This document shows, piece after piece, positions 1 through 64,000 of a DNA stretch of 64,000 bases. This DNA is from Caballeronia sp. SBC1 (lineage in GTDB: Bacteria > Pseudomonadota > Gammaproteobacteria > Burkholderiales > Burkholderiaceae): the NCBI RefSeq assembly GCF_011493005.1, contig NZ_CP049156.1, positions 372,001 to 436,000 on the forward strand. Reading direction: 5' to 3'. The notes below the pieces were generated by a model. That model was not told the origin of the DNA and did no database searches. It saw only the letters and a list, made by a program, of their open reading frames with translations. Positions within the stretch are counted from its first letter, which is position 1; each line of letters starts with the position of its first letter. The position numbers and the translations under genes were made by a program.

Positions 1-1511
1 AACGCGGTGCGGTCGGCGAAGCGGGCATTTTCGCCGTGCATCGCGTATTGCTGGAAGATCCCACGCTGCTCGACGCCGCGCGCGACCTGATCAGCCTGGG
101 CAAGAGCGCCGGGTTTGCGTGGCGTGAAGCGATTCGCGCGCAGATCGTGTTGCTGTCGACTATCGAAGACACGCTGCTGGCTGAGCGTGCCGCCGATCTC
201 CGCGATATCGAAAAGCGCGTACTGCGCGCGCTCGGCTATACGAACACGGCAGCGCGCGAATTGCCTGACGAAGCGGTGCTCGCCGCCGATGAATTCACCC
301 CCTCCGACCTGTCATCGCTTGATCGTACACGCGTCACGGCGCTGGTGATGGCACGCGGCGGCGCGACGTCGCATGCAGCGATCATCGCGCGCCAGATCGG
401 CATCCCGGCATTGGTCGCGGTCGGCGACGCACTGCATGCGATTCCCGACGGCACGCAAGTCGTGGTCGATGCATCCGCCGGTCGGCTGGAGCACGCACCG
501 ACCCAACTCGATGTGGAACGCGCGCGCCTTGAGCGCCAGCGTCTCGCGGGCGTGCGGGAGGTGAACCGCCGCACGTCGCAGGAAGCGGCAGCAACACGCG
601 ACGGCCGCACGATCGAAGTGGCGGCGAACATCGCGACACTTGATGACGCAAAAACTGCTGTCGACAACGGCGCAGACGCGGTCGGCCTCTTGCGCACCGA
701 GCTGCTGTTTATCCATCGCAAGTCGGCCCCCACGGCAGATGAGCACAAGGAAAGCTATCAATCGATTGTCGGCGCATTGAACGGACGTACGGCGATTATC
801 CGCACGCTCGACGTGGGCGCGGACAAGGAAGTCGATTACCTCACGCTGCCGCCCGAAACGAACCCGGCGCTGGGCTTGCGCGGCATTCGCCTGGCGCAAG
901 TGCGCCCTGATCTCCTCGACGACCAGTTGCGTGGTCTGCTCGCGGTGAAACCGTTCGGCACGGTACGCATTCTTCTGCCTATGGTCACCGACTCGGGCGA
1001 ACTCGTGCGCTTGAGAAAGCGCATCGATGAACTCGCGGCGGAAATTGGCCGCACCGATCCCATTCAGGTGGGCGTGATGATCGAAGTGCCGTCGGCGGCG
1101 CTGCTGGCCGACCAGCTCGCTCAACATGCGGATTTCCTGTCGATCGGCACGAACGATCTCACGCAATACACGCTCGCAATGGACCGTTGCCAGGCCGATC
1201 TCGCCGCTCAAGCCGACGGTTTGCATCCGGCTGTGCTGCGCCTCATCAAGGCAGCCACAGACGGAGCAGCCAAACACGGCAAATGGGTTGGCGTATGCGG
1301 CGCGCTCGGCGGCGACCCGGTCGCGGTGCCCTTGCTCGTGGGACTGGGCGTGACGGAATTGTCGGTGGATCCGGTTTCGGTTCCCGGCATCAAGGCGCTT
1401 GTGCGCAAACTCGATTACCCACTGTGCCGTCAGCGCGCTGAGGACGCCTTGGCGCTCGAATCAGCACAGGCAGTAAGAGCAGCAAGCCGCGAAATCTGGC
1501 CGCTGGACTAA
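1..1511 (+). CDS. ptsP: PEP-protein phosphotransferase (enzyme I region), 5'-truncated
   Basis: Enzyme I moves phosphate from phosphoenolpyruvate to HPr in the sugar phosphotransferase system. The frame is open from base 3 to the left edge, so the start lies outside the window. What is visible is most of an enzyme I: the phospho-His segment GGATSHAAIIARQIGIP, the PEP/Mg binding segments VGLLRTELLF, DVGADKEVDYL and IGTNDLTQYTLAMDR, and the C-terminal catalytic Cys in GVCGALGGDP. NagE lies 117 bp downstream on the same strand. In related genomes the partner of NagE is often a fused IIA-HPr-EI polypeptide, so IIA and HPr domains may lie upstream; that part cannot be seen here. Confidence 0.93.
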   Translation, partial: RGAVGEAGIFAVHRVLLEDPTLLDAARDLISLGKSAGFAWREAIRAQIVLLSTIEDTLLAERAADLRDIEKRVLRALGYTNTAARELPDEAVLAADEFTPSDLSSLDRTRVTALVMARGGATSHAAIIARQIGIPALVAVGDALHAIPDGTQVVVDASAGRLEHAPTQLDVERARLERQRLAGVREVNRRTSQEAAATRDGRTIEVAANIATLDDAKTAVDNGADAVGLLRTELLFIHRKSAPTADEHKESYQSIVGALNGRTAIIRTLDVGADKEVDYLTLPPETNPALGLRGIRLAQVRPDLLDDQLRGLLAVKPFGTVRILLPMVTDSGELVRLRKRIDELAAEIGRTDPIQVGVMIEVPSAALLADQLAQHADFLSIGTNDLTQYTLAMDRCQADLAAQADGLHPAVLRLIKAATDGAAKHGKWVGVCGALGGDPVAVPLLVGLGVTELSVDPVSVPGIKALVRKLDYPLCRQRAEDALALESAQAVRAASREIWPLD

Positions 1512-1573
1512 CACGTCCGTCCGGCAGCCGGTCGTTGCGGTTATCGCGTTTATTAGTAAAAAAGCTTCGATCG

Positions 1574-1585
1574 ACAACATGTTGT
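1574..1585. promoter_or_regulatory. perfect 12-bp palindrome upstream of nagE
   Basis: ACAACATGTTGT is a perfect palindrome in the 117-bp gap between the enzyme I gene and nagE, about 44 bp before the nagE start codon. Its position and symmetry fit an operator for a local sugar regulator or a site in the nagE leader. No regulator gene is visible in the window, so the cognate protein is unknown. Confidence 0.35.
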
Positions 1586-1628
1586 ATCAACACGATCAAC
1601 GACAAGACACTTATCTCTGGAGAACCTG

Positions 1629-3398
1629 ATGGACGCTAACCTGTTTGCAAAAATGCAGCGTCTCGGCCGCGCGCTGATGCTGCCGATTGCCGTGCTACCG
1701 GTGGCCGGGCTGCTATTGCGCCTCGGCCAGCCGGATGTCTTCAACATCAAGATGATCGCCGACGCTGGCGATACGATCTTTTCGAACCTGCCACTCTTGT
1801 TCGCCATCGGCGTGGCAGTTGGTTTTGCGAAGGACAATAACGGTACGGCCGGTCTGGCGGGTGCGATCGGTTACCTGATCGAAATCGCGGTGATGAAGGA
1901 CATCAACGACAAGCTCAACATGGGCGTGTTGTCGGGGATTCTCGCAGGTTGCGTGGCCGGGTATCTGTATAACCGCTATAAAGACATCAAGCTCCCTGAG
2001 TACCTCGCGTTCTTCGGAGGGAAACGCTTCGTGCCGATTGTCACGGGGGTGACCTGTCTGGTGCTCGGCATCATACTTGGCTATGTCTGGGCACCGGTCC
2101 AGGCGGCTATTGATGCAGCCGGCGGCTGGCTGACCGGCGCGGGCGCGCTGGGTGTCTTCGTGTTCGGCGTGCTGAACCGGATCCTGCTGGTGACGGGTCT
2201 GCATCACATCATCAACTCGCTTGCATGGTTCGTGTTCGGTTCGTACACGCCCCCGGGCGGCGGCGCGGCGGTGACGGGCGACTTGCATCGTTTCTTTGCC
2301 GGCGATAAAACGGCAGGCGGTTTCATGACGGGTTTCTTCCCGATCATGATGTTCGGCTTGCCGGCAGCCTGTCTGGCCATGTTCCACGAAGCACCGAAGG
2401 AACGTCGCGCAATGGTCGGCGGCTTGCTCTTCTCGATGGCGCTGACCGCGTTCCTGACGGGCGTGACCGAGCCTATCGAATACACCTTCATGTTCCTCGC
2501 ACCGGTGCTGTACGCGATCCACGCGGTGCTGACGGGCCTGTCGCTCGCCATTTGCTCGGCGTTGGGCATTCACCTCGGCTTCACGTTCTCGGCCGGCGCG
2601 ATCGACTACGTGCTGAACTATGGTCTCTCGCAGCGCGGCTGGCTGGCGATTCCGGTGGGCCTGGTCTACGGTGTGGTCTATTACGGCCTGTTCCGCTTCT
2701 TTATCCGCAAGTTCAACATGGCAACGCCGGGCCGTGAGCCTGCTACGACCGATGCAGAAGTCGAGTCCTATGACAACACGGGTTTCGTTTCCCCGACAGC
2801 CGGTGCTACCGTGCCGCGCGCAGTACGCTACATCGCTGCTTTGGGCGGTGCGTCGAACCTGACGGTCGTCGATGCCTGCACGACCCGTCTGCGTCTTTCG
2901 GTGGTGGATTCAGGGAAGGTGTCGGAACCCGAGTTGAAGGCGATTGGCGCGCGTGGTGTGTTGAAGCGCGGCGCGACGAGTGTGCAGGTCATCATCGGGC
3001 CGGAAGCCGATCTCATCTCCGATGAAATCCGCACCGAACTCGAACGGTCGTCCACACGCGGTGCAGCGCCGGTTGCGTCCACTGCGGCGGCTGTTGCGCC
3101 GCTGGCTGCGGTTCCAGCAAGTGAACAAGGTCCGCTCGATCCCGACCCGGTGCGCTGGCTTGCCGTGTTTGGCGGCGCGACCAACGTGGCGTCGCTCGAT
3201 GCTGTCGCAGCTACGCGCCTGCGGGTGGTGGTGCGCGATCCTTCATCGGTTGATCGTCAGCGCTTGTCGACACTCGATGTTGCGTGGGTTTCCGCCGATA
3301 CGTTCCACATTGTCGTGGGCAACTCGGCTGATCGTTATGCAGCCGCCATGGCGAAGCGTCTTTCGCCGGGCGGTGGCGCGTCACCATTGCCGGCGTAA
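1629..3398 (+). CDS. nagE: N-acetylglucosamine PTS permease, IIC-IIB with a second degenerate IIB
   Basis: This is the membrane permease that imports and phosphorylates N-acetylglucosamine. Residues 1 to about 360 form the multi-membrane-span IIC domain of the glucose/GlcNAc class. Residues about 393-470 form a IIB domain with the phosphorylated cysteine at C417 (DACTTRLRL). After an Ala/Pro-rich linker, residues about 505-578 form a second IIB-like domain in which the equivalent position is A527 (AVAATRLRV), so it cannot carry phosphate on cysteine. GGAG precedes the ATG by a normal distance. The upstream enzyme I gene is the likely phosphate donor. The assignment to GlcNAc rather than glucose rests on overall similarity and is less certain than the family. 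Confidence 0.88.
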   Translation: MDANLFAKMQRLGRALMLPIAVLPVAGLLLRLGQPDVFNIKMIADAGDTIFSNLPLLFAIGVAVGFAKDNNGTAGLAGAIGYLIEIAVMKDINDKLNMGVLSGILAGCVAGYLYNRYKDIKLPEYLAFFGGKRFVPIVTGVTCLVLGIILGYVWAPVQAAIDAAGGWLTGAGALGVFVFGVLNRILLVTGLHHIINSLAWFVFGSYTPPGGGAAVTGDLHRFFAGDKTAGGFMTGFFPIMMFGLPAACLAMFHEAPKERRAMVGGLLFSMALTAFLTGVTEPIEYTFMFLAPVLYAIHAVLTGLSLAICSALGIHLGFTFSAGAIDYVLNYGLSQRGWLAIPVGLVYGVVYYGLFRFFIRKFNMATPGREPATTDAEVESYDNTGFVSPTAGATVPRAVRYIAALGGASNLTVVDACTTRLRLSVVDSGKVSEPELKAIGARGVLKRGATSVQVIIGPEADLISDEIRTELERSSTRGAAPVASTAAAVAPLAAVPASEQGPLDPDPVRWLAVFGGATNVASLDAVAATRLRVVVRDPSSVDRQRLSTLDVAWVSADTFHIVVGNSADRYAAAMAKRLSPGGGASPLPA

Positions 3399-3754
3399 CT
3401 TTGTTGGCAGCAACGTGCTTATGGCGGCTGGGGTTTTGAAACCTTAGCCGCTGATCACGCGACTTTATCTGAACAGATGAGGTCGCGAGTTTCAAATTCC
3501 TTCGATTTACTTCAAGACCCGGCATGGCGAAAGTCATGATCCGGGTCTATTATTTGTTGCTCAAACATTGAGCAAACCTAATTAATTCATGTTGGGTAAC
3601 GGATTTCGTATTCGTTTCTTTCTCATTGCGTATTGTATGCAGGAAACCTGGTTTTTGACTCCGTCGTTACTAATTGATTAACAATACTAATTAATTAACA
3701 AAAATCGAGAAACCGATTGCAACTTTGTTTCGCTTCTTCTACCCGGAGTCGTTC
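3399..3754. other. intergenic region, AT-rich on its right half
   Basis: No coding sequence is supported here. The left part carries two hairpins, one at 3458-3487 (arms CGCGAC and GTCGCG with an inner ATCT/AGAT stem) and one at 3516-3547. From about 3560 to 3720 the sequence becomes clearly AT-rich compared with its surroundings, with several TAATTAA-like stretches. It probably holds the promoter of the secreted DUF1996 gene. Confidence 0.6.
3516..3557 (+). terminator. probable terminator downstream of nagE
   Basis: GACCCGG (3516-3522) pairs with CCGGGTC (3541-3547), and the inner CATG segments extend the stem past a small bulge. A T-rich stretch (TATTATTTGTT) follows. It lies 118 bp after the nagE stop, so it is a plausible but not a textbook intrinsic terminator. 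Confidence 0.5.
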
Positions 3755-5125
3755 ATGAAAACAAAAATCGTCGTGTGGATCATGCTTATGCTGGTTGGCA
3801 GCGTAGCTCACGCCAGCGCGTCGTTCTCGGTGCAATGTGCGTATTCTCATACGCTTCCAGACGATCCCATTGTTTATCCAGGAAGGCCGGGAGAAGCAAT
3901 GGTTCACGATTTCTTCGGCAATACAAAATCAAATGCGTTCAGCACTTACGAGTCGTTGAACAACAATAAAGTGACCACCTGCAGTTCGAACGCAGACGTG
4001 TCGGCGTACTGGGCGCCGCAACTTAAGAGGGCGTACGGAGTGGTCTCCCCGATGTATCAGAAGACCTATTACAAGAATGACCAGCCGGTGGTTCCTATCC
4101 ACCAAATTCCGCCAGGATTGGAGATGCTGGCAGGGAATCACATGGGCACTGCCCCCAATCCGCATGTCAACTTCTTGTGCGCGGGCACCGGGGGCTACAC
4201 AACAACGATGCCGAAGACCTGCCCCGTGACAAGCCCCGGTGCGTCGTCGCAACTCAATATCTCGGTGCATTTTCCCGACTGCTGGGACGGCCACACGCTA
4301 GCGCCAATCCTTGGTGCCAACAAGAGCACGCGGATGAGCAACCTCATGAAAGCGGCGAACGGCGGGCTTAACTTCGCGTATCGAAACCCCGACGGCACTT
4401 GCCCCAGTGCGTATCCGGTGAAGATCCCCGAGTTGCAAATCAACCTGGCTTATGACCTCGGGACCGATCCGGATCTGTCGAACGCGCAATTGTCGCTGGA
4501 CCCCGTCTTCGAGAACGGTAAATGGGTACCCCAATGGGGCAGCATGTATACCGCCCATGGCGACTTCTTCAATGCATGGCACGTAGAGACGATGAAATAC
4601 CTCATCGATATGTGCATGAACAAACCCGAAGTCGGAGGGAGCTGCGGCAGCGGCATTCCCGTCTATTATTCGGCGGCCAGCGCGAACGTTCAGCTGGACA
4701 GCAAAGGCCCGGCTGATCCGTCGGGCACGACGTTCGTGTCTGATCCTGACAACGTGATCCTGATCAAATTTCCGATGCCGGAGCATCTCGATGACTATCC
4801 CTACGCCAAGTCATATTTGCAGACCCTGGGCGGGAATACGACCGATGACTCGGCCGTCATGCTCAATCTCTATGCCGCAACGACTGATTGGGACGACACG
4901 GAGCATTTGCCAAACGCGGCGGCCTGCAGTACGAGCCAGGGCATTGGCGGGATCTATCTTGATAACGTGCAGCAGGTGCGGACCAACGACATCAGTGGGT
5001 ATATTGCAGCGCTAAAAGCCGCTGGGGCGAAGGAAGTGGGCCTCTGCATTCGCAACAGGACGGGCAAGACGGTCAGCTTCTCGTCGCGTAGCGGTTCATG
5101 GACACCGGGCCTTTACCTGAAGTAA
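3755..5125 (+). CDS. secreted DUF1996 domain protein
   Basis: A 456-residue protein of unknown function. The ATG at 3755 is preceded by GGAG; an upstream in-frame TTG would add ten residues ahead of the signal peptide and is less likely. The N-terminus is a signal peptide (MKTKIVVWIMLMLVGSVAHA) with cleavage after AHA. The mature part matches the DUF1996 pattern known from fungal and some bacterial secreted proteins: SVHFPDCWDGHTL, then a Ser/Asn segment, then TAHGDFFNAWHVETMKYLIDMC, with many conserved His and Cys. The extra C-terminal half (about residues 300-456) is not recognised. AT-rich gaps on both sides isolate it from its neighbours. Export to periplasm or outside is inferred from the signal peptide. 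No enzymatic role is known to me. Confidence 0.8.
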   Translation: MKTKIVVWIMLMLVGSVAHASASFSVQCAYSHTLPDDPIVYPGRPGEAMVHDFFGNTKSNAFSTYESLNNNKVTTCSSNADVSAYWAPQLKRAYGVVSPMYQKTYYKNDQPVVPIHQIPPGLEMLAGNHMGTAPNPHVNFLCAGTGGYTTTMPKTCPVTSPGASSQLNISVHFPDCWDGHTLAPILGANKSTRMSNLMKAANGGLNFAYRNPDGTCPSAYPVKIPELQINLAYDLGTDPDLSNAQLSLDPVFENGKWVPQWGSMYTAHGDFFNAWHVETMKYLIDMCMNKPEVGGSCGSGIPVYYSAASANVQLDSKGPADPSGTTFVSDPDNVILIKFPMPEHLDDYPYAKSYLQTLGGNTTDDSAVMLNLYAATTDWDDTEHLPNAAACSTSQGIGGIYLDNVQQVRTNDISGYIAALKAAGAKEVGLCIRNRTGKTVSFSSRSGSWTPGLYLK

Positions 5126-5445
5126 GGGATTTCCAACGATACCGGAGCGTTTCGGGCAGCTTCAGGCCCGAGCCGCTCCGGCTGCCGTTTACAGCTGCGA
5201 CGTTCAACGCCCTCGCATTGTCGCATCGTCAAATTCTCAATTAAATCCGATTATCTCAATAATAAGAAACCAAAGTATTTAAATAAATTAAACATTAATC
5301 TGCGACAACAAGACGCATCGAATAAACACAAAAGATTTTTCGAGAAAGTTGCATTAAATTGGCGCTTGAAATCGCGCTACCCTTCGCCCGAGGCTGATTA
5401 AAAGTCTAAACGTAATATCTCAAAAACGTTGAAATCGGGCAAGGT
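5126..5445. other. AT-rich intergenic region upstream of cyoA
   Basis: After a strong hairpin at 5142-5181 the sequence from about 5220 to 5340 is strikingly AT-rich (for example AAATAAATTAAACATTAATC). No gene is visible. This is the probable promoter region of the cyo operon. No ArcA or FNR-type site was recognised by eye. Confidence 0.6.
5142..5190. terminator. hairpin terminator after the DUF1996 gene
   Basis: CCGGAGCG (5142-5149) pairs with CGCTCCGG (5174-5181), and an inner stem TCGGGC/GCCCGA (5152-5157 with 5166-5171) continues it. The hairpin begins 16 bp after the stop codon. Only a short T stretch follows, so termination strength is uncertain. Confidence 0.55.
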
Positions 5446-6336
5446 ATGAAACAAAAATCCGGGTCGGGGTTTTGCAAGCGGTTAGCAATTTTCCCTGCTC
5501 TTCTTCTGTCGGGATGTGGCCAGATGGATCTACTCGATCCTAAAGGCAGCATCGGACTGGCTGAGAAGAATCTTATTCTTACGTCCACGTACGCCATGTT
5601 GATCGTGGTGGTGCCGGTGATCTTCCTGACGCTGCTGTTTGCGTGGAAATATCGGCAATCGAATACATCGGCTGAATATTTGCCGAAATGGGCTCACTCC
5701 ACCAAGATTGAAGTGGTGATCTGGCTCGTTCCGAGCTTGATTATTCTTTATCTCGGCATATTGACGTACAAAAGCACGCACGCACTCGATCCTTATAAGC
5801 CGCTTGTCTCTGAGGTTAAGCCGATCAATGTTGAAGTTGTCGCGCTCGACTGGAAATGGCTTTTCATTTATCCGGATCTGGGTATTGCGTCGGTTAATCG
5901 GATTGAGTTTCCCGTTGGTACGCCGGTGAACTTCAAGATCACGTCAGATTCGGTGATGAACTCATTTTTCATCCCGCAATTGGGTGGTCAGATTTACGCA
6001 ATGGCGGGCATGCAGACCAAGCTGCATTTGATCGCCGATGAAGCGGGCGATTACGCCGGTATCTCTGCGAATTTCAGTGGTCAAGGTTTCTCCGACATGA
6101 AATTCCGCGCCGTGGCAACCACGCCTGAAGAGTTTGCCGCCTGGGTGGCGAAGGTGAAGTCATCGCCGAGTCAGCTCGACGGCGTCAACTATGCAGCCGT
6201 TGCCTTGCCGACCGAAAAACACCCGGTCCAGTACTTCTCGAAGGTCGACGCGAATCTGTTCCAGAGCATCGTCGCGAAATACAACAACGGGCATGCTCGC
6301 AACATACCCGACCCGATCTGCCGCACGAAGGGATAA
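5446..6336 (+). CDS. cyoA: cytochrome o ubiquinol oxidase subunit II
   Basis: Subunit II of the proton-pumping cytochrome bo3 quinol oxidase in the inner membrane. The 296-residue protein begins with a lipoprotein signal (lipobox LLSGCG), has two membrane segments at about residues 45-65 and 85-105, and then a periplasmic cupredoxin-like domain (EVVALDWKWLFIYPDLGIA). The Cu-A ligands of cytochrome c oxidases are not evident, as expected for a quinol oxidase. It is the first gene of cyoABCD, with cyoB starting 3 bp after its stop. Confidence 0.95.
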   Translation: MKQKSGSGFCKRLAIFPALLLSGCGQMDLLDPKGSIGLAEKNLILTSTYAMLIVVVPVIFLTLLFAWKYRQSNTSAEYLPKWAHSTKIEVVIWLVPSLIILYLGILTYKSTHALDPYKPLVSEVKPINVEVVALDWKWLFIYPDLGIASVNRIEFPVGTPVNFKITSDSVMNSFFIPQLGGQIYAMAGMQTKLHLIADEAGDYAGISANFSGQGFSDMKFRAVATTPEEFAAWVAKVKSSPSQLDGVNYAAVALPTEKHPVQYFSKVDANLFQSIVAKYNNGHARNIPDPICRTKG

Positions 6337-6339
6337 GCC

Positions 6340-8349
6340 ATGTTTGGAAATCTGTTGGGAAAATTAACGCTGGCGGACATACCGTTCGACCAGCCAATCA
6401 TCATGGCCGCGGCGGCGTTCATGGCCCTCATTGTGGTGGCCGTGGTCGTCGGGCTGACGTGGTTCAAGAAGTGGGGCTATCTGTGGAGTGAATGGCTGAC
6501 CTCAGTCGATCACAAGAAGATTGGCGTAATGTACATCGTGGTGGCGGTGTTAATGCTGCTGCGCGGTTTTGTAGACGCGCTCATGATGCGCACGCAACTC
6601 GCGCTCGCCTCTAACGGGCCAGGATTTTTGCCGCCCGAGCATTACAACCAGATCTTCACGGCGCACGGCGTCATCATGATTTTCTTCATGGCGATGGCGT
6701 TCATGATCGGCTTGATGAACATTGTCGTGCCGCTGCAAATTGGCGCACGCGATGTCGCGTTCCCGTTCATCAACTCGCTTAGCTTCTGGATGACAGCGCT
6801 TGCCGCCATCCTGATCAATATCTCGCTGGTGATCGGGGACTTTGCGCAAACCGGGTGGCTCGCGTATCCGCCGTTGTCGGAGCTGCAATTCAGTCCAGGG
6901 GTGGGCGTCGACTACTACTTGTGGAGTTTGCAGCTGTCCGGCATAGGAACGTTGCTCACTGGCGTCAACTTCTTCGTGACCATCATCAAGATGCGCGCAC
7001 CGGGCATGACGCTCATGAAGATGCCGGTGTTCACGTGGACGTCGCTGTGCTCGAACGTGCTGATTCTCGCCACGTTCCCAATCCTGACCGCGACGCTCGC
7101 GTTGCTGGCGCTCGACCGCTACCTCGGCATGCATTTCTTCACGAACGAGGCCGGTGGCAACGCCATGCTGTATCTGAACCTGATTTGGGCCTGGGGACAT
7201 CCGGAGGTGTACATCCTGGTGCTGCCGGCGTTCGGCATCTACTCGGAAGTCGTGGCTACGTTCGCGAAAAAGCCGTTGTTCGGCTACAAGACGATGGTCT
7301 ACGCCACGTGCTCGATCATGGTGTTGTCGCTGCTCGTCTGGCTGCATCACTTCTTCACGATGGGGTCCGGCGCGAACGTGAATGCGTTCTTCGGGATCAT
7401 GACCATGATCATTGCCATTCCGACCGGCGTGAAGATCTTCAACTGGCTATTCACCATCTATAAGGGGCGGCTGGAGTTGTCATCGCCGGTGTTGTGGACA
7501 ATCGGCTTCATGATCACGTTCACCGTTGGCGGCATGACGGGCGTGTTGCTGGCCGTGCCGGGCGCTGACTTTGTGTTGCATAACAGCCTGTTCCTGATCG
7601 CTCACTTCCATAACGCGATTATCGGCGGCGTGGTGTTCGGGTATCTCGCCGGCTTCACGTACTGGTTCCCGAAGGCGTTCGGTTTCAAGCTGAACGAAAC
7701 GCTTGGTAAGTGCGCATTCTGGTGCTGGTTCGTAGGCTTCTGGACTGCGTTCATGCCGCTGTACGTGCTCGGTTTCATGGGTGCGACGCGCCGCATGAAT
7801 CATTACGACACGCCGGGATGGCAGCCGTACATGGTTGTCGCGTTGATCGGTGCGCTGATCCTCCTCGTCGGCGTGGTGTTCCAGATCGCTCAGGTGGTTG
7901 TCAGCGTCGTGAAACGGAATTCGCCTGCCTACAAAGACGTCACCGGCGACCCGTGGAATGGCCGCACACTCGAATGGTCGACCAGTTCGCCGCCGCCTGT
8001 CTATAACTTCGCGGTCGTGCCGGTGGTCCATGAACTCGACGCGTTCGCACACATGAAGGAACGCGGCCGCACGCGCCACGCACGCGAGGATTACCGCGAC
8101 ATCCACATGCCGCGCAACACGAGCGCTGGTCTGTTTGTTGGGTTGTTCAGCCTGGCTGTCGGTTTTGCGTTGGTCTGGCACATCTGGTGGCTGGCAATCG
8201 CGGGGCTTCTGGGCGTGGTCGTCACGCTGATCCTTCGTAGCTATAACAACGACATCGACTACACCATTTCCGCTGAAACCGTCGCCGGCATGGACGGCTC
8301 GCCGACGCCGACGTCAGCGCGGACGCTGGACCTGCAGGAGGCACTGTAA
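6340..8349 (+). CDS. cyoB: cytochrome o ubiquinol oxidase subunit I
   Basis: The catalytic heme-copper subunit of the bo3 oxidase, which reduces oxygen to water and pumps protons. It is 669 residues, normal for the family. The Cu-B and cross-linked tyrosine region reads [17 protein letters not shown], the further Cu-B histidines are in WLHHFFTMG, and the heme ligands are in LIAHFHNAI. Many hydrophobic segments span the protein. It starts 3 bp after cyoA, and its stop codon overlaps the start of cyoC by one base, so the genes are surely co-translated. Confidence 0.97.
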
Positions 8350-8957
8350 TGCTGCAAAAAACCATCCCACTTGATTTGCAGGGATCGCACGATGACCATG
8401 GCGCGTCGAATACCGTGCTGGGGTTCTGGGTGTACCTGATGACCGACTGCATTATCTTTGCGTCGTTGTTCGCAGTGTTCGCCGTCATGGGGCACCAGTT
8501 CGCGGACGGTCCTTCAGGTAAGGACGTGTTCGAGCTTCCGGGCGTCATGCTCGAAACAGCCATCCTGTTGGTGAGCAGTATCACGTTCGGCTTTGGCATG
8601 CTGGCCGCTCACAAGGGCAAGTCGACCGCACTGCTGGCGTGGCTCGGCGTGACGTTCTTGCTGGGTGCTGTGTTTATCGTGCTGGAAATCCACGAGTTCA
8701 GCATGCTGATCGCGCAGGGTTACGGACCCGATCGCAGTGCGTTTTTGTCGGCGTTCTTCACGCTGGGCGCAACGCACGGCTTGCACGTGACGGTCGGCCT
8801 GATCTGGATGGCGGTCCTGGCCATCCAGGTGATCGGCAACAAGAAAGTCACCCAACGCGATCTGACGCGCCTCACGTGTCTCAGCCTCTTTTGGCACTTT
8901 CTGGACATCGTGTGGATTTGCGTCTTTACCTTTGTTTATCTGACGAGCGTCGTATAA
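8349..8957 (+). CDS. cyoC: cytochrome o ubiquinol oxidase subunit III
   Basis: Subunit III of the bo3 oxidase, 202 residues with five membrane segments. The start (GFWVYLMTDCIIFASLFAVFA) and the end (FWHFLDIVWICVFTFVYL) are typical of the family. The ATG shares its A with the last base of the cyoB stop codon. The cyoD start follows its stop directly. Confidence 0.95.
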   Translation: MLQKTIPLDLQGSHDDHGASNTVLGFWVYLMTDCIIFASLFAVFAVMGHQFADGPSGKDVFELPGVMLETAILLVSSITFGFGMLAAHKGKSTALLAWLGVTFLLGAVFIVLEIHEFSMLIAQGYGPDRSAFLSAFFTLGATHGLHVTVGLIWMAVLAIQVIGNKKVTQRDLTRLTCLSLFWHFLDIVWICVFTFVYLTSVV

Positions 8958-9290
8958 ATGGCAAACGCACATTCAATCGATACCGGCGCGGGCCACGGCA
9001 GCGTGCGCTCGTATGTCATTGGCTTCGTCCTGTCGGTCGTGCTCACGGCCGCCGCTTTTGGACTGGTCATGCAGCAAGCGTTGGGGCCGACAGAGTCGGT
9101 CATCGCCATCGCCGTGCTCGCGTTTATCCAGATCCTCGTGCATCTGGTGTTTTTCCTGCATATGAACACGTCTTCATCGCAGCGATGGAACCTGCTCTCG
9201 CTCGGATTCGCCGTGCTGGTGGCGGTGATTCTGATCGGCGGGACGTTGTGGGTGCTGCATAACGTCGGCGCGCACATGATGTCGCGCTAA
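8958..9290 (+). CDS. cyoD: cytochrome o ubiquinol oxidase subunit IV
   Basis: Small subunit IV of the bo3 oxidase, 110 residues with three membrane segments. It contains the family segment QILVHLVFFLHMN. It begins immediately after the cyoC stop and is the last gene of the operon. A strong terminator follows 30 bp later. No heme O synthase (cyoE) gene is next to it, so heme O must be made from a gene elsewhere. Confidence 0.93.
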   Translation: MANAHSIDTGAGHGSVRSYVIGFVLSVVLTAAAFGLVMQQALGPTESVIAIAVLAFIQILVHLVFFLHMNTSSSQRWNLLSLGFAVLVAVILIGGTLWVLHNVGAHMMSR

Positions 9291-9305
9291 GTCGCAGAGG
9301 GTCTG

Positions 9306-9319
9306 CTGGCTGAACGCCA
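9306..9319 (+). repeat. 14-nt sequence shared with the argO 3' flank
   Basis: CTGGCTGAACGCCA lies 15 bp downstream of the cyoD stop. The same 14 bases occur at 17523-17536, 14 bp after the stop of the LysE/ArgO gene. In both cases GC-rich sequence follows and a gene on the opposite strand lies just beyond. It may be a small dispersed repeat or a coincidence. Confidence 0.35.
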
Positions 9320-9320
9320 A

Positions 9321-9356
9321 GCGGCGCCAGAGGGAAACCTCTGGCGCCGCTTTTTC
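9321..9356 (+). terminator. intrinsic terminator of cyoABCD
   Basis: A perfect 13-bp stem (GCGGCGCCAGAGG, 9321-9333, with its complement at 9338-9350) closes on a GAAA tetraloop. It is followed directly by TTTTTC. Confidence 0.93.
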
Positions 9357-9411
9357 ATTGGTGCGTGTCAGGTACGTCGCATATAAGCAAATCGAGCGAA
9401 TCGCGCAGGCA

Positions 9412-9442
9412 AAGAAAAGCCCGCCGTCTTTCGACGGCAGGC
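9412..9442 (-). terminator. intrinsic terminator of rpoH
   Basis: Read on the minus strand, GCCTGCCGTC pairs with GACGGCGGGC with one mismatch, around a four-base loop, and is followed by TTTTCTTT. It lies about 80 bp after the rpoH stop and faces the cyo terminator. Confidence 0.82.
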
Positions 9443-9524
9443 TTTCAACTCTTCTCTACGCACCGCTTATGAATTTCTCACGAATCGCTAAAAACTCAAG
9501 CGGCGAATCTCCTGTGCTAATCGC

Positions 9525-10460
9525 TCAAGCGTACTCGTGCAGCGCCGTGCGCATTTTCTTCATTGCGCTGGCTTCGATCTGGCGAATCCGTTCCGCCGAT
9601 ACCCCAAACTCGTCAGCAAGTTCATGCAGCGTCTTGCCACCCGAGCCGTCGTCTTCCACTTCGAGCCAACGCGCCTGAACGATCCGGCGGCTGCGTTCGT
9701 CGAGCGATTCGAGCGCGGTCGACAACCCCTCGCTTTGCAGCTTGTCGAACTGACGCGACGCCAGCACGTTGGTCGGCTCATTGTGCGAGTCGGCCAGATA
9801 TGCGATAGGCGCATACGATTCCTCGCCGTCGTCGATCTGACCTTCCAACGCGATGTCTCCGCCTGAAAGACGCGTTTCCATCTCGGAGACTTCCTCGCGC
9901 TTCACGTTCAGTTCTTTCGCCAGGCTATCAACCTCACCCGGCGTGAACGCGTTGTGGCCGGTCTTGTGGCTGCGAAGGTTGAAAAACAGCTTGCGCTGCG
10001 CCTTCGTGGTTGCCACTTTCACCGTGCGCCAGTTGCGCAGGATGTACTCGTGAATCTCAGCCTTGATCCAGTGCATGGCATACGACACCAGCCGCACGTT
10101 CTGTTGCGGATCGAAGCGCTTCACGGCCTTCATCAGGCCGATATTGCCTTCCTGAATCAGGTCGGCGTGGGGTAGCCCATAACCCAAATAATTGCGGGCA
10201 ATCGATACCACCAGGCGCAGGTGCGACAGCACGAGCTGACGCGCGGCGTCCAGGTTGTCGTTCTCACGGAATTCGGTGGCGTACTGACGTTCTTCCGACG
10301 GCGTTAGCATCGGGATCCGGTTGACAGCCGAAATGTAGGCGTCGATGTTGCCGATCTGGCCAGTCAACATGGACGACTGCGCAAACGTCAGCGCACCTGC
10401 CGAAGCGGCCTTGGCCGGCGCCGAGTGTCCAGTATTCGGGAGGGTCATCGCATTGGTCAC
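9525..10460 (-). CDS. rpoH: heat-shock sigma factor RpoH (sigma-32)
   Basis: The alternative sigma factor that directs RNA polymerase to heat-shock promoters. The protein has sigma region 2 (LIQEGNIGLMKAVKRFDP ... WIKAEIHEYILRNWR), the RpoH-specific box QRKLFFNLR, and a region 4.2 helix-turn-helix near the C-terminus (LADEFGVSAERIRQIEA). The frame stays open upstream, but a GTG at 10460 preceded by AAGGAG at a 9-bp gap gives 311 residues, the usual size. The upstream codons lie in the leader. The leader carries a perfect CIRCE element and a foldable segment around the ribosome-binding site, both annotated separately. Confidence 0.95.
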   Translation of the reverse strand: MTNAMTLPNTGHSAPAKAASAGALTFAQSSMLTGQIGNIDAYISAVNRIPMLTPSEERQYATEFRENDNLDAARQLVLSHLRLVVSIARNYLGYGLPHADLIQEGNIGLMKAVKRFDPQQNVRLVSYAMHWIKAEIHEYILRNWRTVKVATTKAQRKLFFNLRSHKTGHNAFTPGEVDSLAKELNVKREEVSEMETRLSGGDIALEGQIDDGEESYAPIAYLADSHNEPTNVLASRQFDKLQSEGLSTALESLDERSRRIVQARWLEVEDDGSGGKTLHELADEFGVSAERIRQIEASAMKKMRTALHEYA

Positions 10461-10469
10461 GCTTGTGTG

Positions 10470-10506
10470 CTCCTTATCAACAAAAAACCCGATGAGAAAC
10501 CGGGTT
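10470..10506 (-). promoter_or_regulatory. candidate thermosensitive leader of rpoH with alternative hairpin
   Basis: Read on the minus strand, AACCCG pairs with CGGGTT (10506-10501 with 10491-10486) and runs into six T residues (10487-10482). These are followed by GTTGAT and the AAGGAG ribosome-binding site (10475-10470). The six U can pair with all of AAGGAG through A-U and G-U pairs around a six-base loop, as in FourU-type RNA thermometers. The upstream hairpin plus U-run also looks like a terminator and competes for two of the same U residues. The pairing is seen in the sequence; the function is inferred. Confidence 0.45.
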
Positions 10507-10513
10507 AGCCACG

Positions 10514-10543
10514 ATATTAGCACTCTGCCATTTCGAGTGCTAA
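10514..10543 (-). promoter_or_regulatory. perfect CIRCE (HrcA) operator over a putative rpoH promoter
   Basis: TTAGCACTC (10517-10525), nine bases, then GAGTGCTAA (10535-10543) matches the CIRCE consensus TTAGCACTC-N9-GAGTGCTAA at every position. CIRCE is the operator of the heat-shock repressor HrcA. On the minus strand TTAGCA, 18 bp, then TAATAT gives a weak sigma-70-like promoter lying inside the element, so bound HrcA would block it. The element ends 56 bp before the rpoH GTG. Confidence 0.92.
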
Positions 10544-10844
10544 GGATTAGAGAGCCCTTGTGTGTCCAAGTTCCCATACGCTATTAGAATCAACGCTCCA
10601 ATAGCCAATAAGTGCTTTCCCGGACTGTTGCACACCGCGAAACGGTGTCACTGTCAAACTTACCGAAAGAAATTTGCAAGATTTCGCACGATTTACGCGC
10701 TAATCAGGATTCGACGAAACTTAACTCCGTGTTTCGCCCGTTCAGCAGAACTCTTCCGAGCAGTTTTTTGAGACCGTCTCTAAAATGACGGCTTGCTGCG
10801 TTGGTGGCGAGCCCATCTTGTGAGAATCCAGCCGCGGAGTATTC
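10544..10844. other. intergenic region between rpoH and pagL
   Basis: This 301-bp gap separates two divergent genes. The first 60 bp are upstream of CIRCE and could carry a further rpoH promoter (TTGGAC, 17 bp, TCCTTA on the minus strand). The rest must hold the pagL promoter. No open frame with coding character was found. Confidence 0.5.
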
Positions 10845-11411
10845 ATGCAGAAAAACAAAAGTGTCTGGCAAAAGCGCTCTTTCTACGGTGCCTTGTTTGG
10901 TGCGCTGGTCTTGGCTTCGGCCGCTGCCCACGCTGATCAGTTCGGCGTACAGATTGCCGGCGGGGTTGCCGACCATGACGTCCGGAAGGCAGATGTCGGT
11001 GCGGTCTGGGACCCCAACTGGACCTGGTGGGAAATCGGCGGTTTCCACTTCACTGTTGTGGGCGAAGCGCACGTGGCCTACTGGGATATTCGCGAAAGTC
11101 AGGCTTCGAATCCGGGCATCTGGGAATTTGGTCTCACCCCGATGTTCCGCTTCATCAAGAGTTCCGGATGGTTTCGGCCCTACGTGGAAGCCGGTGTAGG
11201 CATACGGCTCCTGTCACATGTTCGCGAGACCGAGACGCGTACCTTCTCTTCGGCCTTTCAGTTCGCCGATGTCGTGGGCGTAGGGGCTCAATTCGGCGCA
11301 CATCAAAACTATCAGGCAGGCTTCCGGTTTCAGCATTTATCGAACGGCGGTATCGAACACCCGAATCCTGGTATAAATTTCAGCCAGATATATTTGCAAT
11401 ACAACTTCTGA
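10845..11411 (+). CDS. pagL: lipid A 3-O-deacylase PagL
   Basis: An outer-membrane beta-barrel enzyme that removes the 3-O-acyl chain from lipid A. The 188-residue protein has a signal peptide ending in AAAHA and ends in an aromatic residue (QYNF), as outer-membrane barrels do. The PagL active-site segment is clear near the C-terminus: FRFQHLSNGGI followed by HPNPGINF. H164 and S166 are the predicted catalytic pair, with N167 and the later Asn also conserved. GGAG lies upstream of the ATG. In Pseudomonas and Salmonella PagL homologues alter lipid A in response to envelope signals; its regulation here is unknown. Confidence 0.9.
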   Translation: MQKNKSVWQKRSFYGALFGALVLASAAAHADQFGVQIAGGVADHDVRKADVGAVWDPNWTWWEIGGFHFTVVGEAHVAYWDIRESQASNPGIWEFGLTPMFRFIKSSGWFRPYVEAGVGIRLLSHVRETETRTFSSAFQFADVVGVGAQFGAHQNYQAGFRFQHLSNGGIEHPNPGINFSQIYLQYNF

Positions 11412-11457
11412 CGGGGACCGCGTCCATCGGTTCCTCTAGCGCGAAAGGAATCGACAG

Positions 11458-11853
11458 ATGCCGGCACAACCTATCGATACGCCCATCGAGGCGATCCGCG
11501 AACTCGAGCGCGAGCGTTTCCGTGCGATGGTCGACGGTGACGGCGAACTGCTGGACGCGCTGCTGTCGGAGAACGCCAGCTATGTTCACACCAATGGCAA
11601 GCGCGAGACGAAGCGTCAGTTTATTGATGCGATCATGGCGGGGCGCCGGCGCTATCGGCAGATCGAGATCCAGTCGCAGGATGTGATACCGGGCGGACGG
11701 GACACGTGGATCGTTTATGGGCGCGCGTTGCTCGAGATGGAGTCGAAGAACGGCGCCTTGCTGTTTCCCATCGCGTACACGGCCATTCATATTCAGGTCG
11801 ATGGGCAATGGCAGTTGCTCGCGATGCAGGCAACACGCGTGGCGCTGGATTAG
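11458..11853 (+). CDS. NTF2-like / DUF4440 family protein
   Basis: A 131-residue cytoplasmic protein with the small alpha+beta fold of the NTF2/SnoaL superfamily. The N-terminal helix (AIRELERERFRAMVDGDGELLDALLSENASYVHTN is the segment, in pieces) and the later strands ending in GQWQLLAMQATRVA fit DUF4440. Members are enzymes or ligand-binding proteins, so no specific function can be given. An AAGGA motif precedes the ATG, and it lies 46 bp after pagL, so it may be co-transcribed. Confidence 0.75.
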   Translation: MPAQPIDTPIEAIRELERERFRAMVDGDGELLDALLSENASYVHTNGKRETKRQFIDAIMAGRRRYRQIEIQSQDVIPGGRDTWIVYGRALLEMESKNGALLFPIAYTAIHIQVDGQWQLLAMQATRVALD

Positions 11854-12105
11854 CACCGGTTCGACGCCGTTCGGTCGGGCGTCGCGGTTCGGCCGGCGGA
11901 TCGGCGCCTTGTGAGCGCCGGTCGCCATGCTGATACCGGTTGTCGTGTTTTATCGCCTGCTTCGCAAATTTCTGCCGCGCTGATTCGGCTGGTTTGGGAA
12001 AGCGACGCTGGCACCATCACCGGGCATTACCTATTTTCCAAGCCAACTTCAGCGCGTCTCACCTCCTAGCTACTGCCCACTACTCGTTACTGGAAAGCCG
12101 CGGCC
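11854..12105. other. intergenic region between convergent genes
   Basis: No gene is supported. Two short GC hairpins follow the NTF2-like gene (GACGCC/GGCGTC at 11863-11883 and CGGCGC/GCGCCG at 11902-11920), without T-runs. The leuA gene ends on the opposite strand at 12106. Confidence 0.45.
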
Positions 12106-13767
12106 TCACGCCGCTACCGCTTCGCTTTCCACTTCCTTGCTCCCGGCCCAGCTCACGCGATTTACCGCGCTGACGATGGCATCGACGACTGCCTGAATCG
12201 CGTTCGCATTCACCGCGACGCCGAACCGCATCGCCTGATCGTCAATCCTGCAGCCGATGAACACCGCCGTCTCACCCTTCGCGGTCGTGGTGGTTTCAAA
12301 CGATGTCACCTCGATCGCCACATTCGCAACGCTGGCTACCGTCGCAGCGATTGCCTGCGCGTGCGCCTCGTCGGCAACTGCGGAGACGGGCAGCTTCACG
12401 TGGCGTCCATCGAAGTGCAGGGTCGAGGCATCCGTCCGCGACGCCGGCCCTTGTGCGTCGAAGTATTCGCGCTTGAACAACGCGCAAATGGCATCGCCGG
12501 AGACTTCCGCGCCGGAGGCGTCGGCGACTTTCTGCACGACGTGGCTGAATTCGATCTGCACGCGGCGCGGCGGCGTGAAGCCCAGCCCGCGTTCGAGCAG
12601 ATACGTCGCGCCGCCTTTGCCCGACTGGCTGTTCACGCGAATCACGGCGTCGTAGCTGCGGCCAAGATCGGCAGGGTCGATGGGGAGATACGGCAGGTCC
12701 CACACCGTGTCCGCTTCGCGCTGGGCGAACCCCTTGCGGATGGCATCCTGATGCGAGCCGGAGAAGGCCGTGAACACGAGATCGCCGGCGTACGGGTGAC
12801 GCGGATGCACGGGAATCTGGTTGCAGCGCTCGACCACGCGGCGTACGCCGTCGATATCCGAAAAATCCAGACCGGGGTCGATACCCTGCGTGTACAAATT
12901 CATCGCGAGCGTGACGAGATCCACATTGCCCGTGCGCTCGCCGTTGCCAAAGAGGCAGCCTTCCACGCGATCTGCGCCGGCAAGGATCGCGAGTTCCGCG
13001 GCGGCGACTGCCGTGCCGCGATCGTTATGCGGATGCACAGAGAGCACGATGCTGTCGCGGAAACTCATGTTGCGATCCATCCACTCGATCTGATCGGCGA
13101 ACACGTTCGGCATGGCCGCTTCCACGGTGGCCGGCAAATTCACGATCATCTTGTGGTCGGGCGTTGGGCGCCACATTTGCGCGACGGCGTCGCAGACTTC
13201 GCGAGAAAACGAAAGCTCGGTCATGCTGAACGTTTCCGGCGAATACTGGTAGATCCAGTGCGTGCCGGGGCGCGCGGCGGCGCACTCCTTGATGATGCGC
13301 GTGCCTTCCACGGCGAGCGCCTTGGTTTCTTCCTTGGATTGCGCGAAAACGATCTTGCGAAACGACGGTGCAATGGCGTTGTACAGGTGCACGATCACCC
13401 GGGGCGCGCCTTCCACTGCTTCAAATGTTCGCTCGATGAGTTCGCGGCGCGACTGCACGAGCACTTCAATGGTTACGTCAGCGGGAATGCGTTTTTCCAT
13501 GATCAGCTTACGTACGAAGTCGAAATCCGTCTGCGATGCCGACGGAAAGCCCACTTCGATTTCCTTGAAACCCACCGCCGCCAGCATCTCGAAGAATTCG
13601 AGCTTGGCTTCAATGCTCATCGGGTCGATCAGCGCCTGGTTGCCGTCACGCAGATCGGTGCTCATCCAGATGGGCGCGCGCTCAATTGTGCGAGTGGGCC
13701 ATCGGCGGCCGTTGAGGTTGACCTGGGGGAAAGGGCGGTATTTCTCGGAAGGGTTGCGCATCATCAT
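12106..13767 (-). CDS. leuA: 2-isopropylmalate synthase
   Basis: The first committed enzyme of leucine synthesis, joining acetyl-CoA and 2-oxoisovalerate. The TIM-barrel domain carries the metal/catalytic segment [15 protein letters not shown] near the N-terminus and the metal ligands in [10 protein letters not shown]. The C-terminal part is the leucine-binding regulatory domain. It belongs to the longer LeuA form: 553 residues from the first of three consecutive ATG codons (13767, 13764, 13761), preceded by GAGG. Upstream in-frame codons are open but sit in the leader. A 57-codon ORF overlaps this start by ATGA, and a structured leader lies further upstream. Confidence 0.94.
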
Positions 13768-13937
13768 CGTGGGCCTCGGCTGAACGCGTTGTACGCGTGA
13801 AAGCGCAGTCGTTGCGAGGCGGAGGAGTGGCCGGTGGCTTGCCGGCATCGTTCCGATGCGCGCTGTTCAGGTTCGCGACGTGCCATGGCGTGGGTGACGC
13901 CGGTGACGAACGTGAACGATGCAAATGCAGCGTGCAT
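13764..13937 (-). CDS. candidate 57-residue upstream ORF coupled to leuA
   Basis: An ATG at 13937 preceded by GAGG (5-bp gap) opens a frame of 57 codons. Its TGA stop overlaps the first leuA ATG as ATGA, the arrangement of translationally coupled genes. The product begins [19 protein letters not shown] and is then basic ([16 protein letters not shown]). It contains only one leucine codon, so it is not a classical leucine attenuator peptide. The start, RBS and overlap are seen; expression and a role in leuA control are inferred. Confidence 0.42.
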
Positions 13938-14230
13938 GTGATCCTCGCGTTTTCGATCCGTGGATGAACGGACGAAAGCAGACGACTACGGGTGGTGAAA
14001 AGGGAACTGCAAAAGGGGAACTACGAAACTGCGGGAGGGACCGCGCGAGGAACGCGCGGCGCCACGTTTAGCGACTTACGCTAGACGTAGCGATAGGGGC
14101 CGCGCTAGGCGACCCTGAGTAATTCGAAGGGAGGGGAATTGGGTAAAGCTCATTTCTGCACATTAGCGTAGGGCGCGCGCTTTTGTCAACAGAAACGCTT
14201 TCTCGACTGAAGAATGCTTTTGCGAATGCC
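13938..14230 (-). promoter_or_regulatory. structured leader and promoter region of leuA
   Basis: Between ybiB and the leuA upstream ORF lie five copies of a five-base unit that can pair with one another: TAGCG at 14069, CGCTA at 14079, TAGCG at 14088, CGCTA at 14103 and TAGCG near 14164. They allow mutually exclusive hairpins, as in attenuators. A further GC hairpin, CCGCGCG/CGCGCGG, lies at 14041-14059. No leucine-rich leader peptide and no clear T-run follows. The region may also contain the leuA promoter, or the gene may be read through from ybiB. Confidence 0.4.
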
Positions 14231-15190
14231 CTACCGCCTGACGATATCCGCAATCAACTCCGCCTGACGCGCGAGCGCGGGCGGGATAGGCGCTTCACCG
14301 CGCAGCACGGTTTCGATCCAACGGGCGGTGGTCGCGGCATCGAGAGCCTCGGGCAACGCCACCACGGGCGCGTCCGGCGAGGAGCGCTCGGGCGATATGA
14401 GCGTTTCCGCGTGGCCGTCGTGGAACCAGTCCACCTGCACTTGCCGGCGCGTGTCCGCGACCGCTTCGCCCTCTGTCCCGCGTGCGAGCAGGGCGCCGCC
14501 AGCGGCTGCATCGGGATGCTCGGTGAACAGTCCCGTCAGGCTCTCGCGATACTCCGGATGCGTGTAGTTCACCAGCCGCAAACCGGGTTGCGCGAACGGT
14601 TGCAGGATCTTGACCAGCGTATGCGTGGAATTTCTCACGCCCATGATCCGCCGGATCGCGAGCAGGCGCGCGAGCTTGGGCGCGAGCACGGTGATCGGCG
14701 CGAACGCCAGCCGCCGAGAGGCGAGGTTGTCCTCGATTTCATCGTGGGAGGTGGATTCCGGAATGCCCAGCTCGGCGAAAATCGCGGCGCTCGTTATGCG
14801 CCCTGGGTCAGTCGTTACGCCATGCACGAGCACGGGCACACCGTCCCGCGCGAGCAGCATCGCGAGCAGCGGGGTGAGGTTCGGCTGCTTGCGCGCGCCG
14901 TTGTACGTGGGGATCGAGACAGGGCGTGCGTGGTCGCGGCCGTTCTGGATATGCAACGGTTCGAACGAGCAATGCGCGGCCGCCAGCATCGCAGCCAGTT
15001 CTGCGGCGGTCTCGCCTTTCACCCGATACGCGAGCAACACGGCGCCGAGTTCGAGATCGGAGACGCGATTGTCGAGCATGGCTTCGTAGAGGGCGTACGT
15101 GTCCTCGCGGGTCAGCGCTCGCGCGCCGTTCGGCCCGCGGCCGATTTCCTTGATGAAACGGGCGCACGGGAAAGGGGCTCTGTCGGTCAT
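14231..15190 (-). CDS. ybiB: YbiB/TrpD2-type protein, anthranilate phosphoribosyltransferase-like
   Basis: A 319-residue homologue of the glycosyltransferase family 3 fold found in anthranilate phosphoribosyltransferase TrpD. Segments such as GPNGARALTREDTYALYEAML and RRIMGVRNSTHTLVKIL match the TrpD2/YbiB branch, whose E. coli member binds nucleic acid and lacks TrpD activity. The canonical TrpD glycine-rich PRPP loop is not seen. No other tryptophan gene is nearby. No LexA box was found upstream. Confidence 0.85.
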   Translation of the reverse strand: MTDRAPFPCARFIKEIGRGPNGARALTREDTYALYEAMLDNRVSDLELGAVLLAYRVKGETAAELAAMLAAAHCSFEPLHIQNGRDHARPVSIPTYNGARKQPNLTPLLAMLLARDGVPVLVHGVTTDPGRITSAAIFAELGIPESTSHDEIEDNLASRRLAFAPITVLAPKLARLLAIRRIMGVRNSTHTLVKILQPFAQPGLRLVNYTHPEYRESLTGLFTEHPDAAAGGALLARGTEGEAVADTRRQVQVDWFHDGHAETLISPERSSPDAPVVALPEALDAATTARWIETVLRGEAPIPPALARQAELIADIVRR

Positions 15191-15535
15191 TGATTGGTTT
15201 GTCTGAGCGGCCTGCGTACGGGTAGCTGAATCGCCTCTACGCGATAGGCCGCTGCAATTCTGGAAATACAGGAATCACATTCAGTACCGCATTTGAGCCG
15301 GGCTTGCAAGTCGCCGAACGGTTTGGCGGATCGTTTTCGGGGCGCTTGCCGCTCATTTCGATGATCGTGGGCTTAGGACCGCCCAACGGGAATCGCAGAC
15401 CGTGCGGCGCGCTCATGCTTGCTTTACTGCGCGACGCGTTGGGGCTCATAGGCCGTTCAGCCGAATCGCGATGCGCAACTGTGCACGTTAAACTTGAGGT
15501 TCAGGTCGATGCTTCATCAAACAGGAGAAAACGCA
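15191..15535. other. intergenic region between divergent ybiB and the FAH-family gene
   Basis: No convincing gene is seen. An open minus-strand frame at 15237-15449 lacks a ribosome-binding site and any recognisable motif. The segment must hold the promoters of the two divergent genes. No hairpin or palindrome stood out. Confidence 0.45.
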
Positions 15536-16234
15536 ATGAGTCACGTATTTGCTCCGGCACCCGCGGTCGCAGTGCCTGTCGTCGGTTCCGGCGACCAGTT
15601 TCCCGTTCGCCGGATTTATTGCGTCGGTCGGAACTACGAGGCGCATGCGCGCGAGATGGGGCACGACCCCGATCGTGAACCGCCGTTTTTCTTTGGTAAG
15701 CCCGCTGACGCCGTGCTGTACGTCGCGCCCGGTGCGACCGGCGAATTCCCGTATCCGTCGCAGTCGAAGAACGTGCACTTCGAGATGGAACTCGTGGCGG
15801 CGATCGGCAAGCAAGGCAAGGACATTCCTGCCGATAAAGCACTTGATCACGTCTACGGCTACGCGCTCGGCCTCGACATGACGCGCCGTGACTTGCAAGC
15901 CGAAGCGAAGAAGCTAGGCCGCCCGTGGGATACGGCGAAGGGCTTCGATCATTCGGCGCCGCTCGGTCCGATTCATCCGGTAGCAAAAGTTGGGCATCTG
16001 GAAAAAAGCGCGATCTGGCTCACCGTCAATGGCGAAGAGAAGCAGCGATCGGACATCTCGCAACTGATCTGGTCCGTGGGCGACACGATCGCGTATCTGT
16101 CCACGCTATTCGAGTTGTTCCCGGGCGACCTCATTTTTACCGGTACGCCTGAAGGCGTCGGCGCCATTCAGAAGGGCGACCTGATGAAGGGCGGTGTCGA
16201 CGGAATCGGAGAGTTTTCCGTGCGCGTGGTCTGA
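15536..16234 (+). CDS. fumarylacetoacetate hydrolase family protein
   Basis: A 232-residue single-domain member of the FAH family, which hydrolyses C-C bonds in acylpyruvates. It is close in size to fumarylpyruvate or acylpyruvate hydrolases. The family starts with RIYCVGRNYEAHAREMG, and the metal-binding region is VHFEMELVAAIG, with a later acidic residue in GLDMTRRDLQ. AGGAG is placed correctly for the ATG at 15536. It lies 21 bp before a zeta-class glutathione transferase, a pairing typical of gentisate or homogentisate breakdown, where the isomerase product is its substrate. Confidence 0.88.
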   Translation: MSHVFAPAPAVAVPVVGSGDQFPVRRIYCVGRNYEAHAREMGHDPDREPPFFFGKPADAVLYVAPGATGEFPYPSQSKNVHFEMELVAAIGKQGKDIPADKALDHVYGYALGLDMTRRDLQAEAKKLGRPWDTAKGFDHSAPLGPIHPVAKVGHLEKSAIWLTVNGEEKQRSDISQLIWSVGDTIAYLSTLFELFPGDLIFTGTPEGVGAIQKGDLMKGGVDGIGEFSVRVV

Positions 16235-16255
16235 CTATAAAAACGGAGGGGACCC

Positions 16256-16900
16256 ATGAAGCTATACAGCTATTTTCGTAGCTCGGCGGCGTATCGCGTG
16301 CGGATCGCGCTGAATCTCAAAGGACTCGCCTATGAGTACGCGCCTATCCATCTTCTGCGCGACGGCGGGCAACAACTGAAGCCGGACTATCGCGAGCTGA
16401 ATCCGGACGGCATCGTGCCCACGTTTATCGACGGTGAAAATGTGCTTACGCAGTCGCTTGCGATTATCGAATATCTGGAAGAGACGCATCCTGAGCCACC
16501 CTTGTTGCCGGGCATGCCATTGGATCGGGCGTTTATCCGTTCGGTCGCGCTTCAGATTGCGTGCGAGATCCATCCCGTCGACAACCTGCGCGTACTGAAG
16601 TATCTGAAGCACACGCTGAAGGTTGGCGACGAAGCGAAAGACACGTGGTACCGGCACTGGCTGGAATCGGGTTTTGAGTCGCTTGAAAAGCGGCTCGCGA
16701 ACGACTCGCGCGTGGGCACGTTGTGTTTCGGCGATACTCCCACGCTCGCCGATCTGTGCCTCGTGCCGCAGGTGTACAACGCGCGACGCTTTAATCTCGA
16801 TATGAGCCGTTATCCGACGATCGAACGTATCGCCGATCATGCAGCGCAAATCGATGCGTTCGCGCGTGCCGCGCCCGGACAGCAACCGGACGCCGAATGA
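16256..16900 (+). CDS. maiA: maleylacetoacetate / maleylpyruvate isomerase (zeta-class GST)
   Basis: A glutathione-dependent cis-trans isomerase acting just before the FAH-family hydrolase in aromatic ring degradation. The N-terminal thioredoxin-fold domain has the zeta motif region YFRSSAAYRVRIALNLKG. The family SSC motif reads SSA here, so the cysteine is replaced by alanine while the catalytic serine is kept. Other typical segments are ELNPDGIVPTFIDG and QIACEIHPVDNLRVL. Length is 214 residues, as usual. Its stop overlaps the next start (ATGA). Whether the substrate is maleylacetoacetate or maleylpyruvate cannot be told. Confidence 0.9.
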   Translation: MKLYSYFRSSAAYRVRIALNLKGLAYEYAPIHLLRDGGQQLKPDYRELNPDGIVPTFIDGENVLTQSLAIIEYLEETHPEPPLLPGMPLDRAFIRSVALQIACEIHPVDNLRVLKYLKHTLKVGDEAKDTWYRHWLESGFESLEKRLANDSRVGTLCFGDTPTLADLCLVPQVYNARRFNLDMSRYPTIERIADHAAQIDAFARAAPGQQPDAE

Positions 16901-17508
16901 CGACAGCAGTTTTTCTATCCGGCGCCGGGCTTGGCGCAAGTCTGATTATCGCGATTGGTGCTCAAAACGCTTTTGTGTTGCGGCAAGGCTTGAAACGGCG
17001 GCACGTGGGCTGGGTCGTTTTTATCTGCGCGCTGATCGACGTATTGCTGATCGGGTTGGGTATTGCCGGGATGGGGGCGCTCATCGCGCGAGCGCCAGTG
17101 CTGCTTGGGGTGATTCGATGGGCGGGAGCGATGTTTCTGCTCTTGTACGGCTTGCGGGCTTTTCACGCGGCGTGGAAGGGACCGGGGCATTTGCACGCCG
17201 AGAACGGTGAATCACAGACGGCGTTAAAAGCGATATCAACGGTGCTCGCTTTATCGCTGCTTAATCCGCACGTTTATCTCGATACCGTCGTGTTGCTCGG
17301 CGGCATTGGTGCACGTTACGGCTGGCCGGGGAACGCGTGGTTTGCCGCAGGGGCAATGTGCTCGTCGATCATCTGGTTCACCGCGCTTGGGTACGGTGCG
17401 CGCTTGCTCCAGCCGTTGTTCGAGAAAGATATCTCGTGGAGGGTGCTCGATGTGATCGTGGGGATTGTGATGTGGTGGATTGCCGCGGCGCTGATAGTGT
17501 CCCGATAG
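16897..17508 (+). CDS. LysE/ArgO family amino-acid exporter
   Basis: A 203-residue inner-membrane protein with about six membrane segments, of the LysE/ArgO type that exports basic amino acids. Typical segments are IIAIGAQNAFVLRQGLKR near the N-terminus and LNPHVYLDTVVLLGG in the middle. The ATG overlaps the maiA stop by four bases, so translation is coupled, although the functions appear unrelated. The substrate (arginine or lysine) is not determined by sequence. Confidence 0.88.
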   Translation: MTTAVFLSGAGLGASLIIAIGAQNAFVLRQGLKRRHVGWVVFICALIDVLLIGLGIAGMGALIARAPVLLGVIRWAGAMFLLLYGLRAFHAAWKGPGHLHAENGESQTALKAISTVLALSLLNPHVYLDTVVLLGGIGARYGWPGNAWFAAGAMCSSIIWFTALGYGARLLQPLFEKDISWRVLDVIVGIVMWWIAAALIVSR

Positions 17509-17522
17509 CGCGTGGCCACGGT

Positions 17523-17537
17523 CTGGCTGAACGCCAG
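17523..17537 (+). repeat. copy of the CTGGCTGAACGCCA element, a small hairpin
   Basis: This 14-base sequence lies 14 bp after the argO-type gene stop and is identical to 9306-9319 behind cyoD. Here CTGGC and GCCAG form a five-base-pair hairpin. It lies between convergent genes and could act as a weak 3' end signal. Confidence 0.35.
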
Positions 17538-17551
17538 GCCGCGGCACCGGT

Positions 17552-19180
17552 TTAACTTCCGAGCAACGCGTCCGCGAATTCGTCGGCGCTGAACGGCTGT
17601 AAGTCCTCGACTTTCTCGCCCACGCCAATGAAGTACACCGGGATCGGCCGCTGCCGCGCAATGGCCGCGAGAATACCGCCCTTCGCCGTACCGTCGAGCT
17701 TGGTCACGATCAAACCCGTCAAGCCCAGCGCATCGTCGAAAGACTTCACTTGGGCGAGCGCGTTCTGGCCCGTGTTTGCGTCGATAACCAGCAGCACTTC
17801 GTGCGGCGCGTCGGGCTGCGCCTTTGCGATCACGCGCTTCACCTTGCGCAGTTCTTCCATCAAATGAAGCTGTGTGGGCAGGCGGCCCGCTGTGTCGGCC
17901 ATCATCACGTCGATCTTGCGGGCACGCGCGGCGCCGACCGCATCGAAGATCACGGCGGCTGCATCGCCGCTTTCCTGCGATACCACCGTCACGTTGTTGC
18001 GTTGTCCCCATACCGTGAGCTGTTCGCGTGCGGCAGCACGGAAGGTGTCGCCGGCGGCGAGCAGCACGGACTGGTCGAAGCGCTGCAAATGCTTGGCCAG
18101 CTTGCCAATGCTCGTGGTCTTGCCCGCGCCGTTCACGCCAGCGATCATCATCACGAGCGGTTGGGCGCGACCGAGCATCAGCGACTTCTCGAGTGGCCGC
18201 AGCAGGTCTGCGAGCAGCGAGCGCAGTGCGGCCTTGACCTGCATCGAATCGGTAAGCCGTTCGCTGCGTACTTTTTCACGCAGCGCTTCAAGCAGATACT
18301 CGGTGGCATCGACACCGGCATCCGACATCAGCAGCGCTGTTTCAAGTTCCTCATACAAATCCTCATCGATCTTTGCGCCGATGAAAATCCCCGTCAGGCC
18401 CGAACTGGTCTTCGATAGCCCGGTTTTCAGCCGCGTGAGCCACGAACGCTTCGCGTTCGGTTCGGGTTCCGGCGGCGGCACGATCACGACGGTTTCTGCC
18501 GGCGCCTTCCATTGCGATGCCGTGCGGCCCTGCCAGTAGGGTTTGGCTTCTGGCGTGGTGGCTGCGGCGGGGCTCGCCGGAAGGGGTATTGCGCTCGCAG
18601 GCGGGGCTTGCGTCAGCGGCGCGGGCGTTCCTGCAGTCGCTACACCGGGGGCTTCCGTGTGCGTCGGCTGGACTACCTTGGTCGTTGACGCTACCGGCTG
18701 CTCTTGCGTAACCGGCGTTGTAGCGTGCGGCAGCGAAGCGCTCGATGCAGACAGGGGCGCGCCTGCGGGCGCTCCGTTATCTAGCGGAGAGTCTGAGGCG
18801 TGAGGCGCGCTCTGAGCCGAATTCGCCGATGAAGCTGAAACCGATCCCGATCCTGAACCCAATCCGCCAAGGTCAGCCGGACGCGCCGGCCGGTCAAGCG
18901 ATTTCACAGGAGCGCTGGATGGCCCGTTTTCAGCCGTGGACCCCGTCCCACCCGCCGGTGCGTCCGGCATCCGCTGCGCACCGGCAGCGAATCCCGTACC
19001 CCGCAATGGCGTTCCCGAAGCCCGATCCGTCACCGCAGCGCCTTCCCGCGCGGTTTCAACCGGCTGCGCCGGCGAACTCGCGTGCCGAAGCCCTTCAGCG
19101 TCTTCGGTTTCGTTTTCCTCGGGCTTATCGGTATCGGTATCGGTCGATTTGCCTATTAATCGTTTGAAAAAGCTGAACAT
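17552..19180 (-). CDS. ftsY: signal recognition particle receptor FtsY
   Basis: The membrane-associated GTPase that docks SRP-ribosome complexes at the Sec translocon. The 542-residue protein has a basic start (MFSFFKRLIGK) and then about 210 residues of low-complexity Ala/Pro/Ser/Thr and acidic sequence. The NG GTPase domain follows, with G1 [16 protein letters not shown] at about residue 347, DTAGRLPTQ and TKLDGTAKGG. The long acidic A domain is common in proteobacterial FtsY, but its composition is variable. The gene is divergent from rsmD. Confidence 0.95.
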   Translation of the reverse strand: MFSFFKRLIGKSTDTDTDKPEENETEDAEGLRHASSPAQPVETAREGAAVTDRASGTPLRGTGFAAGAQRMPDAPAGGTGSTAENGPSSAPVKSLDRPARPADLGGLGSGSGSVSASSANSAQSAPHASDSPLDNGAPAGAPLSASSASLPHATTPVTQEQPVASTTKVVQPTHTEAPGVATAGTPAPLTQAPPASAIPLPASPAAATTPEAKPYWQGRTASQWKAPAETVVIVPPPEPEPNAKRSWLTRLKTGLSKTSSGLTGIFIGAKIDEDLYEELETALLMSDAGVDATEYLLEALREKVRSERLTDSMQVKAALRSLLADLLRPLEKSLMLGRAQPLVMMIAGVNGAGKTTSIGKLAKHLQRFDQSVLLAAGDTFRAAAREQLTVWGQRNNVTVVSQESGDAAAVIFDAVGAARARKIDVMMADTAGRLPTQLHLMEELRKVKRVIAKAQPDAPHEVLLVIDANTGQNALAQVKSFDDALGLTGLIVTKLDGTAKGGILAAIARQRPIPVYFIGVGEKVEDLQPFSADEFADALLGS

Positions 19181-19545
19181 GGTCTGCAGTGGTGGGGGTG
19201 GCGCGTTCTATCGATGCCGTCGCAACCGCGTTCCTGCGTCGAGCGGACGCAAAACACAAACAATACGCGAACGCAAAGGTGGCGATGGCTGCCGTGCCGC
19301 GAAAAGCCGCCGGAAACAGCGGGAAGAGCCGGGCGTGTGCGCAAAACAAGCGAAAGACGCGTATTTTATCAGCCGCCACCGATCGTAGTGTCCGCGCCGA
19401 CGGCGACCCCTGCATCGGGCACGGCAGGGCTGTGGTAACGTGCCCGCATCGGCGAATGCGAATTCCTGCAACCGATGACATTTTCACCCGGCCCGCGCGG
19501 GTCATCCCGCCGCCTATACCCACGATCCACGCGCCACGTACGTCC

Positions 19546-20235
19546 ATGTCCCGTTCCTCGATCACCCGCACATTAGAGCGCAGTCCCGAGCGAAATCGCG
19601 AACGCAGCGCCGAGCGTACCGCCGAGCGCGCACCAAAAGTCCGCGAAGCAGCGCCATCGCGCGGCGGCAAGGCGCATTCCATCCGAATCATTGGCGGCGA
19701 CTGGAAGCGCACACCGCTGCCCGTTCTGAGCCTGGACGGGCTGCGGCCGACGCCGGACCGGGTCCGCGAGACGCTGTTCAACTGGCTGGGCCAATCGCTC
19801 GACGGTAAATGTTGCCTCGATCTCTTCGCCGGCAGCGGCGCATTGGGCTTCGAAGCGGCGTCGCGCGGCGCGCTACGCGTGCTGATGGTGGAACGCAGCG
19901 GCCGCGCGGTCGCGCAACTGAAGGCGAACCAGACGCGCCTGGCCGCGAAAAACATCGAAATCGTGGAAGCGGACGCGCTGCGGCTCGCCGCGGGCCTCGC
20001 GCCGAATTCCTTCGATGTCGTGTTCCTCGATCCCCCTTTCGGCGATACCACCATGCTGCAGCGCGCTATTGAACTGGCCGTGCCACTGGTATCGCCGGGG
20101 GGCGCGCTGTATATCGAATCGGGTGAACCCGTCGATCCCGCGCAAACGCCGGCGTTGTCCGGATGGGCGATTACCCGCGAAGGCAAGGCTGGCGCGGTCC
20201 GCTATCATTTGCTGCAGCGCGAAAATGAGGAATAA
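19546..20235 (+). CDS. rsmD: 16S rRNA (guanine966-N2)-methyltransferase RsmD
   Basis: A methyltransferase that modifies G966 of 16S rRNA. Core motifs are RIIGGDWKRTPL, RPTPDRVRETLFNWL, the SAM-binding CLDLFAGSGALGFEAASRGA and the catalytic DPPF. The ATG at 19546 gives 229 residues. It includes a 45-residue Arg/Glu/Ser-rich N-terminal extension (RSPERNRERSAERTAER) that is absent from shorter homologues. The frame is open far upstream, but that part reads as non-coding arginine-rich sequence. The 365-bp gap to ftsY is unassigned except for this open frame. Confidence 0.9.
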   Translation: MSRSSITRTLERSPERNRERSAERTAERAPKVREAAPSRGGKAHSIRIIGGDWKRTPLPVLSLDGLRPTPDRVRETLFNWLGQSLDGKCCLDLFAGSGALGFEAASRGALRVLMVERSGRAVAQLKANQTRLAAKNIEIVEADALRLAAGLAPNSFDVVFLDPPFGDTTMLQRAIELAVPLVSPGGALYIESGEPVDPAQTPALSGWAITREGKAGAVRYHLLQRENEE

Positions 20236-20395
20236 TGCGCGTTCCCAAATGTTGGCGGGCAATGTCCGGCCGACGGCGGACGGGGTCTGATGGACGTAGC
20301 GGGCGACGTGGTATCGGCGGTCTTGTCGATGCTGGCATCGGCCCAATCTGTAGCGAAAGACACACCAGAAGAAGTATCAGAAGAGGAGATGCCCC

Positions 20396-20899
20396 ATGGT
20401 TGTAGCCGTTTATCCCGGAACGTTCGACCCGCTCACGCGCGGTCACGAAGATCTCGTGCGACGTGCATCGAGTATTTTCGATACGCTGGTGGTCGGAGTG
20501 GCAGATAGCCAGAACAAGAAGCCGTTCTTCAGTTTGGCGGAACGGCTGGATATAGCACACGATGTATTGGGCCATTATCCGAACGTACAGGTGATGAGCT
20601 TCAAGGGGCTGCTGAAGGATTTCGTGCGCAAGAACAATGCGCGTGTGATCGTGAGGGGCCTGCGCGCCGTCTCCGACTTCGAATACGAATTCCAGATGGC
20701 GGGCATGAACCGTTATTTGCTGCCCGACGTCGAAACGATGTTCATGACGCCATCGGATCAATATCAATTCATCTCGGGCACGATCGTGCGCGAGATCGCG
20801 CAACTCGGCGGCGATGTCAGCAAGTTCGTGTTTCCCTCGGTGGAAAAGCGCTTGCAGGACAAAGTTGGTCCGATCGCGCAAGACCCAACGGTGCCGTAA
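20396..20899 (+). CDS. coaD: phosphopantetheine adenylyltransferase
   Basis: CoaD joins ATP and 4'-phosphopantetheine to dephospho-CoA, the penultimate step of coenzyme A synthesis. It is 167 residues, with the nucleotidyltransferase (T/H)xGH motif [15 protein letters not shown] and the C-terminal [14 protein letters not shown] segment (usually ISSTxVRE). GAGGAG lies before the ATG. It follows rsmD at 160 bp in the order common in proteobacteria. Confidence 0.95.
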
Positions 20900-20920
20900 G
20901 CGTTTCAGACGCTCACTCAT

Positions 20921-20952
20921 GTGCCCACTAAGGTGGACACTGAAGTGGGCAC
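20921..20952 (+). other. hairpin between coaD and the ferredoxin gene
   Basis: GTGCCCACT (20921-20929) pairs with AGTGGGCAC (20944-20952) around a 14-base loop that contains a related GTGGACAC. No T-run follows, so it is not an intrinsic terminator. It may be an RNA processing or regulatory structure. Confidence 0.35.
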
Positions 20953-21019
20953 TAAGCGCGCTCATCCAGGGCGCGCGGGCACCGAAAAAGCCGGCTGAGA
21001 TGCCGGGCGAAGAGAGTAA

Positions 21020-21280
<261 letters not shown>

Positions 21281-21326
21281 TTTAACGTCAAGCGTCAGGC
21301 ATCAAGCGCCCTCAACAAGCGCCGCC

Positions 21327-22391
21327 TCAGAGCAGTGCGCGCAGCCCTGCCAGCAACGTGTCGCAGTCGGCGTCAGTGCCGATCGTGATGCGCAAATGCT
21401 GGTCGATCCGCGGCGCCTTGAAATGCCGCACGAAAATCTCCTTCTCCTTCAAGCGCGCGGCCAGCGTGGCGGCGTCGTGTTCCAGATGGCGCGCGAATAC
21501 GAAATTCGCAGCCGACGGCACCACATCGAAGCCTAAAGCCTGCAAGTCCGCCGTCAGCCGTTCGCGGCTAGCGATTACCTTTGCGCAGGTTTCGCGAAAC
21601 CAGTCGTCGTCTTCAACGGCCGCGATTGCTGCGGCTTGGGCCAGCCGATCGAGCGGATAGGAATTGAAGCTGTCCTTCACGCGTGTCAGCGCCTCGATCA
21701 ACGCCTCATGTCCTAGCGCAAATCCCACGCGCATGCCCGCCAGTGAACGCGCCTTCGACATCGTCTGCACGACCAGCAAATTCGGATTTTCATCGATCAA
21801 CGTCACCGCCGATTCCGCGCCGAAATCCACATACGCCTCATCGATCACGACAACCGAATCCGGATTCGCCGCGAGCAGCACCTTGATTTCGGCGAGCGGC
21901 AACGCGCGGCCCGTCGGTGCGTTCGGATTGGGGAGCAGCACGCCACCGTTAGGCGCGCGATAGTCGTCCACATCAATACCGAAATCCGCGTTGAGCGGCA
22001 TGACGTCGAGCGCTACGCCGTATAACTGCGCATACACGGGATAAAAGCTGTACGTGATATCGGGAAATCGGATGGGCTTGTCGTGCTTGAGCAGCGCCTG
22101 GAACGTGTGTGCGAGAACCTCGTCCGACCCATTGCCGACAAACACTTGCTCGACCCGCAGGCCGTGATGCTGTGCGATGGCCGCGCGCAACGCATGCGCT
22201 GTCGGATCGGGATATTTACGGAGCGAATCACCGTCCTCGCCGAGTTCGCGTCGGATTGCATCGACCACGCGCGGTGAGGGCGGATAGGGGTTCTCGTTCG
22301 TGTTGAGCTTCACGGGACGCTCTAGCGCGGGTTGTTCACCCGGCACATACGGCGTCAGCTTATTGACGATATCGCTCCAGAAACGGCTCAA
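21327..22391 (-). CDS. hisC: histidinol-phosphate aminotransferase
   Basis: A PLP enzyme of histidine synthesis that aminates imidazole acetol phosphate. The 354-residue protein shows the family segments [45 protein letters not shown] and the PLP-lysine region [17 protein letters not shown]. The start is a TTG at 22391, supported by AAGGAG six bases upstream. No other his gene is adjacent. Members outside his operons sometimes prefer aromatic substrates, so its main role could differ. Confidence 0.92.
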
Positions 22392-22469
22392 GGTTCGCTC
22401 CTTAATTGTCCCTTACTTGTCCTTTCGGGACGGGATGATGCGAGTTCACTACTGCTTGCTACGTTGCGT

Positions 22470-23072
22470 TCAGCCGTTGCGATGCAGGTTCATCATCGCA
22501 CGCTCCATCTCGTCGTTGATGGCGAACGGCATGACGGCGAGCGCGCGTTCTATCGATGCATCGATGACGTCCTGCTCCTCGCGCCGCGGCGGTTTCAGCA
22601 CAAAATTTGCCACATCCGGTTTCGCACCGGCTCGGGAGGCTTCGGGAATGAGGTCACGCGGATGCCCGATGCCGATCCGCAACCGCCAATATTGCTGCAC
22701 CGACAAATGCGCGGAAATGTCCTTCAGGCCATTGTGGCCGCCGCTGCCGCCGCCGAGTTTCAGCTTCACCGTGCCGGGCGGCAGGTCGAGTTCATCGTGC
22801 GCGACCAGGATCTCGTCCGGCAAAATCTTGAAGAATTGCGCCACCGCCACTACCGATTGCCCTGACCGGTTCATGAAGGTTTGCGGCTCGAGCAGATGAA
22901 TCTCCTGGCCATTGAGCCGGCCGCGGCCGTAGTGCCCGTGAAACCGGCGTTCGTCACGAAGCGACGCACCGGCATCGCGCGCCAGTTGATCGACGAACCA
23001 GAAGCCGGCGTTGTGACGGGTCGCGGTGTATTCGGCGCCCGGATTGCCGAGCCCGACGATCAGTTTGATCAT
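22470..23072 (-). CDS. pth: peptidyl-tRNA hydrolase
   Basis: Releases tRNA from peptidyl-tRNA that has dropped off the ribosome. The ATG at 23072 gives 200 residues beginning [15 protein letters not shown]. The catalytic region [14 protein letters not shown] and the segments [13 protein letters not shown] and [14 protein letters not shown] are all typical. A longer open frame upstream runs through the rplY terminator and is not coding. The gene follows rplY in the usual prs-rplY-pth order. Confidence 0.96.
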
Positions 23073-23118
23073 GTTCAATCTTGGCGGCGTAGTGATTTCA
23101 ACCGCACCAGAAAAAGGC

Positions 23119-23153
23119 CAAAAAAAACCCGCCGGAGCAGAGCAACGGCGGGT
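23119..23153 (-). terminator. intrinsic terminator between rplY and pth
   Basis: On the minus strand ACCCGCCG pairs with CGGCGGGT around an 11-base loop and runs into eight consecutive T. It lies 60 bp after rplY and 47 bp before the pth ATG, so pth probably needs its own promoter or read-through. Confidence 0.92.
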
Positions 23154-23214
23154 CACTTCGTCCGCTCTTGTGGGCGGACCCGAGCGGACTCAAGCGGACA
23201 GGTTTCAGCCAGAC

Positions 23215-23847
23215 TTATGCAGCCGGCTTGTCGCCTGTGCTCGGAGCAGCAGCGCCACCCGTAGCAGCTTCGTCGGACACGACGGCAGCCGGGATGGTCG
23301 CCGAAGCGATCACCGGGTTTTCCGCGTCGAGGTGAGCGACCAGCGCCACGCCCTTCGGCAAAACGATGTCCTTCACGTGCAGCGTGTGACCAGCTTCAAT
23401 CTTCGCCAGATCGAGTTCGACGAATTCCGGCAGGTCAGCCGGGAGACATTCGATTTCGACTTCGTTCAGAACGTGCGAGATCACCGCGCCACCAATCTTC
23501 ACAGCCGGATTCGTTTCTTGATTCAAGAAGTGGACCGGTACTTTGGTGTGCAGCTTCTTCTTCGAATCGACACGTTGGAAGTCAACGTGCAGAACCATTT
23601 GCTTGAACGGATGGTATTGCACATCGCGCAGCAGAACCTGTTGCGACTTGCCAGCGATTTCCAGGTCGAGAATCGACGAATGGAACACTTCTTTCTTCAG
23701 CGCGTGCCAAAGGGCGTTGTGATCGAGTTCGACAGCCTGTGCTTCAGCATTCGCGCCATATACGATACCCGGGGTCTTGCCCGAGTTACGCAGGCGGCGG
23801 CTCGCACCCGTACCTTGCAGATTGCGCTCAAAAGCGACTACTTTCAT
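23215..23847 (-). CDS. rplY: 50S ribosomal protein L25/Ctc
   Basis: Binds 5S rRNA in the large ribosomal subunit. It is the long (Ctc-type) form of 210 residues: an L25 domain first ([21 protein letters not shown] is the RNA-binding start, given in part), then a beta domain ending in an Ala-rich tail. It lies 155 bp after prs. Two tandem hairpins occupy the gap. Confidence 0.95.
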
Positions 23848-23888
23848 GATTCAACTCCATAATCTGCCCGCGACCAGGCAGTGAAAAT

Positions 23889-23952
23889 GGGGCTGTCCGC
23901 GTGTTCGCGTTCAGCCCCAGAGCAGCGGTTCAGGCCTTCGTTCGCCTGAACC
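23889..23952 (-). promoter_or_regulatory. two tandem hairpins in the rplY leader
   Basis: Hairpin one (first on the minus strand) pairs GGTTCAGGC with GCCTGAACC (23952-23944 with 23935-23927), nine perfect base pairs. Hairpin two pairs GGGGCTG with CAGCCCC (23918-23912 with 23895-23889). Neither has a T-run. Their position between prs and the rplY start fits a leader that could bind L25 for autogenous control, or an mRNA processing site. Confidence 0.4.
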
Positions 23953-24002
23953 GATTACGCAGCCCAGCAGAGTTTTGACGCCCCGCTTAACCGCAAATAC
24001 TT

Positions 24003-24956
24003 TTAACCTTCCGCGAATAGCGACATCACCGAGTCGCCGCGACGGATACGCGAGAACGTTTCGGCCAGCAATCCCGCGCTCGACAGAATACGCACCTTCG
24101 GGCACGCCCGGGCTTCGTCGGAGAGGGGAATGGTGTCGGTCACAACCAGTTCGTCGAGTTCCGATGCCGAGATCCGCTCTGCTGCGCCACCTGACAAAAC
24201 CGGGTGCGTGGCATACGCGAAGACCTTCGTCGCGCCGCGTTCCTTCAAAACCTGTGCTGCCTTGCAGAGCGTGCCGGCGGTGTCGACCATGTCGTCCATG
24301 ATCACGCACGTGCGGCCTTCCACTTCGCCGATGATGTTCATCACTTCAGCGACGTTCGCCTTCGGGCGACGCTTGTCGATGATCGCGAGATCGGTGTTCA
24401 GTTGCTTAGCCAGTGCCCGGGCGCGGATCACACCGCCCACATCAGGCGACACCACCAGCAGATTCTCGTAGTTCTGCTTGCGCAGATCGCCGAGCAGCAC
24501 GGGCGTGGCGTAGATGTTGTCGACCGGGATGTCGAAGAAACCTTGAATCTGGTCGGCGTGGAGGTCCATGGTGATGACGCGATCCACACCGGCAATTTCC
24601 AGCATATTCGCTACGACTTTTGCCGAGATGGCAACGCGAGCTGAACGTGGACGGCGATCCTGGCGGGCATAACCAAAGTACGGGATGGCTGCAGTGATCC
24701 GGCCAGCGGATGCGCGCTTGAGCGCATCGACCATGATCATGAGTTCCATCAGCGTGTCGTTGGTCGGTGCGCAGGTGGACTGCAGCACGAACACGTCCTT
24801 GCCGCGCACGTTTTCCTGGATCTCGACCATGATTTCGCCGTCGGAAAAACGGCTAACCATTGCCTTGCCAAGCGGGATTCCAAGGATTTTGACGACTTCC
24901 TGTGCAAGCGCGGGGTTCGCGTTGCCAGTGAATACCATCAGGCCGTCACTGCTCAT
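24003..24956 (-). CDS. prs: ribose-phosphate pyrophosphokinase
   Basis: Makes PRPP from ribose 5-phosphate and ATP for nucleotide, histidine and tryptophan synthesis. The ATG at 24956 gives 317 residues. Typical segments are [31 protein letters not shown] and the PRPP-binding [17 protein letters not shown]. The open frame upstream overlaps tRNA-Gln and is not coding. The gene follows tRNA-Gln and ispE in the order conserved across proteobacteria. Confidence 0.97.
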
Positions 24957-25003
24957 CGTGCACCTGTTCTGGCTGGGGGCGAGAGGAAAAACGCGAGAAA
25001 TTT

Positions 25004-25080
25004 TGGCAGGGGAAGAAGGATTCGAACCTTCGCATGCTGGAATCAAAATCCAGTGCCTTAACCAACTTGGCGACTCCCCT
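25004..25080 (-). tRNA. tRNA-Gln (TTG)
   Basis: A 77-base cloverleaf on the minus strand. Acceptor arms AGGGGAG and TTCCCCT pair, the discriminator is G, and CCA is encoded. The anticodon stem CTGGA/TCCAG encloses the loop TTTTGAT with anticodon TTG (25046-25044). The T arm contains GGTTCGAATCC. It sits between ispE and prs, a conserved position. Confidence 0.97.
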
Positions 25081-25135
25081 ACACTAACTTTGAGTCTTGT
25101 CGGGCAGCGTAGGACAAACCCGGCAAAACAAAACT

Positions 25136-26056
25136 TTACGACGCGAAAGCGAAGAGAGGATGCGAATCCAGGCTTTCGGTCACTGTGCTCTTCCAGCTTG
25201 CCGGGAGTTTGGCTTGCGCCATCTCAGCTTCGGCTTTGCTACGAAAAGCGGCAAACACGCTCGCTCCAGATCCGGTCATTCGCGCAGGTGAAAGATTCGA
25301 AAACCACTCCAGCACCTGGGCTACTTCCGCGTACTTCTCAACCACAACTGTCTGCATGTCATTTCGGCCGAAGCTGTCAGGCCAATCTGCGTCAGAACTA
25401 TGTTGTGCAAGGAAGTCCGTAATTGTGAGGACTTTTGAGTCCCTCGTCAACCCTTTCTCTGAAAAAATCGCAGCGGTTGGAACATGCACCGCAGGACTCA
25501 CCACCAGAAAAAACCGCTTCGGCAACTCGACGGCTTGCAGCGCTTCGCCAACACCTTCCGCAAAAGCATTCTGCCCGAAGATGAAAAACGGCACATCGGC
25601 GCCGAGCTTCAACCCCAGATCCTGCAACGCTTCCCGCGGCAAATCCACGCCCCACAAGCGATTCAGGGCGAGCAGCGTGGTCGCGGCGTCAGAACTGCCG
25701 CCGCCGAGACCGGCGCCCATGGGCAGTATTTTATCAATTTCTATGTCTACGCCAAGGGGGCTGCCCGTTATTGACTGCAGCAGACGCGCAGCGCGCACAA
25801 CAAGGTCATCCTCCTCCGGTACGCCCGGAACATCGGTTTTACGCGTGATCACGCCGTCGTCGCGACGGGTGAAGTGCAGCCGGTCGCCCCAGTCGAGCAA
25901 CTGGAACACCGTCTGCAACGCGTGATAGCCGTCCGGGCGGCGTCCCGTGATATGCAAAAACAGATTGAGCTTGGCCGGCGCGAGACAGTTGCGCAGCGAA
26001 GCATCGGCCAGCGGACGCGCTGAGCCCGGCGATGAACTCGATAAAGATGACTGCAT
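25136..26056 (-). CDS. ispE: 4-diphosphocytidyl-2-C-methyl-D-erythritol kinase
   Basis: A GHMP-family kinase of the non-mevalonate isoprenoid pathway. Motifs: [21 protein letters not shown] at the N-terminus (the first GHMP motif), the ATP loop [14 protein letters not shown], and the C-terminal [14 protein letters not shown]. It is 306 residues, with a Ser-rich N-terminal extension of about 25 residues. The start lies 17 bp after lolB. Confidence 0.95.
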
Positions 26057-26073
26057 GCGGTTGAACTAAAGCG

Positions 26074-26709
26074 TTACTGGTCGAGGACGAGCTTGATGTC
26101 GAGCGGCGGTTCGGCGCGCGACAGATTCAGGCGCTTTACGCCGGTCGCAGGGGCGTCGGCGTAGGCCAGGTAGTCGATGGTCCAGCCGTCCTGCTTGATT
26201 TCCTTCAGGCGGCCATTTTCCGACGACGAATCCATGGTCGTGCGCGCTCTTGAGGTTGGCGCGGGCGACGGCTGCAGCCAGTACCGCAAGCCTTCCACTG
26301 GCAGCGCAAAACCCAGTGTCTTGCTCATCAGCTCGGAGACGTTATCGGCGGTCTGCGGCTCGCGATTCGGTAGTTCGAGCGTGGCCGATGACGGCGACGA
26401 CGTCACGATAGCCAGCGTTTGCCCAAGCGGATTACGCAATTGCAGCGTGACGGTGTCTCCGGTTTCCTGCCAGTCGAAGTTGCCGTATGCGTTGCGCTGC
26501 TGACCGGTCTGGTCGTTGTACTGGACCGCGAACCGGCCGTGATAAGCACGGCTGGTCTGCGCCGTGACTGCGGTAGCTGCATTCGATGTAGTCGGCACGC
26601 GCGGTTTGATCGCGCACCCCGACATCACCACCACACCTGCTGCCATCAGCGCCAGCGCGCCGCGACGCGCGCGCTGGCCGCTCAGGAAATTCGTTGCAAT
26701 CAAGTTCAA
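26074..26709 (-). CDS. lolB: outer-membrane lipoprotein insertion protein LolB
   Basis: Receives lipoproteins from LolA and inserts them into the outer membrane. The protein has a basic N-terminus, a hydrophobic stretch and a lipobox (VVVMSGC), then a domain with HGRFAVQYND and GNFDWQETGDTVTLQLRNP, typical of LolB. The likely start is TTG at 26709, overlapping the stop of the TPR gene by four bases and giving 211 residues. The next ATG inside the signal would leave too little of it. The start codon choice is inferred. Confidence 0.88.
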   Translation of the reverse strand: MNLIATNFLSGQRARRGALALMAAGVVVMSGCAIKPRVPTTSNAATAVTAQTSRAYHGRFAVQYNDQTGQQRNAYGNFDWQETGDTVTLQLRNPLGQTLAIVTSSPSSATLELPNREPQTADNVSELMSKTLGFALPVEGLRYWLQPSPAPTSRARTTMDSSSENGRLKEIKQDGWTIDYLAYADAPATGVKRLNLSRAEPPLDIKLVLDQ

Positions 26710-28574
26710 AGGTCGTTCACCTGGAATCGTTTGAGCGTTTTCAACAATGTGTCGTTGCCGGGTTCGAGCTTCTGTGCCTGACGCCATGTATTGCGCGCCT
26801 GGTCCTGCTGCCCCGACTTCCATTGCACTTCGCCGAGATGAGCGCCAATTTCGGCATTCGGCTGAAGATCGTACGCTTTCTTCAGGATGGTGGCGGCTTC
26901 CGCATCATTGCCCATCCGATACTTCGCCCAGCCGAGGCTGTCCATGATGAACGCGTCATTCGGCGCAAGTTCCACCGCCTTCTCGATCAGCTTTTCCGCC
27001 TCGTCCAGCCGCTCGTTGCGGTCGACGAGCGAATAGCCGAGCGCGTTATATGCCTGCGCATTGTCCGGCTGCTCTTTCATCAGCTTGCGCAACTGCGCTT
27101 CCATGGTGTCGTAATGGCCGTTCTTCTCGGCCGCCATGGCATAGTCGTAGGCAATGTCCGGGTCATCGGGGAATGCCGTGGATGCCTTCGCCAACGCAGC
27201 TTCCGCCTCTGGATAACGCTGCGCCTGGAAGAGGATCGCGGCGTCCGTGCGCGCGAGCAGCGCCAGGTCGCGAGGATCCGATGTCTGCAGGCTGCCCAGC
27301 AACTGGCGCGCTTCGTCGACCTTGCCGTGCGAGGCGAGGATCTGCGCGCGCGTGACCTGTGCCGGCAGATACTGCTGGCTCGCACGCGGAATCTTGTCGA
27401 GCCACTGGTTCGCGGCCGCGTCGTCTTTCTTCTCCAGCGACAACTGCGCGAGATAGATATAAGCCTGCCCCGGATCGGCGCCCGGCGTGCTTTCAGCGGC
27501 CGCCGCGTATTGCTTCAGGTAATCCTGCGCCTTGTCCGGCTGTTTCTTCTGAATGTTGATCAGCGCGAGCGCCATCAGCGGCGTCAGATCTTTCGAATCA
27601 TTCTTGCGCATGATTTCGAACTGCTTCTGGGCGTCGTCGAGACGATCCGACGACAGATACAGTTGCGCCAGCGCAAGCCGCGCGTCGTGCGACTTCGGAT
27701 CCTTCTCCAGGTACTTCTCGAACGAAGCAATACCTTCGTTGCGTTCGTTCGGCCCCATGCGCGCAAGCGCCAACGCAGCAGGCAAGTAGTCGGGCTTCAA
27801 TTTCAGCGCTTGTTCAAGCGATGCCTTCGCGCCCGGCTGGTCGTCGGCGGCAATTTCCTGCCGGGCAATTGCCAACTGCGTTTCCGGCCGGTCCAGATCG
27901 TTCTTGACCAGATCCTTCAGCACATTCAACCCGCCTACGCGATTCGGTCCGCGCGAAAGCAGGATTTGCAGCGAAAGGATTGCGTCACCACGTTGCTCGG
28001 CAGGTATTTTCGCGAGCTCGGTCGTGAGGATCGGCTTGGCGTCGTCGGGCTTGCCGGAGAGGATCAGCAGCGACGCGCTCAACTGCGCCGCGCGTTCCGA
28101 ATTCGGTGAGAACTGCTGCCAGAGTTGGACGGCCGTCAGCGCGTCGTTGGGACTTTGTGCGGCAATCGCAATCTCGGTCGCGCGCTGCGCGAAGCGTGGA
28201 TCGTGCGTGTCGCGAGCGAGGGCGAGATAAGTTTGATAGGCCGGCGCTGCCTGATTGCGTTGCAACGCGACCTCCGCCGCGAGCACCTGGAACACGATCT
28301 GGCTGGACGCAGCGACATTCGGCAAGTCCTGTACTTCCTTGCCCGTGGGCGGCGCGGTGATCAGGTCCGCTGCACTGATGGCGGACTGGTCGTCGTCAGA
28401 CGCTGGAAGTTGCGCGGGGTCCTGCGCGTAGGCAGGCGCAAGCGCAAACGCTGCCACCGCGAGCGCCACCGCGGCCGCGAGTTTGCTCGGGTAGACCGGC
28501 TTACCGCGTGTAGCGCTCGTTCGAGCGGTCGCTGCACGCTGCTTCGAAAACAACTTTACGAAGGACAAGTTCAT
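26706..28574 (-). CDS. periplasmic/outer-membrane TPR repeat protein
   Basis: A 622-residue exported protein made almost wholly of tetratricopeptide repeats. It has a signal peptide (hydrophobic run, cleavage after APAYA) and then about twelve TPR-like helical pairs. Examples are AGNALGYSLVDRNERLDEAEKLIE-like segments (AYNALGYSLVDRNERL is clear) and DSLGWAKYRMGNDAEAATIL near the C-terminus. Such proteins mediate protein-protein contacts. Its tight coupling to lolB suggests a role in envelope assembly or lipoprotein sorting, but this is inference. It is divergent from mutM. Confidence 0.88.
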   Translation of the reverse strand: MNLSFVKLFSKQRAATARTSATRGKPVYPSKLAAAVALAVAAFALAPAYAQDPAQLPASDDDQSAISAADLITAPPTGKEVQDLPNVAASSQIVFQVLAAEVALQRNQAAPAYQTYLALARDTHDPRFAQRATEIAIAAQSPNDALTAVQLWQQFSPNSERAAQLSASLLILSGKPDDAKPILTTELAKIPAEQRGDAILSLQILLSRGPNRVGGLNVLKDLVKNDLDRPETQLAIARQEIAADDQPGAKASLEQALKLKPDYLPAALALARMGPNERNEGIASFEKYLEKDPKSHDARLALAQLYLSSDRLDDAQKQFEIMRKNDSKDLTPLMALALINIQKKQPDKAQDYLKQYAAAAESTPGADPGQAYIYLAQLSLEKKDDAAANQWLDKIPRASQQYLPAQVTRAQILASHGKVDEARQLLGSLQTSDPRDLALLARTDAAILFQAQRYPEAEAALAKASTAFPDDPDIAYDYAMAAEKNGHYDTMEAQLRKLMKEQPDNAQAYNALGYSLVDRNERLDEAEKLIEKAVELAPNDAFIMDSLGWAKYRMGNDAEAATILKKAYDLQPNAEIGAHLGEVQWKSGQQDQARNTWRQAQKLEPGNDTLLKTLKRFQVNDL

Positions 28575-28659
28575 GGAAATCCGATCAATGTTTCAGTCGA
28601 TTGTAACGCGCTCGCTACAATACGCGCACATCCCACAGCAAGTTACAGACCAGTAAAAC

Positions 28660-29490
28660 ATGCCAGAGTTGCCGGAAGTCGAAGTAACCCGACGCGGGAT
28701 CGAACCGTTCGTCGCCGGACGCCGGGTTGAGCGTGTCGATGTCCGTACACCGGCGCTGCGCTGGCCAATTCCGCCGCATCTCGCAAAGACGATGAAGGCG
28801 CTGAAAATCGAAAAAGTCGAGCGGCGCGGCAAGTACCTGTTGTTCGAAACCTCCGAAGGTTGGCTGATCGTGCATCTGGGCATGACCGGGACGCTGCGGG
28901 TATTGCGTAACGTGCCGCGGCCGCCGGATGCGGCGAAGCATGATCATATCGACCTGATCTTCGATGATTTCATTTTGCGCTTTCGCGATCCGCGGCGCTT
29001 TGGCGCAGTCCTCTGGCATTCGCGCGCAGATGGCGACGTGCTCGACCATCCGCTGCTGGCAGGCCTGGGCGTGGAGCCATTCACTCCAGAGTTTTCCGGC
29101 GCGCTGATGTACCGGCAAACGCGGGGGCGCAAGGTGTCCGTCAAGCAGGCGTTGCTCGCGGGCACGATGGTCGTCGGCGTGGGCAACATCTATGCGTCCG
29201 AGAGCCTGTTTCGCGCCGGCATACGGCCCACGGTCGCTGCCGGGCGCGTCTCGCTCGTGCGCTACGATCTCCTCGCCGACGCCGTGCGTACAACGCTTGC
29301 CGCAGCGATCGAAAAGGGCGGCAGCACGTTGCGCGATTTCGTGGGCAGCAACGGCGAATCGGGCTATTTCCAGCTCGATTATTTCGTCTATGATCGCGCG
29401 GGTTTGCCGTGCCATGTTTGCGGAACGGCCATCAAACAAATCGTGCAAGGCCAGCGATCCACGTACTTTTGCCCGCGCTGCCAGCGCTAG
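28660..29490 (+). CDS. mutM: formamidopyrimidine-DNA glycosylase
   Basis: Excises 8-oxoguanine from DNA. The catalytic N-terminus [16 protein letters not shown] (Pro after Met removal, then Glu), the H2TH region ([16 protein letters not shown]) and the C-terminal zinc finger [10 protein letters not shown] ... CPRCQR are all present. It is 276 residues. MutY begins five bases after its stop, so the two halves of the 8-oxoguanine defence are co-transcribed. Confidence 0.97.
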
Positions 29491-29494
29491 CTCC

Positions 29495-30553
29495 ATGCTC
29501 CAGCTCACTGACTTCTCCACGCGCCTGATCGCGTGGCAACGTGTTCACGGCCGTCACGACCTGCCGTGGCAAAACACGCGCGATGCCTATCGGATCTGGT
29601 TGTCCGAAATCATGTTGCAGCAGACGCAGGTATCGACTGTGATTCCGTACTACGCGCGTTTTCTCGACCGTTTCCCCGACGTCAACGCGCTCGCCGCCGC
29701 GCCGCTCGACGACGTCATGGCGCTCTGGGCTGGCCTCGGCTACTACTCGCGCGCGCGAAATTTGCATCAATGCGCGTGCGTTGTATCGATGGAGCATGGC
29801 GGCGAGTTTCCCCGCGGTGTAGATGAGTTGGCTGAACTGCCGGGTATCGGGCGTTCGACGGCGGCGGCTATTGCGTCGTTCGCGTTCGGCGCCCGCGCGA
29901 CCATCCTCGATGGCAACGTGAAGCGGGTGCTCGCGCGGGTGTTTGGTATCGACGGATTTCCGGGCGAAAAGCGCGTGGAAAACACGATGTGGACACTCGC
30001 CGAATCGCTGCTTCCCGACGCTGCGCACAAGGACGAAGTCACCGCGTACACGCAAGGTTTGATGGATCTCGGCGCAACGCTGTGCGTGCGTGGCAAGCCG
30101 GATTGCGCGCGCTGCCCGTTTGCCGCCGATTGCGTGGCGAACGTGACCGGACGGCAAAAGGAATTGCCCGCGTCGCGCCCAAAAAAGACGGTGCCGACGC
30201 GCAAGACCTGGATGTTGGTGTTGCAGGACGGGGATAGCGTCCTGCTTGAGAAGCGTCCGCCGACGGGCATCTGGGGCGGTCTATGGAGCCTGCCGGAAGC
30301 AGAGAATGAAGACGCGCTCGCGGCAGTCTCACATAGCTTTGGCGGGTCGGCCGAGCTTCAGCGGTTGAGTCCCTTCACGCACACGTTCACGCATTTCAAG
30401 CTGGATATTGAGCCGCGTCTCGGGCGGGCGACCGGTGTGCCCGACGCTGCTGATAACCGGACCGTGTGGGCGCCGCTTGCGAATATCGATGCGTACGGCG
30501 TGCCTGCGCCAGTCCGCAAACTGCTTGATGCGCTGCAGGGTTCGCTGATTTGA
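29495..30553 (+). CDS. mutY: adenine DNA glycosylase
   Basis: Removes adenine mispaired with 8-oxoguanine. The HhH-GPD domain shows SEIMLQQTQVSTVIPYY (catalytic Glu) and ELPGIGRSTAAAIASFAF followed by ILDGNVKRVLAR (catalytic Asp). The iron-sulfur loop has C-x6-C-x2-C-x5-C (CVRGKPDCARCPFAADC), and a C-terminal NUDT1-like domain recognises 8-oxoG. The ATG at 29495 gives 352 residues; an open frame upstream overlaps mutM and is not coding. Confidence 0.96.
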   Translation: MLQLTDFSTRLIAWQRVHGRHDLPWQNTRDAYRIWLSEIMLQQTQVSTVIPYYARFLDRFPDVNALAAAPLDDVMALWAGLGYYSRARNLHQCACVVSMEHGGEFPRGVDELAELPGIGRSTAAAIASFAFGARATILDGNVKRVLARVFGIDGFPGEKRVENTMWTLAESLLPDAAHKDEVTAYTQGLMDLGATLCVRGKPDCARCPFAADCVANVTGRQKELPASRPKKTVPTRKTWMLVLQDGDSVLLEKRPPTGIWGGLWSLPEAENEDALAAVSHSFGGSAELQRLSPFTHTFTHFKLDIEPRLGRATGVPDAADNRTVWAPLANIDAYGVPAPVRKLLDALQGSLI

Positions 30554-30576
30554 TATGACGCGCTTCTAAAGCCGCT

Positions 30577-31209
30577 TCAAAGTAGTTGATGCTGCTGCAT
30601 ATAGTGATGCACGACATCGATTCGCGCGGCCGCGTCTTCAAGCTCCATCAGCTTTTGCCGGGCGCGCATGGGGATCGGCAGGATCTCGGATAAACGGTTG
30701 GATACCCACGTCGGATCGTCGAGAAGGAAGGGCTCGGTGAATGGCAGGTCCTTCGGCTCGCGCGCTTTGATTGCATCGATGATCCGCTCCAGCACTTCCG
30801 CGCACGCACCGAACTTCAGCAACGCTTCCGCGTCGTCCATCGGCGTGTCGTCGCCAATGGTTTCCGCTACGCCCACGAGCAAATTGCTCGGCTCCACACG
30901 ATGCGACAACAGTCGAAACCGTGTCGTGCCGCGCGCCTGCACCAACAACATGCCAAACGTGTCCACGTCGCACTGCGTGATCTCGGCCAGGCAACCGATG
31001 TTCTCAGGCACCGACGGGTCCCCCGGCGACGCGATCTCATTACCGCTCTTCAACAAGCACACGCCGAACGGCGTGCCTTCGCGCAAGCACGCACGCGCCA
31101 TATCGAGATAGCGGGCTTCGAAGATTTTCAGGGGAAGGTGGCCGCCCGGAAACAACACGGTATGCAGCGGAAACAACGGCAGTTCGGCGAGAAGGGGATT
31201 GGTCGACAT
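30577..31209 (-). CDS. LON substrate-binding domain protein
   Basis: A 210-residue stand-alone LON N-terminal domain without ATPase or protease parts. Family segments are LPLFPLHTVLFPGGHLPLKIFE and GCLAEITQCDVDTFGMLLVQARG. The ATG at 31209 begins MSTNPLLAELPLFPL; the longer open frame has no ribosome-binding site. It is the last gene after rapZ. The function is not known; proteins of this type may bind unfolded substrates or partners. Confidence 0.88.
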   Translation of the reverse strand: MSTNPLLAELPLFPLHTVLFPGGHLPLKIFEARYLDMARACLREGTPFGVCLLKSGNEIASPGDPSVPENIGCLAEITQCDVDTFGMLLVQARGTTRFRLLSHRVEPSNLLVGVAETIGDDTPMDDAEALLKFGACAEVLERIIDAIKAREPKDLPFTEPFLLDDPTWVSNRLSEILPIPMRARQKLMELEDAAARIDVVHHYMQQHQLL

Positions 31210-31243
31210 CGCGCGCTTCTTTAAAAAGGCCGCCCGAAGGCGA

Positions 31244-32140
31244 TCAGGTTTGCATGGGCGCGACGTGTCCATCCACATCGATGGGCGCGTCGCGATGCCG
31301 CACAATCACATTAGCCTTGTCCCCGAAGCGCGCGGCGAGCGCCTGGGCGATGAATACAGAGCGATGCTGGCCGCCCGTGCAGCCGATAGCCACCGTCAGG
31401 TAACTACGGTTGTCGTCACGAAATTGCGGCAGCCATTTGGCGATGAACGTGCCCACGTCGTCAATCATCTGGTGGACCATCGGCTGGGCGGACAAAAAGT
31501 CGATAACGGGCTGGTCCAGGCCCGTCAGCGGTCGCAGTTCGTGGTCGTAGTAGGGATTCGGGAGCGTACGGACATCGAAGACGAAATCAGCGTCGAGCGG
31601 CACGCCGCGCTTGAATCCGAACGACTCGAACATCAGCGTGAGCCCGGCCGTTTCCTGCTCTATAAAACTTTTCACCCACGCGCGCAACACGTTCGCCCGC
31701 AGGTTGCTTGTGTCGATCTGATGGCCGAATTCGGCGAGTCCCGAGACGAGCTCGCGTTCACGTTCGATCGCTTCACCCAGCGACGTCAGGACGCCCACGT
31801 CGGCATCGTGACCCGGCGAACCCGACAACGGATGGCGGCGGCGGGTCTCGGAAAAGCGCTGGATCAGCGACTGCGTACTGGCGTTGAGAAACAGTACCCG
31901 CAGGTCGAACGCTTGCGACAGGTCCTTGATGATGGCAGGCACTTCGTCGAGCGAGCGGCTCGAACGTGCGTCGATAGCAACGGCCAGACGCGGCTGCCCC
32001 TGACTGCTGAGATACGCCGCGAGCTCGGGCAGGAAGCGCGGCGGCAGGTTGTCGACGCAGTAGTAGCCGGCGTCTTCGAGCGCGTTCAGGGCGACAGATT
32101 TGCCGGAGCCGGAAATACCGGTAATCAGAATGATGCGCAT
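31244..32140 (-). CDS. rapZ: RNase adapter protein / nucleotide-binding protein RapZ
   Basis: In E. coli RapZ directs RNase E to the small RNA GlmZ and so controls glucosamine-6-phosphate synthase. The 298-residue protein has the Walker A loop [18 protein letters not shown], the DNLPP segment and the C-terminal [15 protein letters not shown] region. The ATG at 32140 matches the family start. It follows hprK and ptsN, the phosphotransferase genes with which it is usually grouped. Confidence 0.95.
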
Positions 32141-32233
32141 GAATAGGGACTCGTTCGCTCGAAGCAAAATACGCAAAAAGTTCGGGTCCTGGCGGCTGGG
32201 TGCTAGAGCCGCCGGCCTCACCAGCTCAATCGT

Positions 32234-33202
32234 TCAGATCAGCTTGCCGGGGAACTGGCTCTCGGGGTCCTGCATCGCAAGGCGCTGACGATCCATGAAG
32301 TCGCGGAGGGTATCGATACCCCGCAGTTGCAGGATCGTGTTGCGCACCGCCGCTTCCACCAGCACCGCCAGATTTCGGCCTGCAGCCACCTGGATAGTGA
32401 CCTTGCTGATCGGCAAACCGAGCACGTCGACCGCCTGGCTTTCCAGTGGCAGCCGCTGAAATTCACCGTCTGGACGACGCACAAGCTGAACGATCAGCTT
32501 GAGTTTCATTTTCCGCCGAACGGCGGTTTCCCCAAAGATGGTCTTGATATCCAGCAGGCCGAGGCCGCGGACTTCCAGCAGGTTTTGCAGCAGCGGCGGG
32601 CATCGCCCTTCGACAAAATCCGGACCGAGGCGCACGAAGTCTACGGCGTCGTCAGCGACAAGACCGTGACCGCGGCTGATCAACTCGAGCCCGAGTTCGC
32701 TTTTGCCGAGACCGGAGTCGCCGGTCAGTAGCACGCCCATGCCGAGGATGTCGAGGAACACGCCGTGCAGCGTGGCGCGCGGAGCAAGAATCCGCGACAT
32801 ATAGAGGCGCAGGCTGTCGATCACCGCGGCCGCGGACATGCGCGTGGTAAAGAGCGGGGTGGACGAGCGAGTGCAGCGCAGAACCAGTTCCGGGGGCGCG
32901 CCGACCTCGCCCGCAACCACCAGGAACGGTGGTTCCAGCGCGATCAGTTCAGCCATGTTGCGCGACCGGTCTTCGTCGGACTGACGCTGGTAGTAGTTGA
33001 TCTCGGCGTCGCCGAGTACCTGGATACGGTTGGGGTGAATCAGGTTCAAGTGCCCGACGAGATCGGCGCTGGACGTTGCATTGGCGACCGTTTCAGTCGA
33101 AAAGCCACGCTCCCAGCCTTCGTGACCCGTCAGCCAGCTGAGTTTCAGCGCGGCTGCGTTGTCGTCGAAAATGCTCTGGGCGTTGATGCTGGACGTATCC
33201 AT
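32234..33202 (-). CDS. hprK: HPr kinase/phosphorylase
   Basis: Phosphorylates and dephosphorylates a serine of HPr or NPr. The Walker A segment is [19 protein letters not shown], followed by LVADDAVDF. The family signature is [21 protein letters not shown]. The ATG at 33202 gives 322 residues. The neighbours ptsN and rapZ indicate the nitrogen PTS regulatory branch. No HPr gene is visible in the window apart from any domain fused to the truncated protein at the left edge. Confidence 0.95.
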
Positions 33203-33400
33203 GAGGGCCGGAACTCCGAGAGAGGCCGCGAGCATGGGGCAATTGAAGAGCCGGATTTGGTCTCTTCAATGCTCCGCTCAATAGGACTGATTGTGCGCTA
33301 GAAGGGCCGGCGGCGCGAGAGGGCCGTTCGGCCTGGTCTCACGCCGGGTCGGCTCAACTCCCCGGCTTCAAGTCCAGCACGAGGTCTGGCTCGGGAGAGC

Positions 33401-33856
33401 TCAGGGCTGCCATTGCGTGAGCACCTGATACAGTGCCTCACGGTTTTCTTCAGTATTCAGGCGTTCGCGTGCATCCCGGTCGGAAAGCAGTTGGGCTATT
33501 TCCGAGAGGATTTCGAGGTGCTGTTGCGTGGCCTGCTCGGGAACAAGCAGAAAGATCAGCAGCGACACGGGTTGCCCGTCCGGCGACTCAAAAGCAATTG
33601 GCTCAGCCAGGCGCACGAAGGCGGCGAGCGGATGCTTCAGGCCCTTGATGCGTCCGTGGGGAATGGCCACACCTTCGCCGAGACCGGTCGAGCCAAGGCG
33701 CTCGCGCGCAAAGAGATTGTCGGTGACGATACTGCGGCCAATGCCGTTCTGGTTCTCGAAGATCAGGCCCGCTTGCTCGAATACACGTTTCTTGCTGGTG
33801 ACGGACAGTCCGAGGACGACATTTTCGAGGGGAAGAAATTTGGCTAAACGATTCAT
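33401..33856 (-). CDS. ptsN: nitrogen-PTS IIA component PtsN
   Basis: A phosphocarrier of the regulatory PTS that controls potassium, nitrogen and envelope processes rather than sugar uptake. The phosphorylated histidine is in GLGEGVAIPHGRIKGLKHP. It is 151 residues from the ATG at 33856 (MNRLAKFLPLENVV). It lies between hpf and hprK. Confidence 0.94.
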   Translation of the reverse strand: MNRLAKFLPLENVVLGLSVTSKKRVFEQAGLIFENQNGIGRSIVTDNLFARERLGSTGLGEGVAIPHGRIKGLKHPLAAFVRLAEPIAFESPDGQPVSLLIFLLVPEQATQQHLEILSEIAQLLSDRDARERLNTEENREALYQVLTQWQP

Positions 33857-34309
33857 GTTGGCAGGCAGATGCGTGGCCTGAATTCTCCTCATCGTGGCGG
33901 CTGCAGAACCTGCACGAAACGCTCACGGCGATTTTGGTAAGGAATGCGCGGGAGATCAAAGTCTCGCTTCACTCCGATTAACAACCCCGGTACCCGGTAC
34001 TAACCTCGGTACTAACCGGACCATTATAGAACAGCGCAATCAGCGATGGTGCGGCGCGCCATACGCTGGATACGTTTGTTACGCATAACGCAACGCTTGC
34101 TGTTTTGCTCCAACTCACCGCGGTTGTTGCAAAAAACTGCCCGAAACCGGTGGTGACAAAAAAAGCCGCCTGCTTTCAGGCGGCTCGTGCCGACTATCGG
34201 ACTGATGGGCTCCGGCCAACATGGTTCCGGAATCCGGCGCATCGAAAAAACCTCCAGCCGATGCGCCGTTCAACCCATTTGAATCATTCCTCTAACCGTT
34301 CACAGTACC
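33857..34309 (-). other. hpf-ptsN intergenic region with terminator and hairpins
   Basis: This 453-bp gap holds no gene. Read on the minus strand it begins with a ten-base-pair hairpin (CGGCGCATCG/CGATGCGCCG, 34268-34235) just after hpf. A strong intrinsic terminator follows at 34185-34157, and then about 300 bp that must carry a promoter for ptsN-hprK-rapZ. Confidence 0.6.
34157..34185 (-). terminator. intrinsic terminator after hpf
   Basis: On the minus strand AGCCGCCTG pairs with CAGGCGGCT around a four-base loop and runs into seven T. It separates rpoN-hpf from ptsN-hprK-rapZ, which are often drawn as one operon. Confidence 0.9.
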
Positions 34310-34669
34310 TTACGGCGCCGGAACTTCGCTTTCCTGCGGTTCGTGTCCGTACTTCATTGTGGCGTGTGCGTGGCCCTGGATCTTGTCCTTGTGGCGAAGC
34401 ACCTGCCTGTCCAGCTTGTCGACCATCAGGTCGATGGCCGCGTACATATCAACGTCACAACTCTCGATGAAAATGTCCTTGCCCTTCAGATGCAGGTTGA
34501 TTTCGACCTTTTGCCGCTTGTCCTTTTCCCTATGATTGTCGACCGAGAGGACCACACTGCCATCGATCACCTGATCGAAATGCCGAAGCACTCTATCCAG
34601 TTTGGTGATCACATATTCTCGCAACGCAGGCGTCAATTCGAGATGGTGTCCACTGATCTGCAGATTCAT
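34310..34669 (-). CDS. hpf: ribosome hibernation promoting factor (short form)
   Basis: Binds the 30S subunit in slow growth and leads to inactive 100S ribosome dimers. The ATG at 34669, preceded by GGAG, gives 119 residues beginning [20 protein letters not shown]. The basic [19 protein letters not shown] segment and [16 protein letters not shown] are typical. It lies downstream of rpoN as in many proteobacteria. A weak GC hairpin sits at the rpoN stop (34820-34842). Confidence 0.94.
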
Positions 34670-34841
34670 AGTTGCTCTCCAAGCTAATGGCCGCCTGGTC
34701 GTTATCACGCTGCTCAAACCGGTCGCTGCTTGCCCGTTCGTGCTCATTCAATTGAACGGCGGAACGGATCGGGACGCATCGGCCGGCTCGTTCGCGCTTT
34801 CGCGACGCGGCCGGTAAAGGCCCGCCGCAACATGCAGCGGG

Positions 34842-36368
34842 CTACAGAGACTTTCGCAAGTTCACTGCCGGAATTTTCAGAGCTTCGCGATATTTGGCGA
34901 CCGTACGGCGCGCGACCACGAATCCCTGTTCTGCCAGCAACTCTGCGATGCGGCTGTCTGAAAGAGGAGATTTTGAGTCTTCGGCTCCTATCAGTTGCTT
35001 GATGAGTGCCCGGATCGCCGTGGACGATGCCGCGCCACCCGTGTCGGTTGAAACGTGCGATCCGAAGAAGTACTTAAATTCCAGCGTCCCGAACGGGGTC
35101 AGCATGTACTTACCGGTTGTCACACGTGAGACAGTGGATTCGTGTAAACCCAGCGTATCAGCAATCTCCCTCAAAACCAAGGGCCGCATTGCAATTTCGC
35201 CATGCGCAAAAAAGTTCTTTTGACGCTCCACAATGGCCTGCGCAACGCGAAGAATCGTCTCGAATCTTTGTTGAATATTCTTGATCAGCCAGCGCGCTTC
35301 CTGCAGCTGCTGACGCAACGAACCACTGCCCGGGTCGCCGCGATTGTTGCGCAAAATATTCGCGTAGAGGTGATTGATGCGAAGCCTTGGCACGATTTCC
35401 GGATTCAATTCTGCCGTCCAGCCGCTGGACATCTTGCGCACCAGGATGTCAGGAACGACGTAGTCAGCTTCGCTCTTTCCGAACACGGCGCCGGGGAACG
35501 GTTCCAGAGAGCGGATCAGCAAATGGGCGTCGCGCAGTGCGTCGTCCGAGGCTTTGAGCTGCTTGCGCAAACGCGTGAAATCGCGTGCCGCGAGCAGTTC
35601 CAGATGGTGCATCACAATATCGAGCGCCAGGGTACGAATAGGCGTTGGTTCAAGCCGTAACAACTGCAGCTTCAGGCATTCGGATGCCGAACGGCCGCCC
35701 ACTCCCGGCGGATCGAAACTCTGCAGCAACGCGAGCGCCGCGCTCAGTTCGTCGACATCGACTTCCAGTTCATCCGGCAGATCCGCCTTCACTTCCTCGA
35801 GCGACGACGTGAGGTAACCGTCTTCATCGAGCGATTCGATCAGGAATGTGATCAGCGCACGGTCGCGCTGATTCGCCTTCGTCATGCGCAGTTGCGACGC
35901 CAGGTGATCGCGCAGGGTAGTGGTGGATTCGTGGATTTGCAGCGGCGGCAGGTCGTCGTCGTCCGAACCGCTATTCGAGCGGCCGTAATCTTCCAGATTC
36001 CACGAGCTCGAATCCGGTCCGTTGTCCGACGAACTCATGCCGTTGTATTCGTCTACGCCCTGGGGCTCACCGTTTTCGGAACGGTCAGTCGTGCTCGTGC
36101 TGCTGCTCGACGACGTGCCGTTGCTCATCATGGAATCGGGTGCGTTCACCGATGCCCCCGCCGAGGTGATCAGCGAGCCGTCCGCCGCCACGCGTAGCGG
36201 GCTGGTGGTCCAGTCGTCCTCGTTCTCGAGCAGCGGATTTTGCGCGACAGCCATCGCGACTTCCTGCTGCAACTCAAGCGTCGACAGCTGCAGCAGCCGG
36301 ATGGACTGCTGCAGTTGTGGGGTCAGCGCAAGATGCTGCGACAGGCGAAGTTGGAGGCTGGCTTTCAT
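34842..36368 (-). CDS. rpoN: RNA polymerase sigma-54 factor
   Basis: The sigma factor for -24/-12 promoters that need enhancer-binding activators. The Gln-rich activator-interacting region I ([21 protein letters not shown]) opens the protein. An acidic/Ser-rich region II follows (about residues 55-145). The core-binding domain and helix-turn-helix end in the RpoN box [12 protein letters not shown]. It is 508 residues. It follows lptB but is separated from it by a terminator. Confidence 0.97.
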
Positions 36369-36428
36369 GGCAAGGTTTTAATCATTGTAGAGAGTTTGCC
36401 ACGGGCGCGACACCTCGCGGGGATCGAC

Positions 36429-36458
36429 CAAAAACAAGTGCCGCCTCGCGGGCGGCAC
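36429..36458 (-). terminator. intrinsic terminator between lptB and rpoN
   Basis: On the minus strand GTGCCGCC pairs with GGCGGCAC around a five-base loop and is followed by TTGTTTTTGG. It lies about 75 bp after the lptB stop, so the kdsD-kdsC-lptCAB transcript likely ends here, at least partly, before rpoN. Confidence 0.75.
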
Positions 36459-36532
36459 GTAAGATTTGCTGGCGGCGCGGGACGCCGTCCTCAGCGGTGT
36501 TGCAAGGGCCGAAAGACGCTTGGCCCCCGCCG

Positions 36533-37315
36533 TCACATGCGGAAATGTTCGCCGAGATAAACGCGCCGCACGCTCTCATTTTCGATGATATCGCTTGGCG
36601 CGCCCGCTGCGAGCACGCTGCCGTCGCTGATGATGTACGCATGATCGCAGATGCCGAGCGTCTCGCGCACGTTGTGGTCCGTGATCAGCACGCCAATGTT
36701 GCGCTGCTTCAGGAACTTCACAATTTTCTGGATTTCGAGCACGGCGATTGGGTCGACGCCGGCAAACGGTTCGTCCAGCAGGATAAACGCCGGATTGGTC
36801 GCGAGTGCGCGGGCAATTTCCACCCGCCGCCGTTCGCCGCCCGAGAGCGACAAAGCCGGGTTTTCACGTAGATGCGCGATCTGAAGTTCGTCCAGCAACG
36901 CTTCCGCGCGATCCGTAATGCCCTGTTTGGAGAGCGGCTTTTCGTTCTCGTCCGTCTGCAGTTCAAGCACAGCACGAATGTTCTGCTCGACGGTGAGCTT
37001 GCGGAACACGGACGCTTCCTGCGGCAAATACGAGAGCCCGAGACGCGCACGCTTGTGAATGGGCAGCAGGCTGATCGACGTGCCGTCGAGCAGGATTTCG
37101 CCTGCGTCCAGCGGCACCAGCCCGACGATCATATAGAACGACGTTGTCTTGCCTGCGCCGTTTGGTCCGAGCAATCCGACGACTTCGCCGCTTTTCACGT
37201 CGAGCGAGACGTCTTTCACGACCGTGCGCGAGCCGTAGCGTTTTTTCAGGTTGCGGACGGTGAGCGAACTGCTCGTGCCGGCCGGCTTACGGTGAGGCAT
37301 GGCGGGCGAATTCAC
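36533..37315 (-). CDS. lptB: LPS export ABC transporter ATPase
   Basis: The ATPase that drives extraction of lipopolysaccharide from the inner membrane with LptFG. Walker A is [19 protein letters not shown], the signature is [15 protein letters not shown], and Walker B is [12 protein letters not shown]. The likely start is GTG at 37315, overlapping the lptA stop by four bases. An ATG at 37300 is an alternative that would shorten the protein by five residues. It is 260 residues from the GTG. Confidence 0.95.
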
Positions 37316-38010
37316 GGCTGCTGCGTTCCTTGCATCTTGGTGGACGGCGTCAGGGTGGCCGGTGCGCCGGTCAGCGGCGCGGCGCCGCCGTTGCGCGGAG
37401 CGAGCATGGCGCGCACACGGCCAGTCGGGTTGCCTGGACCGGCGACGTCAGGTCCGGCTTTCGCTGTATAGAAGTCTTTCTGGCCGTCGTAGGTAATCAC
37501 GCTGCCGTGCACTTCGTCCTGGATTTTAGTAAGGCCCACGAGGCGGCGCACAACAGCGCGCGTGGTCAGCGTGGTGAGATCCTGCTTGCCGTCGTAGTCG
37601 ATCCGCACCGCATTGCCTTCGATATATTCGTCGAGGCCGTCGCGTTTCTGGCGGAAATACGAGAGGTTGCCGCCGGTAGATGTGCCGGTTGCGTATTGAT
37701 ACCCCTGCGGATCCTGCGTCACGTCGACACGGTCGGCCTTGATGATGATCGTGCCTTTGGTCGCGACAACGTGGCCCGTGAAGATGTTGACCTGCTTCAG
37801 GTCGTCATAGGTCATGTTGTCCGCTTCAATATTCAGCGGCTTGTCGTTGTCGGCGCGTTCGGCGTGTGCGGCTGGGGCAAATGCCGCCAGCGGCAACGCT
37901 ACGCATATTGCCGTGATCCCGAATTGCACGATACGTGCGGCGCGGCGCAAAAATGCAGCGCGCGCTGCGCACAGACGGCCGGATTCGGGTCGGAGAAACG
38001 GTTTGTTCAT
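37312..38010 (-). CDS. lptA: LPS transport periplasmic protein LptA
   Basis: Bridges the inner and outer membranes as a polymer of beta-jellyroll units carrying LPS. The 232-residue protein has a long basic signal peptide ending in APAAHA and then the OstA-type repeat region ([25 protein letters not shown], shown in part). A low-complexity Pro/Ala tail follows residue 200. It lies 48 bp after lptC and overlaps lptB. Confidence 0.92.
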
Positions 38011-38058
38011 GCAGTCACACTTGAATGGATTAAGCGCAATTCGTCGGAACTGCCGGGG

Positions 38059-38658
38059 TTATTTGGATGAGGTGCCGAGGGTATCGGAAGCAGCGATCTG
38101 GCCGCGTACCGTCCCAAAAAGCTTCATTACCCGGGTCGCGTTGTTGTAGTTCATGCCGTCGCCCGTCATCACGGACGGACCGCGCTGAAGTTTAACCGGC
38201 TTTTCTGTTTCGATGACATCGTCGTTCACAAGGATGCGAAAGTGCTCGGAATCCGCTGTCATCTGCGGGTCGCCGTAGCCCGCCACGCGCAAAATGTGGG
38301 CATTCTCGTACAAGTCGACAATCGAGACGTCGCCGTTCACCGTGCCGCGCTCGGACGTTGCCGTCACGGTCGGCCGCAGCGGCTGGAACATGCGCATTGC
38401 GGGTTTCGTGAGGTCGCTGACTTCATCGTCCTCGTAATGCACCATCGAAATCGCGGTCAGCCGATACTGCGTTGTGCCCGTGGTGTCGAGTTCCGAAACC
38501 GAAAAGTTCGTCGCGAAATAGTCGGGCGTGTGCTCCTTCGGGCGCTCCGGTTCCTGGGGCTTGGGCAACGTGGCCTGCAGCAGCCAGTAGGTGATGGCTG
38601 CCAGCGCAGCCAGTGCGACCAGCGGCAGCGCCGACGTCAATTTTTTGGGTCGTTGCAT
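38059..38658 (-). CDS. lptC: LPS export protein LptC
   Basis: A bitopic inner-membrane protein that passes LPS from LptFG to LptA. The 199-residue protein has one N-terminal membrane segment (LVALAALAAITYWLLQ) and a periplasmic jellyroll domain with DYFATNFSVSELDTTG and the late segment GDGMNYNNATRVMKLFG. It lies five bases after kdsC and 48 before lptA. Confidence 0.92.
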   Translation of the reverse strand: MQRPKKLTSALPLVALAALAAITYWLLQATLPKPQEPERPKEHTPDYFATNFSVSELDTTGTTQYRLTAISMVHYEDDEVSDLTKPAMRMFQPLRPTVTATSERGTVNGDVSIVDLYENAHILRVAGYGDPQMTADSEHFRILVNDDVIETEKPVKLQRGPSVMTGDGMNYNNATRVMKLFGTVRGQIAASDTLGTSSK

Positions 38659-38663
38659 GGGAT

Positions 38664-39227
38664 TCAGGTTCCGATAGCCGCGGCAAGCAGGCCGTCGTAG
38701 CGATTCTGGGCGCGCAGGATAGCGTCGCAGACTTCACGCACCGCACCTTCGCCGCCGCGCTTGGTGGTGGCGAAATGCACGCGGTTCAGCACTTCCTCAT
38801 GCGCGTTGGCGGGAGCGGCTGCGAAACCGCACAGCCGCATCACGGCGAGATCGGGCCAGTCGTCACCCATGTAGCCGCATTCGGTCGCTGGAATACCCGT
38901 GGTTTGCAGCAATTCGGCGAGCGCGATAGTTTTGTCTGCGACGCCCTGATGCAGGTGCGTAATGCCGAGTTCACGCGCCCGTGCCGCGACAATGCCGGAG
39001 TTGCGCCCGGTGATGATCGCTGTCTGCACGCCCGCCGATTGCAGCATTTTCACGCCGTGACCGTCGAGCGAGTTGAAGGATTTCATGGCGTCGCCGTCAG
39101 CGGTGAAAAACAGGCTTCCGTCGGTGAACACGCCGTCGACGTCGAAAATCATCAGTTTCACGCGGCTCGCGCGGTCGTGCGCGTTTTCCGTCACGGCAAT
39201 GTCCGGCGTGAAAGACAAGGTCGACAT
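38664..39227 (-). CDS. kdsC: KDO 8-phosphate phosphatase
   Basis: A HAD-family phosphatase that releases Kdo for lipopolysaccharide core synthesis. It is 187 residues. HAD motif 1 is MIFDVDGVFTDGSL, motif 2 is TAIITGRNSG, and the C-terminal CGYMGDDWPDLAVM carries the last acidic residues. Its start overlaps the kdsD stop. Confidence 0.95.
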   Translation of the reverse strand: MSTLSFTPDIAVTENAHDRASRVKLMIFDVDGVFTDGSLFFTADGDAMKSFNSLDGHGVKMLQSAGVQTAIITGRNSGIVAARARELGITHLHQGVADKTIALAELLQTTGIPATECGYMGDDWPDLAVMRLCGFAAAPANAHEEVLNRVHFATTKRGGEGAVREVCDAILRAQNRYDGLLAAAIGT

Positions 39228-40210
39228 CAGATTACCTTCTTGGAAAAGAGGTCGTGCATGTTCAGGGCGCCGATCAGGATCGCGTTTTCATCGACGACCA
39301 GCATCTGATTGATGCGATAACGCTCCATCAGTTCCACTGCTTCCACCGCGAGATGGTCCGGACCGATCGTACGCGGATGACGTGTCATGACATCGATCAG
39401 CGGCAGCGCACGGAAATCGCCGTCACGCTGAAGAATCCTGCGCAGGTCGCCGTCGGTGAAGATGCCTTCCACATGACGCTTTTCGTTGACCACAGCCGTC
39501 ATGCCCATGCGCTTGGCGGTGATCTGGAAGAGGGCGTCGGAGACGGTTGCGGTCAGGGGCACTTCTGGCACTTCCGGCCCGATGCGCATCACGTCGCGTA
39601 CATAAGTGAGCAGGCGCCGGCCGAGCGCGCCGCCCGGATGCGAGCGGGCGAAGTCGTCGGGGCCGAAACCGCGGGCGTCGAGGACAGCGACCGCGAGTGC
39701 GTCGCTCAACGCGAGCACGGCGGTCGTGCTGGCGGTTGGCGAGAGATTCATCGGGCAGGCTTCTTTGTCGACGTGCGCATTCAGATGCACGTCGGCCAGT
39801 TTCGCGAGGCTTGATTCCGGCCGCCCGGTGATGGCAATCAATTTTGCCCCGAGGCGCTTGATGATGGGCAGAATGGCAACGAGTTCCGAGGTTTCGCCCG
39901 AGTTCGACATGGCGATAAACACGTCGTCGGCGGTCACCATGCCGAGGTCGCCGTGGCTCGCTTCAGCCGGATGAACGAAGAAGCCGGGCGTGCCGGTGCT
40001 CGCGAGCGTTGCCGCGAACTTGCGGGCAATATGCCCGGATTTGCCGATACCCGACACCACCACGCGGCCCTTGCATCCGAGCAGGAATTCGACGGCGCCG
40101 GTGAAGTTATCGTCGAGTTGTGCGGACAGGCCGCGCACAGCGTCGGCTTCAATTTCGAGCACGGTGCGAGCCAGCGCGAGTGCCCGGTCGCCATTGATTT
40201 TCGCTATCAT
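39227..40210 (-). CDS. kdsD: arabinose 5-phosphate isomerase
   Basis: Converts ribulose 5-phosphate to arabinose 5-phosphate, the precursor of Kdo. The SIS domain carries CKGRVVVSGIGKSGHIARK and SHGDLGMV, followed by two CBS domains. The ATG at 40210 gives 327 residues (MIAKINGDRALALAR). It is the first gene of the kds-lpt operon and is divergent from the Kef-type antiporter gene. Confidence 0.95.
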   Translation of the reverse strand: MIAKINGDRALALARTVLEIEADAVRGLSAQLDDNFTGAVEFLLGCKGRVVVSGIGKSGHIARKFAATLASTGTPGFFVHPAEASHGDLGMVTADDVFIAMSNSGETSELVAILPIIKRLGAKLIAITGRPESSLAKLADVHLNAHVDKEACPMNLSPTASTTAVLALSDALAVAVLDARGFGPDDFARSHPGGALGRRLLTYVRDVMRIGPEVPEVPLTATVSDALFQITAKRMGMTAVVNEKRHVEGIFTDGDLRRILQRDGDFRALPLIDVMTRHPRTIGPDHLAVEAVELMERYRINQMLVVDENAILIGALNMHDLFSKKVI

Positions 40211-40390
40211 GCGCGAAGTATAACAAAGGCATCTTTGCGCCGCGCCGGACACGGGGCGGCTTTCAGCCGCTCATCCGCCCCCGAAAGGCCGTGTGTTTTG
40301 TTGCGCGCAGCGCTTCTGCGCGTTAAAAAACACAAGATCCGGATGTGCTCCTCGAGCCGCCATCCGGCAACAAACGAGGACGCTAGACGG

Positions 40391-42391
40391 ATGACTTCCC
40401 CGCTTGAAATGACGTTGCTGTTGCTGCTGTGTTCAGTGGCAGGGGTCGTCGTATTCCGCTTTTTCAACCTGCCGCCCATGTTGGGTTACCTGGCGGTCGG
40501 GATCATTGTCGGACCGCACGCCGCCGGCATCGCGCCGGATAGCGACCGCGCGCAGCATCTCGCGGAATTCGGCGTTGTGTTCCTGATGTTTTCCATCGGG
40601 CTTGAATTCTCGTTATCGAAATTGCGTTCGATGCGACGCATTGTGTTCGGTCTCGGCGCCAGTCAGGTCGCCGGGACGATAGCGATCGCGGTCTTGATCG
40701 GCTGGATCGCGAGGTTCTGGACGGACATGTCGTGGGAAGCAAGCATTGCGCTGGGCGGCGCATTGTCGATGTCGTCCACTGCCATCGTTTCAAAAATGCT
40801 GGCCGAACGGCTTGAACTGGAATCCGAGCATGGCCGGAACATCTTCGGCGTGTTGTTGTTCCAGGATCTGGCCGTGGTGCCGCTGCTGATTATTATCGCG
40901 GCGTTCGGCAACGGCAATTCGAAGGAGCTGGCGTTTTGGCTGGCACTCGCCGCCATCAAGATCGTGGTCGCGTTGACGGTGCTGCTGTTCATCGGTCAGA
41001 AGTTCATGACGCGCTGGTTCAATATTGTCGCGCGCCGGCGTTCGCAAGAACTGTTCATGCTGAACCTGCTGCTGGTCACGCTGGGCGCGGCGTTCATTAC
41101 CGATAAATTTGGCCTTTCGCTCGCGCTCGGCGCGTTTATCGCGGGTATGTTGATCGCGGAAACGCCTTACCGGCATCAGGTGGAAGAGGACATCAAGCCG
41201 TTCCGCGACGTGCTGCTCGGGCTGTTTTTCGTGACCACGGGCATGCTGCTCAATCCGCGCGTGATCTGGGAACACCCGTTTCTCGTGGCGTCGTTTTTCA
41301 TCCTGCCAATTCTGCTGAAGGCCGTGATGATCACCGGCCTCGCGCGGCTGTTCGGCTCGCCGCCGGGCGTGGCAATGCGTACCGGCCTCAACTTGGCCCA
41401 AGCCGGTGAGTTCGGTTTTGTGCTGCTGAACCTGATTCTCGACAAACATCTGGTCGAGCCGGTGCTGCTGCAAGCCATTCTTTCGTCGATGCTCCTTTCC
41501 ATGCTGGCCGCGCCGTTCATCATCCAGAACGCCGACCGGATCGTCCTGCGGCTTTCATCGACTGAATGGTTGCGGCAGTCGTTGCAAATGACGCGCATTG
41601 CGACGCAAAGCATCAAGCAGAGTGGCCACGTGATCATCTGCGGCTACGGCCGTGCAGGGCAAAACCTGGCGCGGATGCTGGAACACGAGGGGTTGTCGTA
41701 CGTCGCGCTTGACCTGGACCCGGATCGGGTTTCGGCGGCCGCGGCGGCGGGTGAAAGCGTGGTGTACGGCGATGCCGGACGGCGCGAGGCGCTGGTCGCA
41801 GCCGGCATACATCGCGCGGCCACGGTCGCGATCACCTTCGCGAACACGCCGTCCGCGTTGCGCGTGCTACACAGCATCCACGAGCTGGAGCCCACGTTGC
41901 CCACCATCGTGCGTACTGTCGATGACGCCGATCTGGAAAAGCTGATTGCGTCGGGCGCGACGGAGGTGATTCCGGAAATCGTGGAAGGAAGTTTGATGCT
42001 GGCGTCGCACACGCTGGTGCTGATGGGCGTGCCGATGCGGCGCGTGGTCCGGCGCGTGGAAGAAATGCGCGACGAGCGTTACAGCATGCTGCGCGGTTAT
42101 TTTCACGGCGCGGATGAAGACGACGATGAGCGGCGTGAGCAGGTCCGGCTACAATCGGTTCCCGTCGATGAAAACGCCGACGCGGTCGGCCGTACGCTCG
42201 ACGAGCTTGGGCTGGTGGGCGACGGAGTGGAAGTGACGGCTATTCGCCGGCATGGGATTCGCGGCGTGGCGCCCGATCCGGACACCAAGCTGCGCGCAAG
42301 CGACATTGTGGTGCTGCGCGGTTTGCCCGAAGCGTTGCAGCAGGCGGAAGAACGGCTGTCGCGCAATCGCCGTGCGGGCGCGGTAGCTTGA
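40391..42391 (+). CDS. monovalent cation:proton antiporter, KefB/YbaL type (CPA2)
   Basis: An inner-membrane transporter with about twelve membrane segments (residues 1-390) of the CPA2 Na+/H+ exchanger fold. A cytoplasmic RCK/TrkA-N domain follows, with the nucleotide loop [18 protein letters not shown], and then a TrkA-C domain near the C-terminus. The ATG at 40391 gives 666 residues. Members are glutathione-gated K+ efflux systems or related K+/H+ antiporters; the ion and gating cannot be fixed by sequence. The frame is open upstream across kdsD but that part is not coding. Confidence 0.9.
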
Positions 42392-42413
42392 CGTTGTCCA
42401 GGAGCCATCATTC

Positions 42414-42989
42414 ATGTCTGAGTTCGCAGTGCCCTCAGTACCGAATTTATCCAATCCAGCCGGTTTTATCCGGGAGCGGATTCGCACTGTGCCGGACTGG
42501 CCGCAACCCGGTGTGCAGTTCCGCGATATCACGCCGGTTTTGCAGGATCGGCGCGCGTTGCGTACGCTGATCGACATGCTGGTGCAGCGTTATATAGATG
42601 CACGAATCGACACGATCGCCGGGCTTGATGCGCGGGGTTTTATTATCGGGCCGATTCTCGCTTACGAACTGAGCCTGGGTTTTGTGCCGATTCGCAAGAA
42701 GGGCAAGTTGCCGTTCAGGACGTTGTCGCAGTCGTATGAACTTGAATATGGCAGCGCGACCGTCGAAATTCACGAAGATGCGTGCAAGCCGGGCGAGCGG
42801 GTGGTGCTGGTTGACGACCTGATCGCGACCGGCGGCACGATGATGGCCGGCAAGATGTTGCTCGAACGGCTTGGCGCGGTGGTGGTCGAGGGGGCCGCGA
42901 TTATCGACTTGCCGGAGCTTGGCGGGTCGACACTTCTGCGTGAGTCGGGTTTGCCCCTTTATACGGTCTGCGAATTCAGCGGCCACTAA
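42414..42989 (+). CDS. apt: adenine phosphoribosyltransferase
   Basis: Salvages adenine to AMP with PRPP. The 191-residue protein carries [33 protein letters not shown] and the PRPP motif [19 protein letters not shown] precedes the ATG. It lies 22 bp after the antiporter gene and 12 bp before the RhtB-type gene. Confidence 0.96.
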
Positions 42990-43001
42990 TTTCTCTGAGC
43001 C

Positions 43002-43616
43002 ATGCCCAATTTCCTTTTGTTTCTCGCGGCTTCCATTGCTATTACCGTGGCGCCCGGTCCGGACAATCTCCAGGTGCTTGCGCGCGGTATTTCGCAGGGG
43101 CGTGCGGCTGGGCTGGTGGCGGCGCTTGGATTTGCAGCCGGCATTTCGTTTCATACGACGCTTGCCGCGCTTGGGGTGGCAGCGTTGCTCAAGTCTTCCC
43201 CGATGGCGTTTGAAGCGGTCAAGCTGGCCGGCGCGGCTTATCTGGTCTGGATTGGCATCAAGGCGATTCGCAGCAAGGGTTTGTCGAGTGCGCACGAGCG
43301 GCCTAGCCAGCCGTTGGCTGTGGTGTTTCGGCAAAGTGTGATCGGCAATTTGCTGAATCCGAAAGTGACGCTGTTTTTCATCGTGTTCCTGCCGCAGTTC
43401 GTTAATCCGCATGGCGGGCAAAGCGTCATGTTGCAGATGTTCGAGCTCGGCGGCGTGTTCATGTTGCAGACGGTAGCGGTGTTCTCGGTTTTTGGCGTTG
43501 CCGCCGGGATGATTGGCGCTTATTTGAAGCGGCGTCCGAAGGTGGGCGTGTGGCTCGACCGGCTGGCCGGGGCGACGTTTATCGGGCTGGGGATTCGAGT
43601 GGCGCTGAAAGATTAA
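43002..43616 (+). CDS. RhtB/LysE family amino-acid efflux protein
   Basis: A 204-residue inner-membrane protein with six membrane segments. The RhtB signature VAPGPDNLQVLARGISQGR is near the N-terminus, and GNLLNPKVTLFFIVFLPQFV is in the middle. Members export homoserine, threonine or other neutral amino acids; the substrate is not known here. The start is 12 bp after apt. Confidence 0.9.
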   Translation: MPNFLLFLAASIAITVAPGPDNLQVLARGISQGRAAGLVAALGFAAGISFHTTLAALGVAALLKSSPMAFEAVKLAGAAYLVWIGIKAIRSKGLSSAHERPSQPLAVVFRQSVIGNLLNPKVTLFFIVFLPQFVNPHGGQSVMLQMFELGGVFMLQTVAVFSVFGVAAGMIGAYLKRRPKVGVWLDRLAGATFIGLGIRVALKD

Positions 43617-43755
43617 GAGGCGTTTCGTTCGCACTTGGGCGGGGGATTACTTCGGGGTGCTCGGGCCATTGACCCCGATCACCAAGCCTGAACCCCGGCC
43701 TGCTGAGAACGAAACCCCCTGTACAATTTCCGGCTTTCCGCCGCCGGAGCCCATC

Positions 43756-44601
43756 ATGAGCTTGCCTGCCATCGTCGCCGCGCGTCGTTTCGATGCTTCG
43801 GCGCACCTGCCGTTTTACATCGACCGTGAACGGGTCGGCTGGATTCGCCGCACTGACGCGCCCGCGCTGCACTCGTGGCCGGATGTGTTTCATATCGATC
43901 AAACGTCGATCCGTCTCGCCAATACCTTCTCCGATCTCAACTCGCGCAGCGCCGCGCTCGGCGCAGTCATCGGCATGCTGGCCGCGGACGGCCGCATTCC
44001 CGGCTGGCGCAACGAAACCTACGCCATCCGCAATGCCTTCGACGCCGAGCCGCTTGCGTTCATCGAACGGGCGGCTTCGCGGTTCTTCGGCACAATGACG
44101 TACGCCGTCCATCTGAACGGTATTGTTGAAGAGCCAGGCCGGGCGCCGGAACTCTGGATCGCCCGGCGAAGCGAAACAAAAGCGACCGATCCAGGCATGC
44201 TCGATAACGTGGTGGCGGGCGGTATCGGCTGGGGAATGGGGATCGAGGAAACGCTCGTGAAGGAGTGCTGGGAAGAAGCGGGCATGCAGACGCAGCTTGC
44301 TGCCAAGGCCATTCGCGGGCGCGAATTTTACGTGCTGCAATCGCTGCCCGAAGGCACTCAGGCAGAGTTGATTTACGTTTTCGACCTGACCTTGCCCGCC
44401 GATTTCGCGCCACGCAATCAGGATGGCGAAGTGGGCGAACACCGGCTCGCCCGTATCGATGAAGTCGCCCGATGGATTGAGGAAGGCGCCATGACGGTCG
44501 ACGCGAGTCTGGCCACCCTGGATTGCCTCCTGCGCCGTAACTGGATAGACGAAGAAGCGTGCGAGGGCATGCCGGCGATTTATTTACCGCCGCTGTTTTG
44601 A
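43756..44601 (+). CDS. Nudix hydrolase with DUF4743 N-terminal domain
   Basis: A 281-residue protein related to the Nudix part of the yeast thiamin pyrophosphokinase-like protein Tnr3. The N-terminal DUF4743 domain spans about residues 15-115. The Nudix box reads GIGWGMGIEETLVKECWEEAGM. It departs from the classical GX5EX7REUXEE at several positions but keeps the catalytic ECWEEAG core. Relatives hydrolyse oxidised thiamine diphosphates, so thiamine damage control is a reasonable guess. GGAG precedes the ATG. Confidence 0.85.
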   Translation: MSLPAIVAARRFDASAHLPFYIDRERVGWIRRTDAPALHSWPDVFHIDQTSIRLANTFSDLNSRSAALGAVIGMLAADGRIPGWRNETYAIRNAFDAEPLAFIERAASRFFGTMTYAVHLNGIVEEPGRAPELWIARRSETKATDPGMLDNVVAGGIGWGMGIEETLVKECWEEAGMQTQLAAKAIRGREFYVLQSLPEGTQAELIYVFDLTLPADFAPRNQDGEVGEHRLARIDEVARWIEEGAMTVDASLATLDCLLRRNWIDEEACEGMPAIYLPPLF

Positions 44602-44658
44602 ATACGCAGTGAACACGCGTTGAACGTGCTTTGAAACATCTCAAAGGAGTATCGGTTC

Positions 44659-45528
44659 ATGTCGACCGAACATAGTTTTATCTTGAAGTTGTCGTGTCCG
44701 GATCGTCCCGGCATTGTGCACGCCGTGTCTGGATTCCTGTTCGATCTCGGCAGCAATATTCTCGATTCTGCGCAATTCGGCGACAGTCACACCGGCGAAT
44801 TTTTCATGCGCGTGCACTTCCAGCAAGTTGGCGGCGACCCCGGCCTCGTTGCGTTGCGTACATCGTTCAGCACACTCGCCGATGAGTTCGGCATGAAGTG
44901 GGAACTGCACGATGCGTCGGTGAAACCGCGCGTGATGATCATGGTGTCGAAGATCGGGCATTGCCTGAACGACTTGCTGTTCCGGTATCGCACCGGTCAA
45001 CTCGGAATCGAAATTCCGGCGATCGTTTCAAATCATCGGGACTTTTATCAACTTGCCGCTAGTTATGACGTGCCGTTTCATCATCTGCCGTTGATCGCGT
45101 CCACGCCCGAGGGGAAGGCTTCGCAGGAAGCGCGGGTGCTGGAAATTGTCGATCAGCACAAGATCGATCTTGTCGTGCTCGCGCGTTATATGCAGATTCT
45201 GTCGCCGGAAATGTGCGCGGCGCTCAATGGCCGGGCGATCAATATTCATCACTCGTTCTTGCCGAGCTTCAAGGGCGCCAAGCCGTATTACCAGGCGTTT
45301 GATCGCGGCGTTAAGTTGATTGGTGCTACTGCGCATTACGTGACAACGGACCTTGATGAAGGGCCGATCATCGAGCAGGAAGTGGAGCGCGTGGACCACA
45401 GCATGGCGCCGGATCAGTTGACGGCGATCGGGCGTGACGTGGAATGCGTGACACTCGCGCGGGCGGTGCGGTGGCATGTTGAGCACCGGATCGTGCTGAA
45501 CGGAAGCAAAACAGTCGTGTTCAAGTAG
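44659..45528 (+). CDS. purU: formyltetrahydrofolate deformylase
   Basis: Hydrolyses 10-formyl-THF to formate and THF. The 289-residue protein has an N-terminal ACT domain (RPGIVHAVSGFLFDLGSNIL) and a C-terminal formyltransferase-like domain with NIHHSFLPSFKGAKPY and GATAHYVTTDLDEGPIIEQ. AAGGAG precedes the ATG. It is convergent with the AI-2E permease gene. Confidence 0.96.
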   Translation: MSTEHSFILKLSCPDRPGIVHAVSGFLFDLGSNILDSAQFGDSHTGEFFMRVHFQQVGGDPGLVALRTSFSTLADEFGMKWELHDASVKPRVMIMVSKIGHCLNDLLFRYRTGQLGIEIPAIVSNHRDFYQLAASYDVPFHHLPLIASTPEGKASQEARVLEIVDQHKIDLVVLARYMQILSPEMCAALNGRAINIHHSFLPSFKGAKPYYQAFDRGVKLIGATAHYVTTDLDEGPIIEQEVERVDHSMAPDQLTAIGRDVECVTLARAVRWHVEHRIVLNGSKTVVFK

Positions 45529-45537
45529 GAGCGTTTT

Positions 45538-45578
45538 GGGCTTGGACTGAAGGGATTTTTCCGCTGACCTTCAAGCCC
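45538..45578. terminator. weak hairpin between convergent purU and the AI-2E permease
   Basis: GGGCTTG (45538-45544) pairs with CAAGCCC (45572-45578), with an inner TGAAGG/CCTTCA stem. A T-run sits in the loop rather than after the stem, so termination is doubtful. Confidence 0.3.
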
Positions 45579-45625
45579 GAAGCCACTTGCTCCGCCGTCG
45601 GCCGGCGCGAGCAAAAATCCGGCCG

Positions 45626-46697
45626 TTAAACCAGCCTCAAATAAACCAGCTCGCGCTTGAGATAAGCATAAAAAATTGGCGCGGCAATGACCCCGGGCAG
45701 TCCAAAAGCGGCTTCCATTGCGAGCATGGCCAGCAGTAATTCCCAGGCGCGCGCCTCGATCTGCCCACCAATGATCCGTGCATTCAAAAAGTATTCGAGT
45801 TTGTGAATGATGATCAGGAAGGCCAGCGAAGCCACAGCGGTCCCGAACGACACCGACAATGAAATCCCTACAATAATCGCGTTCGAGACCAGGTTGCCGA
45901 TTACCGGCAACAATCCGACGATAAACGTCACCATCACCAGCGTCTTCGACAGCGGCAGCCGCTCATGAAATACCGGCAGCGCAACCAGCAAATACAGCGC
46001 TGTGAACGTTGCGTTGATCGCGGAAATCTTGACCTGCGCGAAAACGATCCGGCGAAACGCCTCTGAGAAGCGCGTCACGCGCGTTACGAGCGCGGTAGAA
46101 AGCGGCAGCCGATGCGTCGTCCGCGGTACACCCACCGCGATAATCGCGCCCACGATCATGCCGATCAGCACATGCCCAAACCCACGCGCCGCGTCTTTCC
46201 CGCCTTGCTGCAACATGGCGGCGTGCGTTTGCATCAGTTGGGTCGCCTTGTCCTTCATCTGTTCTGCGTCGACAGGAAGGTAGTTCGCGATCCAGTCGGG
46301 CACCTGCAGGCGAGCATGCGACGTGAGCATCATCAACTGATCGAGAAGCTTCTGGACGCTCGGTACATCGCGCTGAAAATGATCGATGAGCAAGATCGTC
46401 CCGCCCGCCAGCCCCCACGATCACCGCCGCCACGATCACGACCGCGACCCAGCGCGCACGTCCACTGGTCATGGTCTTTTCGATCAGGGGCGCGATCATG
46501 TGCACGAGCTGATACACGAGCATTCCCGCCAGCAGCGCGCCGAGCAACTGCAAATGCAGCACGAAGAACAAACCGGCGAACGCGGCGATATAGCTGCCAA
46601 TCTCGACCGCCGACAACTTCGGCATGCTCATGTCGCTCGTCAGCCGGACGGGCCGGACAGCGGGCCTGCTTTCGGCCGCTTCGTTGCGCTTTGCCAT
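45626..46697 (-). pseudogene. AI-2E family transporter, frameshifted
   Basis: An inner-membrane permease of the AI-2E/PerM family split by a frameshift. The N-terminal part starts at 46697 (MAKRNEAAESRPAV) and has membrane segments at IGSYIAAFAGLFFVLH and VVIVAAVIVG. After the run of five G (minus strand, 46416-46412) the frame must change to continue as TILLIDHFQRDVPSVQKLL. Removing one G from this run restores a smooth hydrophobic sequence through both parts. The rest has the typical VGLLPVIGNLVSNAI and ARAWELLLAMLAMEAAFGLPGVI. A one-base error in a homopolymer, or phase variation, would explain it as well as a true pseudogene. Confidence 0.75.
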
Positions 46698-46785
46698 GAA
46701 TCCTTCAGTCTCCTGCCGCTAACGGGTTATGGACTGCCGCGGCCCGGACGGCGCGCGGCTCATAGTGACGATGCGGGCGAATCTG

Positions 46786-49659
46786 TCACGCGGCCGATCT
46801 CGGCCTTTGCAGCAAAGGCGCAAGATACCGGCCTGTAAAACTGGCCTTCGACTGTGCGACGTGCTCTGGCGTCCCCTGCGCGATGATCTGGCCGCCACCG
46901 GCACCGCCTTCCGGACCGAGGTCGATGACCCAGTCGGCGGTTTTTATTACATCCAGATTATGCTCGATGATTACGACAGTATTACCTTGATCTCGCAGCC
47001 GGTGAATCACTTCGAGCAACAGAGCGATATCGTGGAAGTGCAGGCCGGTGGTCGGCTCGTCGAGAATGTATAGAGTCCGACCCGTATCACGCTTGCTCAG
47101 TTCCAACGAAAGCTTGACGCGCTGAGCCTCGCCGCCCGACAGCGTGGTCGCTGACTGACCGAGCCGGATGTACCCGAGACCCACGTCGAGCAAGGTTTTC
47201 AGCTTGCGCGCGACAATTGGCACGGGCTTGAAGAACTCGTACGCGGCTTCCACAGTGAGGTCGAGCACCTCGTGGATATTCTTGCCCTTGTACTGGACAT
47301 CGAGCGTTTCCCGGTTGTATCGCTTACCGTGACAGACGTCGCATGGTACGTAGACGTCAGGCAAAAAGTGCATTTCGACCTTGAGCACGCCGTCGCCCTG
47401 GCACGATTCGCAGCGTCCGCCCTTCACGTTGAACGAGAAACGGCCGGGATCGTAGCCCCGTTCCTTCGACGCCGGCACGCCCGCGAACAACTCACGAATT
47501 GGCGTAAAGAGGCCGGTGTAGGTCGCGGGATTCGAGCGCGGTGTACGGCCGATCGGCGATTGATCTACGTTGATCACCTTGTCGAAGTGTTCCAGCCCTT
47601 CAATTGCCTCATAAGGCGCGGGTTCGGCGGACGAACCGTACAGATGCTGGGAAACGGCGTGGTACAGGGTGTCGTTGATGAGCGTGGATTTGCCCGAGCC
47701 GGACACGCCCGTCACGCAGGTCAGCAATCCGACCGGCAGATCGAGCGACACGCGTTTCAGATTGTTGCCGTACGCCTCCGTGATCCGCAGCCGCCGTTCG
47801 TCCGGCGGCGTGCGGTCGGTCGAATAGCTGATGCTCCGTTTGCCCGACAGATACTGTCCGGTCATGGAATTCGGGTCATTCTCGACGTGCTTCGCCGATC
47901 CTTGCGAGACAATCTCGCCGCCGTGCACGCCCGCTCCCGGCCCCATGTCGACGACGTAGTCGGCCATGCGGATCATGTCTTCGTCGTGCTCGACCACGAT
48001 CACCGAATTGCCGATGTCGCGTAAATGCTTGAGCGTGGCGATGAGCCGGTCGTTGTCGCGCTGATGCAAGCCGATGGACGGTTCGTCGAGTACGTACATC
48101 ACGCCCGTCAAGCCGGAACCAATCTGCGACGCCAGCCGGATACGCTGCGCTTCGCCGCCGGAGAGCGTCTCGGCGCTGCGTTCCAGCGACAAATAATCCA
48201 GCCCGACGTTGTTCAGGAACGTGAGCCGCGCGACGATTTCCTTGATGACCCGATCGGCGATCTCGCCCTTCGAGCCATCCAAGTGGAGCGTCTGGAAATA
48301 ACCGAGCGTCTCGCGCAGCGGCCAGCCGCTCACTTCGTAAATGGCCCGCGCATTCTCGCCCGTGCCGAGCTTGACGTTGCGCGCCTCGGTCCGCAGCCGC
48401 GTGCCTTCGCACGCCGGGCAGGCCTGATTGTTCTGATACTTCGCCAGTTCCTCGCGGACCGCCGCCGAATCGGTTTCCTTGTAGCGGCGCTCCAGACTCG
48501 GGATGATCCCTTCGAACGCATGCTCGCGGACCGTCGTGCGGCCGCGCTCGTTGATGTACGAGAACGGGATGACCTCTTTGCCGGATCCGAACAGCAGGAC
48601 CTTGCGGACGTTTTCGGGTAGATCTTCGAATGCGCCGTCGATATCGAATTCGAAAAACGACGCCAGGCTTTGCAGCATCTGGAAGTAGAACTGGTTGCGC
48701 CGGTCCCATCCCTTCACCGCGCCCGCCGCGAGCGACAGCGACGGATGCGCGACTACCCGCTTCGGGTCGAAGAATGTGATCTGGCCCAGGCCGTCACATT
48801 CAGGGCACGCGCCCATGGGATTGTTGAACGAGAACAAGCGCGGCTCGAGTTCCTGCAGCGAGTACGAACAGATCGGACAGGCGAACTTCGAGCTGTACAG
48901 ATGCTCTTTCTCCGAATCCATTTCGAGCGCGATCGCGCGGCCATCGGCGAGACGCAGCGCCGTTTCGAAGGATTCCGCGAGCCGTTGCTTCATGTCCGGC
49001 CGCACTTTCAACCGGTCGATAACAACGTCGATAGTGTGTTTGTCGTTCTTCTTCAGCTTGGGCAGCGACTCGATCTCATAGATCTTCGCCACGCCTTCGT
49101 TCGCTGTGCCCCCGCCCGAACGCACGCGAAACCGGATGAAACCCTGCGCCTGCATGGCCTCGAACAATTCGAGATGCTCACCCTTGCGATCCGCGACCAC
49201 GGGCGCGAGGATCATCAGCTTCGTTTCCTCGGGCATGGCGAGCGCGGCGTCGACCATTTGCGACACGCTTTGCGCTTCGAGCGGAATGTGGTGATCAGGG
49301 CAGTGCGGCGTACCCACGCGGGCAAACAGCAAGCGCAGGTAGTCATGAATCTCAGTGACCGTGCCGACGGTGGAGCGCGGATTATGCGAAGTCGCTTTCT
49401 GCTCGATCGAGATAGCCGGCGACAATCCTTCGATCAGGTCGACGTCCGGTTTCTCCATCAGTTGCAGGAACTGACGCGCGTAGGCGGACAAACTTTCGAC
49501 GTAGCGGCGCTGACCTTCGGCGTAGAGCGTGTCGAACGCGAGAGACGATTTCCCCGAACCCGACAAGCCCGTAATCACGATCAGCTTGTGACGCGGCAAG
49601 TCGAGACTGATGTTCTTAAGGTTGTGGGTGCGAGCCCCACGAATACGAATTTCTTCCAT
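46786..49659 (-). CDS. uvrA: excinuclease ABC subunit A
   Basis: The damage-recognition ATPase of nucleotide excision repair. The 957-residue protein has two ABC modules with Walker A loops [15 protein letters not shown] and [16 protein letters not shown]. It has two zinc modules ([13 protein letters not shown] ... CPECDGLG and [14 protein letters not shown] ... CDVCHGKRY) and signature segments [12 protein letters not shown] and [12 protein letters not shown]. It is divergent from the MFS transporter gene. No LexA-type box was seen in the 317-bp gap. Confidence 0.98.
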
Positions 49660-49976
49660 GAACCGGGCGGAAAGTAAGGGGGCTAAACCTGCTACTATAA
49701 CGACTTTTCGAGGGCGCGTTGCCCGCGCTCATCGGCGTCAATCAAGCGTGCGGCGGGGTTGCGAAGGGTGTTGGCGGATTGCCGATAGCCCATTTAAGCG
49801 GCGCTCGGGCAGTATCCGCGCGAGTTTTGCGGGTTGCATTGGCGCAGGGTTGAAGCAGGTCCAGGCGCTCAGCCACCCGTCTCATATAGTGCCGTTCTGG
49901 GCAACCACAAGGCGGCCGTGCTTGAGTTCCGCGTCCGCGCGCACGGCCAGACGCGTTTCCACATTACCTCGTCCCG
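49660..49976. other. intergenic region between divergent uvrA and MFS genes
   Basis: No gene is supported. The region carries the promoters of uvrA and of the MFS gene. Nothing resembling an SOS box (CTG-N10-CAG) was recognised by eye, nor any strong hairpin. Confidence 0.5.
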
Positions 49977-51179
49977 ATGTCCAATCCGTCTGCTACGTCC
50001 ACACGTTTGAGCGCGCCAGAGTTGCGTGCAACCGTGTCGCTTGCCGCTATCTTCGCGCTGCGCATGCTCGGTCTCTTCATGATCATGCCGGTGTTTTCGA
50101 TCTACGCGAAAACCCTTCCCGGCGGCGACAACGTGCTGCTGGTCGGCATTGCGCTCGGCGCTTACGGCGTGACGCAATCGCTGCTGTACATCTTTTATGG
50201 CTGGGTCTCGGACAAGCTCGGGCGCAAGCCGGTGATCACGTTCGGGCTGATCGTGTTCGCCATCGGCAGCTTCGTGGCGGCGGTCGGCCATTCCATGACA
50301 TGGATCATTGTCGGCCGCGTGATCCAGGGCATGGGCGCGGTATCGTCGGCGGTGATCGCGTTTATTGCTGACCTGACCACGGAAGAAAACCGCACGAAAG
50401 CCATGGCCATGGTGGGCGCGAGCATTGGTGTCTCGTTCGCGGTGGCCATTGTCGGCGCGCCGATCGTGTTTCAGTGGGTCGGCATGAGCGGACTGTTCAC
50501 GCTGATCGGATTTTTATCGATACTCGCGGTCGGCGTCGTGATCTGGGTCGTCCCGGACGCGCCCAAACCGCCCGTGCACGTGAAGGCGCCGTTCGCCGAA
50601 GTGCTGCACAACGTGGAATTGCTGCGCCTGAACTTTGGCGTGCTCGTGTTGCACGCCACGCAAACCGCGCTGTTTCTTGTTGTGCCGCGCATTCTGGAAG
50701 CGGGCGGTTTGCCGGTCGCAGCCCATTGGAAAGTCTATTTGCCCGTGATGGGCCTGGCGTTCGTCATGATGGTGCCGGCTATTATTGCCGCGGAAAAACG
50801 CGGAAAAATGAAGGCCGTGATGGTCAGCGCCATAGGTCTTATCCTGATTGGCCAGTTGTTACTCGGCGCCGCTCCGCATACCCTGTGGTCAGTGGCCGCA
50901 GTTTTGTTCGTGTACTTCCTGGGCTTCAATGTGCTGGAAGCGTCGCAGCCGTCGCTCGTCTCCAAACTCGCGCCTGGCACGAGAAAGGGGGCGGCGGCAG
51001 GCGTCTACAACACAACGCAGTCGATCGGCCTGGCCATTGGCGGGGTGATCGGCGGCTGGCTGCTGAAGGTAGACGGGCAAAGCGCTGTATTTTTCGCGTG
51101 CTCAGGGTTGGTTTTTGCATGGCTGATTGTGGCGGCGAACATGAAACCGCCGCCGCAGAAAGTCCGGCGCACCGCTTAA
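49977..51179 (+). CDS. major facilitator superfamily transporter
   Basis: A 400-residue inner-membrane transporter with twelve membrane segments, similar to the YajR/drug-H+ antiporter group but without the C-terminal YAM domain. The MFS loop 2-3 motif is GWVSDKLGRKPVI and motif C-like sequence lies in TM5 (GASIGVSFAVAIVGAPIVF). The place between uvrA and ssb is common in Burkholderiaceae. The substrate is unknown. Confidence 0.9.
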   Translation: MSNPSATSTRLSAPELRATVSLAAIFALRMLGLFMIMPVFSIYAKTLPGGDNVLLVGIALGAYGVTQSLLYIFYGWVSDKLGRKPVITFGLIVFAIGSFVAAVGHSMTWIIVGRVIQGMGAVSSAVIAFIADLTTEENRTKAMAMVGASIGVSFAVAIVGAPIVFQWVGMSGLFTLIGFLSILAVGVVIWVVPDAPKPPVHVKAPFAEVLHNVELLRLNFGVLVLHATQTALFLVVPRILEAGGLPVAAHWKVYLPVMGLAFVMMVPAIIAAEKRGKMKAVMVSAIGLILIGQLLLGAAPHTLWSVAAVLFVYFLGFNVLEASQPSLVSKLAPGTRKGAAAGVYNTTQSIGLAIGGVIGGWLLKVDGQSAVFFACSGLVFAWLIVAANMKPPPQKVRRTA

Positions 51180-51353
51180 GCAGTTTTAGTTTCTAGTCGG
51201 GCGTGTTTCGCCGTGTTGGCGAAATTTTGCGCGCAGCGTGGTGCATGAGGTTTGCGGGTTTGCAGGTCTTGCTGAACAGGTCGACCGCAACCGCGTGTCG
51301 CGTTGTGAGCGCACCGCATCAGATCAAATTGAATTGAATCAACAGGAGAAATC

Positions 51354-51890
51354 ATGGCATCCGTCAATAAAGTCATTCTCGTCGGAAATCTGGGAGCCGA
51401 TCCGGAAACCCGCTATCTGCCGAGCGGCGACGCCGTGGCCAACATCCGTCTTGCCACCACGGATCGCTTCAAGGACAAGACGTCCGGCGAGATGAAGGAG
51501 CTGACGGAATGGCATCGCGTGTCGTTTTTCGGCCGGCTGGCCGAGATCGTCAACGAGTACCTGAAGAAGGGCTCGTCGGTGTATATCGAGGGCCGGATCC
51601 GTACGCGTAAGTACACCGATCAAGCCGGCGTGGAAAAGTACGCGACCGAGATTGTTGCTGAACAAATGCAGATGCTGGGTGGACGCAGCGGCGCAGGCGG
51701 CGCAGGCGGCGGTGGTGGCGATGAAGGCTACAGCCGTGCGCCTGCCGAGCGCAGCGGCGGCGGTGGTGCTAGCCGAGGCGGTGCTGCGGCCGGACGTCCG
51801 GCAGGCGGCGGTAGCGCTGGCGGCGCAGGCCGGCCGAGCGCGCCGGCGGGCGGCGGTTTCGACGAAATGGACGACGATATTCCGTTCTAG
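51354..51890 (+). CDS. ssb: single-stranded DNA-binding protein
   Basis: Protects single-stranded DNA in replication and repair. The OB fold covers residues 1 to about 105 (starting [20 protein letters not shown]). A long Gly/Ala-rich linker follows (about residues 108-165), and then the acidic protein-interaction tail [14 protein letters not shown] precedes the ATG. It is 178 residues, and an intrinsic terminator follows. Confidence 0.97.
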
Positions 51891-51924
51891 ATCTGCGTAC
51901 CGCAGTTTTCGCTGCGTTTGACTT

Positions 51925-51950
51925 AAAAGCCCGCCTCGTGCGGGCTTTTT
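51925..51950 (+). terminator. intrinsic terminator of ssb
   Basis: GCCCGC (51929-51934) pairs with GCGGGC (51940-51945) around a five-base loop, with an A-run before and TTTTTGC after. Confidence 0.92.
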
Positions 51951-52380
51951 GCGTTGTGCGCAGGCCGAGATGACGATCGACGGTCGGGGGCGTTCAGCGC
52001 ACCTTGCCCGGGTCGATGCAGCTCGACAGTTGGTATCGGGAAAATAAGCGTTGCAATCGCGCCACGTGCCAGCGGGACAGCACGCTATCGCCGAAAAATA
52101 AAGACCAGGGAAATATGTCCGATATGGAAACCCAGGACGTCTCTGCGTTCACTGCGCATGGCACCAGCGCGCGATCTCGGATGAAGGTAGCTTCTAGTCT
52201 ATTCGCCACCCGAAATAACCGGTGCGCGGACAGGTGATCGTGCCATTGCCGTGTCGAGTTTCAACTAAGCCCAATTTTGTTCACCACTCAATCAGCAGGT
52301 ACATATTGCCGTAATCCGGGCGGTCGCTACATTGCGAATATAGAAACGAATTCGAGCATAGTTTCTAAAACCGAGAGGAT

Positions 52381-52394
52381 TAGGATAATTCGTA
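52381..52394 (-). promoter_or_regulatory. RcsB/RcsAB-box-like site upstream of regulator 1
   Basis: On the minus strand TACGAATTATCCTA matches 11 of 14 positions of the enterobacterial RcsAB box consensus TAAGAATATTCCTA. It lies 294 bp upstream of the first RcsB-like regulator. The consensus is from memory, and a match of this quality can arise by chance. Confidence 0.3.
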
Positions 52395-52553
52395 TAGAGC
52401 TGTCGGGTATTTGAAAACTACTCTGACCCACGTTGAAACCCGCGCGATGCAGCTTTTATCCACAAGCAATCCATTGCAGGAAACAGCCAGGCAACGCAGC
52501 GTGCCGACCCTCGTCGCAATAGGACAAGTCTTGTATTGCCGCGCTGCGCAGCG

Positions 52554-52572
52554 GGAACATTGAGAGTGTTCC
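52554..52572. promoter_or_regulatory. inverted repeat GGAACA-N7-TGTTCC before regulator 1
   Basis: The six-base arms are perfect with a seven-base spacer, about 115 bp upstream of the first regulator start, and TATATA follows directly. The layout fits a dimeric operator near a promoter. The binding protein is unknown. Confidence 0.35.
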
Positions 52573-52687
52573 TATATAGAGCGGCTGATCGCCGTGTTCT
52601 TATGTGCAACAGCGCATTACCAAATTGATCGTTGCCAGTCGGCGCGGATTCAACCCGAAGTGCAAACGAAAAAACTGAGAGGCGGCA

Positions 52688-53335
52688 TTGAAACTGCGAA
52701 TCGTTCTGGCAGACGATCATCCGTTCGTTTTGCTCGGCATTCGAGCGACGTTCAGCATGGATGAAAATCTGGAGGTCGTGGCCGAGGCTGCAAGCGCTGC
52801 AGAGTTATTGAGGCTGCTGGCGTACACCCCGTGCGACGTGCTGGTGACCGACTTCGCCATGCCCGAGCAAGGCCTGCAGGCGGAAGACGGCCTGCGGCTC
52901 ATCAAGCGTTTGCGGCGAGACTGGCCGGCCATCAGCATTGTCGTGCTGACCAGCATGAGCAATGTCGCCATCCTCCGGTCAATCCTGGCGGCCGGTGCCA
53001 TGAGCTTGCTCAACAAAGTCGAGTCCATGGACGAGCTTGCCGCGGCAGTCAGGTTTGCGGGTGTTGGACGCCGTTACCTGAGCACGTCGATTGTCTCAGC
53101 GCTGGCAGTAGCGGGCGCCGAAACCGACGCATTGGGAGAGGGTCCGCGCCTTTCGCCGCGGGAGATTGAAGTCGTGCGAATGTTCGCGAGCGGTTTGTCG
53201 ATCACGGAGATCGCGCGTTTCATGAAGCGCGATGTCCGCACGATCAGCCGTCAGAAGCGCGACGCCATGAGCAAGCTCGGGGTTCAGAACGATCCGGGAT
53301 TATTCGCGTTTGCACGCGCGCACGGAATGACGTGA
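52688..53335 (+). CDS. RcsB-like response regulator 1
   Basis: A 215-residue NarL/FixJ-family transcription regulator. The receiver domain has the acidic pair LADDHP, the predicted phosphorylation site D55 (VTDFAMP), T in VVLTS and K in LLNKVES, so it should be competent. The LuxR-type helix-turn-helix (LSPREIEVVRMFASGLSITEIARF ... ISRQKRDAMSKLGV, in parts) resembles RcsB. The start is TTG at 52688 after GAGAGGCGG. It is the first of three such regulators. Confidence 0.9.
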   Translation: MKLRIVLADDHPFVLLGIRATFSMDENLEVVAEAASAAELLRLLAYTPCDVLVTDFAMPEQGLQAEDGLRLIKRLRRDWPAISIVVLTSMSNVAILRSILAAGAMSLLNKVESMDELAAAVRFAGVGRRYLSTSIVSALAVAGAETDALGEGPRLSPREIEVVRMFASGLSITEIARFMKRDVRTISRQKRDAMSKLGVQNDPGLFAFARAHGMT

Positions 53336-53370
53336 TGGTTGGGATTGCGAAAGGCTTTCGGAGGCATCTT

Positions 53371-53493
53371 ATGTCGATGACGGCGCGGATCAACGATCCT
53401 TCAGCAGGCTGTGTAAGCACCGGTAAATTGAAACCCGCCGCGAGCGGACGCATCACCTGGGCGAATTTCAGGTTAAAAGAGGTTAGTAAATGA
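53371..53493 (+). CDS. candidate 40-residue ORF coupled to regulator 2
   Basis: An ATG at 53371 with a perfect GGAGG six bases upstream opens a 40-codon frame. Its TGA overlaps the start of regulator 2 as ATGA. The product (MSMTARINDPSAGCVSTG ... FRLKEVSK) is basic, without membrane segments or known motifs. The strong ribosome-binding site and coupled stop suggest a translated leader or small protein. Confidence 0.45.
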   Translation: MSMTARINDPSAGCVSTGKLKPAASGRITWANFRLKEVSK

Positions 53494-54167
53494 TTGCGTT
53501 CACTCAACGAATCAAATTAGCGGTAGCGGACGATCATCCATTAGTTATTCTTGCCATCGAGCGCCTGATCGCTAATGTGCAGAACATTGAAATTGTGTGT
53601 CGCGCGCAGGATTCAACCGGGCTGGTGGAAGCACTCGAAACGCAGGAATGCGACGTCGTCATCATGGATTTTTACATGCCGGGCGGCGAGCATGGCGATG
53701 GTATCGACTTGATCAAATACATCGTCGAACATCATCCGAAAGCGGCAATCGTCGTGTTATCCATGACAACGGATGCGGATCTCATCGCGCGTGCACTCGA
53801 TGCAGGCGCCAACGCGGTGGTCAGCAAGCAGGACAGGCTCGAGCTTATCTACGTGGCGATCGTGACGGTGCTCGCGCACGAGGATTATCTTGGACCGTCA
53901 GTGCGCATACTGCTCGCGGATGCGAATTCGGCAAACCGGGTGGATCTCATTCGACAGAAACTCACGCGCCGCGAGCTTGACGTCATTGCCCGCTATGCGC
54001 GCGGCGGCAACGTCACCGAAATCGCGCGCGAACTCGGCCGCAGCGTCAAGACAATCAGCGCGCAAAAATGCGCCGCCATGCGCAAGCTCGATTTATCGAC
54101 GGATGCCGAGCTTTACCGGTTTGCATTTGACAGTGGCCTGGTGCAGGCACAACGACTGGGAGTTTAG
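53490..54167 (+). CDS. RcsB-like response regulator 2
   Basis: A 225-residue NarL/FixJ-family regulator. The receiver has VADDHP, predicted phospho-Asp D60 (IMDFYMPGG), the S/T position in VVLSM and K in VVSKQDR. The DNA-binding domain has LTRRELDVIARYARGG and KTISAQKCAAMRKLDLS, RcsB-like. It is distinct enough from regulators 1 and 3 to be an old paralogue. Its start overlaps the stop of the 40-codon ORF; GAGG lies upstream. Confidence 0.9.
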   Translation: MIAFTQRIKLAVADDHPLVILAIERLIANVQNIEIVCRAQDSTGLVEALETQECDVVIMDFYMPGGEHGDGIDLIKYIVEHHPKAAIVVLSMTTDADLIARALDAGANAVVSKQDRLELIYVAIVTVLAHEDYLGPSVRILLADANSANRVDLIRQKLTRRELDVIARYARGGNVTEIARELGRSVKTISAQKCAAMRKLDLSTDAELYRFAFDSGLVQAQRLGV

Positions 54168-54189
54168 CCAACGGCATTAGAAGCCGTCG

Positions 54190-54237
54190 CGATACAAGTA
54201 AAAATTGTATCGATCTGGCCCAGGAGACACGTGGGCC
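54190..54237 (+). promoter_or_regulatory. inverted repeat and hairpin in the leader of regulator 3
   Basis: CGATACAA (54190-54197) and TTGTATCG (54205-54212) form a perfect eight-base inverted repeat with a seven-base A-rich spacer. Just after it GGCCCA (54217-54222) and TGGGCC (54232-54237) form a hairpin whose loop contains GGAG. The first could be an operator or a terminator-like fold of regulator 2; the second could hide a ribosome-binding site. Confidence 0.4.
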
Positions 54238-54264
54238 ATCACGTACCAGGCGCATAAAACAAAA

Positions 54265-54909
54265 ATGGATTCGAAAATCCGGATTATCGTGGCGGACGAT
54301 CATGCGGTCGTGCGAGAGGGAATCCGCATCTGGCTTGAGCGAGATCCCCGAGTGGAGGTTGTGGCGACAGCCGACGATACCGAATCGCTCGCAGACCGAA
54401 TAGACAGCTTTCCATGCGACGTCGTGATATCCGACATTGGCATGCGGGGCATCAACGGCGAAAACAATGCCATAGCGTTTCTACGACGTTTCTTGCGGCA
54501 ACCACAGCGGCCGCGAGTGATCATTGTGACCATGATCGCGCAGCCCCAAATGCTGGCAGGGTTGCTGGACCTGGGCGTGGACGGCCTGGTCGACAAGCGC
54601 GATTGCATGGACGCACTGAACCAGGCGGTTATCGAGGTGATCGATGGCGGACGTTTCGTCTCGACGCACGCGGGAGCGCTTCTGGGCAACGAAATGGTCA
54701 ATGTCACCGGCCGCGCCGGCGTACTGAGCGCCCGCGAGTGGGAGGTTTTACAGTTGTACGCGAGCGGCTTGTCGCTGATCAGCATTGCGCAGCGTCTGGC
54801 GCGCAGCGTGAAAACCATTGGTACGCAAAAGCGCAGCGCGATGCGTAAGCTTGGGCTGAGAAGCGAGCTTGAACTGATCGATTATTTGAGACAAATCGGC
54901 CTCGCTTAA
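54265..54909 (+). CDS. RcsB-like response regulator 3
   Basis: A 214-residue NarL/FixJ-family regulator. The receiver has VADDHA, predicted phospho-Asp D57 (ISDIGMRG), T in IIVTM and K in LVDKRDC. The output domain has LSAREWEVLQLYASGLSLISIAQ and KTIGTQKRSAMRKLGL. The ATG at 54265 has only a weak ribosome-binding site; an AGGAG lies 38 bases upstream in a hairpin loop, and an in-frame TTG at 54205 is a possible longer start. Confidence 0.88.
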   Translation: MDSKIRIIVADDHAVVREGIRIWLERDPRVEVVATADDTESLADRIDSFPCDVVISDIGMRGINGENNAIAFLRRFLRQPQRPRVIIVTMIAQPQMLAGLLDLGVDGLVDKRDCMDALNQAVIEVIDGGRFVSTHAGALLGNEMVNVTGRAGVLSAREWEVLQLYASGLSLISIAQRLARSVKTIGTQKRSAMRKLGLRSELELIDYLRQIGLA

Positions 54910-54998
54910 CGTCGGAACCACGTCGACATTTCCCTCTAAGCGCCACCGCCAGAACAACACCCGCACCGAACAAACGCCCACTGTTTCTCAGAAATGTT

Positions 54999-55012
54999 TA
55001 GGAATGCTCTGA
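54999..55012 (-). promoter_or_regulatory. RcsB/RcsAB-box-like site upstream of aqpZ
   Basis: On the minus strand TCAGAGCATTCCTA matches 11 of 14 positions of the consensus TAAGAATATTCCTA. It lies 127 bp upstream of the aquaporin start and shares the TAGGA half (plus strand) with the site at 52381. This is suggestive, not proven. Confidence 0.3.
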
Positions 55013-55138
55013 TTAAGTCGGTGTGCCTTTCACTCCAGACTTAAACGCTTTACTTCGCCAACGCGCGTGACCGAACCCACCTCTTTTGTGCGGTCCGGCG
55101 TGCATTGGCTGAGGGCGAATTTCAGACGGGGTGATGGC

Positions 55139-55897
55139 ATGTTCAAGAAACTGATAGGCGAGTGCGTGGGAAGCTTTTCGCTTGTCTTCTTCGGCTGCGG
55201 CAGCACCGCGCTCGCGAGTGGTTATTTTCGCCCGGACATGGGACTCGTTTGCCAGGCTGTGGCCTTCGGCCTCGCTGCAACCACGCTTGTCTACGTTCTG
55301 CGCCCCGTTTGCTCCGCTCATTTCAATCCCGCGGTCACCGTGGGTTTCGCCATTGCCAACCGGTTTCCCGTGAGGGACTTGGGTCCAACCATAGCCGCTC
55401 AGGTCGTGGGAGCCACCGCCGGAGGGTGGCTCTTGTATGTCGTTGCAAGCGCACGCCCGGGAATCTCGCCCGATCTCATCGCGTTCGGCGCCAATGGTTA
55501 CGGGGCTCATTCGCCCGCCGGATATCAGCTGCACGCCGCGCTGATCGTCGAGGCGCTGATGACCTTCGTGTTCGTCCTCGTGACTCTCTCGGTCGCATCC
55601 GGCAGGCGCGCGCGTTTCAACGACGCCGCGCTGATCGGGCTTTCGCTGACGTTGTGTTCCCTGCTCGCCATTCCGGTGACAAACGCGTCTTTGAACCCGG
55701 CTCGTTCCACCGGCGCCGCGCTCGTGGTGGGCGGCTGGGCCCTGGATCAACTCTGGCTGTTTTGGGCGGCGCCGCTCGCGGGCGGCGTTCTGGCCGGCCT
55801 CATCCATCCCATGCTCCAGCGCAGCGCTTCGAGTAAGAGCGAGCCGCAGACGCGCGTTGGCCGGATCGACAGCGCGCTCGACAAGCAGCTGTCGTAA
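55139..55897 (+). CDS. aqpZ: aquaporin (AqpZ/MIP family)
   Basis: A 252-residue inner-membrane channel with six membrane segments and both NPA loops (HFNPAVTVGFAIANR and SLNPARSTGAALVVGG). The residues around the loops fit water-selective AqpZ rather than glycerol facilitators. The ATG at 55139 follows GGGGTGAT; an upstream start at 55067 would add a non-hydrophobic extension. It lies 14 bp before the sensor kinase gene, so the two are almost surely one operon. Confidence 0.92.
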   Translation: MFKKLIGECVGSFSLVFFGCGSTALASGYFRPDMGLVCQAVAFGLAATTLVYVLRPVCSAHFNPAVTVGFAIANRFPVRDLGPTIAAQVVGATAGGWLLYVVASARPGISPDLIAFGANGYGAHSPAGYQLHAALIVEALMTFVFVLVTLSVASGRRARFNDAALIGLSLTLCSLLAIPVTNASLNPARSTGAALVVGGWALDQLWLFWAAPLAGGVLAGLIHPMLQRSASSKSEPQTRVGRIDSALDKQLS

Positions 55898-55911
55898 CGA
55901 GCGCGCACATC

Positions 55912-58900
55912 ATGTCCTCCCCCTCCATTCGCCGTCTGATTCGCCTGATGACGCTGCTCGTGCTCGTATGGGCCACATCGAGCGTTTCGGCCGAGCCTTT
56001 GCGCGTTGACCGCGCGAAGGCAACTACCCAAGGCTATTCGACGCTGATCCGCGAAGAATTCCCGGCTCGCCGCTCAGAATCCATGCCAGCAAGCAGCGGC
56101 CCTAAACAGTCGCAGACGTTGAGTTTAAGCGCCGACGAACGCGCCTATTTGCACTCGCTGCCACCTCTTACGCTGGGCGTCGATGGCAGTTGGGCGCCAT
56201 TCAGCTATGTGGATTCCCGCGGCGAGTCGAGTGGCATCGCAATGGCATACGCAACGTATTTATCGAAGGCGCTCGATATCGATTTCGAGCAGCGTGTGTA
56301 TCCCGATTGGGCCGGTGTGTCGAATGCGTTTGCTCGTGGCCAGATCGACATGCTCACGACTACCGAGCGCGAGACGCCGCGTCTTGCTGGCGGAATCTCG
56401 ACCGGATCGGTGGCGGACTATCCACTCGTCATGGTCGGGCGGTTGGGCGAACCTGTGACGAAGGGTATCGAGGAGGCGTTGTCGTGGCGGATCGTGGTGA
56501 CGGCGCGTCTGGCGGCTAGCGGGCGGCTTGGCAACTTGCCGCCGAGCGCCGCGCTTATCATCGCTCCCACTCTGAGCGCCGGGCTGGATCGCGTGGCGCG
56601 GGGCGAAGCGGATCTGTTCGTAGGTGATCTCGTTGCCGCCGATATCGCGCTCGCCGCGCGTTACGAGGACGAACTGAAGATCATCGGGCCGGCCGGCAAC
56701 TTCGAGCATATGAGCTTCGCGCTGCGTCCGGAATTCAGCCGGCTCGTGCCGTTGATCGACCGTGCGTTGAGCGCTATGCCTGACGCCGACAAACAGCGCA
56801 TCCTCGCCGTCCGCCAGGCAGCGCTCGACCCGCCGGCAAGCGGCTGGAGCGTCAACGCAATGCGTCTTTTACCCGCGCTGATTGCTATTGGCGTGGTGCT
56901 GGCGGTCACGTTGCGGGCGTTCGTTCTCCTCCAGCGCGAAATGGCACGGCGAGTGGAAACGGAGCAGCGTCTCGCTACACAACTCAGTTTCCAGCAGACC
57001 ATGATGGAGGTTGTGCCGTATCCGCTGATCGCGAAGGACCGGGAGAATCGCTACATAGCGGTGAATCGAGCGTTCGAAAAGACGTTGGGGCTGAGGCGCG
57101 AGGACATCATCGGGCGCACGACGCTCGAGGTTCAATCGTGGGGGCCCGATAACAGCCAGCGGCTGCATGATCTGGTGGGCATGAGTATCGCGCACGGGCG
57201 GCGCGAGCAGGTCGAAATCGACTTTTACAATCGCGACGGCGCGCCACGTCATGGGCTGTTCTGGACCGGCGCGTTCGCGGCGGCGAACGGGGCAATGGCG
57301 GGTGTCGTTGGCACGATGGTCGACATCACCGATATCCGCGACGCTGAAATGCGCGCGCGCGAAAACGAACGCCGCCTGCACGACGTCACGCGCTCGTTGC
57401 CGGCCGTCGTTTTTCAGTTGCGGCGCGCGAACGATGGGTCGTACAGCTTCCCGTACATCGGCGGCGATACGCGTCATTTATTCGGCGCCGATCTCGCTAC
57501 GCTCAGCAACGACCAGGTGGCTGGTCTATCGTTGATTCACGCCGACGACAAACACCGTGTGCTCGACGCGATCGAACGCTCGGCGCTCACGCTTGAGCCG
57601 GTTCACACGGAGTTTCGGTCGGTAGCCGATAAGGGCCGCCGCTGGATTCGTGCAGATCTCGTTGCGCATCGCGAGGCAGATGGCGTGGTGGTCTGGAATG
57701 GCTATTGGGTCGACGCCAGTGTCGAGCGTGCGCGCGCTGACGAACTCGCCGCGGCGCGCGATGCCGCAGAAGCGGCCTCGCGCGCCAAGGACGATTTTCT
57801 TGCGATGATGAGCCACGAGATTCGTACGCCCATGAACGGCGTGCTCGGATTGGTGGAAGTCTTCGAGACCACGCCGCTCAATCCCGACCAGTCGCAGATG
57901 CTCGGCATGATCCAGGATTCGGCGAGCGCATTGCTGCAGATTCTCGACGACCTGCTCGACTATTCGAAGATCGAGGCAGGGCGTCTCACCATCGAGTCGA
58001 TGCCGATCGACCTGCGTGAACTGGTCGATAACGCCATTGGTTTGCTCGCCGGACGTGCACACGAAAAAGGATTGCGCGTGCGGGTGGATGTATCGCCGGA
58101 TATCGCCGCAAGTGTGCGTGGTGACAGCGTGCGGCTGCGGCAGGTACTTTTCAACCTGATAAGCAACGCCATCAAGTTCACGATGAAAGGCGAGGTCACG
58201 CTCTCGGCGAATCTGGTTAGTGATACGGACGGTGTTCAGACCGTGGAACTGATCGTGGAAGACACGGGCATCGGCATTGCGGCCGACGCGCAGGCGAGCC
58301 TGTTCGAGCCGTTCGTGCAGGCGGAATCGTCCACCACGCGCCGCTTCGGCGGCACGGGCCTCGGCTTGACTATCTGTAACAGGCTGGTCGAACTGATGGG
58401 TGGAACGCTGGAGCTGCAAAGTCAGGTAGGCGTTGGAACGCGAATGATCGTGCGGCTCGACATGCCGATAGAAACCACCAACTATCAGATCGATGGCTTG
58501 CGGGGCAAGAGCGGGATTATCGCTATCGACGATCAGCGGGTGGCGCGCGCGCTGGTCGACTATGGTCAGGCGCTCGGCCTCAAGCTGACAATCCGGTCTC
58601 GCGATGACGCAGCGCTGCGTGATCCGCATACCTTCGACGGCATCGATCTCGTGTTTCTCAGCGAAACTCATCCGGAAGCGCTGCCGCTGAAAACGCGGGT
58701 GATTCACGTCACGGAAAAACCGAAACCCACGGGTTATCGCATTTTGGACAACGACATTCGCGTAAGCGTCAATCCAATCTCCTGGCGCGGCCTGGGCGCT
58801 GCATGCGTGGCCGCGTTGACGGGGTTGCCGCAGCTTGTCTCGCGTGCGACCCGCGATATCGAGACGAACAACGAGCCTCCCGATCGCGAGCGCGCAATCC

Positions 58901-59685
58901 GCATGGGGCGGCTTGTGCTCGTCGCGGAAGATCATCCGGTGAACCAGGAGCTGATCCGCCATCAACTGGCGCTGCTGGGTTTTGCGTGCGACGTGGTGCA
59001 GGACGGCGTTGAAGCACTCACAGCGCTCAAGCAGACGCGTTACGGCTTTCTCATCACCGACTGCCACATGCCGAACATGACCGGGTATGAACTGGCGCGG
59101 CGCGTGCGCGCGAGCGAACTGGGGTTGTCGAAGAGATTGCCCATTCTGGGCATTACCGCGAGCACCGCGCCCGAGGAGTTGTCCATGTGCCGCGAAGCCG
59201 GCATGGACGACTGCTTCGTCAAGCCCACGCGACTCGTCACCTTGCGTGACCATTTGAACCGATGGCGTGTAATGGACAGCGGATCAGCGGCGCCGGAACC
59301 GGTTGTTATCGAGGAGCCGAATGTTGAGACCTTGGAGGTAGAAACCGATGAGGTCGATCTGGACTACATGACGCAACTCTGGGGCAGTGAGACCACGGTG
59401 AAGGCATTGCTTGACGCATTCGTGTCGTCGTTCCGCGATGATCTCGACACGCTGAGGGCTTTGCTCGACGGCGGCAGCGTCGCGCAGTTGCGCGAGTGGC
59501 ATCACCGGGTGATCGGAGCAGCTAGCGTGTTGCAGTATCGGCCGTTGCAGATTGCGCTCGATGGGTTCCGGCGCGATCTCGTCGACAAACCGGACGGCCT
59601 TCGACGCCAGGATGGCGCCGCGCTGATCACGCGCTGTGAGGTTTTGCTCGAGCGGATTGAAGCGCAATGCGCGGAGCTGGCGTAA
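55912..59685 (+). CDS. unorthodox hybrid sensor histidine kinase (EvgS/BvgS-like)
   Basis: A 1257-residue membrane sensor. Order: signal peptide (cleavage near residue 27, SVSA); one periplasmic solute-binding-protein 3 domain (about 80-315, starting LTLGVDGSWAPFSYVD); one membrane segment (about 321-342); two PAS-like domains (about 365-490 and 495-620); HisKA with H635 (MMSHEIRTPMNG); HATPase (NAIKFTMKGEV, EDTGIGIA, GGTGLGL). Then come a receiver-like domain that lacks the phospho-Asp (about 860-965), an intact receiver with D1050 (LITDCHMPNMTG) and Hpt with H1198 (WHHRVIGAAS). BvgS and EvgS carry two periplasmic domains; this has one. The three upstream regulators are the likely outputs. 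Confidence 0.93.
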   Translation: MSSPSIRRLIRLMTLLVLVWATSSVSAEPLRVDRAKATTQGYSTLIREEFPARRSESMPASSGPKQSQTLSLSADERAYLHSLPPLTLGVDGSWAPFSYVDSRGESSGIAMAYATYLSKALDIDFEQRVYPDWAGVSNAFARGQIDMLTTTERETPRLAGGISTGSVADYPLVMVGRLGEPVTKGIEEALSWRIVVTARLAASGRLGNLPPSAALIIAPTLSAGLDRVARGEADLFVGDLVAADIALAARYEDELKIIGPAGNFEHMSFALRPEFSRLVPLIDRALSAMPDADKQRILAVRQAALDPPASGWSVNAMRLLPALIAIGVVLAVTLRAFVLLQREMARRVETEQRLATQLSFQQTMMEVVPYPLIAKDRENRYIAVNRAFEKTLGLRREDIIGRTTLEVQSWGPDNSQRLHDLVGMSIAHGRREQVEIDFYNRDGAPRHGLFWTGAFAAANGAMAGVVGTMVDITDIRDAEMRARENERRLHDVTRSLPAVVFQLRRANDGSYSFPYIGGDTRHLFGADLATLSNDQVAGLSLIHADDKHRVLDAIERSALTLEPVHTEFRSVADKGRRWIRADLVAHREADGVVVWNGYWVDASVERARADELAAARDAAEAASRAKDDFLAMMSHEIRTPMNGVLGLVEVFETTPLNPDQSQMLGMIQDSASALLQILDDLLDYSKIEAGRLTIESMPIDLRELVDNAIGLLAGRAHEKGLRVRVDVSPDIAASVRGDSVRLRQVLFNLISNAIKFTMKGEVTLSANLVSDTDGVQTVELIVEDTGIGIAADAQASLFEPFVQAESSTTRRFGGTGLGLTICNRLVELMGGTLELQSQVGVGTRMIVRLDMPIETTNYQIDGLRGKSGIIAIDDQRVARALVDYGQALGLKLTIRSRDDAALRDPHTFDGIDLVFLSETHPEALPLKTRVIHVTEKPKPTGYRILDNDIRVSVNPISWRGLGAACVAALTGLPQLVSRATRDIETNNEPPDRERAIRMGRLVLVAEDHPVNQELIRHQLALLGFACDVVQDGVEALTALKQTRYGFLITDCHMPNMTGYELARRVRASELGLSKRLPILGITASTAPEELSMCREAGMDDCFVKPTRLVTLRDHLNRWRVMDSGSAAPEPVVIEEPNVETLEVETDEVDLDYMTQLWGSETTVKALLDAFVSSFRDDLDTLRALLDGGSVAQLREWHHRVIGAASVLQYRPLQIALDGFRRDLVDKPDGLRRQDGAALITRCEVLLERIEAQCAELA

Positions 59686-59792
59686 TAGTTTGCGGATCGG
59701 GGTGAGGGCGGTTGGCGCAACACTGGTCTCTTGCTGGATGGCCAAAACGTATAATGATCGAGCGCTGAAGTTTCAATCAAGCGCTACATACA

Positions 59793-59832
59793 AAACGGGC
59801 CGGTTCCAACACATGTTGGAACCGGCCCGTTT
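59793..59832. terminator. bidirectional intrinsic terminator
   Basis: A near-perfect palindrome with 19-base arms (AAACGGGCCGGTTCCAACA, 59793-59811, and its complement at 59814-59832). Its ends supply T-runs in both directions. It closes the sensor kinase transcript and the LysR gene that approaches from the other side. Confidence 0.88.
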
Positions 59833-59860
59833 GTTCGTTATGCCTGCGCTTTCCAGCTTG

Positions 59861-60781
59861 TCAAAACAATGCGTTCATGGCCGAGTCCTTCCTGAAATGC
59901 GCGAGCGCGAAATCAACAAACGAGCGTGTTTTGGCGGACACGTGACGGCGTCCTGGATATACCAGCGACACTTCTTTGTCCGCGTTACTCACCGCGTAAT
60001 CAGTGAGCAAACGCACGAGCGCACCCTGTTCAAGATCGTCCGCGACATGGCTTTCCGGCAGTGCTGTGACGCCCATTCCTGAGAGCGCGGCTTGTCGAAG
60101 CATTTGCGAATTGTTGACCGTGTAATCCGGGTCGATAACGATATCTTCGTCCTCACCGGTCGGGCCTGTGAACGACCACGTGGACCCGTGTATGTCCGCT
60201 GATGGCGACAGGAACGCGTGGGCGACAAGATCAGCGGGCCGCAGCGGGACGCCGTGTTTCGCGAGGTAATCGGGTGCCCCCACAATAACCGGCGTCACCT
60301 TGAACAAGGGCCGGTTAATCAACGTGCCGCTGTTCACCATGCGCGGCACGACAATCCCGACATCGAAACCCTCATCCACCAGATCCACTGGCCGATGCAG
60401 CAGCGTTAGACGCAACTTCACGTTGGGAAACGCCTCGCGAAACTCACACAGCAGCGGCGTGAGTCCGAACAATGAGAACGACGCCGATGCCACGAGCTTC
60501 AGTGTGCCGGAGGGATCGAACGATGTTTGCGACACCGTGGATTCAATCGCCTCGACCTGCTCTATCACCGCCCGGCAGCCTTCGGCGTATGACGCGCCGG
60601 CTTCGGTGAGCGACACGCTTCGCGTTGTACGGTTGAGCAGTCGCGTATTGAGGTGCGCCTCGAGCAACGCGACGTAACGTGTGATGACAGCGTTCGATAG
60701 TTCGAGCGCTGCCGCAGCCCGGCCAAACGACCCGGTTTCAGCGACCTTCACGAACACGCGCATGGCTTGAAGATGATTCAT
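59861..60781 (-). CDS. LysR family transcriptional regulator
   Basis: A 306-residue regulator. The N-terminal winged helix-turn-helix is MRVFVKVAETGSFGRAAAAL ... RLLNRTTRSVSLTEAG, followed by the effector-binding domain (TLKLVASASFSLFGLTPLL). The ATG at 60781 fits the family start. LysR proteins often control a divergent gene; the nearest divergent gene is the porin, but the 475-bp gap makes the link weak. Confidence 0.9.
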   Translation of the reverse strand: MNHLQAMRVFVKVAETGSFGRAAAALELSNAVITRYVALLEAHLNTRLLNRTTRSVSLTEAGASYAEGCRAVIEQVEAIESTVSQTSFDPSGTLKLVASASFSLFGLTPLLCEFREAFPNVKLRLTLLHRPVDLVDEGFDVGIVVPRMVNSGTLINRPLFKVTPVIVGAPDYLAKHGVPLRPADLVAHAFLSPSADIHGSTWSFTGPTGEDEDIVIDPDYTVNNSQMLRQAALSGMGVTALPESHVADDLEQGALVRLLTDYAVSNADKEVSLVYPGRRHVSAKTRSFVDFALAHFRKDSAMNALF

Positions 60782-61256
60782 TGACCGACCGATGAACAAA
60801 GAGTCGCCCCGCGTAAGTGACGCCTCGGGGCCGAAAAGACACGCGTGAGGACGGTCTTTGCCAAGCTCCCACTCGCGTGCGCGATTTTAATCCGGTGGGG
60901 CTACCGGTGAAATAGGAATAGGACTAAAGGGGAGCAAAGCGAGCTTGTGTCGTGCGGTTGCTACTGTCGCAACTCTGCAACGCGTGCAACTAATTAGGTA
61001 TCCGGAGGTTAATTAGAGATAGCTGGAATGCCTGATGGAGCAAGCGTTTGAGCGAAAGGAAACCGTATTTTTCGACTTATTCAAAAAGCCTTTTGTGCGT
61101 GTGTTGATGGTTCGGTTAAAAGCCCGCGCCCTAAACTTTGGTTCAGCCGAATCACGGTGTCCGGTGAAGACCGGAAACGAGTCGCCTTGATGTCACGCAG
61201 GAAGGCTTCGCGTTATGCAACCAGTCGAGTCGTCAGACTCATTAAAGGGATCACAC
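60782..61256. other. intergenic region upstream of the porin
   Basis: No gene is supported in this 475-bp gap. It contains an inverted repeat CTAATTA (60990-60996) and TAATTAG (61010-61016) with a 13-base spacer. It also contains a TAGGAATA half-site at 60913-60920 similar to the RcsB-box-like sites. Porin promoters usually lie in such long regions. Confidence 0.5.
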
Positions 61257-62402
61257 ATGAAAAAGACTCTGATCGTCGCGGCCGTTGCCGCTTCTTTTGC
61301 GACCGCCGCAAGTGCGCAGAGCAGCGTTACGCTGTACGGCCTTATCGATGCTGGCTTCAGCTATGTGAACAATGAAGTTGCTCCGAATACTGCCAAGGGC
61401 AGCGCCGCAGCATTCCGCGTGTCGAGCGGCAACATCAACGGTAGCCGTTGGGGCCTGAGGGGCACGGAAGACCTCGGTGGCGGCATGAAGGCAATCTTCA
61501 CGTTGGAAAGCGGTTTCACCATGGGCGACGGTTCGGCGCTTCAAGGTGGCCGGGAGTTCGGTCGTCAGGCATATGCTGGTATCTCAACTGCTCAGTTCGG
61601 TACCGTAACGCTCGGTCGCCAGTATGACTCCTTGGTCGACTATCTCGCCCCAATGACGGCTACCGGTAGCTGGGGTGGCACGTACTTCGCGCATCCGCTC
61701 GACAACGACAACGCGAACAACTCGTTCCGCGTCAACAACTCGGTCAAGTACCAAAGCGCGAACTACTCCGGCCTCACGTTTGGCGGCCTGTATGGCTTCT
61801 CGAACCAGGCTGGTGGATTCGGTAACAACCGTGCTTACAGCGCGGGCGCACAATACGCGAACGGTCCGTTCAAGATTGCAGCGGCTTACCTGCAACTGCA
61901 AAATCCGAACTCCAATCTCACCGGCGGTGCGATGACGGACAGCGGTGCTGGGACGAACTTGGTGGCGAACGCAGCGAGTGCGTCGGTGCAGACGCAGCGT
62001 ACGTACGGTGTTGGCGCGAACTACGCGATTGGTCCGGTGACAGTCGGCGGTGCATGGACGCAAAGCCGCTTCCAGTTCGCAGTGGGCGATTCCACAGCGC
62101 GCTTCAACAACTATGAAGTGAATGCACGTTATGCACTGACGCCGGCATTGGCACTTGGCGCAGCGTATACGTACACCGACGTGAAGGGCTACACCACGGG
62201 CGCGAACAACAACGGCCACGAGAAATTCCACCAGTTCGGTTTGCAGACCGACTACTCGTTGTCCAAGCGCACGGACATCTACGCGGAAGGCGTGGTTCAG
62301 CTTGCTAAGCAGGGTGCCGAAGCACAGATTTACAGCACGGGCAACTCAGCCGCTCATGGCAACCAAGTAGTGGTTACGACGGGTATTCGTCACCGCTTCT
62401 AA
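61257..62402 (+). CDS. Gram-negative trimeric porin
   Basis: A 381-residue outer-membrane porin of the betaproteobacterial OmpC-like family. The signal peptide (MKKTLIVAAVAASFATAASA) is followed by the hallmark start SSVTLYGLIDAGFSY, then GSRWGLRGTEDLGGGMKAIF. The C-terminus ends in phenylalanine (TGIRHRF), needed for outer-membrane insertion. AAAGGGA precedes the ATG. An intrinsic terminator follows. Confidence 0.95.
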   Translation: MKKTLIVAAVAASFATAASAQSSVTLYGLIDAGFSYVNNEVAPNTAKGSAAAFRVSSGNINGSRWGLRGTEDLGGGMKAIFTLESGFTMGDGSALQGGREFGRQAYAGISTAQFGTVTLGRQYDSLVDYLAPMTATGSWGGTYFAHPLDNDNANNSFRVNNSVKYQSANYSGLTFGGLYGFSNQAGGFGNNRAYSAGAQYANGPFKIAAAYLQLQNPNSNLTGGAMTDSGAGTNLVANAASASVQTQRTYGVGANYAIGPVTVGGAWTQSRFQFAVGDSTARFNNYEVNARYALTPALALGAAYTYTDVKGYTTGANNNGHEKFHQFGLQTDYSLSKRTDIYAEGVVQLAKQGAEAQIYSTGNSAAHGNQVVVTTGIRHRF

Positions 62403-62426
62403 ATTGCTGAAAGTTTGACGTTGTAA

Positions 62427-62454
62427 CGAAAAGGCGCCGAGAGGCGCCTTTTCG
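62427..62454 (+). terminator. intrinsic terminator of the porin gene
   Basis: CGAAAAGGCGCC pairs perfectly with GGCGCCTTTTCG around a four-base GAGA loop, and the arm itself contains the T-run. It starts 25 bp after the stop codon. Confidence 0.9.
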
Positions 62455-62626
62455 CATTTCCGGTCTCGTATCGGCTATCTGGATTCATGGGTAAAGGCGG
62501 GGCGCGCAAAATGCACTACTATGGCGCGTCGATGAGCCTGTGCTTATTACTCTCGTCCTTCGCGGCGGTAGGCAGACGATAAGCAGACGACTCGTCCACT
62601 AGTCAGTCACCCAAGGGAGAGCAAAC

Positions 62627-63088
62627 ATGTTCACGAGATTCAGTCTGCGTAACAGCGTGTTGGGTTTGAGCGTGGTGTTGATGTCGTCCGTTGCGTCAAT
62701 GGCATCGAACTCAGCGTTCGCCGATACCGTCGCTTTGCAAGCGAACCTGCAGCCGTCGAGTGAAGTGCCGCCGCGCGTGAGCAAGGGGCACGGCGTGCTG
62801 AAAGCCACCTTCGACACCACGACCAAGACGCTGCAGTGGACCATCACGTACGCCGATTTGTCGGGTCCTGCGACCATGGCCCATTTCCACGGCCCTGCGC
62901 CCGTGGGACAGAACGCGAAGGTGCAGGTTGCTATCGACAAGAACGCGCTGCCTAGTCCTATCACCGGGCAGGCTACGCTTTCGGAGCAACAGGCCACTGA
63001 TCTGTTGGCCGGCCAGTACTACTTCAATATCCATACCGAGCAGAACCCGACGGGAGAGATTCGCGGGCAGGTCATGCCGGCGAACTGA
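62627..63088 (+). CDS. exported CHRD domain protein
   Basis: A 153-residue protein with a signal peptide (cleavage near NSAFA) followed by one CHRD domain: VALQANLQPSSEVPPRVSKG, MAHFHGPAPVGQNAKV and the end NIHTEQNPTGEIRGQVM. CHRD domains occur in secreted proteins of many phyla and in animal chordin; the bacterial role is unknown. GGGAG precedes the ATG. Confidence 0.88.
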   Translation: MFTRFSLRNSVLGLSVVLMSSVASMASNSAFADTVALQANLQPSSEVPPRVSKGHGVLKATFDTTTKTLQWTITYADLSGPATMAHFHGPAPVGQNAKVQVAIDKNALPSPITGQATLSEQQATDLLAGQYYFNIHTEQNPTGEIRGQVMPAN

Positions 63089-63186
63089 AGTCATCCGGCA
63101 AATAGCGCGGCTCTAGTGACACACGGCATGACATACAGCTTCCCGGGCGATCGTATGATCGACGATCACCTAAAAGAGGAGCCGCG

Positions 63187-64000
63187 ATGAGTTGGCAAAG
63201 CGAGCTGGCGTGCTGGGTTTTACGGCGCTGGACGCGTCCCGAGACGGCGAAGCCGGGAATTGATGCCGCCCGCGCCCGCGCGATAACGTCAAAACGCGTA
63301 TGGTCACCGAAGGTCCCCGCTGGCTGGCGCCTCGTTGAGCGGTATGGCGAGCATGATGCGCCGTTGCGCGGCGAATGGCTAACGCCTGAGAAGCCGTCTG
63401 ATATCACGATGCTCTATCTGCACGGCGGCGGGTATTACTTCTGCTCGCCCGCTACGCATCGGGGGATCGTTTTCCCTTTTGCAAGGCGCTCAGGCGCGCG
63501 CACTTTTTCCCTCGACTACCGGCTCACGCCGGAACACCCGTTTCCGGCGGCGCTGGATGACGCGCTGGCGGCGTATCGAAGACTGGTGGCCGATGGCGTG
63601 TCGCCTGCGCGTTTGGTCATCGCTGGAGATTCAGCAGGCGGTGGACTTGCACTGGCCACGTTGCTCGCTCTACGCGACGCGGGCGACCCGCTGCCGGCCG
63701 GCGCGGTGATGTTTTCGCCATGGACGGACCTGGCGGCGACCGGCGCGTCGATCACGACCAACGAGGGCCGCGATCCCATGTTCCACGGCAGGGCGTTCGC
63801 GCCGGTGGGGAAGTTTTATGCGGGAGAAACCGACGTGCGTCATCCGTACGTGTCGCCGCTATATGGGCGGTTCGGCGGATTGCCGCCGCTATTTTTCCAG
63901 GTCGGCGATACCGAAGTGCTGTTCGACGACTCCACACGCGCAGCGGAGAAAGCCCGCGCGGCCGGCGTGCGTGTAGAACTCAACATCTGGCCGAAGATGC
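63187..64000 (+). CDS. alpha/beta hydrolase (HSL family), 3'-truncated
   Basis: An esterase of the hormone-sensitive lipase family. The oxyanion loop is LYLHGGGYYF and the nucleophile elbow is VIAGDSAGGGLAL, with the catalytic Asp likely in QVGDTEVLFDDS. The ATG at 63187 follows GAGGAG. The frame runs off the right edge after 271 codons, so the catalytic His and the C-terminus lie outside the window. Confidence 0.9.
   Translation, partial: MSWQSELACWVLRRWTRPETAKPGIDAARARAITSKRVWSPKVPAGWRLVERYGEHDAPLRGEWLTPEKPSDITMLYLHGGGYYFCSPATHRGIVFPFARRSGARTFSLDYRLTPEHPFPAALDDALAAYRRLVADGVSPARLVIAGDSAGGGLALATLLALRDAGDPLPAGAVMFSPWTDLAATGASITTNEGRDPMFHGRAFAPVGKFYAGETDVRHPYVSPLYGRFGGLPPLFFQVGDTEVLFDDSTRAAEKARAAGVRVELNIWPKM

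Follow-up and report, generated by a model that had tools for sequence, protein, structure and literature searches.

A conserved cluster of three RcsB-like paralogues, an altered aquaporin and a BvgS-type kinase is a candidate self-regulating phosphorelay in Caballeronia sp. SBC1

Cup fimbriae of Pseudomonas aeruginosa are controlled by the Roc system (RocS1/RocS2, RocA1, RocA2, RocR) and by RcsC-RcsB/PvrS-PvrR. In Roc-type systems, the Hpt domain of one unorthodox kinase (transmitter, receiver, Hpt) interacts with several regulators and the DNA-binding outputs govern surface fimbriae (PMC3083521, PMC2696094). In the enterobacterial Rcs system (RcsC-RcsD-RcsB), RcsB reads the half-site TTAGGAA via K180 and S184 and acts with partner proteins, phosphorylated or not (PMC5829831). 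Similarly, five genes of Caballeronia sp. SBC1, located in the window (the whole stretch of 64,000 nucleotides that was analysed), combine one unorthodox kinase carrying an Hpt domain with several neighbouring regulators that may interact with it. The extra Roc regulator RocR is an EAL enzyme, whereas in the cluster all three regulators are RcsB-like paralogues with a DNA-binding domain, the predicted operon of the kinase includes an aquaporin, and RcsB-type boxes stand on each of the three transcription units. Among named families and solved structures, RcsB comes closest to these regulators, and the box resembles the RcsB half-site given in PMC5829831. Unlike Rcs, the five genes include no separate RcsD-type phosphotransfer protein, as the Hpt sits in the kinase, and there are three regulators instead of one, none of which reaches the RcsB family cut-off. 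Literature searches found no published description of the cluster.

Table 1 Features of the cluster, with positions counted from the first nucleotide of the window.
Feature	Position	Strand	Remarks
RcsB-box-like candidate site TAGGATAATTCGTA, upstream of RR1	52381..52394	+	9/10 positions
Second RcsB-box-like candidate site TGAGAGTGTTCCTA, upstream of RR1	52561..52574	+	9/10 positions
RR1, receiver and LuxR-type DNA-binding regulator, RcsB-like	52688..53335	+	TTG start
RcsB-box-like candidate site TCGGAGGCATCTTA, upstream of RR2	53358..53371	+	10/10
RR2, RcsB-like regulator	53490..54167	+	
RR3, RcsB-like regulator	54265..54909	+	ATG start
RcsB-box-like candidate site TAGGAATGCTCTGA, upstream of the aquaporin-kinase unit	54999..55012	+	10/10
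AqpZ-like aquaporin	55139..55897	+	selectivity filter altered to F43-S174-A183-R189; the two NPA motifs are intact
BvgS/EvgS-type hybrid kinase	55912..59685	+	1257 aa
Kinase: periplasmic substrate-binding-type (Venus flytrap) domain	56167..56466	+	Pfam-matched part
Kinase: two PAS domains	57007..57693	+	
Kinase: HisKA and HATPase core	57784..58467	+	
Kinase: receiver domain	58915..59256	+	
Kinase: Hpt domain	59407..59559	+	23.2 bits when cut out alone; Pfam cut-off 24.6

Open reading frames and profile matches confirm the five genes in the order proposed by the first-pass annotation, all on the forward strand. For RR3 we took the ATG start over the TTG at 54205 in the list of open reading frames, and the ATG chosen for the aquaporin is internal to a longer reading frame beginning at 55067. 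Among 80 related loci, picked by kinase similarity, the order of all five genes is the same in 54, whereas 17 lack the aquaporin alone and 6 lack RR3 alone. The order is kept across three genera, and in a regulator tree RR1, RR2 and RR3 form three separate monophyletic lineages, each with full support. The first reading had staked the system on co-conservation, and this is what the order and the lineages reveal. Judged by these comparisons, the cluster is a genuine unit that is vertically inherited. Two-component genes are abundant in these genomes, as would suit a chance neighbourhood of ordinary members. That reading, to which we give next to no credence, is refuted by the order conserved in three genera, the co-inheritance of three paralogue lineages and a promoter box common to the units. 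The gap between aquaporin and kinase has a median of 9 bp in 62 loci, 21 of which show an overlap by 4, and in the window the kinase starts 14 bp past the aquaporin stop. Given how closely they adjoin, the two genes are predicted to form one operon in most loci. RR3 is probably co-transcribed with RR2, because the spacer between them is short and without the box (0/71 loci).

Using Pfam we found SBP_bac_3, two PAS domains, HisKA, HATPase and a receiver in the kinase; the Hpt domain falls 1.4 bits below its cut-off, and its HR[VIL]xGA motif is present in 77/80 loci. This is in accordance with the proposed EvgS/BvgS-like kinase with a periplasmic binding domain, two PAS domains, receiver and Hpt. 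As in BvgAS of Bordetella and EvgAS of E. coli, the domains follow the order PAS, HisKA, HATPase, REC, Hpt, and the kinase sequence matches chains of the BvgS flytrap and PAS domains as well as EvgS. However, the window kinase combines two PAS domains with a single Venus-flytrap-type domain in place of the tandem of BvgS and EvgS; a kinase of Paraburkholderia xenovorans (L025) has two such periplasmic domains. The window kinase reaches 239.9 bits against the EvgS equivalog NF007420 (cut-off 1995 bits), and the cluster regulators are RcsB-like and not near EvgA.

RR1, RR2 and RR3 each match Response_reg and GerE above the Pfam cut-offs. The best NCBIfam model for all three is RcsB (NF008098), with 145, 142 and 128 bits, respectively, against a curated cut-off of 235 bits. 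In a structure search run for RR1, the closest solved structures are RcsB chains at 127 bits, followed by 72 for the best other protein. The resemblance to RcsB noted at first reading is thereby upheld, as is the claim that all three window regulators keep the phospho-Asp. With the window counted, this residue is found in 75/79 aligned copies of RR1 (absent in 4/79), 78/78 of RR2 and 74/74 of RR3, and the three regulators also have the Thr/Ser, the Lys and the receiver/GerE layout of the RcsB family. Position 180 (RcsB numbering) is R in RR1 (79/79) and K in RR2 (78/78) and RR3 (74/74); like the KT[IV]S region, it is conserved across the three paralogues.

A single kinase serving three regulators is consistent with the sequence data but unproven. 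Hpt domains dock on the first helix of the receiver, and in RR3 this helix deviates from the P-[FL]-V-L-L of RR1 and RR2, with R at position 16 in 54/74 copies, so equal branching to all three should not be assumed. The kinase might instead phosphorylate RR1 and/or RR2, with RR3 staying unphosphorylated, acting as a dimer partner or drawing phosphate from elsewhere. We put such a relay without a true three-way branch somewhat short of an even chance: the loci lacking RR3 and the partner proteins with which RcsB acts, with or without phosphorylation (PMC5829831), speak for it as well as the divergent helix, while the phospho-Asp, lysine and T/S of RR3, intact in 74/74 copies, suggest that RR3 is phosphorylated. 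In these non-pathogenic, Burkholderia-related soil bacteria the cluster offers a natural, long-maintained trio of paralogous regulators beside one kinase, which makes insulation, cross-talk and heterodimerisation after duplication testable.

The best matches of the aquaporin are AqpZ chains (203 bits), and its copies keep both NPA motifs, the second alanine in 61/62. Nevertheless, it scores 235.4 bits against an AqpZ equivalog cut-off of 256, and it departs from the AqpZ selectivity filter, F43-H174-T183-R189. H174 and T183 are replaced in 62/62 aligned copies, with filter types F-Y-G-R in 42, F-S-A-R in 8 and others in 12. Two further aquaporins of the same genome retain the AqpZ filter residues. 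By its filter, the cluster aquaporin is not an ordinary AqpZ. The gene had been read as a hint at an osmotic signal, and an AqpZ-type channel that is predicted to share a transcript with the kinase in the majority of loci could be the water-flux effector of an osmotic or water-stress system. The data did not bear this out. Besides the substituted water filter, which the other two aquaporins keep, 17/80 clusters retain the other four genes without the aquaporin, and no osmolyte transporter was recognised among 18 box-target proteins scanned with Pfam, making an osmotic system very improbable. As a speculation that is itself improbable, if less so, the aquaporin may be a channel repurposed for a small non-water solute within the signalling unit, for example setting the level of a compound or stress reported by the flytrap kinase; the three RcsB-like paralogues, with their different recognition helices, would turn the signal of one relay into graded or combinatorial output, and the unit's own boxes would wire it as a whole.

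An RcsB-box-like inverted repeat, TMRGA-N4-TCYKA, lies ahead of each of the three transcription units, and the window's own box contains the half-site TTAGGA. With the pattern and its degeneracy generalised post hoc from these promoters, starting from the RcsAB box, a match at no fewer than 9 of the 10 positions precedes RR1 in 74/78 loci, RR2-RR3 in 65/75 and aquaporin-kinase in 79/79, compared with 8.7%, 3.5% and 5.1% of shuffled sequences. All ten positions match in 61, 60 and 62 loci, respectively, and in 0 shuffled sequences. The box precedes all three units simultaneously in 60/74 loci, and of 2820 control inverted repeats none was present in as many as half of the loci, whichever zone was considered. 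In the 18 loci with RR3 but without the aquaporin, the stretch from RR3 to the kinase still contains the box (10/10 in 4 loci, 9/10 in 14). An altered-filter channel in a kinase operon, cleanly lost in one lineage while the box persists, is an unusual natural experiment, and the shared box is a source of direct reporters. Three genomes with a single regulator and the kinase have the same box 108-109 bp before the regulator match. That the box tracks a QK recognition helix fits these three genomes and five without the box; the idea has one exception, the second regulator of L119, which has a box and no QK motif.

These likely docking sites before each gene unit make the circuit look self-controlling, and it probably also acts on parts of the cell surface. 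With moderate confidence we favour a self-regulating, vertically inherited multistep phosphorelay in which a BvgS-type kinase would act through RcsB-like paralogues on its own cluster and some surface genes. The kinase would sense a periplasmic ligand via its Venus-flytrap domain, and phosphate would pass from His to Asp to His within the kinase up to the Hpt and from there to one or more of the three paralogues. These may bind the inverted repeats before RR1, RR2-RR3 and aquaporin-kinase, giving joint feedback on sensor, channel and regulators, with the aquaporin as a modified channel that is an output of the circuit and not its sensor. Outer-membrane proteins, a type I secretion operon and trimeric autotransporter adhesins would be among a small set of scattered further targets, and the predicted targets take in YadA-type and Ig-like adhesin genes, DUF4096 and an OmpR-type regulator. 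Neither the box nor the predicted operon of aquaporin and kinase nor the link to surface genes figured in the first-pass annotation. At position 184, where RcsB contacts a base, the three paralogues have R, A or T and never S; this counts against the circuit, as does the single-regulator relative whose box comes without a QK motif.

The same genome encodes a fourth, stand-alone RcsB-like regulator (C1:3680147-3680848) that could bind the boxes, which likewise counts against the circuit. The boxes might mainly belong to this protein, which would control the cluster from outside while the cluster regulators use other sites. It scores 185 bits with the RcsB model, higher than RR1, RR2 and RR3 (144, 142 and 129 bits in that comparison), carries the RcsB-type helix KTISTQK and has a match of at least 65% in 12/12 of the searched genomes that carry the kinase, split into two pieces in G091 and beginning at residue 25 in G085. 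The box ahead of a conserved DUF4096 gene in G011, G016 and G044, three genomes that lack the five-gene cluster, also fits such an outside owner. On the other hand, its own promoter has no box of at least 9/10 within 600 bp while every cluster unit has one, the single-regulator relatives in three genomes retain the box before their own regulator, and in all three cluster paralogues position 180 is conserved, as is the KT[IV]S region. Overall, we regard ownership by the stand-alone regulator as doubtful, though deserving some weight, and retain the cluster's own paralogues as the likelier ligands.

The DUF4096 boxes further indicate that the box is not exclusive to the five-gene cluster, which rules out a regulon limited to it, and some box sites also occur in genomes where the kinase was not found. 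In the genome of the window itself we counted 16 extended sites versus 4 for the reversed pattern. The label 'self-contained' given to the cluster is thus wrong, because its promoter box recurs elsewhere in the genome. As a porin control, none of the listed genes resembling the window porin has its start less than 500 bp from any of the 91 mapped box sites. Across eight genomes 7/45 ESPR adhesin genes have a box within 500 bp, while four of these genomes have it at 0/22 ESPR genes. The 8 box sites at ESPR adhesin genes compare with 0.06 expected under an even spread, an enrichment that is overstated since a random spread of sites ignores AT-rich upstream regions. The box connects surface adhesins of Burkholderiaceae with putative RcsB-type control.

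Downstream of ssb on the + strand, Caballeronia sp. SBC1 (8.85 Mb in five contigs) carries five genes encoding three response regulators (RR1, RR2 and RR3), an aquaporin and a hybrid kinase. Each regulator consists of a receiver and a LuxR-type DNA-binding domain, and RcsB is the top curated model for all three, with scores below its cut-off. The kinase combines a flytrap-type periplasmic domain, two PAS domains, HisKA, HATPase, a receiver and a borderline Hpt domain; solved BvgS and EvgS chains match it, and its nearest named relatives are from Caballeronia. The Paraburkholderia xenovorans kinase (1496 aa) has two flytrap domains, the first of which is missing from the window kinase (1257 aa). 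The LysR, porin and CHRD-domain genes downstream, all three of which recur in Caballeronia loci and some Paraburkholderia loci, are neighbours outside the described unit.

A scan of GTDB genomes gave 338 relatives of the kinase, and gene order was determined by tblastn at the best 80 of these loci, which belong to Caballeronia, Paraburkholderia, Trinickia and strains listed as Burkholderia sp. The order RR1-RR2-RR3-aquaporin-kinase was found in 54/80 loci; this and all other fractions are conditional on a similar kinase because the loci were selected as kinase relatives. Only the aquaporin is missing from 17 loci and only RR3 from six; RR1-RR3-kinase and RR1-RR3-aquaporin-kinase occur once each, one locus is cut by a contig end, and five (L033, L035, L041, L045, L046) gave only a partial RR1 match of 60-115 aa. 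In a separate sample, 73 of 249 Burkholderiaceae genomes (6/25 genera) contain the N-terminal half of the kinase at E 1e-40 or better. The Caballeronia genomes listed there comprise 26 with this half and five without, the latter of 2.8-4.2 Mb. Distant kinases in g24 and g25, plus two in one g11 genome, are accompanied by one RcsB-like regulator and no aquaporin, suggesting that the regulator-kinase pair may be older and the three regulators and aquaporin derived. No adjacent one-regulator pair was seen at three other distant kinase loci (L120, L128, L130).

The promoter search started from the RcsAB box, to which the intergenic DNA of the cluster contains three near-matches. Across loci, a generalised form of the repeat, TMRGA-N4-TCYKA, has 61 occurrences in the 39.5 kb upstream of RR1, 60 in the 11.1 kb separating RR1 from RR2 and 59 in the 14.8 kb that precede the aquaporin. 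The coding DNA of RR1-RR3 and the aquaporin (195 kb) contains it once and upstream DNA (313 kb) twice; it is found neither in the RR2-RR3 spacers nor in 197.5 kb of kinase coding DNA. The aquaporin-kinase gap has a median of 9 bp (single outlier 1748), and the transcription units are RR1, RR2-RR3 and aquaporin-kinase. At a minimum of 9/10 positions the box precedes these units in 74/78, 65/75 and 79/79 loci, respectively, and all three in 60/74. Random inverted repeats with the same degeneracy served as control: out of 2820, none was present in as many as half of the loci of any zone, and the closest, itself a variant form of the box, was present in 49% of loci in one zone. Where RR3 is present and the aquaporin absent (18 loci), the box is kept between RR3 and the kinase, perfectly in four and with one mismatch in 14.

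Each paralogue forms a single, fully supported clade in a 74-protein tree (22 rows for RR1, 20 each for RR2 and RR3); long branches make the position of the single-regulator rows unsure. The receiver residues are retained nearly everywhere in the alignment. The recognition helix is constant inside each paralogue and differs between them: position 184 is R in 75/79 RR1, A in 78/78 RR2 and T in 69/74 RR3, and at position 187 the three have R, C and R, respectively. These paralogue-specific helices suggest overlapping, non-identical targets. K180 and S184 of RcsB read the half-site TTAGGAA (PMC5829831).

Genome-wide, the extended box TTMRGAN4TCYKAT was searched with the reversed pattern as control, giving 16 sites versus 4 in the strain's own genome. 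Eleven kinase-bearing genomes have 7-24 sites each (150 versus 12), and nine others, three with a single-regulator pair, have 1-12 (55 versus 8). Of 110 sites in eight genomes, 91 were mapped, the remaining 19 being the cluster's own; judging from a crude ORF call, 70 of the 91 appear to lie between genes. Genes adjoining boxes in the own genome include those for an Ig-like (Big_13) protein, a type I secretion operon, two YadA-type adhesins, an outer-membrane barrel protein, a glycosyltransferase, a lipase and an OmpR-type regulator; other sites lie by unknown-family genes, by a transposase-like gene or within coding DNA. The secretion operon, Big_13 and barrel protein are boxed in 2/8 genomes, the GT4 glycosyltransferase and lipase in 1/8. 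ESPR adhesin genes have a box within 500 bp in 7/45 cases, and in 0/22 in four of the eight genomes.

Two of the boxed genes are widely shared. A stand-alone DUF4096 gene (~155 aa, IS4/5 transposase-type) has the box 59-82 bp upstream in 8/8 genomes, and several further genomes have it at about the same place. Among six gene-bearing genomes without the five-gene cluster it is present in three (G011, G016, G044) and not at 10/10 positions in the others (G017, G006, G015). Its occurrence without the cluster indicates that the box is part of a wider RcsB-type regulon. The gene seems to encode a domesticated protein of transposase origin whose expression is under RcsB-type control. The OmpR-type response regulator gene, beside a divergent MFS gene, is boxed in 7/8 genomes, suggesting a possible regulatory cascade.

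Features outside the five-gene cluster
Feature	Window or locus position	Own-genome position	Remark
LysR regulator	window 59861-60799		downstream of cluster
Porin	window 61215-62402		downstream of cluster
CHRD-domain gene	window 62627-63088		downstream of cluster
DUF4096 gene	L165:3681-4151	C1 near 2344197	box upstream
OmpR-type response regulator	L170:3969-4790	C3 near 493403	box
Fourth RcsB-like regulator	L168:14145-14849	C1:3680147-3680848	RcsB score above the cluster's three

The cluster aquaporin is AqpZ-like. Its selectivity filter reads F-Y-G-R in 42/62 aligned copies, F-S-A-R in 8/62 (the window copy included) and other forms in 12/62; H174 and T183 occur in none of the 62. Two further own-genome aquaporins (L001, L002) retain the H and T motif, as judged by eye. 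The cluster aquaporin is thus probably not specialised for water.

Among known systems, Roc and Rcs/Pvr of Pseudomonas aeruginosa come closest: there a single unorthodox kinase communicates with several regulators, and fimbriae are under control (PMC3083521, PMC2696094). The cluster is a variant of this kind, itself new. The data show its gene anatomy, its synteny, the three regulator lineages, the boxes before every unit and the operon structure; from these we infer that it senses a ligand and acts through a branched phosphorelay, with box binding, feedback and control of surface genes. The weakest link of this account is the identity of the RcsB-like protein that uses the box. For the fourth RcsB-like regulator, no box of its own was found. 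About 4 kb separate its gene from a YadA-type gene, and a large RTX-repeat protein is encoded nearby; in G091, an assembly of 650 contigs where the break may be real or an assembly error, the gene appears in two pieces (C13:29667-30358).
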